From Pseudovibrio exalbescens (GTDB lineage Bacteria; Pseudomonadota; Alphaproteobacteria; Rhizobiales; Stappiaceae): DNA of 64,000 nt. Positions 1 to 64,000 of the stretch are shown here, one piece after another. The position numbers and the translations under genes are program-made. Positions within the stretch are counted from its first letter, which is position 1; each line of letters starts with the position of its first letter. The stretch spans positions 186,001-250,000 of the forward strand of contig NZ_JAQZAJ010000005.1 in NCBI RefSeq assembly GCF_028737195.1, read 5' to 3'. The notes beneath the pieces were generated by a model. That model did not search any database and was not told the DNA's origin. It saw only the letters and a program-made list of their open reading frames with translations.

Positions 1-522
1 CTTGGAGGTGCCATCGCGCGCAACACCCATGTCGCCAGTCGCGACACCGATGACCTTGCCTTCTTCGTTGTAGAGCACCTCTGCAGCGGCAAAACCCGGA
101 TAGATTTCGACGCCCATTGCCTCGGCCTTCTCGGCGAGCCAGCGGCATACGTTTCCAAGGGACACGATGTAGTTGCCGTGGTTGTTCATGAGCTTAGGCA
201 TCAGGAAGTTCGGAATGCGAACGCTGCCTGCAGGCCCCAAAGCAAGGAAGTGGTCAGCCTTCACTTCCGTTTTGATGGGCGCACTATCATCTTTGCGCCA
301 ATCGGGGAGAAGTTTATCGAGGCCAATCGGGTCAATAACCGCGCCGGAGAGAATGTGCGCGCCAACTTCGGAGCCCTTCTCCAGAACGACAACGCTGATA
401 TCCTCGCCCTTTTCCTGAGCAAGCTGCTTAATCCGGATCGCGGCAGAAAGGCCAGCAGGGCCTGCGCCAACGATCACAACATCAAATTCCATCGATTCGC
501 GTTCTGGCAGTGCGTCCGCCAT
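1..522 (-). CDS. Electron transfer flavoprotein-ubiquinone oxidoreductase, N-terminal part (runs off the window)
   Basis: ETF-QO passes electrons from reduced electron transfer flavoprotein (fatty acid and amino acid oxidation) to membrane ubiquinone, using FAD and a [4Fe-4S] cluster. About 174 codons are visible. Near the N-terminus they encode a Rossmann FAD-binding segment (DVVIVGAGPAGLSAAIRIK), then EKGSEVGAHILSGAVIDP, and close to the window edge VATGDMGVARDG, all characteristic of this family. The start is the ATG at 520-522, 11 codons before the FAD motif. The Fe-S domain and C-terminus lie outside the window. The gene is divergent from the uracil-DNA glycosylase gene, with 377 bp between them. 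Confidence 0.93.
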   Translation of the reverse strand, partial: MADALPERESMEFDVVIVGAGPAGLSAAIRIKQLAQEKGEDISVVVLEKGSEVGAHILSGAVIDPIGLDKLLPDWRKDDSAPIKTEVKADHFLALGPAGSVRIPNFLMPKLMNNHGNYIVSLGNVCRWLAEKAEAMGVEIYPGFAAAEVLYNEEGKVIGVATGDMGVARDGTSK

Positions 523-899
523 TATCAACTCCCTCTGGGCCGCCAAATGCCCTTAGTTTCGACTGCTATAGTTCCTGCAAATTTTTGTGCAGTGCGCCCG
601 AACTATATGTTTTTTCGATCTGTTCATTTCGGTGTAATTGAGAAAAAAACTCACCGCAATGCGTTTTAAGGAGCAATCTGGAGCGGTTTTCTGCAAGAAA
701 ACCCATTCTACCAAACGTTGAGCGGGTGGTTTCTCCCCATTGTAAACAGGCGCTTTTTCGGAATTCGCTGAACCATGCTCATTTAAATGGCCTGGATTTG
801 CCAAATGCCCAGCTTAGCTAATAGTTTGACATTTACGCGCCCCTCGCCCATGGAGAGACGGCGTTTGACCAGACTTATTCCCGGCGACTTCAGGAGACC
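523..899. other. Divergent intergenic region between etf-QO and uracil-DNA glycosylase
   Basis: This 377-bp gap must carry the promoters of both flanking divergent genes. I could not pick a convincing -35/-10 pair. A short palindrome CATTTAAATG lies at 780-789. No conserved reading frame or RNA is recognised. Confidence 0.5.
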
Positions 900-1847
900 A
901 TGAGCGAGTTATCCCCCACCGATCCTGCAATGCTTGAGGCCTATCTGGAGTTCCTGATAGCCGCTGGCGTGGATTGCCCACTGGATGACGAACCTGTTGA
1001 TCGCTATGCCCAATCGGCACAGCAGCTGAGCCAGCGCGCAGCAAGCACCCGAGAGCCGCACCCGAGCACACCGGGCAACCAGCAGCCTTCCGGGCGCATT
1101 TATGCCCCCGTTCAGCAGGCGCGGGAGGCAGCCGCCAATCAAGATATGCGCGCGGCGGCCAAGGCCATTCTCGACCGGACCAAGCGCAGCTCCGATGCCC
1201 CCGCAAGTGGCCCGAATGCTCAAGTTTCTGCAGTTATTCCAGATCACAAGGTGGTCAGCTCGGCGCGAGAAGCTGCTGCGAGCGCCAAAACGCTGGATGA
1301 ACTCAAAGATATCCTCGCGCGCTTTGACGGCTGCAACCTGAAACAGACCGCCAAGAACCTCGTTTTTTCTGACGGTAATCCTCATGCGCGGATCATGATG
1401 ATCGGTGAGGCTCCCGGCCGGGATGAGGACCTTCAGGGCGTGCCTTTTGTTGGACGCTCCGGACAGTTGCTGGACCGTATCATGGCGGCTGCTGGCCTGG
1501 ACCGTTCGCAGGTTTACGTTGGCAACGTGGTGCCGTGGCGACCACCAGGGAACCGCACGCCAACGCCGCAGGAAACAGAGATCTGCCGGCCCTTCATTCA
1601 AAGGCAAATTGAGCTTGTAAATCCGAGCATTGTGGTTTTCCTCGGTGCCGCTTCCGCTCAGAGCCTTGCGGGGGCACGAGACGGCATTCGCAAACTGCGC
1701 GGCCGCTGGATGACCTATGATCAGGGCGGCATCGAGCGGCAGGCCATTGCGACCTTCCATCCGGCATATCTGTTGCGAAACCCGATCGAAAAACGGTTTG
1801 TCTGGCGGGACATGCTGGCGATCAAGAGCGCGTTCACACAGCTTTAG
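900..1847 (+). CDS. Uracil-DNA glycosylase, family 4-like
   Basis: Predicted to remove uracil from DNA in base-excision repair. The 315-aa protein has an extended, low-conservation N-terminal ~130 residues followed by the glycosylase domain. Motif 1 is GEAPG at residues 169-173, motif 2 starts at His287 (HPAYLLR), and VPFVGRSGQLLDR and PPGNRTPTP are typical. In classical family 4 enzymes four Cys bind [4Fe-4S]. Here the first position is Phe142 (FDGC instead of CxxC) and the third is Trp (VVPWRPPGNR instead of VVKCRPP), leaving two of the four. Alphaproteobacterial members labelled 'SPO1 DNA polymerase-related' look similar, so this is probably a lineage trait. AGGAGA directly before the ATG supports the start. 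Confidence 0.88.
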   Translation: MSELSPTDPAMLEAYLEFLIAAGVDCPLDDEPVDRYAQSAQQLSQRAASTREPHPSTPGNQQPSGRIYAPVQQAREAAANQDMRAAAKAILDRTKRSSDAPASGPNAQVSAVIPDHKVVSSAREAAASAKTLDELKDILARFDGCNLKQTAKNLVFSDGNPHARIMMIGEAPGRDEDLQGVPFVGRSGQLLDRIMAAAGLDRSQVYVGNVVPWRPPGNRTPTPQETEICRPFIQRQIELVNPSIVVFLGAASAQSLAGARDGIRKLRGRWMTYDQGGIERQAIATFHPAYLLRNPIEKRFVWRDMLAIKSAFTQL

Positions 1848-2092
1848 CCCCCTCAAGTTATCCCCCTCGCGTTCATGCAGGCCAGCGGGCTGGGCTCGTT
1901 TTCGTGCCCTAAAGTTATTCCCCTATCCGGAAAAAATCGATATTTCGCTTTCTATCAGGGGGTAACGGGAACTGCAGGCTTGCAGCAACCCATGGGCTGG
2001 CCCACTTAACATTGGGGAATAAGGCACGTACGCGGTTTGCGTTGATCGTGCGTTGGTTTGAATAAAACGAGTAGATTTTAAGAGGAAACGCC

Positions 2093-2950
2093 GTGTTGAA
2101 GAAGCTGCGCAAATTACTTCCGGGCAAATGGGGTCAATCCAAACCAGTTATCCCCGTCGTGCGGCTTCATGGTGCAATAGGCATCTCATCTCCTCTGCGT
2201 CCCGGCCTGACACTGGCGAGTGCGGCTGGTCCGTTGGAGACCGCTTTCAAGATGAAGGAGGCTCCTGCCGTTGCTCTGTCCATCAACTCTCCGGGCGGCT
2301 CGCCCGTTCAATCCAACCTCATCTTCAAGCGCATCCGTGCGCTGGCTGAGGAGCATGAAAAAGACGTTCTGGTGTTTGTGGAAGATGTGGCGGCCTCCGG
2401 CGGCTACATGATCGCCCTGGCGGGGGACGACATTTACGTGGACCCGTCCTCCATTGTCGGGTCGATTGGCGTCGTCTCCGCCGGTTTCGGGTACACCGGC
2501 CTGATTGAGAAGCTAGGCGTCGAGCGCCGCGTCTACACCGCTGGCGAAAAGAAGGTCACGCTTGATCCATTCGCCCCTGAGAACAAGGGCGATATCGAGC
2601 ACCTGAAGTCCTTGCAAAAGGAAATTCATGAGGTCTTCATCGACATGGTAAAGAGCCGCCGTGGCGACGTGCTGGCAGATGATCCGGACCTGTTCTCAGG
2701 TCTATTCTGGACGGGTGCCAAGGCACAGGACCTTGGTTTGGTCGACGGCATCAGCGATGTGCGCAGCACCATCAAGGAGCGTTACGGCAAAGACACAGAG
2801 CTGAAACTGATCGATGGGAAGCGGAAATTATTTGGGCGTCTTCTTGCGCAATCCCAAATCGCGCCCTACCTTGGGAGCGTAGAGGGTCTTCCCGAGACGA
2901 CCATATCCGTGATGGAAGAAAAAGCGCTCTGGGCGCGATATGGTCTGTGA
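2093..2950 (+). CDS. S49 family serine peptidase (SppA/SohB-like)
   Basis: A 285-aa protease of the signal-peptide-peptidase A family, expected to act at the inner membrane on leftover signal peptides or membrane protein fragments. The nucleophile is Ser102 in DVAASGGYMIA, and the general-base Lys is most likely Lys154 in AGEKKVTLDPF. SINSPGGSP forms the oxyanion region. It is half the length of E. coli SppA, a single catalytic repeat, and lacks an obvious N-terminal membrane anchor. The start is GTG with AGAGGAAA 5 nt upstream. The gene is followed 45 nt later by a small membrane protein, probably in the same transcript. Confidence 0.9.
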   Translation: MLKKLRKLLPGKWGQSKPVIPVVRLHGAIGISSPLRPGLTLASAAGPLETAFKMKEAPAVALSINSPGGSPVQSNLIFKRIRALAEEHEKDVLVFVEDVAASGGYMIALAGDDIYVDPSSIVGSIGVVSAGFGYTGLIEKLGVERRVYTAGEKKVTLDPFAPENKGDIEHLKSLQKEIHEVFIDMVKSRRGDVLADDPDLFSGLFWTGAKAQDLGLVDGISDVRSTIKERYGKDTELKLIDGKRKLFGRLLAQSQIAPYLGSVEGLPETTISVMEEKALWARYGL

Positions 2951-2995
2951 AGCTGTCCTGCGAGGGCCCCTTAACGACTTGAGGAGTCCCTTGGT

Positions 2996-3193
2996 ATGAC
3001 CGAAGTACTTGGTAGCATTGCGTTGTTGGCTGGTGGTGTGTTGCTTTACAAAACCGTAAAGCGGGAAATGGAACGCTTCCAGGAAACAATGGCGCAACCA
3101 GTCTATGCCAAGGCACGCAAGGTTCGACCAGACGCATCCTACACCCGTCTGGTTCAGGACCCAGTGACCGGCAAGTACCGCCCGATCGACTGA
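2996..3193 (+). CDS. Small single-span membrane protein of unknown function
   Basis: This 65-aa protein has one hydrophobic segment (residues ~3-19, VLGSIALLAGGVLLYKTV) followed by a basic, soluble tail ending RLVQDPVTGKYRPID. No family function is known to me. It sits between the S49 peptidase and glyQ and ends just before a terminator, so it is probably the last gene of the peptidase transcript. Coding appearance (codon use, a GAGG-type ribosome site before the ATG) supports a real gene. Confidence 0.75.
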   Translation: MTEVLGSIALLAGGVLLYKTVKREMERFQETMAQPVYAKARKVRPDASYTRLVQDPVTGKYRPID

Positions 3194-3227
3194 GGCTTTC
3201 CCAAAAGTCGTTATGTATAAACGTTCA

Positions 3228-3259
3228 GGCGTGCGGGTTTTCGCGCGCCTTTGTTTTTT
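3228..3259 (+). terminator. Rho-independent terminator after the S49 peptidase / small protein unit
   Basis: An 8-bp stem (GGCGTGCG / CGCGCGCC, one G-U pair) with a 6-nt loop is followed by TTTGTTTTTT. Confidence 0.85.
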
Positions 3260-3465
3260 GAACGGCCAAGTGCTGCTGTCTGTTCCAGCCCTTTCGCCTC
3301 ACCGCTCAAGATTGGCGCTCCACGCGCATTACCTCTTGCTAAAACGGGGTGTTAGGCATAGCTGCGCTTGACCTTCGCGTTTTGTCGTGGCACCAGTCCA
3401 GCCAACAGTTTTTTGCGTGTTCTGCGCGCCCCACGTTTTCACAGCGACTTTAGGAAGCTCTCGAA

Positions 3466-4422
3466 ATGTCTCGCGACGATGTTCCAGCTCACATGCAGCC
3501 AACCAAGTCTTTTCAGGGTCTGCTTCTGACCCTGCAACAGTTCTGGGCCGACAAGGGTTGCGTTATTCTGCAGCCTTACGACATGGAAGTTGGCGCAGGC
3601 ACATTTCATCCGGGAACCACCCTGCGCTCTCTTGGTCCGCGCCCTTGGAAAGCTGCCTACGTTCAGCCCTCTCGTCGCCCAACTGATGGCCGGTACGGTG
3701 AAAACCCAAACCGCCTGCAACACTACTACCAGTTTCAGGTGATCCTGAAGCCTTCCCCTGAGAACCTTCAAGAGCTGTATCTGGAGTCACTGCGGGCCAT
3801 TGGCATCGATACAGATCTGCATGACGTGCGTTTCGTGGAAGACGACTGGGAAAGCCCAACCCTTGGCGCTTGGGGCCTTGGCTGGGAGTGCTGGTGTGAC
3901 GGTATGGAAGTTTCCCAGTTCACTTACTTCCAGCAGGTTGCCGGTTTTGAGTGCAACCCGGTTTCCGGTGAGCTGACCTACGGTCTTGAGCGCATCGCCA
4001 TGTATGTTCAGGGCGTCGACAACGTTTACGACCTGAACTTCAATGGCCGTGAAGGCGACGAAAAGGTCACTTATGGTGACGTGTTCCTGCAAGCCGAGCA
4101 GGAATACTCCCGGCACAACTTCGAGCATGCAGACACTGAAATGCTGTTCCGCCACTTCAAAGACCACGAGGACGAGTGCAAGCGTCTTCTGGAAGCAGGC
4201 CAGAAGGCCATGGAAGAAGCGGGCGATGGCCTCTACAAAATGGTTCTGCCAGCCTACGACCAAGCCATCAAAGCTTCTCACGTATTTAACTTGCTGGATG
4301 CGCGCGGCGTGATCTCCGTGACCGAGCGCCAAAGCTATATCCTGCGGGTGCGCGAACTTTCCCGCGCTTGTGGTGCTGCCTTTTTGCAGACCGAAGCGGG
4401 CGGCGTCGGTTACAAGGGCTGA
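3466..4422 (+). CDS. glyQ: Glycyl-tRNA synthetase alpha subunit
   Basis: Catalytic subunit of the alpha2beta2 bacterial GlyRS, which charges tRNA-Gly. The 318-aa protein carries class II aminoacylation signatures: [27 protein letters not shown] (written here only as landmarks TFHP...QPSRRP), [13 protein letters not shown] (motif 2 region), and [14 protein letters not shown] (motif 3). Length is normal. The beta subunit glyS lies 7.5 kb downstream, and glyQ has its own terminator, so the two subunits are not co-transcribed here. Confidence 0.98.
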
Positions 4423-4449
4423 GCCCTACGCGACACGTGAACAGAGTTC

Positions 4450-4481
4450 AAAGCCGATCCTGTTGGGTCGGCTTTTTCTTT
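4450..4481 (+). terminator. Rho-independent terminator of glyQ
   Basis: The stem AAAGCCGA / TCGGCTTT with a 10-nt loop is followed by a T-rich tail (TTCTTT), 28 nt after the glyQ stop. Confidence 0.85.
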
Positions 4482-4552
4482 GGTATGGCCTTGCGAGAAC
4501 CGGCACCCAGCCTATCTGAGGCCTAACCATATTTTTCCTGAAGGCCCTGCCC

Positions 4553-5245
4553 GTGCTGTTCACCATTCTGGCATTGATTGCCTCGCCTCTTCTCATTTTC
4601 CATAGCGGTGGCTGGAGGAAGGTGTTTCCCGCCTTCTTTTTTGTATTACTCATGCTTTTTGGAGGGGTGTGGTATGGCGCGCCCTGGTTCTTGCCAGCAG
4701 CGGCCATCGCAGCGATTTTTTACGCTGTGTGCGGCGTGATCTGGATCCCACTGGCAAAGCTGCATCCTTCTCCCACCTATCGCATCTTCAACGACTACGC
4801 GCTGACTTTCTGCGTAGCGGTGATTACTGTTTGGGCGGTATGGCCGCGTGACCCCGCCCTCGATCTGGCCAAGTTTGAGGCGCTTGCAGGAAATGGAGCG
4901 CCCAAACTGGTTGCAGTGAATGATGCTGTGACGGCTGAGGGCATTTCCAGCGTCTGCGCCGTGCCACCGGGCTTGCTGGAGACGGCTATTCATGACGAAG
5001 ACCGCAAGCTGCTGTTGGCGACCCGGCTGGTGCCTTCGGGCCCTAGCGCTGGCTTTCTGACGTTTCATGATGGTGTCGGCACCATGCTGTCGCGCATGAT
5101 GTTTCCGGTCGCCACTGGCGCTGTGCGCTGGAAAGCAAGCCTTGAAGCCATTCAGGAGAGCGGTCGTCTGTGCGCTCCCATCGAGCAGTTCTCCGTATTG
5201 GCAACGCCCATGAGCGACCATTTGATGATCGCGCTGCCGGAGTAA
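4553..5245 (+). CDS. Membrane protein of unknown function
   Basis: This 230-aa protein has hydrophobic N-terminal segments at about residues 3-17, 25-40, 43-65 and 84-97, then a soluble C-terminal half with two Cys (SSVCAVPPG and GRLCAPIEQF). I recognise no catalytic motif. The start is GTG at 4553. A different start slightly upstream cannot be excluded because no strong Shine-Dalgarno is present. The gene lies just after glyQ, the position where many alphaproteobacteria carry a short membrane-protein gene before glyS. Confidence 0.7.
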   Translation: MLFTILALIASPLLIFHSGGWRKVFPAFFFVLLMLFGGVWYGAPWFLPAAAIAAIFYAVCGVIWIPLAKLHPSPTYRIFNDYALTFCVAVITVWAVWPRDPALDLAKFEALAGNGAPKLVAVNDAVTAEGISSVCAVPPGLLETAIHDEDRKLLLATRLVPSGPSAGFLTFHDGVGTMLSRMMFPVATGAVRWKASLEAIQESGRLCAPIEQFSVLATPMSDHLMIALPE

Positions 5246-5267
5246 AAACGGCGGCCAATGGCCGCCG
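5244..5267 (-). terminator. Rho-independent terminator of the quinone reductase gene
   Basis: A perfect 8-bp stem CGGCGGCC / GGCCGCCG with a 3-nt loop. Read on the minus strand it is followed by TTTTTAC, 18 nt after the minus-strand stop. Confidence 0.8.
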
Positions 5268-5284
5268 CTGGTTTGATCGCAGGA

Positions 5285-5839
5285 TCACAGATCGAACGTC
5301 TTCTTCAAGTGCTCTGCGTAGCGGGATGCATCGCTCGCATAGTCTGCGTTCTTTACGACGTCATGGCTGGAGAACAACGGCAGCACCTCAAACCCGCAGT
5401 ATTCGTGGGACTTGATGATTGGAAGAAGCATGTCTTCCATGCTCTTGCCGCGGTAGAAGCCGTCTTCATCACCAAAGTTCTCCTTTGGTGAATTCCAAGT
5501 GGTGGAGAGCATCAGTTTCTTGCCCTGCATCATGCCACCTGAGCCGTATGGACCATCGGTGAAGCCGAAGAAGTCGCCAAACCGGTAGACTTCGTCCAGA
5601 TACAGCTTCATGGCAGATGGCGGCATGAACCAATAGATCGGGTACTGATAGATGACCACATCCGCCGCCTTGAACTTGGCGATTTCCTCATCGACGTCGT
5701 AGCCTTCCTCGATGATCGTGGTGGTTACTTCATACTTGGTAGAGAGCATTTCCACGGCCATATCAAACAGGCCACGGTTAAACTGACCGCCAGAAAAAGC
5801 CTTGGTTTCAGTGCCCAGAATGATCAGTGCTTTTTGCAT
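5285..5839 (-). CDS. NAD(P)H-dependent quinone reductase, MdaB/flavodoxin-like family
   Basis: Two-electron reduction of quinones with FAD/NADPH would detoxify electrophilic quinones without radical formation. The 184-aa protein starts MQKALIILGTETKAFSGGQFN and has the family landmarks ADVVIYQYPIYWFMPPSAMKLYLDEV and LMLSTTWNSPKENFG (each quoted in part), as in E. coli MdaB. The ATG at 5839 fits the family N-terminus better than a longer reading frame beginning at 6157, which would run across the divergent regulator. It is divergent from an HxlR regulator with a shared operator region, so quinone- or thiol-stress induction is likely. Confidence 0.88.
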   Translation of the reverse strand: MQKALIILGTETKAFSGGQFNRGLFDMAVEMLSTKYEVTTTIIEEGYDVDEEIAKFKAADVVIYQYPIYWFMPPSAMKLYLDEVYRFGDFFGFTDGPYGSGGMMQGKKLMLSTTWNSPKENFGDEDGFYRGKSMEDMLLPIIKSHEYCGFEVLPLFSSHDVVKNADYASDASRYAEHLKKTFDL

Positions 5840-5893
5840 TGCTGCCTCGTCCTTCAAGTGGGTTGCGTAAGGTGTTGGCACTGGGGTATCATT

Positions 5894-5934
5894 GGTGGTA
5901 CATACTGTAAACCAGTACATTTTTTTGTACCACC
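5894..5934. promoter_or_regulatory. Inverted-repeat operator between quinone reductase and HxlR regulator
   Basis: Two nested inverted repeats: GGTGGTACA (5894-5902) with TGTACCACC (5926-5934), and inside them TACTG-TAAAC-CAGTA (5903-5917). The inner spacing resembles HxlR/YodB-type operators (TAC...GTA half sites). Position between divergent genes supports autoregulation plus control of the reductase. Binding is inferred. Confidence 0.65.
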
Positions 5935-5950
5935 TATCGAGAGGCAGCTT

Positions 5951-6301
5951 ATGCACAACAGCGAAGACGGACATATGGCGGTTTGCCTTGAGCCTTGCCC
6001 GATCGAGAAGGCCATGCGGGTGATTGGAGGAAAGTGGCGCGCGTCGCTGCTCTGGCATTTGAAGGACGGTCCAGTGCGCTTCAACGAACTCTGCCGCATC
6101 TTGGGCGGGGCCACCAAAACCATGATCGACAAATGCCTGAAGGATCTTGAAGCCCACGGGCTCGTCAAACGCGAGGTCCAGTGCGAGCGTCCAATAGCCG
6201 TGACCTATGAGATCACCGAGTATGGCCGCACCACCTTGGCTTTCCTAGATGAGTTGCGGCGCTGGTCTGAAGAGACCATGAAAGAACAAGAAGCCGCCTG
6301 A
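5951..6301 (+). CDS. HxlR-family winged-helix transcriptional regulator
   Basis: The 116-aa protein carries the HxlR domain: CPIEKAMRVIGGKWRASLLW, GPVRFNELCRILGGATKTMI, LKDLEAHGLVKREV and the wing around PIAVTYEITEYGR. Three Cys are present near the N-terminus and helix 1 (VCLEPCPIE) and in the recognition region (ELCRIL). In characterised relatives such as YodB and QorR a conserved Cys senses quinones or diamide. The start is the ATG at 5951. An upstream in-frame start at 5834 would overlap the divergent reductase gene. Confidence 0.9.
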   Translation: MHNSEDGHMAVCLEPCPIEKAMRVIGGKWRASLLWHLKDGPVRFNELCRILGGATKTMIDKCLKDLEAHGLVKREVQCERPIAVTYEITEYGRTTLAFLDELRRWSEETMKEQEAA

Positions 6302-6370
6302 ACTCACGCCTGACCGCTGCTGTGAGCCGCGCGCCCACGCAAAGCTTAGGTCGCGCTTGCGTTTGACCAA

Positions 6371-6394
6371 ATAAAACTATAAAACTAGTTTTAT
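6371..6394. promoter_or_regulatory. Palindromic ArsR operator
   Basis: A perfect 16-bp palindrome ATAAAACT-AGTTTTAT at 6379-6394, preceded immediately by a direct copy of the half site (ATAAAACT, 6371-6378), lies 20 nt upstream of arsR. ArsR/SmtB repressors bind AT-rich inverted repeats of this type at their own promoters. Confidence 0.75.
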
Positions 6395-6413
6395 CGAATC
6401 GTAAGGAGCCGAC

Positions 6414-6725
6414 ATGGAATGGGATCAAGCAGCAGCGGGCTTTGCCGCCATGGGATCGGAAGCGCGGCTTCAAGTGCTGCGCGCGCTCGTGCGTGCAGGT
6501 GACCGTGGCATGACCGTGAGCGAAATTCAGGAGAAGACGGGCATCGCACCGTCGACCCTTGCGCATCACCTGAAGACGATGGGGGACGCGGGGTTGATTT
6601 CGCAGCAAAAGGCGGGACGCTCTGTTATCAACACGGCAGCTTTTGACCATCTGAACCGGCTTGCGAACTTCATCTTGAGCGAATGCTGTGCGGATGTGCG
6701 GCCCAAGGCGGTGAATGATGACTGA
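6414..6725 (+). CDS. arsR: ArsR/SmtB-family metalloregulator
   Basis: The 103-aa winged-helix repressor has the typical GSEARLQVLRALV first helix and APSTLAHHLKTMGDAGLI recognition helix. A Cys pair sits near the C-terminus (SECCADV), a position used for As(III)/Sb(III) binding in several ArsR types. Such proteins leave DNA when they bind metalloid and so induce the efflux genes. It overlaps the following permease gene by 11 nt, which indicates translational coupling. GGAG precedes the ATG. Confidence 0.9.
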   Translation: MEWDQAAAGFAAMGSEARLQVLRALVRAGDRGMTVSEIQEKTGIAPSTLAHHLKTMGDAGLISQQKAGRSVINTAAFDHLNRLANFILSECCADVRPKAVNDD

Positions 6726-7770
6726 AGCAACAAGCTGCTGCACGCCAGCGCGCCCACATTGGACCGCACGCCTCAAGGTGTTGCAGTCGCCCATCACGGT
6801 GATTGTGCTCATCTTCGCGGGCGTTGCGCTGCTGGACCCGGCGCGACTGGGCGAGACCGCGCTGTTTGCGGCCAATGCCCTTCTCAATACCCTGCCCTTT
6901 ATCGTTTTTGCCGTGCTGCTGATTGCCTATCTGAAGGCAGCAGGTGCTGAGGCGATGATTGCCAATGCCTTCAAGGGACACGAAACACGCATGATCCTGC
7001 TGGCGGCCGCCTTTGGCGGGCTGGCCCCGTTTTGCTCTTGCGAAGTGATCCCTTTCATCGCGGGCCTTCTTGCCCTGGGTGCGCCGCTCTCTGCCGTCAT
7101 GGCGTTTTGGCTGTCTTCGCCGCTGATTGACCCGCCGACGCTTTTGATTACGGCGGCGGCACTGGGCTGGCCGTTTGCCATTGCCAAGGCTGTGTCTGCT
7201 GTGGCGCTGGGGCTGTTCGGCGGGTTTGCCGTGAAGGCCCTGATGAAGCACGGCGCGTTTGCTGCCCCCTTGCGCAAGGCGTCCACATCAAGCTGTGGCT
7301 GTGGCCCCTCCCCCTTTGATGGCCGTCCGGCATGGGCGTTCTGGGGTGACGAAAGCCGCCGCACTGTGTTCCGCTCTGAGTTTGCCAGCAACGGCTGGTT
7401 CCTGTTGAAGTGGTTGGCGCTGGCCTATGCGCTGGAAGCCATGCTGGTGACCTACGTTCCGGCCCAGTTAATTGCCAGCGTTGTGGGCGGAGATGGCATT
7501 GTGCCCATTGCCACGGCTGCACTTGTGGGCATGCCGGCCTACCTGAACAGCTATGTGGCCCCGGCGCTGCTGGCGGGCCTGATGGAACAGGGCATGAGTG
7601 CGGGGGCCGCGCTGGCCTTTCTGGTGGCAGGTGCCGTGAGCTCCATCCCGGCCATGGCGGCGGTCTGGTCGCTGGTCAAGCCGCATGTCTTCGGCGTTTA
7701 TCTCGGCCTTGGCGTGTTTGGTGCCATCCTCTCCGGGATCCTTTTCCAAATGATGATGCCGGTCTCCTGA
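6715..7770 (+). CDS. ArsP-type permease (PF03773 family), likely organoarsenical or metalloid efflux
   Basis: A 351-aa integral membrane protein with about eight hydrophobic segments in two halves. The signature GGLAPFCSCEVIPFIAGLL followed by LSSPLIDPPTL identifies the ArsP_1/permease family. Extra Cys motifs suggest metal contact: TSCCTP at the N-terminus and SSCGCGP in the central loop. ArsP exports trivalent organoarsenicals, while other family members have been linked to other metals, so the substrate is inferred from the adjacent arsR and arsC. Start at 6715 or 6718; both overlap arsR. Confidence 0.85.
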   Translation: MMTEATSCCTPARPHWTARLKVLQSPITVIVLIFAGVALLDPARLGETALFAANALLNTLPFIVFAVLLIAYLKAAGAEAMIANAFKGHETRMILLAAAFGGLAPFCSCEVIPFIAGLLALGAPLSAVMAFWLSSPLIDPPTLLITAAALGWPFAIAKAVSAVALGLFGGFAVKALMKHGAFAAPLRKASTSSCGCGPSPFDGRPAWAFWGDESRRTVFRSEFASNGWFLLKWLALAYALEAMLVTYVPAQLIASVVGGDGIVPIATAALVGMPAYLNSYVAPALLAGLMEQGMSAGAALAFLVAGAVSSIPAMAAVWSLVKPHVFGVYLGLGVFGAILSGILFQMMMPVS

Positions 7771-7849
7771 CCGGCACTTTCTCTTCAAAAAACCAAAGGC
7801 TTGTTTCCGCTCCCCCAAAGAGCGACGTGCCCCTTGCTGTGCTGATCTC

Positions 7850-9091
7850 ATGAAAACGACAAAACAACTCCCCATGCTGAAAGACCGAGCCATCATCTTG
7901 CTCGCCATTGGCCAGACCCTTGGCTGGGCCGGGCTCTACTACACTTTTCCGGCGTTGATCTTGCGCTGGGAGCACGCCTTTGGCTGGAGCAAGGCGGACC
8001 TGACCGGCGCCATCACGCTGGCAGTCCTGATTTCCGCGGTGTTCTCTCCGCTGGCTGGCCGCGTGATCGACCGGGGCTACGGCACCCAGATGATGGGCGG
8101 GTCTGCGGTGCTGGGTGGCATTGGCCTGATAGCGCTGGCGCAGGTGACCACCCTTTGGCAGTTCTATGGGGCGTGGGCGGTGATGGGCGTTGCCATGGCG
8201 GGCTGCCTCTACGAGCCCTGCTTCGCCATTTTGAACCGGGCACGGGGCATGAACGCCAAGAAGGGCATCATCTCCATTACGCTGGCTGCAGGTTTTGCCA
8301 GCACCCTTTGTTTTCCGGTGATGTATGCCGTTTCCGAGGCCTATGGCTGGGAAAACGCCGTGCTGTTTGCTGCGGGGCTGGTCATCTTCGTTGTCGCGCC
8401 GCTGTTGTGGCTGGGGACGCGCATGCTGGAGGCAGAAGGCATGGAAGAAGTCGAGACGCATGCGCAGGAAGCGGCGACGGGCACCTATGACTTCCTGAAA
8501 GGCTCTGTCTTCTGGTTTCTGGCCATCGGCTTTTCGTTGGGCGCGGTGCTGCACGGGGCAACCTTGCACCACCTGCTGCCGATCCTGGACAGCAAGGGTG
8601 TCTCCGCCGAGTTTGCCATTCTGATCGCTTCGCTGATTGGACCCATGCAGGTTGCTGGGCGGATCATCATCATGATGTTTGAACGGCACCTTTCGTTGAA
8701 CGCGGTGGTGAGCGGGGCGTTCTTGTTCATGTGCGCGGCGATTGTGCTGTTGCTGATCTCCGCTGGTGCGCCATGGCTTTTGGTCGGATTTGTGCTTCTG
8801 TTTGGTGGCGCTTATGGCACCACTAGCATTACGAGACCGCTGACCACGCGGGCCATTCTGGGCGGCAAAAACATTGGCTCCAAGTCAGGCGCGCTGGCCA
8901 TGCCGTATCTGATCGGCTCAGCCTCGGCGCCCTACCTTGGCTCGCTCCTTTGGGGCGCAGGCGGTTATGACCTGATGCTGTCCGCACTGGTGGTTTCCGG
9001 CCTTGCTGGCCTTGTGCTTTACACCGCAGCCTATCGCGCTTCCCAGCGGGGCGCGGGCACCATTGGGAAACCAACTACACAGCCAAGTTAA
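7850..9091 (+). CDS. Major facilitator superfamily transporter in the arsenic block
   Basis: The 413-aa protein has 12 predicted membrane spans and the MFS loop 2-3 motif in degenerate form (SPLAGRVIDRGYG). The N-terminal half begins LLAIGQTLGWAGLYYTFPAL, a pattern found in MFS proteins annotated as arsenite/antimonite or oxalate/formate-type carriers. It lies 79 nt after the ArsP-type permease in the same direction. Substrate is not readable from the sequence. Arsenic or an organoarsenical is an inference from context. No GAPDH partner gene is present, so the ArsJ pathway is not indicated. Confidence 0.8.
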   Translation: MKTTKQLPMLKDRAIILLAIGQTLGWAGLYYTFPALILRWEHAFGWSKADLTGAITLAVLISAVFSPLAGRVIDRGYGTQMMGGSAVLGGIGLIALAQVTTLWQFYGAWAVMGVAMAGCLYEPCFAILNRARGMNAKKGIISITLAAGFASTLCFPVMYAVSEAYGWENAVLFAAGLVIFVVAPLLWLGTRMLEAEGMEEVETHAQEAATGTYDFLKGSVFWFLAIGFSLGAVLHGATLHHLLPILDSKGVSAEFAILIASLIGPMQVAGRIIIMMFERHLSLNAVVSGAFLFMCAAIVLLLISAGAPWLLVGFVLLFGGAYGTTSITRPLTTRAILGGKNIGSKSGALAMPYLIGSASAPYLGSLLWGAGGYDLMLSALVVSGLAGLVLYTAAYRASQRGAGTIGKPTTQPS

Positions 9092-9295
9092 GGCTCTGGC
9101 AAGGGCAGATGACGAACAGTGCTGGTGCCTTAGCCCCAAATTGGCATATGATCACCTCCGAAACTGGCGGGCGGGTGCCTTAACATCATCCTGAGGGGAC
9201 GCGCTTGCCAGACCCTGCGAATTGAAAAAACAACAAGAAACCGCAGAAAAGCCCAAGCCGGTGCGCTGGCAAACGGGCTGACCGGAGACACTCCA

Positions 9296-9793
9296 ATGAG
9301 TCATCCAGAATACAACGTGCTCTTTCTATGTACCGGCAATGCCGCCCGCTCCTTGATGGCGGAGGTCATTCTCAACACAGGAGGGCGCGGGTGGTTCCAT
9401 GCTTTCTCGGCGGGATCACACCCCATGGAACATGCGCACCCCATGGCGATTGAGTTGCTCGACAAGCTTGACCTGCCTACTGGCGGCCTGCGCCCCAAAA
9501 GCTGGGATGAGTTCGCCAAGCCGGACGCGCCGAAGATGGATTTCGTTTTCACCGTATGCGATGCAGCTGCCGGTGAAACCTGCCCCATTTGGCCCGGTGC
9601 GCCCATGAGCATTCACTGGGGGGTGCCAGACCCGAAAATCGTTGAGGGAACGGAGGCGGAAAAGCGCCTTGCCTTCAGCGAAGCCTATCGGATGCTGAAC
9701 AACCGCATTTCCTTGTTCCTGAGCTTGCCAATTGCCTCTCTCGACGAGATGACCCTGCGCAATCAGCTTCAAGAAATTGGCGAGACGCAGTAA
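9296..9793 (+). CDS. arsC: Arsenate reductase, low-molecular-weight phosphatase type
   Basis: Reduces As(V) to As(III) so that it can be exported. The 165-aa protein has the phosphatase P-loop CxxxxxR as Cys12-TGNAA-Arg18, then VFTVCDAAAGETCPIWPG with the second and third redox Cys, and HWGVPDP near the catalytic Asp. The usual Ser in CTGNSARS is Ala here (CTGNAARS). It lies 204 nt after the MFS gene. GGAGACACTCC precedes the ATG. Confidence 0.92.
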   Translation: MSHPEYNVLFLCTGNAARSLMAEVILNTGGRGWFHAFSAGSHPMEHAHPMAIELLDKLDLPTGGLRPKSWDEFAKPDAPKMDFVFTVCDAAAGETCPIWPGAPMSIHWGVPDPKIVEGTEAEKRLAFSEAYRMLNNRISLFLSLPIASLDEMTLRNQLQEIGETQ

Positions 9794-9907
9794 GGCCTCT
9801 GGCCACGGAACTGGAAGGCGCTAGTTACCAGCCTGATTGGCGGAGGAGCGCGCCATTGCCCTTCAAGGGGCAGGTGGGCGTGCAACGGAACAGCTTTGCG
9901 AGGCTCT

Positions 9908-10678
9908 ATGTACAGACCAATCTTCTCACTCTGCCTGCTCGGTGCGGCCTTGTTTGCGAGCAGCATTCCCCACCTTGCCAACGCCCAAGACCGAAGCGTG
10001 AATGAGGAACGCATCTCTTTTCAGCAAGGGGCGTTTGGGGCGGAAATCCGAGGCACCATAAAGGGCGCGGAGATCAAGGATTACCTGATTGGTGTTGAAG
10101 GCGGGCAAATCCTCACCGTCACCATGAAAAGTGACAGTGCTGCCAGTTACTTCAACGTGATACCGCCCAGCGAAAGCGACGCGGCCACCTTTATCGGCTC
10201 CACAAGCGGCGAAAGATATAGAGGGCTTTTGGCCGAGGGCGGCGACTACACCATCCGGGTCTACATGATGCGCAGTGCTGCCCGTCGGGATGAAGAGGCG
10301 AACTATGCCATTGACGTGGCCGTGAGATCAGAAGGCGTGAGCGCGCAAGGGCCCGGTGCAACTGATGCGCTGATCCCCAACACCCTGTTTCATGCACGCG
10401 GTGAGCTGAGGTGTGCCATTGCGACTGCACCGGACGTCAACAGATGCTCCTTCGGGGTGATCCGCCGCGGCGAAGGTTCAGCAACAATTGTGGTGACCAA
10501 GCCCGACCTGACCACGCGCGGCTTGTATTTTGAGAAAGGCAACTTCACCCGCGCCGATGACTTCAACCCCATGAACGCAGAGGAAGTGCGGCAAGCCACC
10601 CGCGAAGGCGATGAAACCATTGTCCAACTCGGGCAAGACCGGTTTGTGATCTATGATGCGATCCTGTTTGGTGGCTAA
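9908..10678 (+). CDS. Secreted protein, PliG-like/pre-peptidase beta-sandwich (function unassigned)
   Basis: This 256-aa protein has a clear Sec signal peptide (residues 1-24, cleavage after HLANA). The next ~110 residues (GTIKGAEIKDYLIGVEGGQ, SYFNVIPP, DYTIRVYMMRSAARRDEEANY) resemble small periplasmic proteins often annotated as g-type lysozyme inhibitor or bacterial pre-peptidase-like domains. The C-terminal part (CSFGVIRRGEGSATIVV ... RFVIYDAILFGG) contains two Cys that could pair. The start is the ATG at 9908 after GAGG; a TTG 12 nt upstream is possible. The stop codon overlaps the convergent acetyltransferase by 4 nt. Confidence 0.65.
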   Translation: MYRPIFSLCLLGAALFASSIPHLANAQDRSVNEERISFQQGAFGAEIRGTIKGAEIKDYLIGVEGGQILTVTMKSDSAASYFNVIPPSESDAATFIGSTSGERYRGLLAEGGDYTIRVYMMRSAARRDEEANYAIDVAVRSEGVSAQGPGATDALIPNTLFHARGELRCAIATAPDVNRCSFGVIRRGEGSATIVVTKPDLTTRGLYFEKGNFTRADDFNPMNAEEVRQATREGDETIVQLGQDRFVIYDAILFGG

Positions 10679-11118
10679 AGAGCCCGCTTAACAGGCTTGC
10701 TCATGAAAATGCGGTTGCCTTCCGACCCCGTGACCTGCCAGCCCAGACGCTCGTAAATGGCCACGTTGTCTGGCATCAAACGATGGGTCGTCAAATCGAT
10801 GCTGGCCGCGCCGAACTGCGCTGCATGCGCCTCGACCGTAGCCACGAGTGCGCGTGCAAGCCCCTGCCCCGCCGCTTCCGGCCTGACCGCCAGATTGGCA
10901 ATATGCACCACGTCTTCATGTTGCCCGGCAACAATGCCAGCCATGATGTTGCCTTCGTGCCGGACGACCCAGACATGGCGTGCTGCAATGTCTTCTGCCA
11001 GCCCATCGGCAACCGGCGGCAAATCATCCACGATGCCGACATACCGGGCATAGGCTGCAAGGACGCAGGCCCTCAAGCCCTCCGCATCCTCTGGTGTGGC
11101 GCGCTCTATTTCAGGCAC
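10675..11118 (-). CDS. GNAT-family N-acetyltransferase
   Basis: The 147-aa protein shows the GNAT core: IERATPEDAEGLRACV at the N-terminus, HIANLAVRPEAAGQGLARALVATVE (acetyl-CoA-binding Q/GxGxG/A form), and NVAIYERLGWQVTG. The substrate is unknown. I chose GTG at 11118 because AAAGGGA lies upstream and the domain begins there. A longer frame to 11268 adds a Cys-rich stretch unlike the family. It is convergent with the secreted-protein gene, with overlapping stops. Confidence 0.82.
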   Translation of the reverse strand: MPEIERATPEDAEGLRACVLAAYARYVGIVDDLPPVADGLAEDIAARHVWVVRHEGNIMAGIVAGQHEDVVHIANLAVRPEAAGQGLARALVATVEAHAAQFGAASIDLTTHRLMPDNVAIYERLGWQVTGSEGNRIFMSKPVKRAL

Positions 11119-11218
11119 ACTGTTCCCTTTCTGGTTACTGCGGCAGGTATGCTGCTGGAAATGGAGCGCGCTTGCAATCTCGCCAAACCTGAAAGCTGTG
11201 CGGAATGGGCGAACCGCC

Positions 11219-11620
11219 CTAGTCGAACAGCGGGCCGCCGAACATGCGCACTGCCCTGTACATGGCATGGCGGCGGATGTAAGGCACCTTCAGAACCTCC
11301 ATGGCTTCCAGAAAGATGTCATCGGCCTGCTTGCGCGTGGGCTTTTCGGGGCCGTTTGGCCCTCGGATCACGCCAAATTCGTAGAGATAATCATGAACCA
11401 CTGCAGCTTTGGCATGAAGGCCACCTGGAGAAATGAGCCAACGGAACGGGCGTGGCACGGAGGCCAGGTCCGTCTCGAAGCCCATGGGCACCAGCACATA
11501 CCGCGGTCCATCCTCACTGCCCAGATAATACCGGAAAGAGCAGAGCAGCTGATACATGCCCGCGCCATCCTTCTCGCGTTGCAGAACACGGATATCAAGT
11601 GGATCTGTGAAACTGGACAT
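11219..11620 (-). CDS. DUF1353 family protein
   Basis: The 133-aa protein has the DUF1353 signature: VPMGFETDLASVPRPFRWL, then AAVVHDYLYE, and a C-terminal RRHAMYRAVRMFGG. Proteins of this family are common in phages and in bacterial accessory regions. No biochemical function is established. The start at 11620 has AAAGGGG upstream; a start at 11650 is possible but without a better site. No other phage gene is nearby. Confidence 0.8.
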   Translation of the reverse strand: MSSFTDPLDIRVLQREKDGAGMYQLLCSFRYYLGSEDGPRYVLVPMGFETDLASVPRPFRWLISPGGLHAKAAVVHDYLYEFGVIRGPNGPEKPTRKQADDIFLEAMEVLKVPYIRRHAMYRAVRMFGGPLFD

Positions 11621-11936
11621 GGGCTGGGCATCCCCTTTGCTCGGCACCAAAGCAGAAATGACTCGCTCAAGAATAGCTGCATGATGAACAAGGTGCCCGT
11701 TTAAAGTGTTGTTGTTCCGAGAATTTGCGGTGCCGCAAGCAACGATCAGGCCTCAATATCCGCCAGATATCCAGCTGTTCACCTGCTCGCTGTGGGTGAT
11801 AGCTCACGACAGACGGCTGCCCTCGTGAATCTCACCGGTAAAACACTGCAAAGGGGTGACTTTTCTCTCATTCGTTGCTAGGCACTAGCCCAACGTGTTT
11901 TGCAATTTGACGATCAGTTAAAGGCGTAATTTTCCG
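11621..11936. other. Intergenic region upstream of glyS
   Basis: 316 bp between the divergent DUF1353 gene and glyS. It must hold the glyS promoter. A TTGACG at about 11908 and a TAATTT near 11930 are spaced too tightly to call. No riboswitch or leader peptide with Gly codons was found. Confidence 0.4.
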
Positions 11937-14174
11937 ATGCCCGATCTTCTCCTCGAACTCTTCAGCGAGGAAATCCCTGCCCGTATGCAGCGACGTGCCG
12001 CTGAAGACCTGAAATCACTGGTGACCAACGCTCTTGTTGATGCTGGCCTGACCTATGAAGGTGCGAAGGCGTTTGTGACGCCGCGCCGTCTGGCCCTGCA
12101 GGTGGCGGGTTTGCCTACCGGCTCTCAGGCAACGCGCGAAGAGCGCAAGGGTCCACGTGTTGGCGCACCGGAAAAGGCACTTGAAGGGTTCCTGCGTGGT
12201 GCGGGCCTTGCCTCCATTGAAGAGGCGCAGGTGCAGAGCGACCCCAAAAAGGGTGAGTTCTACGTTGCCGTGATTGAAAAACCGGGCCGCGACACCACCG
12301 ACATCGTGGCAGACGTGATGCCGGGCATCATCCGCAACTTCCCATGGCCGAAGTCTCAGCGCTGGGGTACAGGCAGCCTGAAGTGGGTGCGCCCGCTGCA
12401 TTCCATCGTGTGTACCTTTGGACCGGAAACGGAAGAGCCTGAAGTGATCCCCTTCGAGGTGGATGGAATCAAGTCTGGCAACATGACCAAGGGCCACCGT
12501 TTCATGGCACCCGAGGCGTTTGAAGTGCGCCGTCTTGAGGACTACCAGAGCAAGCTGGAAGCTCACAAGGTGGTGCTGGATACGGAACGTCGCAAGGACA
12601 TGATCCTGCACGATGCCAAGAACGCTGCGACTGCGCTTGGCCTTGAGCTGGTTGAAGATGCGGGCCTACTGGAAGAAGTGGCGGGCCTGAACGAGTGGCC
12701 TTCGGTGCTCATCGGTTCCTTTGAGGAAGACTTCCTTGAAATTCCAGATGAAGCGGTTCAGCTGACCATCAAGGTGAACCAGAAGAATTTCGTGCTTCGC
12801 GATCCCAAGAGCGGCAAGCTTTCCAACAAGTTTGCGCTGACCACCAACATTGAAGCCAGCGATGGCGGCAAGAAGATCATTGCTGGTAACGAGAAGGTGG
12901 TGCGGGCACGCTTGTCTGACGCCAAGTTCTTCTGGGATACAGACCTGAAGACCAAGCTGGAAAGCAACCTGACCAAGCTGGAAGACATCGTGTTCCACGA
13001 GAAGCTTGGCACCGTTGCAGCGCGCACCCAGCGTCTGGAACACCTTTCCGCTGAGATCGCACCGCTTGTGGGTGCAGACGTGGACAAGGCGCGCCGCGCG
13101 GCAAAGCTGGCGAAGGCTGACCTTGTTTCTGCAATGGTCTACGAGTTCCCTGAGTTGCAGGGTTTGATGGGCCGTTATTACGCCGAAGCACAGGGCGAAG
13201 ACGCCGCTGTTTCTCAGGCAATCGAGGACCACTACAAGCCAGCAGGTGCTGCGGATGACGTGCCGACCGGCCCTGTTTCAATTGCTGTGGCACTGGCGGA
13301 CAAGATCGACATCCTCACCGGCTTCTGGGCCATTGACGAAAAGCCGACCGGCTCCAAAGACCCTTACGCCCTGCGCCGTGCCGCGCTCGGTGTGATCCGT
13401 CTTGTGCTGGACAATGACCTGCGCCTGCCACTACGCGACGTGCTGGTGCAGAGCCTGCGCCGGAACCTTGCGGATGTTGCAGCTGCACGCGGTGAAGGCG
13501 CCCTGAAGGACCTGCCATTCATTGGCAAGGGCGAAGCAGGCGAGAGCGTTGTAAAGGAGATCTTCGCTCTGGTTTCCAAGGCTGCTGACACGGTGCTCGA
13601 CAAGATCTCCGACAAGGTGCCGGAAACCCCACTGGAAAGCGGCCTGATTGATGATCTGCTTGGCTTCTTCGCGGACCGCCTGAAGGTGGTTCTGAAGGAC
13701 AAGGGCGTTCGCCATGACCTGATCGATGCGGTTTTTGCCCTGGGCGATCAGGACGACGTGGCGCTGATCGTGAAGCGCACGGAAGCACTGGGTGAGCTGC
13801 TGGGCTCTGAAGACGGTGTGAACCTTCTTGCAGGCTACAAGCGGGCAGCAAACATTCTGCGTGCGGAAGAAAAGAAGGACGGCGCGCCTGTAGAGGGCGA
13901 CCCATCTGACGCGCTGCTTTCCGAGAAGGCTGAGATTGAACTGACAGGTGCAATCAACACCGCCATCAAGGAAGTTGCACCGCTGGTTGCAGCAGAAGAC
14001 TATTCTGGAGCGATGGCCGCATTGGCCAAGCTGCGCGGCCCGGTGGATGCGTTCTTTGTAGACATTCACGTGAACGCGGAGGACGCAGAGGTGCGCCAGA
14101 ACCGCCTGCGCATTCTCTCGCAGATCCGTAGTGCCATGCATCAGGTTGCCGACTTCTCCAAGATCTCCGGCTGA
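11937..14174 (+). CDS. glyS: Glycyl-tRNA synthetase beta subunit
   Basis: Non-catalytic, tRNA-recognising subunit of alpha2beta2 GlyRS. The 745-aa sequence begins [18 protein letters not shown], typical for GlyS, and includes [42 protein letters not shown]-like [14 protein letters not shown], and a C-terminal anticodon-binding-like region ([19 protein letters not shown]). Its partner glyQ is 7.5 kb upstream. The intervening genes are unrelated to translation. Confidence 0.97.
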
Positions 14175-14202
14175 GCCTGATCCACACCACCACGATGACA
14201 GA

Positions 14203-14239
14203 AAGGCCCGCGCGTTTGTTCGCTGCGGGCCTTATCTTT
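14203..14239 (+). terminator. Rho-independent terminator of glyS
   Basis: A perfect 9-bp stem AAGGCCCGC / GCGGGCCTT with a 13-nt loop, then a moderately T-rich tail (ATCTTTCTT), between convergent glyS and the LysR gene. Confidence 0.75.
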
Positions 14240-14252
14240 CTTGGGTACACGG

Positions 14253-15164
14253 TTAGCGTGGCAGGGCTTCTTGCAGCTCCACGTCGCTGCTGAGCTTGTG
14301 CTTGAGCCATTTGTGGAACTGCAACACGCTCTTGTTTCGCAGCGCTCCGTGACGGGTGACGAACCAATAGGCGATACCCGTTGGCACGCGGTGGCGGAAT
14401 GGCGCCACCAGGAGGCCTGAATGAAGCGCATCTGCTGCCAGCGTGTCCCACCCCAGGAACACCCCCTGCCCGCCAATGACCGCCTCCAAACACAGGGATG
14501 AGTTGGAATAAGCTGTGCCCTGCGAGATGATGGAGGACTTGAGGCCCAACGGCTCCAGCCATGTGTCCCACGTGAACTGGGAGTGCATGTCTCTGACAAT
14601 GGGCATACGCGCCAGATCAGAAGGATCCTTGAGCTGCTCGGCAAGGGATGGGCTGCAGACGGGAAAGATATAGTGATTGCAAAGCTTGTCCGCTGTCACA
14701 TCGCCCTCAACCTTCTTGGTGACGCGAATGCCCACATCCACATCAGAGGTGTTGAGGTCGACGATCTTTTCGCTCGCTTCAACACGCAGGCGGATTTCCG
14801 GATGCTGCGTGACGAAATCATTGAGGCGCTTAACCAGCCATTTTTCCGTAAAGACGGGTGCTGCGGAAATAGTGAGCGTTTCCTCCCGGTCGCGATCTGC
14901 CAGTGCAATGGCCTCTGAAAGGCGGTGCATGCCAGCGGTAAGCCCCTCGCAGATGAGGGCTCCGCTGTCTGTGAGCACAAGACCACCGCCCGGTTTGCGC
15001 GTGAAGATGGTGCGGCCGAGCTGCTCTTCCGTCCGATGAATCTGCTGGCTGATGGCGCCGCTGGTGACGCCCATTTCTTCGGCGGCCGCCTTAAGGCTAC
15101 CTAAACGGCCGACGGCTTCGACTGCCCTGAGGCCTGCCAAACTGACTTGATTGAGGTTTCGCAT
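14253..15164 (-). CDS. LysR-family transcriptional regulator (GcvA-like)
   Basis: The 303-aa protein has an N-terminal LysR helix-turn-helix (LKAAAEEMGVTSGAISQQIH, residues ~24-43) and a substrate-binding effector domain (TLTISAAPVFTEKWLVKRL, SDVDVGIRV). The pattern matches the GcvA/AmpR branch. It is divergent from a short reading frame at 15264, which is its nearest candidate target. The effector is unknown. Confidence 0.9.
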   Translation of the reverse strand: MRNLNQVSLAGLRAVEAVGRLGSLKAAAEEMGVTSGAISQQIHRTEEQLGRTIFTRKPGGGLVLTDSGALICEGLTAGMHRLSEAIALADRDREETLTISAAPVFTEKWLVKRLNDFVTQHPEIRLRVEASEKIVDLNTSDVDVGIRVTKKVEGDVTADKLCNHYIFPVCSPSLAEQLKDPSDLARMPIVRDMHSQFTWDTWLEPLGLKSSIISQGTAYSNSSLCLEAVIGGQGVFLGWDTLAADALHSGLLVAPFRHRVPTGIAYWFVTRHGALRNKSVLQFHKWLKHKLSSDVELQEALPR

Positions 15165-15263
15165 ATAGCGCCGCTAAAGTGGTGTTCAGAAATCAGAGAT
15201 GGCGCAAGCTTAAATGTGTTCTCATATTGATGCCATTACAAACAAAAATAAATGAGACCCCCA

Positions 15264-15446
15264 ATGACAAAATTGTTCAAGACACTCTCTCAGACCCTTG
15301 GCGGCAATCGGGCCGTCTCGCAGAAGTCCAAGCCAGCCCAGCGGGCAGGCTACTGCGACAACCCACTTTCGCATCCGCAGTTGCGTCAGATGACGCGCCA
15401 CCAGCTGGATGACGTTTATATCGATCCGCGCAACATCGGGTCGTGA
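15264..15446 (+). CDS. Small protein, possibly DUF1127-like
   Basis: A 60-aa frame, divergent from the LysR gene. The C-terminal half (HPQLRQMTRHQLDDVYIDPRN) is weakly reminiscent of the DUF1127 pattern, in which a basic helix is followed by L-x-D-I/V. The two halves of the protein are rich in Gln, Arg and Ser. Start at 15264 preferred; an in-frame ATG at 15252 is an alternative. Support is the hairpin directly after the stop and its regulator-linked position. Confidence 0.5.
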   Translation: MTKLFKTLSQTLGGNRAVSQKSKPAQRAGYCDNPLSHPQLRQMTRHQLDDVYIDPRNIGS

Positions 15447-15447
15447 G

Positions 15448-15485
15448 CGAGTGCGCCGGTTCCCATTCCTCCACCGGCGCACTCG
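15448..15485. terminator. Strong hairpin between convergent genes, no U-tract
   Basis: A perfect 13-bp inverted repeat (CGAGTGCGCCGGT / ACCGGCGCACTCG) with a 12-nt loop lies directly between the stop codons of the small gene and the Mpo1-like gene. There is no T-run on either strand, so termination would need Rho or the hairpin is an mRNA 3'-end stabiliser. Confidence 0.6.
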
Positions 15486-15494
15486 ACGACATCC

Positions 15495-15977
15495 TTAGTA
15501 CGGGATGCCAACCTTCCTGTAGAGGAAGTGCAAGAGCCATGCAGGACCAATCAAAAGGAACTGCACATCCTTGAAAAAGGATGGCTTCTTGCCTTCGATC
15601 TTGTGGCCGATGAACTGGCCAACCCAAGCCACAACAAAGACGATCAGAGCCGTTTGCCAAAGCGGCAGGCTGAAGCTGTAGCTGGCGTTGATCCAGAGGC
15701 ACAGCGCCGCAATGGCTGCCATGCCAACGGCCAAGGTGACGGACAGCGTTAGATAATACAGCACGGCAAGGCCAAGCACGATGGTGCACCAATTGAGATA
15801 TGGCACACCCTGAAACACTGCGGGCACCGGCAGGCTCCACAGCAGCGCTGTGACCGTCCAAACGATGACCGGAACGCAAATCCAGTGAATGAGCTTGTTG
15901 TGGCCGTTCTGATGACTGTCGCCATATTCGGCAAGCAGGCGGTCGATGCGCCGCCGGCTGGTATCTGAAACTCCCAT
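15495..15977 (-). CDS. Mpo1-like / DUF962 membrane protein
   Basis: The 160-aa protein has 4 predicted membrane spans. Landmarks match the Mpo1 (YGL010w) family: LAEYGDSHQNGHNKLIHWIC with conserved His, and WVGQFIGHKIEGKKPSFFKD near the C-terminus. Yeast Mpo1 is an Fe(II)-dependent dioxygenase in alpha-oxidation of 2-hydroxy fatty acids. Whether bacterial members do the same is not established. The conserved His pairs (HNKLIH, QFIGH) are present here. Confidence 0.85.
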   Translation of the reverse strand: MGVSDTSRRRIDRLLAEYGDSHQNGHNKLIHWICVPVIVWTVTALLWSLPVPAVFQGVPYLNWCTIVLGLAVLYYLTLSVTLAVGMAAIAALCLWINASYSFSLPLWQTALIVFVVAWVGQFIGHKIEGKKPSFFKDVQFLLIGPAWLLHFLYRKVGIPY

Positions 15978-16087
15978 GTTTCCCTCCCAGTTTACATGGA
16001 GGTCTTAAGGTGCCGCAGGGTGATGGCAGTTACAACTGCGGCCTTCGGGGGAGTTAGAACTGCGAAAGGCCAGTGCCTGACATGAAT

Positions 16088-16125
16088 ACAGCGGCCCCGA
16101 AACCGAGGCCGCTGTTTGTTTTTCT
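16088..16125. terminator. Hairpin terminator between the Mpo1-like and NhaC-type genes
   Basis: A perfect 9-bp stem ACAGCGGCC / GGCCGCTGT is followed on the plus strand by TTGTTTTTCT. It lies 21 nt beyond the minus-strand NhaC-type stop. The T-run is on the plus strand, so it may act bidirectionally or block antisense transcription into the transporter gene. Confidence 0.6.
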
Positions 16126-16145
16126 GGAAGGTTTATTGCTTTGAG

Positions 16146-17735
16146 TTAGTGCGCAAGCTTCTCGCTGCCTTGGGTGCTGGTGCTGGCGAGCCGACGCAAA
16201 ACGAGCACCACGAGCACCAGACCGACCAGTGCGACGCCCAGCCCGGCCAGCAGTGACCCGGTGAGGCCAACGGTGAAATAGCTGGCCATGCTGACCAGAG
16301 CTGCAAGCAGCGCATAAGGCAGCTGGGTGGCCACGTGGTCGATGTGGTGACAGCCAGACCCCGTGGAAGACAGGATGGTGGTGTCGGAGATGGGTGAGCA
16401 ATGGTCACCAAACACACCGCCTGCCAAAACCGCAGCCATGGCTGGCATGAGCAGCTCGGCATCCAGATGGAAGGCCATGTTGGCCGCGATGGGCAGCATG
16501 ATGGCGAAGGTGCCGTAGCTGGTGCCCGTGGAGAACGCGGCAGCAGCGGCGATGAGAAACGCCAGCACCGGAACGAAAGCGGACGGCAGGTTGCCACTGG
16601 CGAGACTGGCCAGATACTTGCCGGTTTCAAGATCGCCAATGACGCCTGCGATGGTCCAAGCCATGAGCAGAATGTAGACCGCTGGCAGCATGGACTGCAG
16701 GCCCTTTACGAACGCCTGCCCGATGTGTGCGGTTGGTACGCCCTGCACCATCAGAAGCGCTACGGTGAACGCGACCGTGACAATGCCTGAGGTTGCCATG
16801 GCCCATGCGCCATCGGCATTTTCAAGCGCGCCAATGAGCGTGAACGCTTCGCCGTTGGCCGCAAGACCGGAGGCCCCCGAATACATCATCAAGCCAACAA
16901 CGAGCGCCACGAGCAAAAGGAGCGGCCCCACGAAGTTGAACACCTTGCCGGTTTCAGCTTCTGGCAGACCTACATCTTCGCCCGGAGGAAGCCCCTTGGA
17001 CGGGTCCCAGAGCTTGCCCTTTTGGGCCCGGTATTCGGCGGAGGCCATGGGACCAATATCGAGGCGCATGACAGCAACGCACAGCAACAGGCCGAAGGAT
17101 ACAAGCGCATAATAGTTCAGCGGGATCATGGAGACGAAAGCGGACAGTGCGCTGTATTCGACCACCTCGTTGGCCACAAGAATGCCCGCCAGAAGGGACA
17201 TGATGTAAGCCCCCCACGTGGAGATTGGCGAGATGACGCAAACAGGAGCGGAAGTGGAATCGATACAGTAAGCCAGTTTCTCACGGGAGATCTTGTAGTG
17301 ATCGGTCACTGGACGCGCCACATTGCCCACCAGCAGCGCGTTGAAATAGTCGTCGATGAAGACGATCAGCCCCAAGAAGATGGTCATGAGCTTGGCGTCG
17401 CGGGCGCTGGCAATGCGCTGGTGTGCCCACTGAGCCAAAGCGCGAGTGCCGCCGCTGACGGAGATGAGCGCCATCAGCGCGCCCATGCACAGCAGGAAGC
17501 TGACCGTATAGATGTTCCAGAGGGCTAGCTCCGAGCCATCCCAGACAAGCCCTGTGGCGCGGTCGATGACTTCGAAAAAGGTGCCGCTCAATGAGAAGTT
17601 GGTGAGCATCAAGATGCCCATGAGAATGCCAAGTCCCAGGGAGATCAGAACTTTGCGGGTCACAATCGCCAGAGTGATCGCAACGAGCGGTGGAAGAATG
17701 GAGAGTGCCGAGTCGGCATAGCTCATCAACGCCAT
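16146..17735 (-). CDS. NhaC-family antiporter, predicted lysine transporter (LysW-like)
   Basis: A 529-aa polytopic membrane protein with about 12 spans. Family marks are VFIDDYFNALLVGNVARPVTD (quoted as IDDYFNALLVGN), TSAPVCVISPISTWGAY, FSTGTSYGTFAIMLP and GDHCSPISDTTILSSTGSG. NhaC-family proteins exchange Na+ or H+ for other cations or carry amino acids. A lysine riboswitch directly upstream on the same strand predicts that this member moves lysine. That substrate call is inferred from the RNA. The start ATG is inside an inverted repeat. An in-frame ATG at codon 4 is an alternative start. Confidence 0.88.
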   Translation of the reverse strand: MALMSYADSALSILPPLVAITLAIVTRKVLISLGLGILMGILMLTNFSLSGTFFEVIDRATGLVWDGSELALWNIYTVSFLLCMGALMALISVSGGTRALAQWAHQRIASARDAKLMTIFLGLIVFIDDYFNALLVGNVARPVTDHYKISREKLAYCIDSTSAPVCVISPISTWGAYIMSLLAGILVANEVVEYSALSAFVSMIPLNYYALVSFGLLLCVAVMRLDIGPMASAEYRAQKGKLWDPSKGLPPGEDVGLPEAETGKVFNFVGPLLLLVALVVGLMMYSGASGLAANGEAFTLIGALENADGAWAMATSGIVTVAFTVALLMVQGVPTAHIGQAFVKGLQSMLPAVYILLMAWTIAGVIGDLETGKYLASLASGNLPSAFVPVLAFLIAAAAAFSTGTSYGTFAIMLPIAANMAFHLDAELLMPAMAAVLAGGVFGDHCSPISDTTILSSTGSGCHHIDHVATQLPYALLAALVSMASYFTVGLTGSLLAGLGVALVGLVLVVLVLRRLASTSTQGSEKLAH

Positions 17736-17764
17736 CGTTTTTACTTCTTATGTCTAAACGATGG
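17732..17764 (-). promoter_or_regulatory. Inverted repeat sequestering the transporter start codon
   Basis: A perfect 9-bp inverted repeat (CCATCGTTT / AAACGATGG) encloses the last leader nucleotides. The downstream arm contains the ATG of the NhaC-type gene, so the start codon would be paired. It could be a translational arm of the riboswitch expression platform or an independent control. Confidence 0.55.
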
Positions 17765-17791
17765 AGGCTTCTGAAGAAGGCGCAGCGGCCT

Positions 17792-17823
17792 CATAAAAAC
17801 ACCTGCCTGAACGCGGCAGCTCT
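17792..17823 (-). terminator. Candidate intrinsic terminator of the lysine riboswitch expression platform
   Basis: Minus strand: AGCTGCC, loop GCGTTCA, GGCAGGT, then GTTTTTAT. The core stem is 5 bp plus a mismatch-interrupted outer pair, weak but followed by a U-run. It sits right after the aptamer 3' end. Confidence 0.5.
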
Positions 17824-17825
17824 TC

Positions 17826-18024
17826 TTATCTCAGTAGCGCTCCATAGTCATTGTTGCCCCCGCATGCTGCGGGAATTCCTATGGCAGTGCTGCACCTGTT
17901 TGATGCAGCCCCAGGACCTGAGGATGACGCCTCAAATCCTTCGGCATCGGCACCTTTCCGCTGGGGTTTTCGGGGGTCAGCCCTCGACCAGCGTACTGAT
18001 TGCACGACGCTCCTCTACTTGCTC
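17826..18024 (-). promoter_or_regulatory. Lysine riboswitch (L box)
   Basis: Read on the minus strand, the leader contains L-box core segments in the right order: GTAGAGGAGCG and CAATCAGTA (18018 to 17995), GGAAAGGTGCC (17959-17949) and GCCGAAG (to 17939), a GCTGCA/TGCAGC stem within CTGGGGCTGCAT...TGCAGCACTGCCA (17914-17881), and the closing TGGAGCGCTACT (17844-17833). P1 forms between AGTAG (18019-18015) and CTACT (17837-17833). These match the Bacillus lysC-type consensus closely. It precedes an NhaC-type gene, a known lysine-riboswitch target class in other bacteria. Boundaries are approximate. Confidence 0.88.
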
Positions 18025-18214
18025 TCGATTTTTAAAAGAGAACAACCCATTAATGGCCGGGGAGTGCCCCCCAGATCAATACTTGATTGCACGTAGGCGG
18101 ACGGCAAAAACACAAGAAACCGTGATGATGCCGACCACAAACCGCCATGTTTCGCAAGGTCAACGCCAAAGACGCTGCCAGTTTGCCGCCTGCCTGTGAC
18201 AAACGGCTGCGCCC

Positions 18215-20515
18215 CTAGTCTTCATCGGGATGGGGCTGGGCATCCACCGCTGAAAGGGCTGTCATGTTGACAATGCCTCGAGAGGTGATGGACGGGGTGA
18301 TGATGTGGGCTGGCTTGGCAGTGCCAAGCAAGATTGGCCCCACATGCAACGCATCCGTCATCGCCTTGATGAGGTTCAGCGCAATGTTGGAAGCATCCAG
18401 CGTTGGGAACACCAGCAGGTTGGCCGGACCGGACAGGCGGGAGTGTGGCATGTAGCGCTTCAGCACCTCTTCACGCAGAGCTGCGTCACCATGCATTTCG
18501 CCGTCCACTTCCAGATCCGGACATTCCTTCCAAAGCATCTCCAAGGCATCGCGCATCTTGCGCGCGGTAACCGTGTCACGAGACCCGAAGTTGGAGTGAG
18601 ACAGAAGGGCGGCGCGCGGCGTGATGCCGAACCGCTGGATCTGCTGTGCGGCGGCCTTGGTGATCTGCTTGATCTCCTCGGCACACGGGCATTCGGAGAC
18701 GTAGGTATCAGCGAGGAAGAACGCCCCCTTGCTGTTGATCAGCAGCGACAAGGTGGAGAAGTCCGCCACCCCGTCCTTTCGACCCAAGATGTTTGAGATG
18801 TCGCGCAGGTGCTTGTCGAACCGACCTTCAAGGCCGGTGATCATGGCATCTGCCTCGCCGCGGTGAACGGCAATGGCCGCGATGACCGTGTTGTTGGTGC
18901 GTACCATGGTGCGAGCGGCTTCCGGCGTTACGCCCAGGCGGCCAACCAGCGAGAACAAGGTGTCGACATACTCGCGGTAACGCGGATCGTCTTCCGGGTT
19001 GATGCACTCAAAATCGACACCCGGGCGGATCTTGAGGCCGAAGCGCTCGCAGCGGGTCTTCAATACGTTCGGACGCCCGATGAGAATAGGTGTTGCCAGC
19101 CCCTCTTCAATTACCACCTGCGCGGCGCGCAGCACGCGCTCGTCTTCGCCATCTGAATAAATGACGCGCTTCTTGTCCATTTTGGCCTGCTGGATGATCG
19201 GTTTCATCACCAGACCAGAGCGGAACACGAAGCGGTTCAGCTTGTCCATGTAGGCTTCGAAGTCTTCAATGGGACGGGTGGCAACGCCGGAGTCCATGGC
19301 GGCCTTGGCAACTGCTGGCGCGATACGAAGGATCAGACGGTTATCAAAAGGCGACGGAATGAGGTAGTTGGGGCCGAAGGTGTGCGTGACGCCGCCATAG
19401 GCCTTGGCAACCACGTCTGTGGGTTCTTCGCGGGCAAGGCCTGCAATCGCCTCAACCGCTGCCAGCTTCATTTCCTCGTTGATGGTGGTTGCGCCCACAT
19501 CCAACGCCCCGCGGAACATGTAGGGGAAGCAGAGCACGTTGTTGACCTGGTTCGGATAGTCAGAACGGCCGGTACACATGACCACGTCATCGCGCACCGC
19601 AAGCGCGTCCTCCGGCATGATTTCCGGGTTCGGGTTGGCAAGCGCCAGAATGAGCGGCTTGGCAGCCATTTTGGCCACCATCTCCGGCTTCAAAACGCCT
19701 GCTGCCGACAGGCCCATGAAAACATCCGCCTCGCCGATCACATCATCCAGCGTGCGCTTGTCAGTCTTCTGGGCGAAAACCGATTTCCACTCATCCATGA
19801 GGCTTTCGCGGCCCTCATAGACAACGCCTTCAATATCCGTCACCCAGATGTTTTCACGCTTGGCGCCCAATGAAACCAAGAGGTTGAGACAGGCGAGCGC
19901 TGCGGCGCCCGCCCCTGAGGCAACGATCTTGGCATCTTCCACCCGTTTGCCAGCCAGCTCCAAACCGTTGCGCACCGCCGCCGCCACAATGATGGCCGTC
20001 CCGTGCTGGTCGTCATGGAACACCGGAATGCTCATGCGCTCGCGAAGCTTGTTCTCGATCATGAAGCATTCAGGGGCCTTGATGTCCTCAAGGTTGATGC
20101 CGCCGAAGGTAGGCTCCAGTGCTGCGACCGCGTCCACAAACCGGTCAACGTCGCGCTCGTCCACCTCAATGTCGAACACATCAACGCCTGCGAACTTCTT
20201 GAAGAGAACGGCCTTGCCTTCCATCACCGGTTTTGATGCCAGCGGGCCGATGGCCCCAAGCCCAAGCACGGCGGTGCCGTTGGAAATGACCGCAACCAGA
20301 TTACCGCGCCCCGTGTAGTCCGCGGCCTTTTCCGGGTTCTTTGCGATTTCAAGGCAAGGGGCAGCCACACCCGGTGAATAGGCCAGCGCCAAGTCGCGCT
20401 GGTTTCCGAGCGGCTTGATGGCCTGAATTTCCAACTTACCCGGACGTGGGAACTGGTGATAGTAGAGAGCGTTTTCGTCCAGATCGCGTGTTGCGGGTTT
20501 CTTCGGGTCGGTCAT
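18215..20515 (-). CDS. maeB: NADP-dependent malic enzyme with C-terminal phosphotransacetylase-like domain
   Basis: Oxidative decarboxylation of malate to pyruvate, supplying NADPH and feeding acetyl-CoA during growth on C4 acids. The 766-aa protein has the malic enzyme domain (residues ~1-430: [65 protein letters not shown]) and a C-terminal phosphotransacetylase-like domain ([27 protein letters not shown]), which in relatives is regulatory. The ATG at 20515 gives the usual N-terminus ([20 protein letters not shown]). A frame extending to 20620 is not needed. Confidence 0.96.
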
Positions 20516-20626
20516 TTCAGGTCTTCTTGTGTTGGCATGTGGTACGAACAGACAGAGTGCGCAGGAGTTCACAGAATGGAGCGTGCCCTCTGGTTTTAAG
20601 CGGGACACAGCATCACGCAATTCACC

Positions 20627-21280
20627 TTACGCATTTTTCCTCTGCTTAAAGCGGATAAAGGCGCGCGTGAGTACATACAAAACGATCGCATTGAAGATAT
20701 GCCACAAGAAATGTGTTCCGAAGCTGATTTGCGCGCATACCGGTTCGTCCAATGTTCGGAATGTCAGAGAGACCGTAAAGACAGCGCCCGCAATTGCCAG
20801 TGATTTGGCTGTTTCAGGATCCTTGCGCATGAGGATGGCAGCAAAGCCCCACATGGCGAGGAGCGCGGGCACATAGCCGCCAGAAGAACCGAGATAGGGT
20901 TCTATGAACTGCGGTGCTCCGAGCAACACACCAAGAAAACCGAGAGTGGCGACGATGCTTTGCAAAATGCCTGAGTGCAGGTAATGCCGCGTCGCCAGAT
21001 AGAAGTAGGCCAGCATGAAGAACATGATGGGGATTACATCCAGGAGCATGGCCCAGATGGTGGCATAGGTATGAAACAGGAAAGAACCTGTGCCGATAAT
21101 GGCAATCAAGGCAATGAGGATGAAGGAGCCGGCGTCCTTGTTCTCCTGCCTTGTCCAGACCGCGAAAGCCAATAGAGCTGCAACTATGAAAGCAAGGTTG
21201 GTGACCGCGTTTATCGGTTCGGCCCAGAACTCAAAGCCCATCCGCTCGCAATACGCGTCTACCTGTCGCAAAAGGTCCAT
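20627..21280 (-). CDS. Ceramidase-family (alkaline ceramidase/CREST) membrane protein
   Basis: A 217-aa protein with about seven spans. Family residues are present: AYCERMGFEFWAEPINAVTN at the N-terminus (Cys-Glu and WAEPxNxxTN), GTGSFLFHTYATIWAMLLDV (Ser/His/Asp metal site) and GTHFLWHIFNA with two His near the C-terminus. Alkaline ceramidases use a Zn site built from these His. The bacterial substrate is not known. It could be an amide-linked lipid or a hemolysin-III-like role. It lies upstream of maeB on the same strand with a 111-bp gap. Confidence 0.85.
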   Translation of the reverse strand: MDLLRQVDAYCERMGFEFWAEPINAVTNLAFIVAALLAFAVWTRQENKDAGSFILIALIAIIGTGSFLFHTYATIWAMLLDVIPIMFFMLAYFYLATRHYLHSGILQSIVATLGFLGVLLGAPQFIEPYLGSSGGYVPALLAMWGFAAILMRKDPETAKSLAIAGAVFTVSLTFRTLDEPVCAQISFGTHFLWHIFNAIVLYVLTRAFIRFKQRKNA

Positions 21281-21406
21281 GCATTCCCCCCAATGCCTGC
21301 GTCCTGTCTACGCACTATTAGGTATGTGATCTGGCACAGGATGCAACCATGGACGCAGTTTGAGCCCATAAAAACGCGCGGCCTTACGCCAATTGCGGAG
21401 AGGAAC

Positions 21407-22000
21407 TTATTGTGAGGCGATGCGAATGGCTGCGGCGCGCAAGGTGGTGGGGCGACCCTGCCGCAGCTTGCGCAGGATCTGCGCTGGCGTGGGCGCGCTG
21501 ATTTTGGCCGTGCGGTTGGAATTGCGCAGCAGTGCAGATCTTGAGGCCAGAAGTCCCTGACATGTATGGGTGATGCCGAGGACTTGCGAGGAAAAGTTCA
21601 CAAGCGTTTCCTTGAGGCGGACCTTAAAGCCGAAGTCATCACTCTTGTAGCGCAGCACAGCAAGCTGGGTATCCGCGCTGGACCGCTGGGCGCGTTCAAT
21701 AAACGCCATGGCTTCGTTCTGCCATCCCTGTTCAAGAATGACATCCGGCCGCAGGAACAAGAACCACTCCCCGCGCCTTGCGTGTTCCAAGGCAAGTTCC
21801 ACCGTGGGCACATTTCCCTCAGCGCACGAAACCCATAGCGCGCCGGAGGCGTCGGCTATCTCGTGAGTGGCATCTGTGGAACCGCGATCAACTACAATTA
21901 CCTCGCGCAAGACGCCTTCAGCAGCGGCGGGCACGAGGGAAGACAACGTATGTACGAGACATTGCTCGCTGTTGTGGGTTGTCATGATCACACTGAGCAT
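21407..22000 (-). CDS. Family 2 glycosyltransferase, short form
   Basis: The 197-aa protein has a GT-A nucleotide-sugar fold: LSVIMTTHNSEQCLVHTLSS at the N-terminus, VIVVDRGSTDATHEIAD, and FLFLRPDVILEQGW where the usual DxD is replaced by RPD. It lacks membrane spans and the second half typical of processive GT2 enzymes. Acceptor and donor sugar are unknown. It is divergent from the radical SAM gene. Confidence 0.8.
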   Translation of the reverse strand: MLSVIMTTHNSEQCLVHTLSSLVPAAAEGVLREVIVVDRGSTDATHEIADASGALWVSCAEGNVPTVELALEHARRGEWFLFLRPDVILEQGWQNEAMAFIERAQRSSADTQLAVLRYKSDDFGFKVRLKETLVNFSSQVLGITHTCQGLLASRSALLRNSNRTAKISAPTPAQILRKLRQGRPTTLRAAAIRIASQ

Positions 22001-22069
22001 GCTGGAGTTTTAGACCGGCTCAACTGCGCTGAAAAGAACCGTCTTGAATTTTATTGAAGAATGGTAGAT

Positions 22070-22084
22070 GTTCCTCTTATGTTC
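22070..22084 (+). promoter_or_regulatory. Candidate SOS (LexA) box, GTTC-N7-GTTC
   Basis: GTTC (22070-22073), seven bases, GTTC (22081-22084), 20 nt before the radical SAM start. GTTCN7GTTC is the alphaproteobacterial LexA recognition sequence. About two such matches are expected by chance in 64 kb on both strands, so position is the main support. Confidence 0.5.
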
Positions 22085-22103
22085 TCATAAAGGTGCTTCA
22101 GCA

Positions 22104-23228
22104 ATGGGCAAATCGGTTCAAGCCTTTGATAGTAACGAGCTAAACGCTGAGGGCGCGGGTCATTTTCCTGCGAATCTGGTCAGCGGCCGCGGCGCGGCGA
22201 CGAACCCGGCAGCGCGTTTTGAAAAAGAGCAGCGTGAACTTGAGGATGACGGCTGGGGACTTCTGGAGGATCTGCCGCCCATAAAAACCGAATGTCAAAA
22301 CGAGGTGACCCGCACGGTGATCACCCGTAACACTTCGCCTGACTTGCCTTTTGACCGTTCCATCAATCCCTACCGGGGCTGTGAACACGGCTGCACCTAT
22401 TGTTTTGCCCGTCCCTCTCACGCCTATATCGGCTTGTCACCGGGGGTGGATTTCGAAACACGCCTCTACTCCAAGGGCAATGCGGCTGACGTGTTGGAAC
22501 GGGAACTCTCCAAGCCCTCCTATCAGCCGAAACCGATCGCGATTGGAACGAACACCGACCCGTATCAGCCAGTCGAGCGCAATCTGAAGATCATGCGCGG
22601 CATTCTCGAAGTTCTTGAACGCACCGGACATCCTGTGACCATCGTTACCAAATCGGCGCTGGTCTTGAGGGACAAGGATATTCTTTGCCGCATGGCTGAA
22701 CGGAATCTCGTTTCCGTTCGCCTTTCCATCACCACCGAAGACAGGAAGCTGGCGCGCTCCATGGAGCCGCGGGCATCAACACCGGCCAACCGCTACAAGG
22801 CCATTAGAGAACTTGCTGAGGCAGGTGTGCCAACGGGTGTTTTGATCGCGCCGGTGATCCCCGGTCTGACCGACCATGAACTTGAAGCGATACTGGCAAA
22901 CTGCAAGGAAATGGGCGCGGCGGCGGCGGGCTATATTTTGCTACGTATGCCAAGAGAAGTGAGCGAGCTTTTCAAGGACTGGCTGCTGCGCGAAGCACCA
23001 GGCCGCTATCGCCATGTGTTGTCTCTGATGCGCTCCATGCGCGGAGGCAAAGACTACGATGCAGAGTGGAACCGGCGCATGCGCGGTGCGGGCCCCTACG
23101 CTGATCAACTCTCCAAACGCTTTCAACTGACCTGCAAGCGCTTGGGGCTTTCAACTCGGGGGTCTAAGCTTTCTACCGAGCATTTCATAGGGCCTGAAAA
23201 AGGCGGTGTGCAGCTTTCCCTGTTCTAA
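22104..23228 (+). CDS. PA0069-family radical SAM protein (spore photoproduct lyase-like)
   Basis: A 374-aa radical SAM enzyme. The cluster motif CxxxCxxC is present as GCEHGCTYCFARPSHAYIG. It is followed by IAIGTNTDPYQPVERNLKIM and TKSALVLRDKDIL, landmarks of the SplB-like PA0069 family. Spore photoproduct lyase repairs UV lesions, but PA0069 members in non-sporulating bacteria have no confirmed substrate. The ATG at 22104 follows AAGGTG. A start at 22068 would place the SOS-like box inside the gene. rnhB follows 60 nt downstream in the same direction. Confidence 0.92.
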   Translation: MGKSVQAFDSNELNAEGAGHFPANLVSGRGAATNPAARFEKEQRELEDDGWGLLEDLPPIKTECQNEVTRTVITRNTSPDLPFDRSINPYRGCEHGCTYCFARPSHAYIGLSPGVDFETRLYSKGNAADVLERELSKPSYQPKPIAIGTNTDPYQPVERNLKIMRGILEVLERTGHPVTIVTKSALVLRDKDILCRMAERNLVSVRLSITTEDRKLARSMEPRASTPANRYKAIRELAEAGVPTGVLIAPVIPGLTDHELEAILANCKEMGAAAAGYILLRMPREVSELFKDWLLREAPGRYRHVLSLMRSMRGGKDYDAEWNRRMRGAGPYADQLSKRFQLTCKRLGLSTRGSKLSTEHFIGPEKGGVQLSLF

Positions 23229-23288
23229 AACCGTCTGGACGGTACAGTTCCTCTTGATCCTTTAATCCGTTCAGGTAACAAATGCGAT

Positions 23289-23933
23289 ATGGCGTATACA
23301 CAGACCCTATTTGACAGTGCATTTCCCGAGGCTCCTGACGCCCAGTGGGAACGCTCTCTACGCAATGAGCTTGGTGGCCCTTTCGCAGGGGTGGACGAAG
23401 CAGGACGCGGGCCATGGGCCGGGCCGGTCGTGATAGCGGCTGCCGTGCTTGACTATGACAATTTGCCCGTCGACCTCAATGACTCCAAGAAGCTGAGTGA
23501 AGCAAAGCGTGAAGCGCTCTACAGCGAAATCATGGAAAAGGCGCAGGTCAGCGTCTGCGTTCAGTCCCCAAAGACAATCGACCGACTTAACATCCGTGCG
23601 GCGACCCTTGCCGGGATGGCCCTCTGCATCCGTGCCCTGCCCGTCATGCCCGTCAAGGCATTCTTCGATGGCCGGGATGTCCCATCAGGAGTAACTGTTG
23701 AGGCACAGGCACTGGTTAAGGGGGATGGCCGCTGTCTGGCGATCTCGGCAGCCTCCATTGTGGCGAAGGTAACCCGCGACCGCTTGATGGTGAAGCTTGA
23801 TGCCTGCTGTCCGGGATATGGCTTTGCCAAGCACAAGGGCTACGGCACGAAGGACCATCAGGAAGCGCTCCTGAAGTTGGGCCCGAGTGTCCATCACCGC
23901 CGTTCGTTCCGGCCGATCAAGGACATGAAATAA
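23289..23933 (+). CDS. rnhB: Ribonuclease HII
   Basis: Cleaves the RNA strand of RNA-DNA hybrids, including single embedded ribonucleotides. The 214-aa protein has the conserved FAGVDEAGRGPWAGPVV (catalytic Asp-Glu), NDSKKLSEAKRE, and ISAASIVAKVTRDRLM with GYGFAKHKGYGTKDH. The radical SAM gene upstream is its usual neighbour in this group. In many relatives ccrM follows directly; here it is about 17 kb away. A terminator follows. Confidence 0.96.
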   Translation: MAYTQTLFDSAFPEAPDAQWERSLRNELGGPFAGVDEAGRGPWAGPVVIAAAVLDYDNLPVDLNDSKKLSEAKREALYSEIMEKAQVSVCVQSPKTIDRLNIRAATLAGMALCIRALPVMPVKAFFDGRDVPSGVTVEAQALVKGDGRCLAISAASIVAKVTRDRLMVKLDACCPGYGFAKHKGYGTKDHQEALLKLGPSVHHRRSFRPIKDMK

Positions 23934-23967
23934 AAAAGGCTCCGCGCTAGCGCTGGAGCCTTCTTCA
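23932..23967. terminator. Bidirectional terminator between rnhB and atpF
   Basis: The stem AAGGCTCC / GGAGCCTT with an 11-nt loop has an A-run on its 5' side and TTCTTC on its 3' side, between convergent rnhB and the F0 operon. Confidence 0.8.
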
Positions 23968-23992
23968 AAACTCTTGTCAGCTTAATGACCGC

Positions 23993-24478
23993 TTAGTTCA
24001 AGCGGGCAGAAATCTGCTTGATGCTCTCAGACACAACTTTGCTCTTTGTGTCCGCATCGCTGAGGCTGGATGTGACGATTTCTTCAGCCGCAGCAGCAGC
24101 GACTTCCGCTGCACGTGCCTTGACTTCAGCGATTGCGTTGGCTTCCGCCTGACCAATCTTTGCTTCAGCCGCTTTTGTGCGGCGTGCAATCATCTCTTCC
24201 AGTGCTTCGTTCGCTTCAGCAGCCATACGCTCTGCTTCAAGCTTGGCATCAGCAACGATTTGCTCGGCTTCTGCTTCGGCTTCAGTGCGCTTGCGCTGAT
24301 ACTCAGCCAGGATAGACTGAGCTTCCTCACGAAGCTTGCGGGCTTCATCAAGTTCGGTCTTGATGTTGTCAGCCTGCTTGTCCAGTGCGCCGCCGATCTT
24401 CGACGGAACTTTCAGCCACTGCAGCAATGCAAAAAAGAGAATGAGGCCGACGAATGCCCAAATGGTATCGTTAAACAT
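23993..24478 (-). CDS. atpF: ATP synthase F0 subunit b
   Basis: Half of the peripheral stalk that holds F1 static against the rotating c-ring. The 161-aa protein has one N-terminal membrane span (FNDTIWAFVGLILFFALLQ) and a long charged helix (residues ~30-140), typical of b subunits. It is the last gene of the F0 cluster, 13 nt after the b' gene. Confidence 0.95.
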   Translation of the reverse strand: MFNDTIWAFVGLILFFALLQWLKVPSKIGGALDKQADNIKTELDEARKLREEAQSILAEYQRKRTEAEAEAEQIVADAKLEAERMAAEANEALEEMIARRTKAAEAKIGQAEANAIAEVKARAAEVAAAAAEEIVTSSLSDADTKSKVVSESIKQISARLN

Positions 24479-24491
24479 ACCTTCGTTCTCC

Positions 24492-25049
24492 TTAGTTCAT
24501 TACTTTTTCAACGGCCTTAGACACGGTTGCTTTCGCAGGTGCCCGACCGCCGATCAGCGCTTTAACGAGTTCGCCCGTCGTGTCAGCAGCAATATCCCCA
24601 ACCTGAGCGAGGCTATCAGCCTTGATCTTGGAGATGCTCTGCTCTGATTCAGCGAGCTGAGCTGCAAGCTTTGCTTCGGCAGCTGCACGAGCTGCTTCGG
24701 TTTCCGCTTTCAGCTTTTCACGCGCGTCATTGGCCATGGTGTTGGCCTTTTTGCGCGCATCCGCCAGAGCCTTCTCGTAGCTTGCGATTGCATCGTCGGT
24801 TTCCTGCTTCAAGCGGCCCGCTTCTGCCATATCACCAGCAATACGATCACGACGGTCTTCAAGGATGCCGCCGATCCGTGGAAGAACGACCTTGGACATG
24901 ATCCAATAGAACACGCCAAAAGTAATCGCCAACCACAACAGCTGAGAGGGATAGGTCGTACTGTCGAAAGGAGGGAAATTGGATCCGCCCCCATGCGCCT
25001 CAGTAGCAACCAAGGTTCCAGTAGTGTGTTCGCCCTGGGTATTCGACAT
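24492..25049 (-). CDS. ATP synthase F0 subunit b'
   Basis: The second, diverged stalk subunit that pairs with b in photosynthetic and many alphaproteobacterial F0 complexes. The 185-aa protein has a soluble N-terminal ~30 residues, a span around [19 protein letters not shown], and a long heptad-rich helix. The ATG at 25049 after AGAAGG is preferred to the GTG three bases upstream. Confidence 0.94.
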
Positions 25050-25091
25050 CACCTTCTCCGTAAACGCTCGGTAGACGGTTTACCTTGAATA

Positions 25092-25117
25092 CGGCGATGC
25101 TCATGAGAGCATCGCCG
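25092..25117. repeat. Intercistronic hairpin between atpE and the b' gene
   Basis: A perfect 11-bp inverted repeat (CGGCGATGCTC / GAGCATCGCCG) with a 4-nt loop and no U-run. It lies between the c-subunit and b' genes, where an RNA stability element would help make more c than b subunits. The role is inferred. Confidence 0.6.
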
Positions 25118-25151
25118 AAACGGTAACACGTCTGGATCTAAAGTCTGTCGC

Positions 25152-25379
25152 TTATACAGCGAAGAGCAGAAGAAGAGCGACCAGAAGCGAGAAGATGCCG
25201 AGTGCTTCTGTCACAGCAAAGCCGAGGATGAGGCGACCGAACTGACCGTCAGCTGCGGACGGGTTGCGCAGTGCGCCAGCAAGAAAGTTACCGAAGATGT
25301 TGCCGAGGCCGAGAGCTGCGCCGCCCATTCCGAGGCAAGCGATACCAGCACCGATATATTTTGCAGCTTCTGCTTCCAT
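25152..25379 (-). CDS. atpE: ATP synthase F0 subunit c
   Basis: The proton-carrying ring subunit. This 75-aa hairpin protein has two spans: [20 protein letters not shown] with the Gly-rich first helix, the polar loop LRNPSA, and the second helix with the proton-binding Glu in [12 protein letters not shown]. The binding residues look H+ rather than Na+ type, as no Gln/Ser-Thr Na+ signature is seen. Confidence 0.97.
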
Positions 25380-25462
25380 GACACGTGCTCCTAAAAACTA
25401 GCAAATTTCGTCGTCTGTGACGTTTGATTTTGGGTTAGACAACCCGGGAACTGCAGGCTCTG

Positions 25463-26230
25463 TTAGTGGCTCGGGTGGAGCGCATCTGCCAGATACATAC
25501 AGGTAAGAACGGTAAAGACGTAGGCCTGAAGGAAGGCTACCAGGAACTCAAGTGCCGTGATGGCAACTGTGAGCAACAGAGGCAGCACTGCAGCGCCGAT
25601 GCCGATGGCACCTGCACCGGTGAGCATGACTACGAAGCCTGCAAACACCTTCAGTGTGATGTGACCGGCCAGCATGTTCGCAAACAGACGAACAGAAAGG
25701 CTGACTGGACGAGACAAGAAAGAGATCACTTCAATCGCGGTCACGAGCGGCACAACATAGGCCGGCACACCGCTTGGCACGAAGAGCTTCAGGAAGCCAG
25801 TGCCATGCTTGAAGAAACCGTAGATTGTCACCGTCAGAATGACGAGCATCGCCAGAGCGAAGGTCACGATGATCTGACTGGTTACTGTGAAGAAGAATGG
25901 AATCATCCCGAGCATGTTTGCCGTAAAGACGAACATGAAGAGGGTGAATACCAGAGGGAAGAACCGCATTCCCTCGTTGCCGGCGGAACCGCGTAGGGTT
26001 GCTGCAACAAACTCATAGGACATTTCGGCCATGAGCTGCATGCGGCTTGGCACCAGGCCTCGTCCGTTGGTTGAAAGGACCAAGAAGAGTGTTGCCACAG
26101 CAACGGTCACAACCATGAACAAGGTGGCGTTGGTAAAGGAGAAGTCCATTCCAGCAATGTTCAAATCAAAAATCTTATTGATATGAAACTGATGGATCGG
26201 ATCAATTCCGTTGCTTGATGTTCCAGCCAC
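25463..26230 (-). CDS. atpB: ATP synthase F0 subunit a
   Basis: Provides the proton half-channels next to the c-ring. The 255-aa protein has 5-6 spans, with the essential Arg in [14 protein letters not shown] and the preceding PVSLSVR. The C-terminal [21 protein letters not shown] is typical. It lies between atpI and atpE with short spacers, consistent with one operon. Confidence 0.97.
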
Positions 26231-26278
26231 AGGTTTTATCCCCTGAAGTGCCCAAATTTAGCGCAAGCGCTGTTCGGA

Positions 26279-26659
26279 TTAGTCCTGCTTCTTGTGAGAA
26301 TTCATTCTCCGCTCCGGCTCAGCAACTCTGCCGAGAGCCCGAAGCAGGTTCAAAATCCCCGCACCGAAGCCAAGCATCAGGAACACAATCAGCCCCCAAG
26401 GCTTGGTACCGAGCCAAGTATCAGCCATCCAGCCTATCCCCGCACCCACAAGTACGCCGGCGACAAACTCTGACGACAGCTTCAAAGCCTGAGTTACCCC
26501 GGACAGTGCACCGGATGTATCCTGAGCCTTGGCGTCTTTCGACGTTTCGGTCTCTTGATGCTGTTCCAGCGTTTTCCCGAGTTGCTCTAGTCGCTCAGTC
26601 AGGTGACTGTCAGAAGCAGCTGGATTTTTCTTGGTCTGCTCTGGGTCGTCTGAAGCCAT
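26279..26659 (-). CDS. atpI: ATP synthase protein I (AtpI-like)
   Basis: A small membrane protein (126 aa) at the head of the F0 operon. Residues 1-60 are soluble and polar. Two spans follow (EFVAGVLVGAGIGWMADTWLG and WGLIVFLMLGFGAGILN, quoted in part), as in AtpI, which assists c-ring assembly or Mg2+ supply. The ATG at 26659 follows AAGGGG. A GTG three bases upstream is also possible. Confidence 0.85.
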   Translation of the reverse strand: MASDDPEQTKKNPAASDSHLTERLEQLGKTLEQHQETETSKDAKAQDTSGALSGVTQALKLSSEFVAGVLVGAGIGWMADTWLGTKPWGLIVFLMLGFGAGILNLLRALGRVAEPERRMNSHKKQD

Positions 26660-26854
26660 CACACGAATAACCCCTTATTATGTGCAGCAGAAAAACCACC
26701 GACTCCTTGAAGTCGCCGGAACCATAGTTGGCAGGCACTCCCGTGTCAAGATACATCAGGCATACATTAACCGATTGAAATATTTAGAAAATTTGGGAGA
26801 ATTAACAGAGAATGCTTACGGCATCCTCCGAGTTTTACGTTGTTTTACTCAGAC

Positions 26855-29800
26855 TCAGTCAAATTCGCGAAAGCTTTCCGCTGTCTGTAGATCTACTGAA
26901 ACAAGTTGTGAGACCCCGCGCTCTGCCATCGTGACGCCGAAGAGCCTGTCCATCCGGGCCATCGTGATCGGGTTGTGGGTGATCACCACAAAGCGCGTTT
27001 CAGTATCTTGAACCATTGTCTCAAGCAGGGCGCAGTAGCGTTCCACATTGGCATCATCAAGCGGTGCATCGACCTCATCCAGCACACAGATAGGGGCTGG
27101 ATTCGTGAGGAAAACTGCGAAAATCATCGCCATCGCCGTGAGTGCCTGCTCTCCACCTGACAAGAGCGTCATTGTCTGTGGCTTCTTGCCGGGAGGGCGG
27201 GCAAAAATCTCCAAACCGGCGTCCAACGGATCCTCAGAATCAACCAGCTTCAGTTCTGCCGTACCACCCCCAAACAAGTGTGAAAACAGACGCTGGAAGT
27301 GGTTGTTTACCACTTCAAAAGCCTGCAAAAGGCGCTCTCGGGCCTCGCGATTGAGGTTGGAAATGCCGCCTCTGAGGCGTTTTATCGCCTCGATGAGGTC
27401 GTCACGCTCCACAACCAAAGTGTCGCGGCGCTCCTGAACTTCGCGCATTTCTTCTTCTGCCCGAAGGTTAACGCCGCCAAGTCGTTCGCGTTCTCCCTTA
27501 AGCCGCTCCAACCTTTTTTCGGTGGCTGCGGCATCGGGTAGCGGTGCTCCTTCTTTCAAACCGGCAACTTCCGGCAGCTCCGCGATGGAAACCTCCAGCG
27601 CCTCGTCGACCCGAGTCTCGGTCTCTTTCTTGCGCAGGCGTGCAGCTTCAAGGCGCTCTTCGGCGCGAATCTTCCGCTCACGCGCACCTGACAGGCCTTC
27701 AATGGCCTCCTTGGCCTTCCGGTCGGCTTCGGCTAGCGCTTTTTCAGCGTCCACCAGAGCGTCATCGGCGGCGCGCTTGCGCTCTTCTACCTTTGCAAGT
27801 TCACGGGTCAGCTCTACACGCTTTTCCTCAATCTCCTCAGGACTTTCCAGCAATGTTTGGCGCTCTTCCTCATTCTCGGAGCGGCGCTGGCGGAGGGTTT
27901 CAATCTGCTTGTCGGCGCCTTGTGCCCGCTGCATCCAGCTTTGCCGTTCCCGCAGAATGGAAACGAGGCGGCTTTTGCGAAGCTCGCTCTCGCGGCGAAT
28001 ACTTTCAACGCTGGCGCGCGCACTGGACAGCACACTGCGCGCTTCTGACAGCTGCTCGGCAAGGCCCTGAAGTTCCTCGGAAAGCTCATCAAGCGCTGGC
28101 AGCTCTTCCAACTGCATCTGGGCTTCCTCAAGATCTGCGCGCAGCTCTTCCAAAGCCTCTTCAGCGCGCGCGACCTGCTCCTCCAACCCTTCTTTTTTAA
28201 CGGTAAGCTGAGAATGCGCCCGCTCGGCCTGTGTCACCGCATCGCGGGCACGGGTGACAGAGGACTGGGCCTCCCTCACCTTCTGCTTGGCTCCCTGCTC
28301 CTGCCCGGACAGGTGCTTGACGGCCTGCGCGGCTTGATCGGCCTGCGCCTGAACTTCCATCACCCGTTCTTGCGCGGCTTCAATCTCGCCGGCAAGCTCT
28401 TGAAGCCGGTTCTTTTGGGCGAGCCGCTGTGCGGCAGGCGTTGGTGCCTCAGCGGCAACGCGAAGACCATCCCAGCGCCAAAGATCTCCCTCTCGGGAAA
28501 CCAGACGCTGCCCCACCTTCAGTTTTCTGGCGAGACCCGGGCCTTCGGCAGCGTCCACCAGACCGATCTGGTCGAGACGCCGGATCAGCTTTTGCGGTGC
28601 CTCCACGTATTGAACGAGCGGCTCACTGCCTTCTGGCAAGGCCGGATCATCAAAGTCACGATCTGCACCGCCCCAGTGGGCTGGAGCCTGTTCGTCGAGC
28701 GGCACCTCAAGATCTTCCCCCAAAGCCGCCCCCAAGGCCTTTTCCAAGCCCCTGGCAACTTTCAGCTCGTCAACGGCGGGTGTCCAGTCGCCAGAGATGG
28801 TGCTGGCGAGGATCTTTTCCAGGGTTCGGCTCTCCGTTTCCAGACGCGTGACATCCCCGCGTGCATCAGAGAGCGGCTGTCGCAGCGCAGCTTCCCGCTC
28901 TCGGGCTTTTTGAAGAGCCTCTTCCAGATCAGCGGCAACTTCTTCCGCCTCGGTGAGTTCTTCTTGAGCCATTTCCAAGGCTTCCCGCTGCTCGGCCACT
29001 TCCGTTGCCATGGAAAGCTCTTCAGAAATTGCGTCGAGGGTAGCCTTGAGCTGGGACATTTGCTCAGACTGACGGGTGAGCCGTCCCTTGCCATCTTCGA
29101 TAGAGCGAAGGAGTTGCTGGCGCTTTGCCATGAGACCGGCATGGTCCCGTGTCTTCTCCGCATGATCAGCTTCCAGAGCGGAAACGGTGCGCTGCGCCTC
29201 CTCTGCGCGCTCCTGAGCGATCATGGCGCGCTCTTCCACGCTCTCATTTTCTTCCGTCAGCAGCTGCTCTTCTTCTTCCAGCGCTTCCAGTCGCTCGGCG
29301 TTCTCCGTGGTGAGCTGCTCTTCGCGCTCTATGTCCTGATCCAGCTGGCGGATACGCTCATTGAGGTCGGTCAGGCGCTCCCGCACCCGGCGATCCTCCG
29401 CATCCAGCTGGTTCTTGGCAATGACAATGCGCTGGAGTGCAGCACCAACTTCAGCAGCCGCATCACGCAGCTTGGGCACCTCATGCGCCGCGATCGCCTG
29501 ATCCTTGGCCGTGCGCGCCTGCAGGCCTGCAATGTCGGTGAGAGCGAACTCGGCTTCGGCGTATTGGGCCTGAGCTTCCTGAAGCGCGGCGCTGGCATCC
29601 TTCCAACGCAAATAAAGAATGGTGGCCTCAGTGCGGCGAATGTCCCAAGACAGATTTCGGTAGCGGCTTGCTTGGCGGGCCTGGCGCTTCAGGCCCTCGA
29701 GCTGGGCTTCAATCTGCACCAACACGTCTTCAAGGCGCTCCAAGTTCCCCTCAGCGGCACGCAGGCGGATTTCCGCCTCATGCCTGCGGCTATGCAAGCC

Positions 29801-30313
29801 GGAAATGCCTGCTGCTTCCTCAAGGATCTTGCGGCGCGAGGTGGGCTTGGCCGAGATCAGTTCGCCGATTTGCCCCTGTCGCACCATGGCTGGCGAACGC
29901 GCACCGGTGGACGCATCTGCAAACAGCAGCTGCACGTCTCGCGCACGGGCGTCCTTGCCATTGATCTTGTAGACAGAGCCAGCTTCGCGCTCGATACGGC
30001 GGGTTACTTCGAGCTTGTCGGCGTCATTGTACCCCGTGGGCGCCAGACGGAGTGAGTTGTCGAGGAAAAGTGTGACTTCAGCAGTGTTTCGGGCGGGACG
30101 GTTGAGACTGCCGGAAAAGATGACATCGTCCATGCCGGAGGCGCGCATGTTCTTGTAGGAGTTTTCTCCCATCACCCAGCGCAGCGCTTCTACGAGGTTG
30201 GACTTGCCACATCCATTTGGGCCGACCACACCGGTGAGCCCGTCTTGAATGACAAATTCCATGGGTTCAACGAAGGACTTGAACCCAAGAACGCGGAGCC
30301 GTTCAAACTTCAT
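26855..30313 (-). CDS. smc: Chromosome segregation/condensation ATPase SMC
   Basis: The dimeric SMC subunit of the SMC-ScpAB condensin that organises the chromosome. The 1152-aa protein has the N-terminal Walker A GPNGCGKSNLVEALRWVMGE, about 330 residues of coiled coil on each side of a hinge (near residues ~500-640), the signature LLSGGEQALTAMAM, and the Walker B PICVLDEVDAPLDDANVERY. Length is normal. A dsbA-like gene follows the start region upstream, the usual alphaproteobacterial order. Confidence 0.97.
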   Translation of the reverse strand: MKFERLRVLGFKSFVEPMEFVIQDGLTGVVGPNGCGKSNLVEALRWVMGENSYKNMRASGMDDVIFSGSLNRPARNTAEVTLFLDNSLRLAPTGYNDADKLEVTRRIEREAGSVYKINGKDARARDVQLLFADASTGARSPAMVRQGQIGELISAKPTSRRKILEEAAGISGLHSRRHEAEIRLRAAEGNLERLEDVLVQIEAQLEGLKRQARQASRYRNLSWDIRRTEATILYLRWKDASAALQEAQAQYAEAEFALTDIAGLQARTAKDQAIAAHEVPKLRDAAAEVGAALQRIVIAKNQLDAEDRRVRERLTDLNERIRQLDQDIEREEQLTTENAERLEALEEEEQLLTEENESVEERAMIAQERAEEAQRTVSALEADHAEKTRDHAGLMAKRQQLLRSIEDGKGRLTRQSEQMSQLKATLDAISEELSMATEVAEQREALEMAQEELTEAEEVAADLEEALQKAREREAALRQPLSDARGDVTRLETESRTLEKILASTISGDWTPAVDELKVARGLEKALGAALGEDLEVPLDEQAPAHWGGADRDFDDPALPEGSEPLVQYVEAPQKLIRRLDQIGLVDAAEGPGLARKLKVGQRLVSREGDLWRWDGLRVAAEAPTPAAQRLAQKNRLQELAGEIEAAQERVMEVQAQADQAAQAVKHLSGQEQGAKQKVREAQSSVTRARDAVTQAERAHSQLTVKKEGLEEQVARAEEALEELRADLEEAQMQLEELPALDELSEELQGLAEQLSEARSVLSSARASVESIRRESELRKSRLVSILRERQSWMQRAQGADKQIETLRQRRSENEEERQTLLESPEEIEEKRVELTRELAKVEERKRAADDALVDAEKALAEADRKAKEAIEGLSGARERKIRAEERLEAARLRKKETETRVDEALEVSIAELPEVAGLKEGAPLPDAAATEKRLERLKGERERLGGVNLRAEEEMREVQERRDTLVVERDDLIEAIKRLRGGISNLNREARERLLQAFEVVNNHFQRLFSHLFGGGTAELKLVDSEDPLDAGLEIFARPPGKKPQTMTLLSGGEQALTAMAMIFAVFLTNPAPICVLDEVDAPLDDANVERYCALLETMVQDTETRFVVITHNPITMARMDRLFGVTMAERGVSQLVSVDLQTAESFREFD

Positions 30314-30388
30314 GCCCCGCGCCTTTGTTTCAAGTGGAAATCAGCATATGCCAAGCCATGGAGCCGACACGTCGTGCCGGCAAACACA

Positions 30389-31030
30389 TCAAAGGTGTTT
30401 GTCCACGTACTCGCTGATTTCTTCAATTGAGAGCGCCCCGCTCACTTTTTCGCCATTGATAAAGAATGTCGGTGTTGACCTTACATCAAGCGCCTTGCTT
30501 GCGTGATCCCGACTTGCGGTCACTCCGTCCAGAATTTCCTGATTCGTCAAGCAAGCTTTCACCTCATCTTCGGTAAAGCCAATCTGCTTGCCCATATTCA
30601 ACAGGGCGTTATACGGGTTGTCGGTGAAAGCCCAGTTGCGCTGCTGCTCAAACATCAGAGAAACAACATCAAAATACTTGTCGTCAGCAGAGCAGCGCGC
30701 AAGCATTGCCCCTGCTGCGGCGACAGTATCCAGCGGGAACTCGCGGAAGATCAGACGCGCCTTGCCGGTGTCGATGTATTTTTCCTTGAAGGCCTTGTAG
30801 GTCTCGCGATGGAAGGTGGCGCAGTGGCTACAGGTGAGCGATGCATACTCGATGACAGTGACAGGCGCATCTTCCCGACCAATGGCTTTGTCTCCCAGCG
30901 GGCCTGCTGTCATCAGATCGTCTTCGTTCACAGACTGAGCCCATGCAACCGGCCCTGCGGCGAGGAAAGCCGCGCCAGCCACAGTAGCAATGGCGGTGCG
31001 CTCCAAGAAACTTCTTCTGGTCAGTGTCAC
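30389..31030 (-). CDS. DsbA-family thiol-disulfide protein with Tat signal (second copy)
   Basis: A periplasmic thioredoxin-fold protein, 213 aa. It begins with a twin-arginine signal (TRRSFLERT, cleaved near AWAQS), then the catalytic CxxC as TCSHC, and the cis-Pro segment RSTPTFFING. It is 40-50% similar by eye to the next gene upstream and so a tandem duplicate. The start is GTG at 31030 after AGGACC. A longer frame to 31078 would precede the Tat motif. Likely roles are oxidative folding or reduction of secreted proteins. Confidence 0.88.
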   Translation of the reverse strand: MTLTRRSFLERTAIATVAGAAFLAAGPVAWAQSVNEDDLMTAGPLGDKAIGREDAPVTVIEYASLTCSHCATFHRETYKAFKEKYIDTGKARLIFREFPLDTVAAAGAMLARCSADDKYFDVVSLMFEQQRNWAFTDNPYNALLNMGKQIGFTEDEVKACLTNQEILDGVTASRDHASKALDVRSTPTFFINGEKVSGALSIEEISEYVDKHL

Positions 31031-31147
31031 TTTGTCGGTCCTGTATCCGTTAAACTCGGTAGATATGAATGGCAGCATGCCCGGTTCTGGTCAACCAGAC
31101 CGTTCAATTGTGTTCACATCTCGCCAGTGAACAGTGCGTTCCACTCA

Positions 31148-31175
31148 CAGATGTTCACGGTGCCGTGAACATCTG
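31148..31175. repeat. 28-bp palindrome between the two dsbA-like genes
   Basis: Perfect 13-bp arms (CAGATGTTCACGG / CCGTGAACATCTG) around TG. It lies 32-59 nt after the stop of the upstream dsbA copy and 118 nt before the start of the other. There is no U-run on the minus strand, so it is either an RNA stability hairpin or a DNA operator. Confidence 0.65.
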
Positions 31176-31206
31176 CCATCACATCCGAGGGTTGGACCCT
31201 GACCGC

Positions 31207-31872
31207 TTAAAGGTATTGCTGGAAGATCTTTTCCCATTCTTCCATGCCGCGGTACCCGACCACTTTTTCGCCATTGACGAAGAAGCTTGGCGTGCCCGTG
31301 ATATTGAACTCCTTGTTGCCACGGTCCCGCGTTTCCGTCAGCGCATCAAGCACGGTCTGGTCGGTGATGGCCGCATCCAGCTTTTCCTTGGACAAGCCAA
31401 CCTGTTGCCCGATCTTCTGAAGCGCTTCATATGGGTTGTCGGTAAAGGCCCAGTCCTTTTGAGTTTCGTACATGAACTGAAGGAACTCCGGATACCGGTC
31501 CGCAGGAAGCGCACGGCCCATCATGAAGCCAGCTGTTGCAACCGCATCCAGCGGAAATTCGCGCACGATGTAGTGAACCTTGCCCGTATCGATGTACTTC
31601 GCCTTGATCTCAGGGAAGACGGTGGTCTTGAACGTTGCGCAGTGCCCGCAAGTCAGGGATGAGTACTCGATCATGGTGATCGGTGCTTCTTCACTGCCAT
31701 AGGAAATGTCGCCCAATGGGCTGGGGACTGCCAGCTCTGCTGGATCAAAAGTTTCCTGCGCCCATGCGCTCGGCATGCCTGCGGAGATGACCACGCCCAC
31801 TACAGCGGCCGCCAAGGTTGCCTTCAGGAATTGTCTACGGCTCTGGTTCACGTCAAATATCCTTTGATCCAT
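31207..31872 (-). CDS. DsbA-family thiol-disulfide protein with Tat signal (first copy)
   Basis: A 221-aa periplasmic thioredoxin-fold protein with a Tat signal (SRRQFLKAT, cleaved near SAWAQ), active site TCGHC, and cis-Pro GTPSFFVNG. The start at 31872 places the twin Arg at residues ~12-13. A TTG 18 bases upstream is an alternative. It is the usual neighbour of DUF721 and mutY in this group; here an inserted lipoprotein gene separates them. Confidence 0.88.
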   Translation of the reverse strand: MDQRIFDVNQSRRQFLKATLAAAVVGVVISAGMPSAWAQETFDPAELAVPSPLGDISYGSEEAPITMIEYSSLTCGHCATFKTTVFPEIKAKYIDTGKVHYIVREFPLDAVATAGFMMGRALPADRYPEFLQFMYETQKDWAFTDNPYEALQKIGQQVGLSKEKLDAAITDQTVLDALTETRDRGNKEFNITGTPSFFVNGEKVVGYRGMEEWEKIFQQYL

Positions 31873-32202
31873 TCTGGCGCTTAAAGACAAGCGCCCTGCC
31901 CTTCAAACTAGTCGGATTGCAGCATCAGCACCGCCTGCCAACTTGCCCATTTCCGTCTTTAGCCCGAATTTGAGTGCTAATCGCGACACTTTCCTGCGAC
32001 TTACTAACGCGCGCGGCACGCTGAAAGCCCCTAGGTCACCTTGCTCTTACAAGACAAAGCTGTGGCACTGCTAACAAGAATCCCATTTCGAGACGTAGTT
32101 ATGGGCAAAACCGGCATAACACCTTTACTTTTGTACTAAGAGTCAGGCATTTAGAAGACAGGGTGATTTCATATACGATTTGTTAACTAACGAGCGGGTG
32201 AC
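31873..32202. other. Intergenic region between dsbA and the lipoprotein gene
   Basis: 330 bp holding divergent promoters. A GTTAAC-TAAC run lies at about 32181-32190, close to the lipoprotein start. No RNA gene or clear operator was recognised. Confidence 0.4.
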
Positions 32203-32715
32203 ATGGTGCGGATTACTACTATGTTGGTCACGGCGATTGCCTTGGCTGGATGTCAAGCTTCCATGAAGGAAGACTTCGTTGAACCAGTAGCGCAGGCCCC
32301 CGCACCTGAAGAAAACGTCGCCGCCGCCACCGATACCTTGCCCAGCTTTACACCCCAGGCCTATGCCGGCTCTACGGATCTGGACTCCCTGACCGGCATG
32401 CGCTGGGAAGTGAAAGAAGGGGATAGCGCTCCGGCCGGAACCTGTTTCCTGAGCTTCTCCAAAGCCAACAGCGAGCAGGGACAAGTGCTGCGCACCCTCG
32501 GCGCAGGCATCTACAGCGGAAGCGTGAATGCAGACGGCTGCACCAGCGCGGAACTGGCCAAGGCCAGCTACTGGAGCATTACCGGTGACAGCATTGAACT
32601 GCACTCCGCGACGAACGGCACGACGGCCTACCTTTTGATGGAACGCCCAGATTTGCTGCTCGGCTACACAGCCAATGGCGCTGATCTGGTTGTGAGCCAC
32701 GCAATAGGCCAGTAA
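32203..32715 (+). CDS. Lipoprotein with Inh/Omp19-like protease-inhibitor domain
   Basis: A 170-aa predicted lipoprotein with lipobox LAGC at residues 14-17. An Ala/Pro/Glu-rich linker follows, then a beta-barrel-like domain with Cys pair pattern (GTCFLSFSK ... NADGCTSAELAKASYWSITG ... LLMERPDLLLGY). This layout resembles the AprI/Inh fold of metalloprotease inhibitors and the Brucella Omp19 lipoprotein. Assignment rests on pattern only. It has its own terminator. Confidence 0.7.
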   Translation: MVRITTMLVTAIALAGCQASMKEDFVEPVAQAPAPEENVAAATDTLPSFTPQAYAGSTDLDSLTGMRWEVKEGDSAPAGTCFLSFSKANSEQGQVLRTLGAGIYSGSVNADGCTSAELAKASYWSITGDSIELHSATNGTTAYLLMERPDLLLGYTANGADLVVSHAIGQ

Positions 32716-32750
32716 ACCACAAACAATCCATTATCGATTTTGATGAGAGA

Positions 32751-32778
32751 GGCGCAGCGGGGACGGTGCGCTTTTTTC
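32751..32778 (+). terminator. Rho-independent terminator of the lipoprotein gene
   Basis: Short stem GCGCA / TGCGC with a 10-nt GC-rich loop, then TTTTTT, 36 nt after the stop. Confidence 0.7.
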
Positions 32779-32887
32779 GTGTGAAGTGAGCGCCGGTCTT
32801 GGCCACTAGGCTGCTGTTGGGCCGCAAGAGGGCCGCAGCTGGGGCAATGACGCGCCCCGGTACTTCTAATTTGGGCTCGTTGCGGAG

Positions 32888-33406
32888 TTAGTCCTCAACG
32901 CGCGCTGCGATCTCAAGACCGAGCTTCTCCAGAGCCGCCTGAAGGCGCGGGTTACCTACCCGTTCAACCTGTTCCTTGATCTTCTGCTTTTCCTCACTGG
33001 AAAGCTCTTTACGCTTGGGAGCAACCGGTTTTGGCTTGCGCACCAACGTGCGTTGCATGATACGGATACGTTCTACCGCGTTCCAACCAAAGAACGCGTT
33101 GATCCGTTCACGCAACTGGGGGAGCTCGTGAGACAGAAGCAGAGCCGATGGGGCATCCGCATATACAAGGAGCGTCGCAGGTTCAAGAACCGGCTCGCCA
33201 TCCGCCGTCTTGCGGCGAGGCCATATAAGCTGTCCGGGCTGCACGCGTTCTGCGTATCGTTCTCCGACCAGCTCCGGCCAGGCACTCAGCAACTCGGAAG
33301 TCGCGAAGCCCCTTTTTCGCGCGACCGGATGCATTGTCTGGCCAATCAGCTCTCCTAGCTGTCGACCATCTGCTCCGGAACGCTTGACCTGTGCAGTTGT
33401 CTTCAT
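32888..33406 (-). CDS. DUF721 (DciA-like) protein
   Basis: The 172-aa protein has the DUF721 core: ELLSAWPELVGERYAERVQP, LLVYADAPSALLLSHELPQL and RINAFFGWNAVERIRIMQRT (quoted in part). The C-terminal ~60 residues are charged and helical. DciA is the ancestral loader of the DnaB helicase in most bacteria lacking DnaC, so a replication role is plausible. The gene is divergent from mutY, as usual in alphaproteobacteria. Confidence 0.88.
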   Translation of the reverse strand: MKTTAQVKRSGADGRQLGELIGQTMHPVARKRGFATSELLSAWPELVGERYAERVQPGQLIWPRRKTADGEPVLEPATLLVYADAPSALLLSHELPQLRERINAFFGWNAVERIRIMQRTLVRKPKPVAPKRKELSSEEKQKIKEQVERVGNPRLQAALEKLGLEIAARVED

Positions 33407-33553
33407 AATTTAAACCACGCCATGGAAATAAGGCACTTATGTGTCCTGCTATTCCTATTAGTTCTAATTGAGCCCTAACTTTCGCGGTACCTCAAATTAC
33501 CAAGGGTTCCTTGATAATCTGGGGGGCAATCTTACAAGAGCTCTGACTAACTC

Positions 33554-34603
33554 ATGCAAGAAACTACAACACTACTTTACTGGTATGACAGAAATTTCCG
33601 TAACCTTCCATGGCGCACTGCGCCAAACGCGGATCTTTCCGGTGCAAAACCAAACCCTTATCACGTTTGGCTTTCGGAAATCATGTTGCAACAGACTACC
33701 GTTGCTACAGTCATAGACTACTTTTTAAAGTTTACAGTTCAATGGCCCAACCTAGAAAATCTTGCGGAGGCAGAAGAAGAAGATGTGTTGAAAGCTTGGG
33801 CAGGTCTTGGATATTATTCCCGGGCGAGAAACCTGCATCGCTGCGCAAAACTAGTAATGCGCGAGTATAACGGACGTTTTCCGGAAGAAGAGCATAAATT
33901 ACAAGCACTTCCGGGAATTGGGCCTTACACTTCTGCCGCGATTGCTGCAATTGCGTTCAACCAACACGCGGCTGTCGTTGACGGCAATGTGGAGCGTGTG
34001 ATTAGCCGGCTCCATGCAATAACTGACCCCTTACCTGGTGCAAAACATGTGATTAAGTCCCATATGGGGACACTTACTCCACACGATCGGCCCGGAGATT
34101 TCGCTCAGGCTGTCATGGATCTGGGCGCTACCGTATGCACTCCGCGATCGCCAGCATGCACGATTTGTCCGTGGGTTGACGTATGTGTAGGGCGCAAACA
34201 AGGCATTCATGAGACCCTTCCGCGCAAGGCACCAAAGAAAGTCAAGCCCACACGAAAGGGAATGGCCTTCATTGTCAGGAGAGCGGATGGCGCGACCCTC
34301 TTGCGACGCCGCCCGGACAAGGGGCTGCTGGCCGGAATGAGTGAACCGCCTACATCGATCTGGGCTGAAGATATGTCACAAGATGATTTAAGTTTAGCGC
34401 CGTTCAACCTTGAATGGATACGTGCCAGCACGCAAGTTAAACATACTTTTACGCACTTTCATCTTGAGCTGGCAATCTGGTTCGCCGAGCCAAATGAAGC
34501 TTTGGAAATACCTGAGGGTTACTGGTGGTCAACTCAGGAAGAACTTGATGGAGAAGCTTTGCCGACTGTCATGAAAAAAGCCGTCAGGACCCCTTTGGCC
34601 TGA
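33554..34603 (+). CDS. mutY: A/G-specific adenine glycosylase MutY
   Basis: Removes A mispaired with 8-oxoG. The 349-aa protein has IMLQQTTVATVIDYF, the helix-hairpin-helix LPGIGPYTSAAIAAIAF with catalytic-site VVDGNVERV, and the Cys set of the [4Fe-4S] cluster (CTPRSPACTICPWVDVC). The C-terminal Nudix-like domain recognises 8-oxoG (VKHTFTHFHLEL). By hand count, sampled 60-base lines of this gene are about 40-43% GC against about 57% in neighbours. Confidence 0.96.
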   Translation: MQETTTLLYWYDRNFRNLPWRTAPNADLSGAKPNPYHVWLSEIMLQQTTVATVIDYFLKFTVQWPNLENLAEAEEEDVLKAWAGLGYYSRARNLHRCAKLVMREYNGRFPEEEHKLQALPGIGPYTSAAIAAIAFNQHAAVVDGNVERVISRLHAITDPLPGAKHVIKSHMGTLTPHDRPGDFAQAVMDLGATVCTPRSPACTICPWVDVCVGRKQGIHETLPRKAPKKVKPTRKGMAFIVRRADGATLLRRRPDKGLLAGMSEPPTSIWAEDMSQDDLSLAPFNLEWIRASTQVKHTFTHFHLELAIWFAEPNEALEIPEGYWWSTQEELDGEALPTVMKKAVRTPLA

Positions 34604-34616
34604 TCGCCAAAGGGGT
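34589..34616. terminator. Hairpin overlapping the mutY stop codon
   Basis: A perfect 11-bp inverted repeat (ACCCCTTTGGC / GCCAAAGGGGT) with a 6-nt loop; the mutY TGA lies in the loop. No U-run follows on either strand. It stands between convergent genes and may protect mRNA 3' ends or act with Rho. Confidence 0.55.
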
Positions 34617-34651
34617 GCACTTCCGGTCCGGTCGCCCTGGGGGTAGGGTTC

Positions 34652-35746
34652 CTATGTTTCGGTTGAGCTGTTGCGCAAAGCACTGAATGGCTCTTGCGCC
34701 ACGCGAGACAAGTTGACCAGCCGCGCCTGAGCAGACTTGTAGCCTTGATAGACACGCTCCGTGAGGCCATCCTGCCCGGCATAGCCCATCATCACGTCTT
34801 CACAGGTGTCCATGAACGCTTCCTGAACTTCCTGCGGCAAGGGGCGGACGGGGAATTTCTTGTCTTCCTGCAAGGACTGCAGTGCGACGGCGTTTTGCCA
34901 GGTGAACTCAGCGGCCAACAGGTCGTTTTCAGCATGGGCAGCTGAGGCAAACAGCAGCTGATCTTCCGGTGTCAGCGAACGCCAGAAGTTGAGGTTCACC
35001 CCCATGGAGCAAGCAATGCCACTGCCGTTGAAACCGGGATAGGCGCAGTATTTTGTGACTTCATGCAGGCCAAGCCCCATGGCTGCCCACGGTCCGGCCC
35101 AGTCTGCCCCATCAAGTCCACCGGACTTCAGGGCGGTGCGAATTTCATTTGCCGGAATGGTGATGGCCATGCCGCCCAAGCGGCGCAGCACTTCACCGGC
35201 CAACCCCGGCAACATCATCTTGAAACCGCGCAGGTCGTTGACAGTCTCAATGTCGCGGCTGAACCAACCGCCCACCGTGTGGGTGGTGTGACCCGCCATG
35301 AACGGCTTGATGTCGAACTGGCCCGCAACTTCGTCCCAAAGCTCCTGCCCGCCACCCCAGTGGATCCAGGCCTGATATTCGGTGTGCGTCATGCCGCCGG
35401 GCACGCCACCAAAGAAACTGAAGGCCTTGTGGTTGCCGTTCCAATAGTCATCTGAGGCGTGATAGAGCTCAGCCGCGCCGGAAGATACGGCGTCAAAGGC
35501 TTCAAACGCTGGCACCAGTTCGCCTGCCGGATAGACATTCACCTCAAACCGGCCACCAGAGCCGGCATTGATGCGCTCGGCAATTCGTCCGGCCGCGACG
35601 GAAAAGCCCGGCAGAGTACGAGGCCAGCATGTAACCATGCTGAGCTGGCGGCGGTTCATCACCTGAGCAGGGGCTGCGAGTGGCGCGGCAACCGCGCCTG
35701 CGCCAACCATTGCACCAGCTGTTTTCAGAAACCTACGACGATTCAA
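34652..35746 (-). CDS. TRAP transporter substrate-binding protein, DctP family
   Basis: A periplasmic receptor of about 364 aa. It starts with a Tat signal (NRRRFLKTAG), then MVTCWPRTLPGFSVAAGRIAERI and later NEIRTALKSGGLDGADWAGPW, the region that binds the carboxylate through Arg in DctP/TakP proteins. TakP-like receptors for alpha-keto acids carry a very similar Tat leader and motif order, so a 2-oxo acid or similar ligand is a guess. I prefer a TTG at 35746 with GGGAG upstream; the longer frame begins 14 codons earlier. No DctQ/DctM membrane partner is adjacent. Confidence 0.85.
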   Translation of the reverse strand: MNRRRFLKTAGAMVGAGAVAAPLAAPAQVMNRRQLSMVTCWPRTLPGFSVAAGRIAERINAGSGGRFEVNVYPAGELVPAFEAFDAVSSGAAELYHASDDYWNGNHKAFSFFGGVPGGMTHTEYQAWIHWGGGQELWDEVAGQFDIKPFMAGHTTHTVGGWFSRDIETVNDLRGFKMMLPGLAGEVLRRLGGMAITIPANEIRTALKSGGLDGADWAGPWAAMGLGLHEVTKYCAYPGFNGSGIACSMGVNLNFWRSLTPEDQLLFASAAHAENDLLAAEFTWQNAVALQSLQEDKKFPVRPLPQEVQEAFMDTCEDVMMGYAGQDGLTERVYQGYKSAQARLVNLSRVAQEPFSALRNSSTET

Positions 35747-35841
35747 GGCGGACTCCCGAGTTTCGGCGCGGCTTCCAACGCAGCACACGGATTTTGGATG
35801 CGCGCCTGAAGCTTGCCGGATCTAAGATCTGCCTTGAGCTA

Positions 35842-35880
35842 TAAAAAACAAACCTCGCGGGAAACTGAACTCCCGCGAGG
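35842..35880 (-). terminator. Rho-independent terminator of amn
   Basis: A perfect 10-bp stem CCTCGCGGGA / TCCCGCGAGG, followed on the minus strand by TTTGTTTTTTAT, 30 nt after the amn stop. Confidence 0.9.
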
Positions 35881-35909
35881 CTCCTGAAAATTTTGGTAGA
35901 TTTGCGGCC

Positions 35910-37418
35910 CTATTGGAACGCAGTCTCGGCAAAGCTGCGGAGTTTGCGGGAATGCAACCGCTCCAGCGGCATCTCTCGCAGGATTTCCATGGTTTTGATT
36001 CCGATTTCCAAATGCTGCGAAACCTGACGGCGGTAGAAGTCTGTCGCCATGCCCGGCAGCTTCAACTCGCCATGCAGAGGTTTGTCGGAGACACACAGCA
36101 GCGTGCCATAAGGAACACGGAAGCGGAAACCGTTGGCCGCAATGGTGGCGGACTCCATGTCCAGAGCGATGGCGCGGGACTGAGAAAAACGCTGGACCGG
36201 CTCGCGATGGTCGCGCAGTTCCCAGTTGCGGTTATCAATGGAGGCCACGGTACCGGTGCGCATGACGCTTTTCAGCTCAAAGCCCTCGTAACCCGTCACC
36301 TTTTCAACGGCTTCTTCCAGCGCTACCTGCACTTCTGCCAGTGGCGGGATCGGCACCCATGTTGGCAGATCCGCATCCAGCACCTTGTCCTCGCGCACAT
36401 AACCGTGGGCCAACACATAATCACCGAGCTGCTGGCTGTTGCGCAGCCCTGCGCAGTGACCAAGCATCAACCACGCATGCGGACGCAGCACGGCAATGTG
36501 GTCGGTGATGGTTTTGGCATTGGATGGCCCCACACCGATATTCACCATTGTGATGCCGGAGTTGTCTTCACGCACAAGATGATAGGCGGGCATTTGCGGC
36601 AAGCGCCCCAGAGGTTCGCCAGAGGATGGCTCGCTCTCACCGGAGCGGGTGACCAGATTGCCGGGCTCGACAAAGGCCTTGTATCCGCTGTTGGGGTCCT
36701 TCACCAGCTCACGCGCCATCTGGGCAAAGCCATCAATGTAGAACTGATAGTTTGTGAAAAGCACGAAATTCTGGAAATACTTCGGCGCGGTCGCCGTGTA
36801 GTGCTGCAAGCGGTGGAGGCTGTAGTCTACGCGCGGTGCCGTGAACGGCGCCAGCGGTTGCGGCCCCTCGCCCGGATCAAACGTTCCGTTTGCAATGGCA
36901 TCATCCATGACGGCAAGGTCGGGCACATCAAAGATATCGCGCAATGTAAACTCAGGATTTGCAGCGAAGGCGCCCTCTACATGGGCCCCATCATAGAAAG
37001 CAAAGTGCAGTGGAATGGGCGTATCGCTATAACCAATTTCCACCGGGGCATTGTGGTTCCTGAGCAATAGCTCGATCTGGTCTTCCAGATAGGAACGGAA
37101 CAAGTCAGGCCGCGTGATTGTGCTTGTGTATTTACCAGGCCCCGCAACGAAGCCATAGGACAGACGCCCATCGGCACGGCTGTGGCTTGCCAGTTCAAAG
37201 CGAAGCTCGGGATAGAAGGCTCTTACACGCCCTTCAGGGGTGGAGCCTTTGGCGATGCGCTCAAACTCGGCACGCAGAAAAGCTGTGCTGGTGTCAAACA
37301 ACTCAACGAGATAGCTGACAGCGGCTTTGGCATCTTCAAATTTACGGAAGGGTTTTGGGTCGGGTATCAGGATGGAACGGTTTTCCATCTGAACGTCGCT
37401 ACCGGATATAGTCGACAC
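35910..37418 (-). CDS. amn: AMP nucleosidase
   Basis: Hydrolyses AMP to adenine and ribose 5-phosphate, adjusting adenylate levels. The 502-aa protein has the N-terminal regulatory domain and a C-terminal nucleoside phosphorylase-like domain (MVNIGVGPSNAKTITDHIAVLRP in part, MLGHCAGLRNSQQLGDYVLA, IALDMESATIAANGFRFRVPYGTLLCVSDKPLHG in part). The Asp and Glu around ALDMES and SDKP match the catalytic pattern. An alternative start is Met11. A strong terminator follows. Confidence 0.95.
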   Translation of the reverse strand: MSTISGSDVQMENRSILIPDPKPFRKFEDAKAAVSYLVELFDTSTAFLRAEFERIAKGSTPEGRVRAFYPELRFELASHSRADGRLSYGFVAGPGKYTSTITRPDLFRSYLEDQIELLLRNHNAPVEIGYSDTPIPLHFAFYDGAHVEGAFAANPEFTLRDIFDVPDLAVMDDAIANGTFDPGEGPQPLAPFTAPRVDYSLHRLQHYTATAPKYFQNFVLFTNYQFYIDGFAQMARELVKDPNSGYKAFVEPGNLVTRSGESEPSSGEPLGRLPQMPAYHLVREDNSGITMVNIGVGPSNAKTITDHIAVLRPHAWLMLGHCAGLRNSQQLGDYVLAHGYVREDKVLDADLPTWVPIPPLAEVQVALEEAVEKVTGYEGFELKSVMRTGTVASIDNRNWELRDHREPVQRFSQSRAIALDMESATIAANGFRFRVPYGTLLCVSDKPLHGELKLPGMATDFYRRQVSQHLEIGIKTMEILREMPLERLHSRKLRSFAETAFQ

Positions 37419-37675
37419 GTCTTTTTCTCCTAGTTCGTGTCGCTCTATGTCTGCCTTAGGTCAATGACAACGTCAAGACAATTACCTAGCGTTTTGAATA
37501 TTTTTGCCGCCAACGAGATATTTTTCACAACTATCCCGAGATTTTAAGGTCAGCTTTTTCAATCAAAAAGCACTAATTGGCACATCACAGGGCGCACTGC
37601 ATGCATCCGGGCCTATTTACAGGTGTAGTCTACCTGTTAGACTTAAGCTTTATTTGAGCTTTCGGCGGTGGACTT

Positions 37676-38656
37676 ATGCAGGTTTTGGATGAAGCTATCA
37701 CGACAGGCTACAGGGCCTTTGCCAAACGAGAAGCTCACGGGCATTCGCCAACCTATGAGGCATGGGCCCTAAAGATCGCGGAGAGCTCTGAAGCTCATCA
37801 GTTTCTGCTGAACCTGCCGCCTGAGAAGCGCCAACCCAACCTTCTGTTTGCCGCCATCAGAGCTGTTACGGGCACCGTTCCAGAGGCCGATGACCTGCCG
37901 CGCCTGCTGCAAACCCAATCCGCTGACATTCGAGCTGTGATGGCAGCACGCATGACACAAACCAACGAGCCCAACCGTTGTGCTGTTCTGCTGCCACAGT
38001 TGTTGGCGCTTCCGCAGCCCCTTGCCTTGCTTGAAGTGGGGGCGTCGGCAGGCCTTTGCCTGCTGCCGGACTACTATGACTATGAGATTGGCGGCCGCAA
38101 ACTTGCCGCGCCAAACCCGCAGGCGTCTGGCGTTCCCTCAGTCATGCTTCATTGCGAGGCACCAGAAGCCTATGAGCTGCCCTGTGCACACCTGGAGGTG
38201 GCGTGGCGCGCGGGCCTTGATCTTGCGCCCATAGACCTGAGAAGCGTTGAAGAAGCGAACTGGCTACGCACACTAGTGTGGCCAGAACAGACAGCGCGTC
38301 TGGAGCGATTGAACGGCGCGATTGAGATCGCGCGGCAGATCAAGCCACCACTCCACAAAGGCGACCTTACCAAGGACCTGAAAGGCCTGATGGAAACCGC
38401 GCCACCGGACGCGACGCTGGTGGTGTTCCATAGCGCCGTCTTGAACTATGTGCAGGATGCTGCGCAACGTCAGATCTTTGCCGAGACAATGCTGGCTTCT
38501 GACGCCGTTTGGCTCAGCAATGAATCCCCGCGGGTCTATCCCTTCCATGAGGCTCATGGACTGGATGCCCCTGCCCCCGGTCTGTTCCTGCTTTCCAAGA
38601 ACGGCAAGCCCAAGGCTTGGACAGGGCCGCATGGCCAGTCCTACACGCCGGTTTAG
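37676..38656 (+). CDS. DUF2332 family protein
   Basis: The 326-aa protein matches the DUF2332 pattern: HSPTYEAWALKIAES near the N-terminus, KRQPNLLFAAIRAVTG, TQTNEPNRCAVLLPQLL, and LLEVGASAGLCLLPDYYDYEIGG (written partly), in which EVGASAG looks like a methyltransferase-type SAM loop. C-terminal VVFHSAVLNYV and WLSNESPRVYPF follow. No function is established; a Rossmann-type methyltransferase is a possibility. GGTGGA precedes the ATG. Confidence 0.85.
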   Translation: MQVLDEAITTGYRAFAKREAHGHSPTYEAWALKIAESSEAHQFLLNLPPEKRQPNLLFAAIRAVTGTVPEADDLPRLLQTQSADIRAVMAARMTQTNEPNRCAVLLPQLLALPQPLALLEVGASAGLCLLPDYYDYEIGGRKLAAPNPQASGVPSVMLHCEAPEAYELPCAHLEVAWRAGLDLAPIDLRSVEEANWLRTLVWPEQTARLERLNGAIEIARQIKPPLHKGDLTKDLKGLMETAPPDATLVVFHSAVLNYVQDAAQRQIFAETMLASDAVWLSNESPRVYPFHEAHGLDAPAPGLFLLSKNGKPKAWTGPHGQSYTPV

Positions 38657-38889
38657 TTCTCACCAGTTTCGGCTGCAGCAAACTGGCACCAGTCCGGCAG
38701 CTTACCGCAAGCGCTTCGGACCGCAGAGAGCGTACCATGTTGATCCATAAAGGCTGAATGCTGCATATCATGAGGAGTAACTGGGCTTCTCGTCTGGACA
38801 AACGCCCTCCTGACAAATACTTTGCGCCAAAATACGTAGAGCGTGAGATCCTGCGCTGTCCCCTTCACATCAAACGTTGAAATTCCATC

Positions 38890-40005
38890 ATGCCAAAATC
38901 CAGATTTCCCATCGAGTGGGTTGAGCAGCACATGCCACGCACCCGCCGTTCGCTTGAGGGGTTGCCAGACCTCGCCGGTGTCCGCCTTGCAATGAGCATG
39001 CATTTGGACATCAAGACCCTCCCCCTTGTGAAAGGGCTCGCCCGCAAAGGAGCAGAGCTTTACATCACCACATGCAATCCGACGACGGTACGCGATGATG
39101 TGGTGGAAGGCATGCGCAAGGCCGGAGCGCAGGTGGAAGCGGGCGAAGGCATGAGCGATGCGGACTGGCAGTCGGCCATTGCAGGCGGTCTTGAGTGGGG
39201 CCCAACCCACTTCAGTGAAATGGGGTCGGACTACACCCACTATCTGATCGCCAACGGCCTCGCGTTTCCTGAGATCAAAGCGGGCCTTGAGGCGACTGGC
39301 TCTGGCATCAACCGTTTGCAGGGCAAGCTCCCGCCATGGCCGATTTTCAACTGGGACGATGTTCCAGTGAAGGAAGGCTTACACAACCGCCATATGGTGG
39401 GCCTGACAACATGGCATGCGTTCTATAATGCAACCTTGGTCAGCCTGCACGAAAAGCGGGTGCTGGTTGTTGGCTACGGCACGGTTGGCCAAGGGCTGGC
39501 CGCAAGCGCAAGGGCCTATGGTGGCACCGTGATGGTTGCGGAAGTCGATCCCGCCCGGCTGCTTCAGGCTCGATATGATGGATGGCAAACAGGCACTGTT
39601 GAGGAACTTGCGCCCCATGCCGATGTCATTGTCACCGGGACTGGCGCGCATCACGTACTGCCCGGAGACGTGATTGCAAAGCTAAAAGACGGCTGCTTCA
39701 TTCTCAATTCCGGTCACAAGATCGATGAGATTGACCTCAGCGCGTTTGGCGGCTGCCCTTCAGAAGAGCCCGTGCCGTTTGTCACCCGATACCGCCTCGC
39801 CTCTGGCGCACATGTGCATCTGTTTGCAGGTGGAGCCATGGCGAACCTGACGGCTGGCGAAGGGGACAGCCTCAATGCCTTTGACCTGACCCTTGCCATT
39901 CTGGCTGAAGGGATCGGCCATATTCTGGGTGAAGGTGAAAGGGCCGAACATGGTGTGCACCTGTTGCCCCGTTCTGTGTGGTCGCGGGCCTGCCCGGACG
40001 CCTGA
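38890..40005 (+). CDS. S-adenosylhomocysteine hydrolase homologue, C-terminally short
   Basis: The 371-aa protein aligns with SahH over the N-terminal substrate domain (SMHLDIKTLPLVKGL, matching the His of the family's CLHMT) and the Rossmann domain (VLVVGYGTVGQGLAASAR, IVTGTGAHHVL). GSDYTHYL replaces GGDLTNLI. The Lys of the active site is kept (DVPVKEGLHN), but the Asp that follows in FDN is His here. The chain ends soon after GVHLLPRS, so the C-terminal 40-odd residues with the Lys/Tyr that close over the neighbour's NAD are absent. Possibly a paralogue with a different substrate. A strong terminator follows. Confidence 0.85.
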   Translation: MPKSRFPIEWVEQHMPRTRRSLEGLPDLAGVRLAMSMHLDIKTLPLVKGLARKGAELYITTCNPTTVRDDVVEGMRKAGAQVEAGEGMSDADWQSAIAGGLEWGPTHFSEMGSDYTHYLIANGLAFPEIKAGLEATGSGINRLQGKLPPWPIFNWDDVPVKEGLHNRHMVGLTTWHAFYNATLVSLHEKRVLVVGYGTVGQGLAASARAYGGTVMVAEVDPARLLQARYDGWQTGTVEELAPHADVIVTGTGAHHVLPGDVIAKLKDGCFILNSGHKIDEIDLSAFGGCPSEEPVPFVTRYRLASGAHVHLFAGGAMANLTAGEGDSLNAFDLTLAILAEGIGHILGEGERAEHGVHLLPRSVWSRACPDA

Positions 40006-40049
40006 TTGGCCCTTGAAGCCAAGACGCGCTTCAAACCCTAGAGAAAACG

Positions 40050-40080
40050 GCCCTGCCATTTTTGGCGGGGCTTTTTTTTT
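40050..40080 (+). terminator. Rho-independent terminator of the SAHH-like gene
   Basis: A 9-bp stem GCCCTGCCA / TGGCGGGGC (one G-U) with a 4-nt loop and nine consecutive T. Confidence 0.93.
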
Positions 40081-41712
<1,632 letters not shown>

Positions 41713-41742
41713 ATAACAACTTCATAATGGCCATATTGCCTT

Positions 41743-41782
41743 GCCCCGCCTCCCACTTGGGACGCGGGGCCTTTTTCTTTTT
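41743..41782 (+). terminator. Rho-independent terminator of ccrM
   Basis: The stem GCCCCGC / GCGGGGC with a nested TCCCA/TGGGA is followed by CTTTTTCTTTTT. Confidence 0.93.
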
Positions 41783-41956
41783 ACGCCGGGCACTTGCAGG
41801 TTCTTCTTAAATTAGGTTTCACGCCTTCCCGCAAAGCGCGTCTTCCTTAGCACTTGAGTATCGCGTTCACGCGATCACCTGCCCGCACCTTGCCGGCCTT
41901 CTGTCCCATGGGGAGGGCGTGGGTGATCTTCATCACTTGCGAGGAAGTTCCCAGCG

Positions 41957-42664
41957 ATGTCTGTCAATCCGACACCCATTTCCGTCATCTCCATGGACAA
42001 CCTGCTGTTTGGCACGATCCGCCTGACAGGGACGGGCTATGAGGCCCAGCAATTTCCCAGCCTTTACTTCATGGCGGACAACAACCGCTTTGTTCGGCTG
42101 CGCCCGTTTCACCGCTCAGGGTTTTGCATTGTGGATCGGCCAAGCCGTTTCATTTTCATCGAAGCGTCCTATGGCAATCCAAAGACGGCAGTCTACCAGT
42201 GTGAACTTGGTGACACCAAAGCGGGCATTCAGGCCACTTTGGAGGCGTTGCCTGTTACTCAGGTGCAAGCAAAACCGCAGAACCCCAGTGGCCTCAACCT
42301 TTATTATGTGACCGACGGCGCGTTCAACGGCACCATGTGGTTCACCTCCCCCACAACGCAAAACACGCTCTGCCCGGTGGTGGTTCGCGACTTTACCGAT
42401 CGGACCCGAGCACCCCATCTGGGTCATTCGCTGATCTCAAAGAATGCCCTTATTAATTTCTACAATGACAACTACCCCGGCTACCTGAACAAGTTGCTTG
42501 CCCTTGGCACCAAGGCCCAAAGCGTGACCGTTCAAATGGCAGACCAAACACAGCAGACGTTCAACATCAGCTCCAACCTCAGTTACTTTCCTGAAGACAG
42601 CTTTGTTGATGCCAACGCCCAATTCCAATTCATCAGTGCGTTCATAAACGGCCTGTCCACGTGA
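41957..42664 (+). CDS. Unknown protein, first of a tandem paralogous pair
   Basis: A 235-aa soluble protein without signal peptide or membrane span. No known family recognised. It shares a clear pattern with the next gene: LLFGTIRLTGTGYEAQQFPS, then YFMADNNRFVRLRPFHRSGF, later RDFTDRTRAPHLGHSLI and INFYNDNYPGYLNKLLALG. The alternating hydrophobic and polar pattern suggests a beta-rich N-terminal half and a helical segment around the NFYNDNYPG motif. GAGGAAG lies 9 nt before the ATG. Neighbours are ccrM and tyrS, which say little about function. Confidence 0.75.
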   Translation: MSVNPTPISVISMDNLLFGTIRLTGTGYEAQQFPSLYFMADNNRFVRLRPFHRSGFCIVDRPSRFIFIEASYGNPKTAVYQCELGDTKAGIQATLEALPVTQVQAKPQNPSGLNLYYVTDGAFNGTMWFTSPTTQNTLCPVVVRDFTDRTRAPHLGHSLISKNALINFYNDNYPGYLNKLLALGTKAQSVTVQMADQTQQTFNISSNLSYFPEDSFVDANAQFQFISAFINGLST

Positions 42665-42707
42665 GGCACGCCTTCTTCTCCTTCAAGATTGCGGAGTGTA
42701 CAGAGCC

Positions 42708-43391
42708 ATGCAGACACCAGTTCCCTTGATCAATCAAAACAACATTGTGTTTGGCACCGTAAGGCTAACGCCGACCAATGACATTGCCCCAAACCAGCTG
42801 CCGAGCATTTACTTTATGGATAATGGCGGGGCATTTTTGCGCTTGCGCCCCTTGCACGTGGCCGGTTTTGGCATGTTTCCAAAACCCGCCCGGCACATTT
42901 CCCTTTATGCCCGCCCTCCCGGACAGGCGAACCCAAGCTTCTCCTTTTCGCCGGGCAACACCCGTGATGAAGTGTTGGAGTGGATGGATCTTTTGAACCA
43001 CGTCACCGTGTTTGGCGGCATAGTGGAACGCATGCCTTCGGGCATTTACCTGCACTACCAAAACGTTCAGGGTCCGAACCTGCCAGCGGATGGCAATGCC
43101 CTGCACATTCGCGACTACTCGCCGGGCCACCCGGAGCGCTCGCACTGGGGCCATGCGGTGATCCGCGCACAGGAGTTGATTGCCTATTACAACAACACCT
43201 ATCCGGGTTTGTTTGCCCACCTCATGAACCTTGGTGTGAACGCTCAAAGCCCGTTGTTCACCGTACAGCCTGCCATAGCGCCCCAAGTGACCTTGGTAAC
43301 CGACGCCCAATACATGCCGCTGGACTGGTTTGAAGGTGACGCCAATGCGCAGCGCGCGGCCATGATCCAGTTCATCAGCAGCTTTGTGTGA
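42708..43391 (+). CDS. Unknown protein, second of a tandem paralogous pair
   Basis: A 227-aa protein homologous to its upstream neighbour: IVFGTVRLTPTNDIAPNQLPS, YFMDNGGAFLRLRPLHVAGF, HWGHAVIRAQELIAYYNNTYPG and LMNLGVNAQS line up in order with the first copy. Identity looks near 25-30% by eye, so the duplication is old or the copies evolve fast. The spacing (43 nt) and direction suggest one transcript. Start at the ATG 42708; a GTG 12 bases upstream is in frame. Confidence 0.75.
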   Translation: MQTPVPLINQNNIVFGTVRLTPTNDIAPNQLPSIYFMDNGGAFLRLRPLHVAGFGMFPKPARHISLYARPPGQANPSFSFSPGNTRDEVLEWMDLLNHVTVFGGIVERMPSGIYLHYQNVQGPNLPADGNALHIRDYSPGHPERSHWGHAVIRAQELIAYYNNTYPGLFAHLMNLGVNAQSPLFTVQPAIAPQVTLVTDAQYMPLDWFEGDANAQRAAMIQFISSFV

Positions 43392-43399
43392 GGAAGGAC

Positions 43400-43426
43400 A
43401 AAAGGGCGCCCAGATGGCGCCCTTTT
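43400..43426. terminator. Bidirectional terminator between the tandem pair and tyrS
   Basis: A perfect 11-bp stem AAAAGGGCGCC / GGCGCCCTTTT with a 5-nt loop. A-run and T-run on opposite sides serve both convergent transcripts. Confidence 0.88.
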
Positions 43427-43430
43427 GACG

Positions 43431-44705
43431 TTACTTGAACTGAACCAACGCCTTGCGTTTGCGGCCCACCGAAAGAGAAATGCGATCGCCGGTCCGAATA
43501 TCGCCCTCTGAGATCTGCCGCTTTTCATCCAGAATGAGCGTGCCGTTGAGTTTGACGCTGCTGCCTTGAACAAGACGGCGTGCCTCGCTGTTGGAGCCAG
43601 CAAAGCCAATTTTCACGATCAGCTCAAGCAGGCCAATGCGCGTGCTGAGCAGCGCAAGCGGCAGTTCATGGGTTGGTTCTGTACCCTCATCATTTCCAGA
43701 GAACAGGGCCTCACCCTGCTCCATTGCAGCGCGTGCGGCCTCCGGCCCGTGAACAATGCTGGTGACTTGTGTTGCCAGTATCTTCTTGGCCTCGTTCAGC
43801 TCCTGCCCTTCCAGCTTGGCGAGGCGACCAATTTCTGCCAAGGGCAGATCGGTGAACAGCTTGAGGAAGCGGACCACATCGCCATCTGCCGTATTGCGCC
43901 AGAATTGCCAGAAGCCGAAGCTGGATAACCGCTCGGGGCTGAGCCAGACGGCACCGTCGGCGGTTTTGCCCATCTTGGATCCAGAGGCGGTGGTGAGAAG
44001 CGGGAGGGTAAAACCGAAAAGTTGCTTTCCTGCGCGCCGTCCCAGGTCAACGCCGTTGACGATGTTGCCCCATTGATCAGACCCACCAATTTGTAAAACA
44101 CAGTCGAACCGCTTGTTCAGCTCAACAAAATCCACTGCCTGAAGCATCATGTAGCAGAACTCCAGAACAGACAGGGGCTGCTGTGCTTCCAACCTGGACC
44201 GCACGCTGTCAAAGGTCATCATGCGGTTGACGGTGAAGTGGGTGCCGAACTCGCGCAGGAACTCCAAAAAGCGGAACTCGTCCAACCAGTCGGCATTGTT
44301 TGCCATACGGCCTTCACCCTCTGACAGGTCGAACAGACGCTCTACCGTAGCGCGGATACCGTTGAGGTTATGCTCAATCTGGGCGTCATCCAGCATGGGA
44401 CGACTTTCACTGCGAAAGCTTGGGTCGCCAATGCGCGTGGTGCCGCCGCCAACCAGAAGAATGGGCTTGTGATCCAGTTTCTGAAGCCAGCGCATGGCCA
44501 TGAGCGGCAGCAAATGCCCCACATGCAGGCTGTCAGCGGTGGCGTCAAAACCAGCGTACGCGGTGATGGGCCCTTCCATGAGGCGCGCATCAAGCGCTTC
44601 CAGATCCGTGCATTGATGCAGAAAGCCGCGCTCGATCAGAAGCTGGAGGGCCTCCGATTTGGGACGAAAGTTTCGGCTGTTGTCGATGGTGGTGTGAATG
44701 GTCAT
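43431..44705 (-). CDS. tyrS: Tyrosyl-tRNA synthetase
   Basis: Class I synthetase, 424 aa. The HIGH-type motif is LHVGHLLPLM, the KMSKS equivalent is SKMGKTADG, and Tyr-binding residues lie in AYAGFDATADSLHVGH and QIGGSDQWGN. The C-terminal S4 RNA-binding domain (EARRLVQGSSVKLNG) is present. The ATG at 44705 follows AGGAGA. The longer frame to 44738 is not needed. Upstream lies a Tyr-codon leader and attenuator. Confidence 0.97.
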   Translation of the reverse strand: MTIHTTIDNSRNFRPKSEALQLLIERGFLHQCTDLEALDARLMEGPITAYAGFDATADSLHVGHLLPLMAMRWLQKLDHKPILLVGGGTTRIGDPSFRSESRPMLDDAQIEHNLNGIRATVERLFDLSEGEGRMANNADWLDEFRFLEFLREFGTHFTVNRMMTFDSVRSRLEAQQPLSVLEFCYMMLQAVDFVELNKRFDCVLQIGGSDQWGNIVNGVDLGRRAGKQLFGFTLPLLTTASGSKMGKTADGAVWLSPERLSSFGFWQFWRNTADGDVVRFLKLFTDLPLAEIGRLAKLEGQELNEAKKILATQVTSIVHGPEAARAAMEQGEALFSGNDEGTEPTHELPLALLSTRIGLLELIVKIGFAGSNSEARRLVQGSSVKLNGTLILDEKRQISEGDIRTGDRISLSVGRKRKALVQFK

Positions 44706-44736
44706 TTTCAGGTCTCCTGTTGCCACGCAGGGGCCC

Positions 44737-44830
44737 AAAAATGAACAAGCCGCCTGGCGGCGGCTTGGTTGTTCAGTTGATGCTTTTTGTCATGAGCACG
44801 ATCGAACACAAGCCGCAGGTATGTGGCTTG
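44737..44830 (-). promoter_or_regulatory. Transcription attenuator of tyrS (four mutually exclusive segments)
   Basis: Minus-strand segments: 1 = CAAGCC (44830-44825), 2 = GCGGCTTG (44816-44809), 3 = CAAGCCGCC (44767-44759), 4 = GGCGGCTTG (44754-44746) followed by TTCATTTTT (44745-44737). Pairing 1:2 (6 bp) permits 3:4 (9 bp), a terminator. Pairing 2:3 (8 bp, perfect) forms the antiterminator. Segment 1 begins one codon after the Tyr codons of the leader peptide, so a ribosome stalled there would mask it and favour 2:3. This is classical attenuation geometry. Confidence 0.82.
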
Positions 44831-44873
44831 CGTAGTAATAAACAGAGGTGATCATGAACTGCATCTGGGTCAT
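44790..44873 (-). CDS. tyrS leader peptide with three consecutive tyrosine codons
   Basis: A 27-codon frame beginning ATG-ACC-CAG and ending TCA-TGA. Residues 11-17 are VYYYASH, with codons TAT-TAC-TAC at 44840-44832. It lies within the transcribed leader of tyrS and ends before the terminator hairpin. No Shine-Dalgarno precedes it, but the candidate promoter would start transcription at or next to the ATG, so a leaderless start is plausible. In-frame ATGs at codons 4 and 7 are alternatives. Function as a stalling peptide is inferred. Confidence 0.75.
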   Translation of the reverse strand: MTQMQFMITSVYYYASHIPAACVRSCS

Positions 44874-44879
44874 GCCAAT

Positions 44880-44909
44880 TTGATAGCGAGGACCTGCAGA
44901 GAAAGTCAA
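44880..44909 (-). promoter_or_regulatory. Candidate sigma-70 promoter of the tyrS leader
   Basis: Minus strand: -35 TTGACT (44909-44904), 18-nt spacer, -10 TATCAA (44885-44880). The leader ATG begins 7 nt after the -10 box. The -35 falls in one arm of a 10-bp inverted repeat (AGAGAAAGTC / GACTTTCTCT, 44898-44921). Confidence 0.6.
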
Positions 44910-44946
44910 GAGACTTTCTCTCAGGTTCTATTGCAAAAAGTATAAC

Positions 44947-45615
44947 CTACTGTTTGAACTCAGCAAAAAGGCCCGGCAACTGGTGCATATGATCGAAGAT
45001 CAGCACCGGATTCTGGTCCGCAAGCTGTTTGTGAAGGCGCTCTCCGCCGTGTGTCGCGCCTGTAAACCCAAAGCAGTGCATGCCTGCTGCATGGGCGCCC
45101 TGCATGCCGCGCGGGCTGTCTTCAATGACCAGACAGCGGTTCGGCTCGGTCTTCATCAGCTCGGCTGCACGCAAGAAAACGTCCGGAGCCGGTTTGCCCC
45201 GCGCCACGTCCTGCGCAGACACGATCTTGCCTTCAAACCGGTCATAAAGACCCGTGTGAGAAAGGCCGAATTTCAGGTGGCGGTGAGACGCGCCAGAAGC
45301 AATCGCCATCGGCATGTGGTCCAGTTCCGCCAGTGCTTCATGAACACCGGCAACAGCCTGAAGCTCTCGTTCAAAAATCTCAAAGACCCGCTCATAAAGG
45401 CGATCGAAGGCCGGGTGCCCCGACACATCACGGCCCAGCTCAGCTTCCAGTGCCACGAACAAGTCACGGCCTGTCATGCCCGTAAAGCGGTCGATGACGC
45501 CCTGCGCATCAATTTCCAGTCCGACTTCACGCAGGCACTCGGCCTCTGCCTCAGCGGACAGATGCTCACTATCAATCAGGCAGCCATCGCAGTCCCAAAT
45601 GATCAAATCAACCAT
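44947..45615 (-). CDS. HAD-superfamily hydrolase (beta-phosphoglucomutase/phosphatase type)
   Basis: The 222-aa protein is a subfamily IA HAD enzyme: nucleophile and acid Asp in IIWDCDGCLIDSE, IASGASHRHLKFGL (motif II Ser), the Lys in VARGKPAPDVFL, and LVIEDSPRGMQGAHAAGM (motif IV Asp). Substrate is not readable; phosphorylated sugars are common. It lies upstream of tyrS on the same strand, but tyrS seems to have its own promoter. Confidence 0.9.
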   Translation of the reverse strand: MVDLIIWDCDGCLIDSEHLSAEAEAECLREVGLEIDAQGVIDRFTGMTGRDLFVALEAELGRDVSGHPAFDRLYERVFEIFERELQAVAGVHEALAELDHMPMAIASGASHRHLKFGLSHTGLYDRFEGKIVSAQDVARGKPAPDVFLRAAELMKTEPNRCLVIEDSPRGMQGAHAAGMHCFGFTGATHGGERLHKQLADQNPVLIFDHMHQLPGLFAEFKQ

Positions 45616-45810
45616 GATCTTTACGTTCCTTCAGTTAGTCCTTGGCTCCCGTGCGGCACCCTACGCAGACACACCCTGCCCCGCAAATGAAATTCTGTTT
45701 CAACACGTTACGCAGCTTGTCCCCGGCGATGACAATGCCCCCTCATTTGTTCGGGACGACGCCCCCGAACCAGCTCCGTAATCTCCAGAAGGGAAGTGGG
45801 AGGAGCAGCA

Positions 45811-46737
45811 ATGCAGCTTGAGGTGTTGAAGAGTACACAGCGTGAAGGCACCATCCGCAACAGCCGCCAAGTGCTGTTGCAATTGAAGGGCAAGACCGGG
45901 AACCAATTGTTTCAATATGCAGCCGGGAAATACCTTTCTCAGCAATTAGATGCAGAACTGTTGGTTTATCAGGATGCCAAGGATGTTGGCACCATTCCCA
46001 ACACCCTGCTGCACTTTAAAACCCAAGCGCGGCTGGCCAGTCAGCAGGACCTGAGGCGCTGTTTCTGGCCAGCGAGCAAGCCGCGCGGGCAAAAACATCG
46101 GCTGTGCCGTGAGTTTCTGGCCGGGTATGCGCAGCGGTTTATCGAGGATGAACTTCCCACCTCTCTTGCGTTACCGCAGCCAATGACGCGCCCGCTGCAC
46201 CTCTCCGGGTTCTTCCAGAATTTTGAAGCTGCGGATGCTCTTGGTGTCTCATTGCGACAAGACCTGATCTTGAAGACCGAGATGGCACCGCAGCGACGTC
46301 ATATCCTTCATCAGATTCGCTCTGGGCCCAGCGCGGCACTGCATATCCGCAGGGGGGATTATCTGGAGCCTGCGCACCAGGAGGCATTCGGCTCCTGCGA
46401 TCTTTCCTATTACACGCAGGCGATCACGTTGTTACGCAACACCTACGGTGTGAACACCTTCTACCTTTTCAGCGATGATCCTGAGTGGGCACGGGCGCAT
46501 TTGGGCGGCAAGAGGTATATCCAGATCGTCCCACCTCTTGGCGACCACCGGGACCATGAAGACATTCTGCTGATCGCGGCCTGCGATCACGCCGTGATCG
46601 CGAACAGCTCCTTCAGCTGGTGGGGGGCCTACCTGAACCGGTCGCCCCGCAAGGTCATTATCGCGCCAAAGATATGGTTTCGCGATGGCTCCATTGATGA
46701 AGACCGGTTGTTGCCGCCGACATGGCTTCGGCTTTGA
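45811..46737 (+). CDS. Family 11 glycosyltransferase (alpha-1,2-fucosyltransferase-like), first copy
   Basis: A 308-aa GT11 enzyme: LKGKTGNQLFQYAAGKYLS (GGLGNQxFQ-type motif, with K-T in place of the usual GG), the GDP-fucose-binding ALHIRRGDYLEP, FSDDPEWA, and the C-terminal IANSSFSWWGAYLN. GT11 enzymes transfer fucose (or related sugars) to galactose ends of lipopolysaccharide or capsule. The ATG at 45811 follows GGGAGGAG. The next gene is a second GT11. Confidence 0.9.
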   Translation: MQLEVLKSTQREGTIRNSRQVLLQLKGKTGNQLFQYAAGKYLSQQLDAELLVYQDAKDVGTIPNTLLHFKTQARLASQQDLRRCFWPASKPRGQKHRLCREFLAGYAQRFIEDELPTSLALPQPMTRPLHLSGFFQNFEAADALGVSLRQDLILKTEMAPQRRHILHQIRSGPSAALHIRRGDYLEPAHQEAFGSCDLSYYTQAITLLRNTYGVNTFYLFSDDPEWARAHLGGKRYIQIVPPLGDHRDHEDILLIAACDHAVIANSSFSWWGAYLNRSPRKVIIAPKIWFRDGSIDEDRLLPPTWLRL

Positions 46738-46841
46738 TCGAGCCCCCACCAGTGGCTCCTCCCATTTCTGACTAGTGGCTTCGGGCGGAGGACGCTTTTT
46801 CGCAAAGCTCCTATCCTTCCATCTGACAAAGGAGAAGGCCC

Positions 46842-47765
46842 ATGTCTTTACTGGCAGATCACACAATGAAGAGACCCGGAAAAGCGACTGGGCCCTATAT
46901 CATTGTGCGGCTGCGCGGAGGCATCGGCAATCAGTTCTTCCAATATGCCATTGGTCGAAAGGCCGCACTGGAAACGGGTAGCCAGTTGCGGTTTGATATA
47001 ACGGAATACTCCCTGTACCCGGAGCGGCGCTATGCATTGGAGCACTTCAACGTGGCGGGGGATGTGGCCCAGCACGAGGAATGCGCCAGTGTGCTGTGGC
47101 CCGCAAAGGAGTTTGGCCGCACCGCCCAGCTTCTGCGCAAGGTTTATCCGTTTTACAAGAGCCGCTGCGCCCATGAGAAGGATTGGGCCTATGCGCCCGA
47201 CGCGCCGCGGATTTCCCGCAATACCTATCTCGATGGGTACTTCCAAAGGGCGCTGATCCCTTTGAGCATCCAAAATACGCTGCGCCGAGATTTGAGCCTG
47301 AAGCGTCCGTTCGCACTTTCGCGTCAAAAGACCCTCAGCCACATTGAGCGGGCGCGGAGCGTCTCCCTGCACATCCGCCGCGGCGACTATCTGAAGCCGC
47401 AGAATCTTGCCAGCTATGGCCTTTGCAGCCCGGATTACTATCTGGAAGCCAAGAAGCGCATGGAGCAGGACATGCCCGGAGCGCAGTTCTTCGTCTTCAC
47501 CGATGATCCGTGCTGGGCCAAGGCCTTCTTCAAGACATCAGGTAATGTGCGCGTTCTGGAACCGCAACCGGATGGCAAGGACCATGAAGACCTGATGCTG
47601 ATGTCCAGATGCCAGCACCATATCATTGCAAACAGTTCTTTCAGCTGGTGGGCCGCGTTCCTGAACTCTTCCAAGGAGAAGCGCGTTATTGCGCCCAAGC
47701 AATGGTTCAAGGCAGCCAATCAAGGGGCTGACCACCTGATGCTGCCAAGCTGGATTCTGCTTTAG
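46842..47765 (+). CDS. Family 11 glycosyltransferase (alpha-1,2-fucosyltransferase-like), second copy
   Basis: A 307-aa paralogue with a canonical RGGIGNQFFQYAIGRKAAL, SLHIRRGDYLKP, FTDDPCWAKAFF and IANSSFSWWAAFLNSS. It has AAAGGAGAAGG upstream. Its stop codon overlaps that of the convergent GT61 gene by 4 nt. Two diverged GT11 copies suggest two linkages on the same surface glycan. No GDP-fucose synthesis genes are in the window. Confidence 0.91.
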   Translation: MSLLADHTMKRPGKATGPYIIVRLRGGIGNQFFQYAIGRKAALETGSQLRFDITEYSLYPERRYALEHFNVAGDVAQHEECASVLWPAKEFGRTAQLLRKVYPFYKSRCAHEKDWAYAPDAPRISRNTYLDGYFQRALIPLSIQNTLRRDLSLKRPFALSRQKTLSHIERARSVSLHIRRGDYLKPQNLASYGLCSPDYYLEAKKRMEQDMPGAQFFVFTDDPCWAKAFFKTSGNVRVLEPQPDGKDHEDLMLMSRCQHHIIANSSFSWWAAFLNSSKEKRVIAPKQWFKAANQGADHLMLPSWILL

Positions 47766-48946
47766 GTCAACTCTGTTTCCAACAGGGCGTCGAGTTCTTC
47801 AACTACCTGATGCGGCACTTCGAAATGCTGGTGAGACTGCCCCTCTTCGCAAATGAGAGGTGTGTAGCGATGTCCTTTCAACGTGGCCAGCCACATGTAG
47901 GCGCTCTGAATATAATCACTGGAGAACAGTTCCACCACATGGCATCGGCCCGCCTGCGTAAACACCAGATTGGAGAGGGCCGCCCCATGGGCGCTGACAA
48001 TCATCTCCGCCTCGCTGAAGGTGCGCACCTGCGTTGCATGATCCATCTCTCCGGGGCACACCACCTCAAAACCGAGCATGGTCAGCCTCAAGATCAGCTC
48101 GTTCTCGTTCAAGATATGACGAATTTTAGCGTCCTTGCGCGACAGGTAGAGCCGGCGATGTGGCCTGCCACTTGGCACAATGCCGTAGGCCGCTCTAAAG
48201 GTGGCGGCCAGCTTTTCGATGGCGCGTTCGCTAAAGGGGGCCCGGTATTCGCAGTTCTGTGCTTCATCGATATGAAGCAGCTCATCGCACACGATGCGTT
48301 CACGCTCCTCAACCACCTCAAGACGAAGCTGCGGATAGAGTGAGGTGAGATGCGCATAGGCAGCCAACTGATAGGATGCCAAATCGGGCCGCACCAGAAC
48401 CGTGATTGCATCGAACCGATGGGCGTGACGCTCCAGCGCCACCAGAAGCGGGTACAGCCCATCCATGATGAAGTGGTAGTAGTGCTTGTGACCCCGGCGC
48501 ATGCCGAGGCGGTTGATCACAAGCCCTTCAACCTTTCGGGTCACCAGCCGTTGAAACTTGGTTGTGTTCCGGGCGATGCTCTGGATCTGGGCACCAACCT
48601 CAATGAGGACCGTTGAGCCACTGTGCCCAAGCACGTAACACGGCCCCAAACGATAGAAGCTAATCTCCGCTCTGCCCTTCAAGGTGATGGGCAGCGGGTA
48701 GCGGGACTGCTCCAGCGCGCCATGGGCTTGGAGAAAATCAACACGGTCAGCGGGCATGGAACAGGTGCTCTGCTCCACAAAGCGCTCCAAAAGTTTGCTT
48801 TCAAGAAGCTGCCGCGAGGCTTCAGCGGGGAAGAAATTAAAGGCACGGCCAAGCTTTGGCCATCTGCTGGCCAGTTGGGATTGCACGGCAAACCTCATTT
48901 GCCGTGAAGTTGGAATATTTCGCCGCCACCATGGTGCCCGCCGCAT
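47762..48946 (-). CDS. Family 61 glycosyltransferase (DUF563)
   Basis: A 394-aa protein with the GT61 signature: GHKHYYHFIMDGLYPLLVAL, RRLYLSRKDAKIRHILNE (in part), FSEAEMIVSAHGAALSNLVF and a C-terminal FSSDYIQSAYMWLA. Eukaryotic relatives add xylose or O-GlcNAc; bacterial members act on surface polysaccharides. Start at 48946; Met17 (48898) is an alternative without the Arg-rich beginning. Confidence 0.87.
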   Translation of the reverse strand: MRRAPWWRRNIPTSRQMRFAVQSQLASRWPKLGRAFNFFPAEASRQLLESKLLERFVEQSTCSMPADRVDFLQAHGALEQSRYPLPITLKGRAEISFYRLGPCYVLGHSGSTVLIEVGAQIQSIARNTTKFQRLVTRKVEGLVINRLGMRRGHKHYYHFIMDGLYPLLVALERHAHRFDAITVLVRPDLASYQLAAYAHLTSLYPQLRLEVVEERERIVCDELLHIDEAQNCEYRAPFSERAIEKLAATFRAAYGIVPSGRPHRRLYLSRKDAKIRHILNENELILRLTMLGFEVVCPGEMDHATQVRTFSEAEMIVSAHGAALSNLVFTQAGRCHVVELFSSDYIQSAYMWLATLKGHRYTPLICEEGQSHQHFEVPHQVVEELDALLETELT

Positions 48947-49040
48947 GTCATCGCCCCCTGTTCCCGCAGTCAGTGTTACTCAGGCGATAGGGGCAGGAAC
49001 ATCCTTTAAAACAGGTGGTTCGGGCGCGACGAGAAGCCCA

Positions 49041-49077
49041 TCAAACAAAAGAAAACCCCGGAGGAGGCTCCGAGGTT
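49041..49077 (-). terminator. Rho-independent terminator of the glycine cleavage operon
   Basis: Minus strand: AACCTCGGAG / CTCCGGGGTT with one mismatch and a 4-nt loop, then TTCTTTTGTTTG, directly after the gcvPB stop. Confidence 0.82.
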
Positions 49078-49083
49078 CTGTTG

Positions 49084-50676
49084 TCATTCAGCGGCAGCCT
49101 TTGGCTCCACGTCGGTGGGCGTCGGCGGCGTCCATCTCAAGATTGGCTTACGCGCTGCCTGCGTCTCATCAAGACGGCGGCGCGGGGCCAGATATGGAGC
49201 CCCTTCGAACCGCTGCGTCTCGCCCCGCTTTGCGCTCATGACCAGATCGCGCAGTGTGGCAACGAACAAGTCCAGCGAGGCAAGGCTCTCGGACTCGGTT
49301 GGTTCGATGAGCATGGCCCCATGCACAACAAGCGGGAAGTACATGGTCATCGGGTGATAGCCCTCGTCGATCATGGCCTTGGCGAAGTCCAGCGTGGTAA
49401 CGCCAGTGTCCTTCAAGAAGGTATCGTCGAACAGCACTTCGTGCATACACGGGTTCTCGCCATATGGCAGGGTCATCAGGTCCTGAAGGCCCACTCGCAC
49501 GTAGTTAGCATTCAGCACTGCATCTTCCGAAGCCTGCTTGAGGCCATCCGAGCCGTGAGAGAGCATGTAGCTGAGTGCACGAACGAACATGCCCATCTGG
49601 CCATGGAAGGCGGTCATGCGACCGAACGGCACTTCCCCCGGCTCAAGCTGGGTCTCTGTCTCGACCACTTCCAGTGCATCGTCCTTCTGCCGGATGAACG
49701 GCAGCGGTGCATACGGCGCCAGGCGCTCGGAGAGCACCACCGGACCGGAACCCGGACCACCTCCACCATGGGGGGTGGAGAAGGTCTTGTGCAGGTTGAT
49801 GTGCATGGCATCAACGCCCAGATCACCCGGCTTGGCCTTGCCGACGATTGCGTTAAAGTTCGCGCCGTCGCAGTAGAAGTAGGCACCCGCCTCATGGATG
49901 GCATCTGCGATTGCAATGATGTCCGGCTCGAACAGACCGCAGGTGTTCGGGTTGGTCAGCATCAATGCCGCCACCTTGCCCTCATTCTCCTTGATCTTTT
50001 CGATCACAGCAGATGGGTCTACGGTGCCGTTGTCGCGGGCCGGGATGGACACCACCTTGAAGCCCAGAAGCGCGGCAGTCGCCGGGTTTGTGCCGTGGGC
50101 ACTTTCCGGCACCAGCACGATGGAGCGGTCCTCGCCCTTTTCCATGATCGCCTTCTTGATGGCCATCATGCCGCACTGCTCGCCATGGGCACCGGCCTTC
50201 GGGCTCATGGCCACAGCAGAAGTGCCGGTCAGCTTCATCAGCCAGTCCGCAAGCTCGGCAATCACCTCAAACGCGCCCGGCACAGTAGAGACCGGCTGGA
50301 GAGGATGCACATCTGCAAAGCCCGGCACACGCGCCATCTTTTCGTTGAGACGCGGGTTGTGCTTCATGGTGCAAGAGCCCAGCGGATAGAGCCCGCTGTC
50401 GATTGCGTAGTTGTTGCGGGACATGCGCACATAGTGGCGCATGGTTTCCGGCTCTGACAACGCTGGAAGGTCCAGACCGCTCTGGCGCGCGTGGCTGCCT
50501 AGGCGCGGGGTGAACTCTTCCGGCTCATCCAGATCAACGCCGCAAATGTCGGAGCGGCCAATCTCGAAGATCAGCGGCTCTTCCATGTTCAGCGCCTTGT
50601 TGCCCGTAAACGTGGTGTGCACGGGCGCGTCGGCTGTGCCCGGTGCGGTTGGGCGGCCTTGTGTGTTCATGCTCAT
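49084..50676 (-). CDS. gcvPB: Glycine dehydrogenase (decarboxylating) subunit 2
   Basis: The PLP-carrying half of a split P-protein, which decarboxylates glycine and passes the aminomethyl group to lipoyl-GcvH. The 530-aa protein has the PLP Lys in MHINLHKTFSTPHGGGGPG, plus VPESAHGTNPATAALLGF and LYPLGSCTMKHNPRLNEK. It overlaps the preceding small gene by 4 nt (ATGA). The split form is common in Firmicutes, archaea and some proteobacteria. The C-terminus is longer than typical (~485 aa) by a Pro-rich tail. Confidence 0.95.
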   Translation of the reverse strand: MSMNTQGRPTAPGTADAPVHTTFTGNKALNMEEPLIFEIGRSDICGVDLDEPEEFTPRLGSHARQSGLDLPALSEPETMRHYVRMSRNNYAIDSGLYPLGSCTMKHNPRLNEKMARVPGFADVHPLQPVSTVPGAFEVIAELADWLMKLTGTSAVAMSPKAGAHGEQCGMMAIKKAIMEKGEDRSIVLVPESAHGTNPATAALLGFKVVSIPARDNGTVDPSAVIEKIKENEGKVAALMLTNPNTCGLFEPDIIAIADAIHEAGAYFYCDGANFNAIVGKAKPGDLGVDAMHINLHKTFSTPHGGGGPGSGPVVLSERLAPYAPLPFIRQKDDALEVVETETQLEPGEVPFGRMTAFHGQMGMFVRALSYMLSHGSDGLKQASEDAVLNANYVRVGLQDLMTLPYGENPCMHEVLFDDTFLKDTGVTTLDFAKAMIDEGYHPMTMYFPLVVHGAMLIEPTESESLASLDLFVATLRDLVMSAKRGETQRFEGAPYLAPRRRLDETQAARKPILRWTPPTPTDVEPKAAAE

Positions 50677-51014
50677 GGCAATTCCTCACCCACTTGGTCG
50701 CGTCTTGCGTAATCATCGACAACGTCAAACAGTGCGTTGACGGTCTGCGCCACAAGAGCGTTCCGTTTTGTCTCGTCCAATTGTGCAATCACTGCTGAAA
50801 GCTCTACGGAGGTGTTCACGTAGTCCACTTCCAGCAGCTCGGCGACACGCTCATAGGTGTCGTGGCCTGCCGGGCCCAGCTCGCGCCAGTTCTCATGAAA
50901 AACAGTTTCATGCAGAACTTCGGCAAGGCGCATGGACAGGTCATCTTTGCCTGTGATGAGTTTCACGGCCAGATCGTTGGCCAGAGGCCGAAGGATCTCC
51001 GAGAAATGGCTCAT
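50673..51014 (-). CDS. Unknown 113-aa protein encoded between gcvPA and gcvPB
   Basis: An acidic, largely helical protein of 113 aa ([19 protein letters not shown] at the start, [20 protein letters not shown] in the middle). No family is recognised and no catalytic motif is visible. Both ends overlap the neighbouring P-protein halves by 4 nt (ATGA), which implies coupled translation and near-equal synthesis with the P-protein subunits. It might be an assembly factor or accessory subunit of the split P-protein. The role is inferred from position only. Confidence 0.8.
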
Positions 51015-52360
51015 CCAAGCACCTCCTTGAGCGCCTCAACAAAGGCTGCGCGGTCTTCATCCGTGTTCACTTCCGTGGAAGCCACAACGATGAGGTTTTC
51101 CAGCTCGCTTTGACCCGGCTCCAGACGTGAGACCGGCAGACCGCCGAGCACGCCGTTCACCGCCAGAGCTTCGATCACATCATTGGCGTTTGCAGGAACC
51201 TTGATGGTGAACTCGTTGAAGAAGGCCTCGTTCAGCACCTCCACACCGTCCACTGCGGCCAGCGCATCCGCCAACTTGATCGCGTTGGCGTGGTTGATGC
51301 GGGCAAGACGGGAGAGACCTGAACCACCCAAAAGAGTCATGTGAATAGAGAAGGCCAGACAGCACAGACCGGAGTTGGTGCAGATGTTGGAGGTCGCCTT
51401 GTCGCGGCGGATGTGCTGCTCGCGGGTGGACAGGGTCAGCACGAAGCCACGCTTGCCTTCCGCATCCACGGTTTCACCGCAAACGCGCCCCGGCATGTTG
51501 CGCACATACTTCTGGCGCGTGGCGAACAACCCAACGTAGGGGCCACCGAAGGTGAGCGGATTGCCAAGGGACTGGCCTTCGCCAACCACAATGTCCGCAC
51601 CTTGGGCTCCGGGGCTTTCGATCAGGCCAAGCGACACCACTTCCGTGAACACAGCGATCAACAACGCCTTGTGTTGATGCGCCTTGTCCGCAATCGGCTT
51701 CAGGTCAATCAGCTGACCGTAAAAGGATGGCGACTGCACCACGACGCAGGATGTTTCATCATCGATCTGAGCAAGGATGTCCTCAGTGCCCATGGGGTCG
51801 GCTGGTAGAGACACAACTTCCCCCCCCGGCAGCTGACTAGTGATGCCCTCTACCACCTCCCGGTATTGCGGGTGCAGGCCACCAGACAGAACCGCCTTCT
51901 TCTTGCGGGTCACACGGTGGGCCATAAGCACTGCTTCAGCTGTTCCGGTGGAGCCGTCATACATGGAGGCGTTGGCCACTTCCATGCCGGTCAGCTCTGC
52001 CACCTGCGTCTGGAACTCGAAGAGCGCCTGCAGGGTGCCCTGTGTGATTTCCGGCTGGTAAGGCGTGTAGCTGGTCAAAAACTCCGAGCGCTGGATCAGG
52101 TGATCCACTGTGGAGGGCACATGGTGCTTATAAGCCCCTGCTCCCACAAAGAACGGCACAGAGCTTGCGCTTGTGTTTTTAGAGGCCAGCTTGTTGAGGT
52201 GGCGTTCCACTTCCATCTCGCTCTTGCGGCGAGGCAGGTTTTCCAGCTCTTTCAGCCGGGCAGATTCTGGGATGTCTGCGAACAACTCATCAATGGTGCC
52301 AACGCCTACTTGCGCCAGCATGTTCGCGCGATCGCTATCCGAAAGCGGGAGATACCGCAT
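51011..52360 (-). CDS. gcvPA: Glycine dehydrogenase (decarboxylating) subunit 1
   Basis: The other half of the split P-protein, 449 aa, PLP-fold without the Lys. It begins [20 protein letters not shown] and contains SFLGAGAYxHHVP-type [37 protein letters not shown] (in part), [15 protein letters not shown] and [15 protein letters not shown]. It is the third gene of the operon, behind gcvT and gcvH, and is needed together with gcvPB. Confidence 0.95.
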
Positions 52361-52398
52361 AGACCCTCTCTTGCAAAGGTAACACTAGAAGCACCGGG

Positions 52399-52419
52399 GC
52401 TGCCGGTTATTCCGGCAGC
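52399..52419. repeat. Hairpin between gcvH and gcvPA
   Basis: A perfect 8-bp inverted repeat (GCTGCCGG / CCGGCAGC) with a 5-nt loop and no U-run, in the 76-bp gap. It could set mRNA stability so that GcvH is made in excess of the P-protein. Confidence 0.5.
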
Positions 52420-52436
52420 AGATCCACTCAAGACCG

Positions 52437-52808
52437 TTATAGGGTCTCCACGTATGCCTTGTAGGCTGCTTCATCCATAAGGCCTTCAAGCTGGCCCTTG
52501 TCAGAAAGCTTGATCTTGAAGAACCATGCTGAGTTTTCAGGGTCTTCGTTGACCTTTCCTGGCTCCTCAACCAAGGCTTCGTTGCCTTCGACAACTTCAC
52601 CGTCAACCGGCACGTAAACCTCACTGGCTGCCTTTACGGATTCAACCACTGCTGCTTCGTCCCCCTTGGAAAGGGTCTTGCCGTTTTCTGGAAGTTCAAC
52701 GAAAACCACGTCGCCCAGCTGGGCCTGTGCGTAGTCGGTGATGCCAACAGTTGCCACATCGCCTTCTACTTTGAGCCACTCATGGTCCTCTGAAAAATAG
52801 GTGCTCAT
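52437..52808 (-). CDS. gcvH: Glycine cleavage system H protein
   Basis: The lipoyl carrier that shuttles the aminomethyl group between P-, T- and L-proteins. The 123-aa protein has the lipoylation Lys in [19 protein letters not shown] and the usual start [15 protein letters not shown]. Length is normal. Confidence 0.97.
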
Positions 52809-52878
52809 TGGTTTGCAGTCCTCTCGTCTGGATCGTCAATCGAAACAGGTGCCAGCGTCTTTAAGTTGGCTGGTCCCT

Positions 52879-54024
52879 TTATTTTGGTTTTCTGTAATAG
52901 CGCTGAGGCACGAACGTTGTTGTGGTTACGGTCGCAGGCAATTCTCGCCCACGGACCACAAGGGCCAGTTCTGTCCCCACCTCGCTGAATTCGGTTGGTA
53001 CATACCCCATGGCAATGGGCGCGCCCAACGTTGGCGCAAAGCCGCCAGAGGTCACGATTCCGATGGCCTTGTCAGCGCCCGGCACACGAATTTCCGCGCC
53101 TTCGCGGGCTGGCGCGCGTCCATCAATCTTCAATGCAACACGCTTGCGCTTCGGCCCTTGCGCGAGTTCCTTCAAAATGCGCTCACCACCGGGGAAGTCT
53201 CCGGCTTCCTTGCGGCGCTTTTGCATGCAGAAGGTGATGTCGCCCTCAACCGGCGACGTGGTCTCGTCAATGTCGTGGCCGTAAAGGCACAGCCCCGCTT
53301 CAAGACGCAGGCTGTCGCGGGCTCCCAGGCCAATGGCCTCGACCCGCTCGTCGGCAAGCAGAGCCTTTGCTACCGCTTCTGCTGCGCCCGCTGGAACGGA
53401 AATTTCGTAGCCGTCTTCCCCAGTGTAGCCGGAGCGAGACACGTGAACAGCAACCCCGTCAAACTCCATGGACGCAACGGACATGAAGCCCAGTTCTGCC
53501 GCTTCTGGCGCATGCAAGGCCATCACTTCTGCCGCCTTTGGGCCCTGAAGGGCAAGCAGCGCCTTGTCCTCATATGTTTCCAGTGAGATGCCTTCCGGCA
53601 GGCGAGCGCGGATCACATCATAGTCCACCGACTTGCGCGCTGCGTTTACAACGAGCAGCAACTCACCTTCACGGGATGGTTCGGCCGGACGGGATACCAT
53701 GAGATCGTCAATGATGCCGCCTTCGCCATTTAGCAGAACGGTGTAGCGCTGTTTCCCGGCCTTGAGTTCCTTGATGTTGGAAGGCACTAGGGTTTCGAGG
53801 AAGGTGGCAACCGTGTCGTGGTCTGGCCCCTTGAGGGCGGCCTGCCCCATGTGAGAGACATCAAACAGACCTGCGGCATCGCGGGTGTGAAGGTGCTCCT
53901 TCATGATGCCGAGGGGATACTGAACCGGCATGGCATAGCCTGCGAAGGGAACCATTTTCCCACCGAGTTCCACATGCAGGTCGTAAAGGGGAGTCTTCAA
54001 AAGGTCTGTGGTTTGTTCAACCAT
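52879..54024 (-). CDS. gcvT: Glycine cleavage system T protein (aminomethyltransferase)
   Basis: Transfers the methylene to tetrahydrofolate and releases ammonia. The 381-aa protein has DLHVELGGKMVPFAGYAMPV, LFDVSHMGQAALKGPD, the folate-site SGYTGEDGYEISVP, and LRLEAGLCLYGHDIDE, all typical of GcvT. It is the first gene of the operon, 61 nt below a tandem glycine riboswitch. GAGGAC precedes the ATG. Confidence 0.97.
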   Translation of the reverse strand: MVEQTTDLLKTPLYDLHVELGGKMVPFAGYAMPVQYPLGIMKEHLHTRDAAGLFDVSHMGQAALKGPDHDTVATFLETLVPSNIKELKAGKQRYTVLLNGEGGIIDDLMVSRPAEPSREGELLLVVNAARKSVDYDVIRARLPEGISLETYEDKALLALQGPKAAEVMALHAPEAAELGFMSVASMEFDGVAVHVSRSGYTGEDGYEISVPAGAAEAVAKALLADERVEAIGLGARDSLRLEAGLCLYGHDIDETTSPVEGDITFCMQKRRKEAGDFPGGERILKELAQGPKRKRVALKIDGRAPAREGAEIRVPGADKAIGIVTSGGFAPTLGAPIAMGYVPTEFSEVGTELALVVRGRELPATVTTTTFVPQRYYRKPK

Positions 54025-54084
54025 GGTTGTCCTCGACTAAACAGAGCGCAAGCAAATCCGAACCTTTCTGTTGAAAAGCCCGTG

Positions 54085-54317
54085 TGCGCCCCCTCTGTCC
54101 TGACAACCTGAGAGATTTCCCGAGCGCGAAACCTGTTGGCCCGCGCCCGATTACTCCTTCGGTGAGGCTCCCCCCGGCACATGCCGAAATTGCCTGCTTT
54201 CCAGAGTGCTGCTTACCAAGCGGTCCTGCGGCCTGAGAGTTTCCGGGGCGGTTGCTCCTTCGGCGTCGCCTGTTGTCACCTAAGGTGACCTAGCGATCTC
54301 TCCCGCTTGGGCGGTTA
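54085..54317 (-). promoter_or_regulatory. Tandem glycine riboswitch
   Basis: Two aptamers on the minus strand. Aptamer 1: AAGCGGGAGAGATCGC, GCCGAAGGAGCAACCGCCCC, GGAAACTCTCAGGC, GGACCGCTTGG. Aptamer 2: CTCTGGAAAG, CACCGAAGGAGTAAT, GGAAATCTCTCAGG, GTCAGGACAGAG. The conserved CCGAAGGAGTAA/GCAA and GGAAACTCTCAGG blocks occur in each. It precedes gcvT, the classical target, and should turn the operon on when glycine is plentiful. The second aptamer has GGAAAG where GGAGAG is usual. Confidence 0.95.
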
Positions 54318-54454
54318 TAAGTCCTGTCAGACCGGCCTTTCACCGCTGACAGGTGAGCCTGACAAGACACGCAGCCGACGTCCCGCCAAGGTCCCAGATC
54401 TCAGGGCGAAGCTAAGTAGTTCGCCTGAGACCTGATATCTCTGTAACCTGTTTT

Positions 54455-55060
54455 TTACTTCTCGTCGAATCCAAAAATGACCTTGTAGCCCGGCTCATCA
54501 GGAAGGACGATGCCCTCCTCAACCAGCGTCCAGCCTTCACTTGGAGAGCCTTCACCCAGCGTCACCGGAACACGGAACAGATTGGAGTAAACGGTCTTTT
54601 CTTCATCATCACCGGAAGAAACAATCGCAACGCGGATTGGAAGCAGCAGTTCGCCGCCTTTCCATGCAGGGCCCGGTGTCACGCGACCGGCCAGTCCGAG
54701 CTTCATGGACGCTTGATCTTGCGCATCGGAACAGGTGCGCGCCCATTCAACCAAGGTTGCCTGGTAGCGCAGACCACGCGGGTCATCCTGCTTGCCGCGC
54801 GCATATTCCTGAATGATTGTTGTGCCGTTTAGCGGCTCCAGACGCGGACAGAAATCGGATACGTTAAAGACCGAAAAGTCCACATCAGGCATGTTTTCAT
54901 TCTGTGCTGCCGGGGCTGGACCTGCTGAACTCGCGCTTTCAAGCTCGTCATCACCACCGCCCATGACACCACAGGCGGCCAGACCAGCGCTGACCACGGC
55001 AATCATGGATGCGGTTTTGGCTTTACTTAAAAAGCCCCCGGTAAACGCCTTTCCCACCAT
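54455..55060 (-). CDS. Predicted lipoprotein of unknown function
   Basis: A 201-aa protein with an N-terminal signal and lipobox LAAC (residues ~27-30, in VVSAGLAACGVMGGG). A short Asp/Ala/Pro-rich linker follows, then a domain containing two Cys (DFCPRLEPLNG, WARTCSDAQ) and a C-terminal GYKVIFGFDE. I do not recognise the family. It is divergent from ispH. Confidence 0.75.
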   Translation of the reverse strand: MVGKAFTGGFLSKAKTASMIAVVSAGLAACGVMGGGDDELESASSAGPAPAAQNENMPDVDFSVFNVSDFCPRLEPLNGTTIIQEYARGKQDDPRGLRYQATLVEWARTCSDAQDQASMKLGLAGRVTPGPAWKGGELLLPIRVAIVSSGDDEEKTVYSNLFRVPVTLGEGSPSEGWTLVEEGIVLPDEPGYKVIFGFDEK

Positions 55061-55274
55061 GCGAATCCCATATATTTCATCGAAAAACTGAAGGTTCTAT
55101 AGCAGGCAAAACGGTTGTTTGCACGCCAGTTGGCGTTTTTCCGCCAAATCACCAAGGGTTTCTGTTGAACACTGGGGCAACAGACACGCTGGATTTAACC
55201 GGTTAGGCCTTGCACAGGCCCCACTGAATGACATATTCGTCAAAACACGTCATTCTCTAAAGCAAGGCAAGCTG

Positions 55275-56255
55275 ATGCAGGGCGAGACCGCTACCAAACC
55301 TCATCTGAAAATCCTTTTGTGCGCGCCGCGCGGCTTTTGCGCCGGCGTTGATCGCGCCATCCAGATTGTGGAGCTGGCCCTGCAGAAGTACGGCGCGCCG
55401 GTTTATGTGCGCCATGAGATCGTCCATAACAAGTTTGTGGTGGAGTCGCTGCGCAACAAGGGCGCGGTGTTCGTTGAAGAGCTGGATGAAATCCCCGTAA
55501 AGGATCGCCCGGTGATCTTCTCCGCCCATGGTGTGCCGAAATCCGTGCCGGAAGCAGCCCAGCAGGCCAACCTTTTCTACCTTGATGCAACCTGCCCGCT
55601 GGTTTCCAAGGTACACAAGGAAGCGATGATCCATAACAAGCGTGACCGTGAAATCCTCCTGATTGGCCATGCAGGCCACCCGGAAGTCATCGGAACAATG
55701 GGACAGCTGCCAGAGGGCGCAGTCACCTTGATCGAAACTGATGAGGATGCACGCAGCTATCAACCGAAGACCGAGAAGCAGCTCGCCTGGATCTCGCAGA
55801 CAACTCTGTCAGTGGACGACACTGCAGAGATCGTCCGCATCCTGAAGGAACGTTTCCCGGATATCGCAGAGCCCCACAAGGACGACATCTGCTACGCCAC
55901 CACCAACCGTCAGGAAGCCGTGAAGCACATCGCGCCCATGTCCGACGCCGTTGTGGTGGTTGGCGCACCAAACTCATCAAACTCCCAGCGCTTGCGAGAG
56001 GTCGCGGAGCGGTCCGGTTGTGAGAAGGCTGTCCTCATCCAGCGCGCTACCGATCTGGATTGGACTGATTTTGAGGGCATCTCAACCCTTGGCATCACCG
56101 CCGGTGCGTCTGCACCCGAAGTGCTTGTTGAGGAAATTGTTGATGCCTTCCGCGAGCAATTTGATGTCACGGTTGAAACGGTTACAACAGCCCGCGAGGA
56201 TATAGCATTCAACTTGCCCCGCGAATTGCGCGATATGGGCGCTGCTGCAGAGTAA
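55275..56255 (+). CDS. ispH: 4-hydroxy-3-methylbut-2-enyl diphosphate reductase
   Basis: The last step of the MEP isoprenoid pathway, giving IPP and DMAPP with a [4Fe-4S] cluster. The 326-aa protein has the three cluster Cys in [26 protein letters not shown] and the C-terminal SGCEKAV region, plus [11 protein letters not shown] and the substrate-binding [11 protein letters not shown]. The ATG at 55275 fits the family N-terminus. A frame extending to 55119 adds 52 unrelated residues. thrB follows after 3 nt. Confidence 0.96.
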
Positions 56256-56258
56256 CAA

Positions 56259-57224
56259 ATGGCCGTTTATACCGAAGTTTCCGATGAGGAGCTGTCCGAG
56301 TTCATCGCACACTACAACGTGGGTGACCTGCTCTCCTTCAAAGGCATTGCCGAAGGTGTCGAGAACTCGAACTTTCTCGTTCACACCACAACGGGAAACT
56401 TCATCCTCACGCTCTACGAAAAGCGCGTGAACCCAGCGGACTTGCCGTTCTTCCTGGGCCTGATGCAACATCTTTCCAAGCGCGGCCTGAACTGCCCGAC
56501 GCCACTGGTTCGTGACAACGGCGAAATGCTGGGCGAACTGGCGGGCCGTCCTGCTGCCATGGTGACCTTTCTGGAAGGCATGTGGGTGCGCCGTCCGCGC
56601 ATCGAGCACTGTGCTGAGCTTGGTGCGGGCATGGCGCAGATGCATCTGGCCGGAAGCGACTTTGACATGTCGCGCCCCAATTCACTTTCCGTTGATGGCT
56701 GGCAACCGCTGCTTGATGCAAGCCGCGACCGCGCCCATGAGGTGATGGAGGGCCTTGCCGAGGAGCTGACGGCAGAGCTGGAAGAGCTGAAGGCAAAGTG
56801 GCCAAGCGATCTGCCGAGCGGTGTGATCCACGCGGATCTGTTTCCCGACAACGTGTTCTTCCTTGGTCAGAAGCTCTCCGGTCTCATCGACTTCTATTTT
56901 GCCTGCACTGATGCTTTTGCCTACGACGTGGCAATCTGCCTGAATGCATGGTGTTTCGAGGTGGACGGCTCGTTCAACGTGACCAAGGCCCGCGCCTTGC
57001 TTGATGGCTATCGCAGCCTGCGCCCTTTCACAACCGAGGAGTTTGACAGCCTGCCGCTGCTATGCCGTGGTGCATCGCTTCGGTTCCTGTTGACGCGCCT
57101 TTACGACTGGCTCAGTGTACCTCAGGGGGCGCTGGTCGTGCCAAAAGATCCAATGGAATACCTTCGCAAATTGCGTTTCCACCGCGACGTGACGAGCGCC
57201 CAGGCATACGGACTCGATCAATGA
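56259..57224 (+). CDS. thrB: Homoserine kinase (ThrB, aminoglycoside-phosphotransferase fold)
   Basis: Phosphorylates homoserine for threonine synthesis. The 321-aa protein belongs to the APH-like ThrB type used by alphaproteobacteria: [24 protein letters not shown] (in part), the catalytic [14 protein letters not shown] with Asp, and [20 protein letters not shown]. It starts [22 protein letters not shown], typical of the family. The following rnhA overlaps by 4 nt (ATGA). thrC lies at the far end of the window on the opposite strand. Confidence 0.95.
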
Positions 57225-57697
57225 GCGCAGACACACGGGTGCAAGCCTGGACCGATGGCGCATGCTCTGGCAACCCGGGCCCCGGCGGCTGGGGTGTTCT
57301 GTTGCGTTTTGGAGAGCACGAAAAGGAGCTGTGCGGCGGCGAGCCCGGCACCACGAACAACCGTATGGAGTTGCAAGCCGCGATCAACGCCCTGCGCGCG
57401 CTGAAGCGCCCGGTCACCATCGACATCTACACTGACAGCTCCTACGTGAAAAACGGCATCACCCAATGGATGCACAACTGGAAACGCAAGGGCTGGCGCA
57501 CCGCGTCCAACTCTCCAGTCAAGAACGCGGACCTGTGGCAAGAGCTCGATACAGCCGCCAAACTGCATGATGTGACGTGGCATTGGGTCAAAGGCCATGC
57601 AGGCCACGAAGAAAACGAGCGCGCAGATGCCCTTGCACGGGCGGGCATGAAGCCTTATCAAGGCAAAAATGCCAAGAATCTCAAGGATGACGAGTGA
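57221..57697 (+). CDS. rnhA: Ribonuclease HI
   Basis: Degrades RNA in RNA-DNA hybrids. The 158-aa protein has the four acidic residues: Asp in [16 protein letters not shown], Glu in [14 protein letters not shown], Asp in [11 protein letters not shown], and Asp in [10 protein letters not shown], plus the basic handle region ([10 protein letters not shown]). Overlaps thrB. A second RNase H (rnhB) is elsewhere in the window. Confidence 0.97.
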
Positions 57698-58629
57698 TGA
57701 CAGGTCCGCTTCCTACGCCTGATGTGCAAGGCAGGACCCAAACGCCACCCGAGTTTACGCGCCGCATTCTCATACTCGCCAACCCGACTGCAAGTCACTT
57801 CAAAACTCAGACCCTTTCTGAGATCGTGACGCGGCTTGAAGCTATTGGCAGCAAAGTAGAGCTTCGCTTGACCCGCCATGTGGGTGAAATTGCCGAAACC
57901 TGTGCTCATCCGGAACTTGATGTGGACATTGTCGCCGTTGCGGGTGGGGACGGCTCCATCAATGAGGCGGCGCAAGCGCTTCAGGAACGCGCGTTCAAAC
58001 CCGCCTTGGCGATCATCCCCTTCGGCACGGCGAATGTGCTCGCCAGTGAGTTGAACATCCCAAGCAATCCCAAGGCTTTGGCTCAACTTCTTGCCACCGG
58101 CAAGACCCGCAAGCTGCATCACGGCCTGGCGAATGGGCGCCCCTTCTACATCATGGCCTCCACTGGCTTTGATGCAGAAGTGGTGCATCTTTTGCCGCTA
58201 CGCTTGAAACGGAAACTCGGCAAGCTCGCCTACATCAACACGGCGTTGCGCTTGGCATGGACACGTCGGCGCTGCATCTTCCGCGTGAAGACTGAAGGCG
58301 AAATGATCGAATGCCGAATGGTGATTGCCGCCAATGGAAAGCACTATGGCGGCCGCTACGGGCTGTTTCAGGAGGGCTCGGTGCTGGAAGACGGGTTGAC
58401 CCTCGTCCTGCTGGCAAAGGACAACCCAGTGGCACTGATGCGCTATGGCATCCGGCTTTGGATGGGTACGTTGCACCGAGCCAAGGATGTCCAGATCCTG
58501 CAGACAAAGCAGGCCTATATTGAATCCTACAAGCCCGCAGCCGTTCAGATCGACGGGGAGCCCTATGGCGGAACGCCCTTGGAAATCACGGTAGGGCGAA
58601 CAACCCTGCCCATCGTGGCAACGGCCTAA
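57697..58629 (+). CDS. Diacylglycerol kinase/YegS-like lipid kinase
   Basis: A 310-aa protein with the DAGK catalytic domain: RILILANPTASHFKTQT (P-loop-like start), VAVAGGDGSINEAAQAL (GGDGT-type motif), and FGTANVLASELNIP. The C-terminal lipid-binding half ends AVQIDGEPYGGTPLEI. It probably phosphorylates a diacylglycerol or sphingoid-type lipid. Its start ATG overlaps the rnhA stop by one base (TGATG). A GTG three bases earlier is possible. A terminator follows. Confidence 0.9.
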   Translation: MTGPLPTPDVQGRTQTPPEFTRRILILANPTASHFKTQTLSEIVTRLEAIGSKVELRLTRHVGEIAETCAHPELDVDIVAVAGGDGSINEAAQALQERAFKPALAIIPFGTANVLASELNIPSNPKALAQLLATGKTRKLHHGLANGRPFYIMASTGFDAEVVHLLPLRLKRKLGKLAYINTALRLAWTRRRCIFRVKTEGEMIECRMVIAANGKHYGGRYGLFQEGSVLEDGLTLVLLAKDNPVALMRYGIRLWMGTLHRAKDVQILQTKQAYIESYKPAAVQIDGEPYGGTPLEITVGRTTLPIVATA

Positions 58630-58639
58630 GACACACTAA

Positions 58640-58668
58640 AAAGGGACCGCTGAGGTCCCTTTCTAGTT
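58640..58668. terminator. Terminator after the lipid kinase gene
   Basis: A perfect 9-bp stem AAAGGGACC / GGTCCCTTT with a 5-nt loop and CTAGTTT after it. It also lies between convergent genes, so it may act on both. Confidence 0.75.
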
Positions 58669-58689
58669 TCTACAGCTTGCCGCCCCGCC

Positions 58690-61566
58690 TTAAGCGTGAT
58701 GGTGATACTGATCCTTCAGCAGCTTGTCCGCATCCACCGCGGTCATTGGCTGACCGTATAGATAGCCCTGCGCATATTCGCAGCCCATCTGGTACAGTTC
58801 CAGAGAGTCAGATTCCGTCTCTGCGCCCTCGGCAACCACTTCCATGCCCAAGTCATGTCCCAGCGCGATAATGGATCGCAGAATGACAGGGCGTGCGCTT
58901 TGGCCGTTAGGACGCACGAATGACTGGTCAATCTTGATGGTGTCGAACTGGAAGCGCTGCAAATAGCTCAAGGAAGAATAGCCCGTACCGAAGTCATCCA
59001 GCGACAGCCCCGCGCCCAGACCACGCAGACGCTCCAGCACCTTCACGGAAAACTCCGGGTTCTGCATGACGAGTGACTCTGTCAACTCCAGTTTCAGAGA
59101 GCCCGGTGTCAGCGCCGTGCGGGACAGGACCGCTTTCACGTCGTTGATCAGGTCGTGCTTTAGGAGCTGGCGTGAGGAAATGTTCACGGAGATGAACAAC
59201 GGCACATTGTGCTTGAACAACCGCTGCCATTTGGCAAGCTGTGTCGCGCCCTTATCGAGGATAAGAAGCCCAAGCTCGTTGATGAGACCCGTTTCTTCTG
59301 CAATCGGAATGAAATCCGCAGGCGGGATCAGACCACGTGTTGGATGCTCCCAGCGGGCAAGCGCCTCAAAACCGGCAATCGATTTGTCAGCCAGTCGCAC
59401 GATTGGCTGGAAGAAGACCTTGATCTGATCTTTCTGCATGGCAGAGCGCAGATCATTGTCCAGAGCCAGCGTGTTCTGTGCAATGGGGCGCAGGGTTGGG
59501 CGGAACACTTCTACACGGTCGCCGCCCAGACGCTTGGCGTGGTTCAGCGCAATTTCCGCATCGCGCATCAGATCAGAGGCCCGATCCTCCGCGCCATCCA
59601 GAATGGCCGTCCCGATCGACGCCGTCAGGAACACTTCCTGCTCGCCAAACGTGACCGGCGTGCGCAAGATCGTGCGCAGCTGGTCAGAGAACGTGGCAAT
59701 GTTTTCAGCTTCCTGCTCGGAAACGATGAGAATGGCAAAGGTGTCAGCCGTAATGCGCGCCAAAGAGTCCTGTGGTTTCATTTGGCGAGACAGGCGGCGC
59801 GCTGCTGTCAACAGCATGCTATCGCCTGCCGCCTGACCGATGCTGTCATTGACCTGCTTGAAGCGGTCCAGATCCAGCAAGATCAAGGTTGGGCAGCCCG
59901 TTCCCTCAGCCCTGAAGCGTGCAATAGCCGCGGCCACTCGGTCCATGAACAGCTCACGGTTTGGCAAGCCGGTCAGGTTGTCGTGTACCGCATCATGCAT
60001 CAGACGCTCTTCGGCCATCTTCTGCGAAGTGACATCAAACAGGGTGCCCACGCAGCGGATGACTTCGCCATCAGACCCGATCACCGGGCGGGCGCGCAGG
60101 CGGAACCATCGGTAGTGACCATCAAGACCGCGCAAACGGAAGATCTGATTGACCTTGCCCCGGCGCTGGTCGATCACGGCATCCAGCGTTCCCCGGAACA
60201 GATCTCGATCTTGCGGGTGCAGATGCTCCAGCCACTCACGCGCCGGGCCATCCAGCGCGGCTTCTTGCAGGCCCAGGCTTTCCTCAAGTTCGTGGCTTGT
60301 GTAGATGCGATCGCGGTCCACATCCCAGTCCCAGATGATGTCACCCGACCCGGTGAGCGCGAGAGACTTGCGCTCCATGTCGCTCACCATGCCATTGTTC
60401 AGAGAGCCGCCTGCAAAGGCATGCTGCATCACCGTGAAACCAATGAGCATGATGATCAGAACAAGACCACCAGATAATGCTGGCTGGGCAAGATCAGAGC
60501 TGAGCGCTCCTGTCGCGGTTGCCCAAACGCCCATCATCCAGACCAGCAACAAGAACCATGTCGGGATCAACATGATCGCGCGCTCAAAACCCTGGAAGGC
60601 GAGCACGAGGATCAGCGCGAAACCGCCTACAGCAAAGACGCTAAACAGGATGCGGGAGACGCCAGCAGCAATTGTTGGGTCCCACAGGGCCAAGCCAAAC
60701 AGGCCGAGCACCATAATCAGCATGGAAAGCGCCAAATGGGTGTAGTGAATGTTCCAGCGGTTCAGGTTGAGGTAGGCATAAAGGAACACGACCATTGCCG
60801 CGGTCAAGCTGATCTCCGCAATGGAGCGATAAAGCTGCACCTGCGCAAATGTCCGGCCGAACACAAGGCTCCAGAACCCGAAATCAATACACAAATAAGC
60901 CATGACGGCCCACGCCATGGCCGCTGTTGCCGGGAACAGGACCGTGCCCTTGACCACAAACAGGATTGTCAGGAACAGCGCCAGCAGACCGGCAATACCC
61001 AGAACAATCCCTCGGTACAGCGAGTAAGCGTTGATGTTGTCCTTGTAGGCGTCTGGCTTCCACAAGCGCAGCTCGGGAAGGCGCGAGGAGTTCATTTCCA
61101 CCACGAACGTCACCACCGCGCCCGGATCAAGCGTGATGTTGAACACATCCGCTTCCGAGCTGGTCTGGCGTTCTGGCGGAATGCCCTGACTTGGCGTTAC
61201 TGAGATGATGCGGTCTGCGCCAAGGTCCGGGCGCAGCACCCCTGCATTCACCATCTTGTAGTTCGGCGCCACCAGAAGGCGGTCGATCTGCTCGTTACCC
61301 GGATTGGAAAGGGCAAACACGCCCCAATAGGACGCTTTATCGTCTGTCGAGCGCACCTCGATCCGGCGCACGATGCCGTCCATGCCCGGTGCCGTGGAAA
61401 CCTGAATGCTGGAGGACCGAGCGGCGTAGATGTCGATCACGTCCGTCAGTTCCAGAGCGTCCACATCTTGAGGGACCACCACGGCTTCCAGCGCCATCGC
61501 TCGCGCTCCGAAGAAAGCGAAGAATGCACAAACCAGAACTAAAAATCGCGTTGTAAAATCGCGCAC
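58690..61566 (-). CDS. Membrane-bound EAL-domain protein with degenerate GGDEF domain
   Basis: A c-di-GMP signalling protein of ~958 aa. Domain order: signal ([17 protein letters not shown]), periplasmic sensor resembling 7TMR-DISM (to ~residue 190), seven membrane spans (~190-400), a PAS domain (~410-530), GGDEF (~545-700) and EAL (~715-950). The GGDEF site is replaced ([12 protein letters not shown]), so no cyclase activity is expected. The EAL domain keeps [46 protein letters not shown] and EGAET, so it should hydrolyse c-di-GMP. The GTG at 61566 has GGAG 7 nt upstream; an ATG at 61629 extends the frame by 21 residues. Confidence 0.9.
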
Positions 61567-61677
61567 CGCATAACTCCGTTGAAGTCGCCCCGACGAACGC
61601 CCCAAATAATTCGCCCGAATATTAGCCATGCTTTGTTTACAGCGCTATGGCTAAGGGTTCACGTGGGTAAGACTAAT

Positions 61678-62322
61678 CTAGTGGCCGTTTTCCCCATCCG
61701 GCTGAGTTTGCGGCGAGATTGTGTCAGAATACTCAGCGTCCTCTTTAAGGATGGCGAACAACAAGTGATCTTGCCACTGGCCGTTGATGTAAAGATAGCG
61801 CCGCGCATAGCCCTCCTGCTGAAATCCCACGCGCTTCAACAGGTTGATGGAGGCTTCATTGTGCGGCAAGCAAGCAGCTTCCAGCCGGTGCAGCTTGAGT
61901 TCCTCAAAAACGAATGGCAGCAAGCGGCTCACAGATTGGCGCATGAACCCTTTGCCAGCATACCGAACCCCCATCCAGTAACCGAGGGTACAGGCCTGCG
62001 TCACTCCGCGGCGCACATTAGACAGAGTCAAGCCGCCCATCAGCTCTTCGTTCTGTCGATTGAACAGGAAAAAGGCGTAACCCGTCCCATCACGGCGTTC
62101 TCTGGAATAGCGGCGAATGCGCGTCTTGAAAGCCGTGCGAAGCAGGTCCGTTGGTGGCCAAGTCGGCTCCCATGGCTGCAAGAACTCTCGGCTTTCAAGA
62201 CGCACCTGCGACCACGCCTCATAGTCCGAGACGGACGGCGGGCGCAGGATCACATCTTTTGTCAGCAGCGTTGGCTGCTCCTCGCCTCCAGAAAAGCGAA
62301 AGAACATGACATCCAAAGCCAT
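61678..62322 (-). CDS. RimJ/RimL-family N-acetyltransferase
   Basis: A 214-aa GNAT-fold protein of the ribosomal-protein-alanine acetyltransferase type: LRPPSVSDYEAWSQVRLESREFL (in part), TLGYWMGVRYAGKGFMRQSV (acetyl-CoA loop), and LEAACLPHNEASINLLKRVGF. The substrate is probably a protein N-terminus. GAGGGGAGG directly precedes the ATG. It is 15 nt after the M16 peptidase gene and likely in the same transcript. Confidence 0.9.
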   Translation of the reverse strand: MALDVMFFRFSGGEEQPTLLTKDVILRPPSVSDYEAWSQVRLESREFLQPWEPTWPPTDLLRTAFKTRIRRYSRERRDGTGYAFFLFNRQNEELMGGLTLSNVRRGVTQACTLGYWMGVRYAGKGFMRQSVSRLLPFVFEELKLHRLEAACLPHNEASINLLKRVGFQQEGYARRYLYINGQWQDHLLFAILKEDAEYSDTISPQTQPDGENGH

Positions 62323-62337
62323 GCCTCCCCTCTTTGC

Positions 62338-63615
62338 CTAGGACACCACACCTGCCTCGTTTAATCTCTGCGAGATCTGAGCCAATGTTGGCATCTCGGA
62401 CTTTGGCCCCACATGAACCAGTGTTGGTTGTTTGCCATAAAACACGCGCTGTGCAACACGGCAAACGTCCTCTCTGGTAACCGCATCGACCCGACGGCGG
62501 AGTTCTTCCGCGTCGATGGTCTCGCCAAAGATCAGGGTCTGACGGGCGATCTGAGACGCACGGGCCGCCGGGCTTTCCAGCGCCATCATCAAGCCTGCTC
62601 GGGTCTGCGCTTTGGCGCGGTCAATTTCCTTGTCTTCGATATTCGCAACAGCCGCGTTCAGCTCCTGAATAAGCACATCCATCAGCTTAGCTGTGTGTTC
62701 AGCGCTGGTGGCCGAGTGAATTGCGAACATCCCACTGTCGTCGAACGCCCAGTGGAACGAATAGATCGAGTAGCACAAACCGCGCTTCTCGCGTATCTCC
62801 TGAAACAGGCGGGACGACATGCCGCCGCCCAGCACCGACGCCAGGATCTGAACGGCATAATAGTCCTTGTCCTGATAGGAGCACCCTTCAAAACCCAGAA
62901 TAATCTGAACTTCCTGAAGATCACGCTCTACCGAAGCTTCGCCGCCGACGTATTTGGAGGCGACTGGTGCAGTTGCCTCGCTTGCAGTCAGGTCACCAAA
63001 TTTTTCCTGGGCAATGGCGACGAACTCGTCATGATCAACCCGGCCTGCTGCCGAGAGCACCATGTTGGAGGCGGTGTAGTGCTTGTCCATGTAGGCGCGA
63101 ATGGCTTCTGGCGTGAAGCTGGTTACCGTCTCGGGTGTACCGAGTATCGGACGTCCAAGAGACTGGTCGGGCCATGCGGTTTCCAGGAGCAGGTCAAAGG
63201 CCTGATCTTCCGGCGTATCCATGGCGGCACCGATTTCCTGAAGGATCACCTGCTTTTCTCGGGTAAGCTCTTCAAGGTCCAGCACGGAATGCTGCAGGAT
63301 GTCTGAGAGAATATCCACGCCCAGCGGCACATCTTCCGCCAGCATTCGAAGATAGTAGTTGGTGTGTTCCACGCTCGTGGAGGCGTTCACTTCGCCGCCA
63401 ACAGCTTCCACCTGCTCTGCAATATCCAGAGCGGAGCGGGTTTGCGTGCCTTTGAATGCCATATGCTCCAGCAGGTGCGTGATGCCGTTTTCGGCGGCAT
63501 CTTCGCTGCGGGAGCCGGTCTTCACCCAGACACCGAGAGCGGCTGTCTTCAGGTGTGGCATGTCATCGGTAAGTACAATGAGTCCGTTGTCTAAACGTGT
63601 CGTTTTTACTGTCAT
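62338..63615 (-). CDS. M16 family zinc metallopeptidase (mitochondrial processing peptidase-like)
   Basis: A 425-aa protein with the inverted zinc motif HLLEH in ITHLLEHMAFKG, and the downstream Glu in EKQVILQEIGAAMD. The sequence matches the single-chain bacterial relative of mitochondrial processing peptidase beta (RLDNGLIVLTDDMPHLKTAALGVWV in part). The gene lies between thrC and the acetyltransferase, 3 nt after thrC, the usual alphaproteobacterial order. Confidence 0.93.
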   Translation of the reverse strand: MTVKTTRLDNGLIVLTDDMPHLKTAALGVWVKTGSRSEDAAENGITHLLEHMAFKGTQTRSALDIAEQVEAVGGEVNASTSVEHTNYYLRMLAEDVPLGVDILSDILQHSVLDLEELTREKQVILQEIGAAMDTPEDQAFDLLLETAWPDQSLGRPILGTPETVTSFTPEAIRAYMDKHYTASNMVLSAAGRVDHDEFVAIAQEKFGDLTASEATAPVASKYVGGEASVERDLQEVQIILGFEGCSYQDKDYYAVQILASVLGGGMSSRLFQEIREKRGLCYSIYSFHWAFDDSGMFAIHSATSAEHTAKLMDVLIQELNAAVANIEDKEIDRAKAQTRAGLMMALESPAARASQIARQTLIFGETIDAEELRRRVDAVTREDVCRVAQRVFYGKQPTLVHVGPKSEMPTLAQISQRLNEAGVVS

Positions 63616-63618
63616 TCT

Positions 63619-64000
63619 TTATACCTGCGCGTTCACGGCACGAGCAGTCAATAGAACATGATCCTTGATCGCATCCGTATCGGCAGGCAAGACAGTGTAT
63701 TTTTCTTCGCGCTCAAATAGGTCGCTGAGATGCGCAGGAAGGCCGGGACGCTGTCCGCTGGCTTGCTCTACCGCATCGGGGAATTTTGCTGGATGGGCCG
63801 TTGCAAGAACGACCATGGGCACGCCATCCTTCTCATAGGCTTTTGCCACATGCACACCGGTTGCAGTGTGCGGGTCGAGAAGATATGCGGACTGGTCCAG
63901 CGTTGTTTTGATTGTTTCTGCCACCTCGTCTTCGGTGGCACGGCCTGCGCCAAAATCAGCGCGGATACGCTCCAGAACAGGTTCGCTCAGTTCAAATGCG
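63619..64000 (-). CDS. thrC: Threonine synthase, C-terminal part (runs off the window)
   Basis: Converts O-phosphohomoserine to threonine with PLP. About 127 C-terminal codons are visible: RIRADFGAGRATEDEVAETI, LLDPHTATGVHVAKAYEK, VPMVVLATAHPAKFPDAVEQ (in part) and LFEREEKYTVLPAD. The DPHTATGVHVA and ATAHPAKFP segments are diagnostic of ThrC. It is followed by the M16 peptidase gene. The start and PLP Lys are outside the window. Confidence 0.95.
   Translation of the reverse strand, partial: AFELSEPVLERIRADFGAGRATEDEVAETIKTTLDQSAYLLDPHTATGVHVAKAYEKDGVPMVVLATAHPAKFPDAVEQASGQRPGLPAHLSDLFEREEKYTVLPADTDAIKDHVLLTARAVNAQV

Follow-up and report, generated by a model that had tools for sequence, protein, structure and literature searches.

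A predicted tyrosine-codon attenuator upstream of an auxiliary tyrosyl-tRNA synthetase gene in Pseudovibrio and related bacteria

Introduction

Positions 44873–44737 on the minus strand of the 64,000-nucleotide stretch of DNA analysed here (the window) hold a small reading frame with Tyr codons and three overlapping RNA pairings (1:2, 2:3 and 3:4), directly 5′ of a gene for a tyrosyl-tRNA synthetase. This arrangement raises the question of whether the synthetase gene is controlled by a classical attenuator that responds to the charging of tRNA-Tyr, and of which tyrosyl-tRNA synthetase such a switch would serve.

The tyrS gene of Bacillus is controlled by a T-box, which likewise raises the synthetase when its tRNA is uncharged but differs in binding the tRNA directly and in having no leader peptide. 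Vecchione and Sello reportedly described, in 2010, an auxiliary, antibiotic-resistant tryptophanyl-tRNA synthetase (TrpRS) under attenuation. Among leader-peptide systems, the available sections of PMC1262725 describe trpS and leuS of Streptomyces and pheST of gammaproteobacteria as having classical attenuators, and assign tyrosine control to T-boxes; those of PMC8632094 add a cysS attenuator (uORFC-8-2) from Rhodobacterales as well as an aroF motif of Acholeplasma. The trpLE(G) attenuator RNA of Sinorhizobium meliloti, rnTrpL, is leaderless and begins at the leader AUG, according to the accessible part of PMC7298713.

Results and discussion

Leader architecture

The sequence-only reading from which this analysis started had described a 27-codon minus-strand frame with three Tyr codons and a TTGACT-N18-TATCAA promoter-like motif. 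Both are present, the motif being followed by N6-ATG (Table 1). In the window, helix 3:4 (CAAGCCGCC/GGCGGCTTG, 9 bp) is followed by TTCATTTTT to position 44737 and helix 2:3 (GCGGCUUG/CAAGCCGC) comprises 8 bp, so that these two pairings and the U tract agree with that description. Helix 1:2 (ACGCAAGCC/GGCUUGUGU) also exists, but is longer than the 6 bp proposed for it, with 9 bp starting inside the last Tyr codon. The minimum-energy fold of the window leader consists of these nine 1:2 pairs and the 3:4 terminator.

Table 1. Features of the tyrS1 leader region and other regulatory RNAs of the window (segments are numbered 5′ to 3′ along the transcript)
Feature	Coordinates	Strand	Evidence or remark
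Promoter, TTGACT-N18-TATCAA-N6	44909..44874 (motifs 44909–44880)	minus	Sequence; spacing predicts that transcription begins on the leader AUG or right beside it
Leader ORF, 27 codons plus stop, MTQMQFMITSVYYYASHIPAACVRSCS	44873..44790 (ATG 44873, stop 44792–44790)	minus	Probably leaderless
Regulatory codons UAU UAC UAC (Tyr-Tyr-Tyr)	44840..44832	minus	Aromatic run in 51/51 leaders
Segment 1, ACGCAAGCC	44833..44825	minus	Pairs with 2; 9-bp helix in minimum-energy fold; covariation (1:2 with 3:4)
Segment 2, GCGGCUUGUGU	44816..44806	minus	Pairs with 1 or 3; core 2:3 pairs invariant, columns 76–79
Segment 3, CAAGCCGCC	44767..44759	minus	Pairs with 2 (antiterminator) or 4 (terminator)
Segment 4, GGCGGCUUG, plus U tract, UUCAUUUUU: intrinsic terminator	44754..44737 (segment 4: 44754–44746)	minus	3:4 of 7–11 bp in 51/51
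Second hairpin, 3′ arm with the tyrS1 Shine-Dalgarno sequence (AGGAG, 44718–44714)	44738..44708	minus	Between terminator and tyrS1
tyrS1, auxiliary tyrosyl-tRNA synthetase, 424 aa	44705..43431	minus	TIGR00234 tyrS, 357.7 bits (cut-off 113.8)
Lysine riboswitch aptamer	17827–18025	minus	Rfam RF00168
Glycine riboswitch aptamer	54211–54315	minus	Rfam RF00504

When the 241-nt intergenic region was shuffled 5000 times with its dinucleotides preserved, a YYY frame appeared twice and a comparable terminator 21 times, and the two never appeared together. The 141-nt leader folds 4.2 standard deviations better than its shuffles, none of 200 being equally good. A chance origin of leader plus terminator was rejected because no shuffle among the 5000 had the two features together, and the conservation described below makes it untenable.

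No Rfam model matched the tyrS1 leader at its gathering score, and the Phe_leader and Thr_leader models, which likewise describe a leader peptide with alternative hairpins, matched weakly. RF01859 (Phe_leader) gave a whole-model match at 44740–44874 with 22.2 bits (E = 0.19; gathering score 55), RF00506 (Thr_leader) scored 27.4 bits (E = 0.21; gathering score 55) on the leader of another locus (L112), and eight loci tested with Phe_leader at E ≤ 1 gave no match. The Rfam T-box model matched nowhere in the window at its gathering score and nowhere in 44600–45000 at E ≤ 10.

The downstream gene

The sequence-only reading had placed the attenuator on tyrS, and this holds, with the qualification that the target is an auxiliary copy and not the housekeeping one. 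The genome that contains the window (G000, 4.39 Mb) carries a second tyrS (tyrS2, G000:C1:215845-217074), whose product is 54% identical to TyrS1; the nearest named TyrS1 is that of P. exalbescens, with 84% identity, and named relatives assign the window to Pseudovibrio or its close vicinity. The 21 TyrS1 rows of a 97-row tree form a single long-branched group (support 100/100), whereas TyrS2 falls among canonical alphaproteobacterial TyrS, together with the TyrS of genera that have a single copy; it is on this placement that the auxiliary assignment rests. In one genome of the genus Pseudovibrio (G016), tyrS1 survives as a remnant (residues 268–423, with one stop) behind its leader, indicating that the gene can be lost. 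This locus (L143, G016:C1:3415500-3419800) is an orphan attenuator, with a Tyr-bearing leader (MSRKQSTFSYVYFTVAHIRAARVSYCF) and a terminator before the broken gene. The features of an auxiliary synthetase, namely a second gene beside a housekeeping copy and dispensability, are thus found here in the two tyrS genes of G000, the separate tree groups and the G016 remnant.

A comparison of 10 TyrS1 with 12 housekeeping enzymes shows nine fixed differences; two of them, N184C and Y191V, lie in the motif EFCYMMLQAVDF. This motif aligns with EFSYNLLQGYDF of TyrRS of solved structure (6hb5 and others); 6hb5 is presumably the Escherichia coli enzyme, and the segment presumably borders the Tyr pocket. 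The replacements are suggestive, though only that, of an altered ligand preference of TyrS1. Three other leader-bearing TyrS (G286, G349 and G402) have canonical residues at the N184C and Y191V sites, which weakens the link between the change of motif and the presence of a leader.

Conservation across tyrS1 leaders

The window was compared with 50 loci from genome contigs (L032–L080 and L111), mostly named Pseudovibrio, Roseibium, Labrenzia and Pannonibacter; a further 30 loci from the same search (L081–L110), whose TyrS are 50–61% identical, formed part of the comparison group. A Tyr-bearing aromatic leader and a terminator precede tyrS1 in all 51 loci. Throughout this set TTGAC lies 34–38 nt 5′ of the ATG (counting the second ATG in L072), an in-frame Tyr codon follows 9–17 codons after the ATG and the terminator arm GGCGGCTT is found 78–89 nt further on. 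Retention of the Tyr codons and of the 2:3 and 3:4 complementarity in relatives had been set in advance as a point on which the attenuator reading was to stand or fall, and they are retained in 51 of 51.

Each leader contains two or three Tyr codons. The aromatic runs read YFYY in 34 leaders, YYY in 12 (the window included), FYY in two, YYF in two and FYYY in one. The proposal that Tyr is the sensed signal therefore agrees with the occurrence of Tyr codons in all 51 leaders, Tyr being the sole aromatic residue common to them, but needs qualification because 39 of the 51 runs also contain Phe codons, and Tyr may not be the only signal. Codon positions were compared among 26 distinct leaders in which nine codons precede the run (from 28 of the 51 loci, none in Pseudovibrio). 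Within the run region pairwise changes number 194 at codon position 3, 48 at position 2 and none at position 1, while changes in the N-terminal codons are spread evenly across the three positions (495, 624 and 671). This difference indicates that the frame and the aromatic codons matter and that the peptide does not.

An SD-like 4-mer 5′ of the leader ATG is present in none of the 51 loci, and column counts give a majority −10-like CATTTAA at −13 to −7. Since the distance from the −35 element to the AUG equals that expected from a −35 element to a transcript start, translation of a leaderless mRNA is predicted; a transcript start at or beside the AUG is thereby supported, though not proven.

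Pairings

Uninterrupted helices in the 51 leaders measure 3–9 bp for 1:2, 6–9 bp for 2:3 and 7–11 bp for 3:4, with 1:2 reduced to 3–4 bp in three leaders. Pair statistics were obtained from 50 distinct rows with 500 shuffles. For 1:2 and 3:4 jointly, 86.0% of cells are standard pairs (shuffled mean 84.7; slid versions 35–49%), and two-sided changes occur at six pairs and in 15 cells, neither value being reached in any of the 500 shuffles; the 13 further pair types were equalled by 15 of 500. Among the same rows 2:3 shows no covariation and its core is nearly invariant, as expected of a strand common to two helices. The compensatory changes that the sequence-only reading had suggested looking for in segments 1–4 are thus found for 1:2 and 3:4 and are lacking for 2:3.

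Relative to the start of segment 2, leader stop codons range from 3 nt before to 24 nt after it. The stop comes latest in three leaders: those of the window and L032, which have the longest 1:2 helices (9 bp), and that of L033, with a helix of 6 bp. These stop positions and helix lengths fit a fed-state termination brought about either by covering segment 2 or by its return to segment 1.

A GATCnTG-like motif lies 3′ of segment 2 in many leaders (GATCGTG at about 44803–44797 in the window and GATCTTG in Roseibium). Situated between segments 2 and 3, it is possibly a polymerase pause site.

A hairpin over the Shine-Dalgarno sequence

The 51 loci provide 47 distinct sequences, and in 46 of these the minimum-energy fold pairs the Shine-Dalgarno (SD) core of tyrS1 (mean z = −2.5 against shuffles); the exception is L077. 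The arms of this second hairpin differ in sequence between loci (CUCUCC/GGAGAG, UUCCUGG/CCAGGAA and CCUG/CAGG). Alignment A2 contains 48 of the 51 rows (three identical ones are omitted), and because some of its Pseudovibrio rows are shifted by one column, it was kept out of the pair counts. The starts of tyrS2, examined as a control, mostly have no clear SD sequence, and two apparent positives look like wrong picks. The hairpin probably acts as a brake on translation that would keep the output of read-through mRNA low.

Distribution

Intact tyrS1 is present in 66 of 87 genomes of the family. A covariance model built from the 51 leaders (R1) matches 67 of these genomes, namely the 66 with tyrS1 and G016 with its broken remnant; since the model derives from the same family, this tally records presence and is not independent proof. 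By genus, matches were obtained in 16 of 16, five of five, one of one and 45 of 45 genomes of the four tyrS1 genera, and in none of the 20 genomes of three genera without tyrS1. Over 397 genomes of the order, R1 matched 13 in the family and seven elsewhere. In the genome that contains the window R1 gave eight matches at E ≤ 10, of which that of the window is the only significant one (alone below 0.2). A weak full-length match at C20:251311 (L236; others lie at C11:142299 and C24:216677) was rejected, there being no leader before a gene.

Outside the family, two TyrS matches at 1e-60 were found in four of 377 genomes (G286, G310, G349 and G402). In G310 the additional gene is a fragment, and the leader scan covered the other three genomes, which belong to two other families. 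All three extra tyrS genes scanned there are preceded by a terminator and a leader with a Tyr pair (MIKNAPIAANYYATLP in G349 and G402, MITTAPIAARYYATFP in G286). The three enzymes cluster together in both trees. The 97-row tree had given the impression of a second, independent auxiliary group, which was dropped because the tree enlarged by 30 class-level TyrS joins it with TyrS1: this tree, which has no outgroup, contains long branches and has bootstrap values that had not settled, separates TyrS1 plus the three extra copies from 52 others with support of 96/85. TyrS1 and the three extra enzymes may possibly represent one old leader-bearing auxiliary lineage.

Housekeeping-type tyrS genes were scanned at 70 distinct loci and at 30 from the class (with just 137 nt scanned for L089), and one of the 100 (L187) was flagged as having a leader and a terminator. 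It is not a leader, its Tyr-bearing frame being the tail of the upstream gene; the terminal residues HPVEFDMYYSV are presumably the C-terminus of glutamine synthetase. Three other housekeeping-type loci (L101, L184 and L213) have a short frame with nearby Tyr codons and no terminator, and the scan detected no leader plus terminator at tyrS2 of the genome that contains the window.

Aromatic-codon leaders of other genes

A second model (R2), built from six leaders and run on the same 397 genomes, matched in 229, many of the weaker matches spanning the terminator end of the model only. Among 45 loci inspected (L136–L140, L169 and L239–L277), 24 lie 5′ of a DAHP synthase gene, as judged by motif (Pfam PF00793 was tested for L136 only), with leaders such as MITVATSYFWYFSYDSSLAAGGSRSI. 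At L136, L138, L244, L249, L253, L262–L265 and L275–L277, which represent several families of Hyphomicrobiales, the leader peptide encoded 5′ of the DAHP synthase gene contains many Tyr, Phe and Trp residues and is accompanied by a terminator; in the DAHP synthase leaders measured, TGAC lies 34–36 nt 5′ of the ATG. In one family (f16; L263–L265) the leader, the DAHP synthase gene and tyrS follow in a row.

Tyr-pair leaders (MTTRVTFAVSYYRTNP, MIATAHPIRTYYRPLT and MIATRPLNSYYRLSS) were also seen before prephenate dehydrogenase (tyrA-like) genes in three families (L270, L271 and L273), whose products score above the cut-off of Pfam PF02153 and below every NCBIfam equivalog cut-off. YFW or YWY leaders stand before genes resembling GNAT acetyltransferases (L139, L240, L242, L243, L246, L250, L266, L267 and L269), an assignment made by Pfam for L139 and L266 and by resemblance for the others. 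A trpE(G)-type attenuator with the leader MKMILKSAWWWRGAI occurs in the same family as the window (L146, G061:C93). The R1 or R2 matches in G057, G020, L141, L142, L268 and L274 look spurious and were set aside. As far as the literature search reached, this Hyphomicrobiales set of aromatic-codon attenuators is undescribed; it may form a regulon of aromatic leaders, and the tyrS1 switch may have arisen from it, but this is conjecture.

Proposed mechanism and alternatives

The sequence features that characterize an attenuator are found at this locus: a leader with regulatory codons, mutually exclusive pairings, a terminator before the first structural gene and a downstream gene cognate to the codons. 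Architecture, conservation and the tight association with tyrS1 support the classical attenuator reading of the Tyr leader, and it is very probable that the element is a ribosome-mediated transcription attenuator through which tyrS1 is induced when charged tRNA-Tyr is in short supply, with the start site, the stalling and the induction predicted from the DNA. As judged from the promoter spacing, transcription would start at or beside the leader AUG and the 27-codon leader would be translated from a leaderless mRNA. With ample Tyr-tRNA, the ribosome would pass the Tyr codons and reach the stop codon at or beyond segment 2; with segment 2 covered or re-paired with segment 1, helix 3:4 would form and transcription would terminate near 44737. 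Under a shortage of Tyr-tRNA, it would instead be the ribosome stalled on the Tyr codons that covers segment 1; segment 2 would capture segment 3 and RNA polymerase would read into tyrS1. The physiological signal could be Tyr starvation or a failure of the housekeeping TyrS2.

The presence of YFYY in 34 of 51 runs and of Phe in 39, together with the similar Tyr/Phe/Trp-codon leaders before DAHP synthase genes in other Hyphomicrobiales, could also be expected of a leader that senses aromatic amino acids generally (Tyr plus Phe), tyrS1 being one output of a response to aromatic starvation. This is a minority possibility that deserves some weight, but Tyr alone is universal (51/51), 12 runs including that of the window are YYY only, and the target is a tyrosine–tRNA ligase. 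That the leader serves mainly as the source of a trans-acting small RNA or peptide, in the manner of rnTrpL/peTrpL, with attenuation of tyrS1 secondary, appears improbable. The predicted leaderless, terminated RNA of about 137 nt does have the build of rnTrpL as given in the available part of PMC7298713, and G016 retains leader and terminator despite having a remnant of tyrS1; against this, the N-terminal peptide is unconserved, as seen from its even drift over codon positions in 26 distinct leaders, and the leader tracks tyrS1 genome by genome; the lone orphan may simply reflect a recent loss.

A constitutive terminator combined with a chance or relic reading frame, with tyrS1 transcribed from another start, is barely credible given that no shuffle in 5000 had both features, that the frame, the aromatic run and the promoter spacing are kept in 51 of 51 loci and that the run shows no position-1 changes among 26 leaders. 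The preferred reading remains that of a tyrosine-responsive attenuator of tyrS1.

Relation to known systems

The auxiliary TrpRS is a close parallel: there, as predicted for tyrS1, an additional inducible synthetase gene is controlled by an attenuator that responds to the amino acid its product charges. The two differ in that tyrS1 concerns Tyr and resides in an alphaproteobacterium, and in that antibiotic resistance is a reported trait of the TrpRS. As far as the available sections describe them, the pheST, trpS, leuS and cysS attenuators share with tyrS1 a leader peptide with cognate codons, alternative hairpins and an intrinsic terminator; tyrS1 departs from them in its amino acid, its auxiliary target, its predicted leaderless leader and the extra SD hairpin. 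With rnTrpL, in the part of its description available, the tyrS1 leader shares an alphaproteobacterial attenuator and an RNA from the leader AUG, which is predicted only for tyrS1, whereas rnTrpL has Trp codons and trpE(G) as its target.

The literature searched, to whose coverage the key review (Lopatovskaya 2010) does not belong, yielded no leader-peptide attenuator of tyrS, and the available portions of PMC4833913, PMC10272879 and PMC9413887 contain nothing on such control. Attenuation by a leader peptide is known for synthetase genes; within the literature searched, tyrosine and tyrS are new to this kind of control, and the auxiliary target, the predicted leaderless leader and the SD hairpin are unusual features.

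Biological implications

A broader and more doubtful proposal is that tyrS1 and its attenuator constitute an inducible self-rescue. The leader would sense that TyrS2 is being inhibited by a natural compound active on TyrRS, one that marine animal-associated bacteria either encounter or produce. Charging would then pass to TyrS1, whose motif by the predicted Tyr pocket is altered; the system would derive from an old Tyr-leader TyrS lineage and from the wider Hyphomicrobiales set of aromatic-codon attenuators. This scenario is speculative and is put forward tentatively.

With the switch proposed here, tyrosine and tyrS would join the synthetase genes under leader-peptide attenuation. The tyrS1 leader could be used as it stands to report on how far tRNA-Tyr is charged. 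The location of Tyr leaders on auxiliary and not on housekeeping tyrS genes suggests that second synthetase copies are standby enzymes for occasions when the charging of Tyr-tRNA fails.
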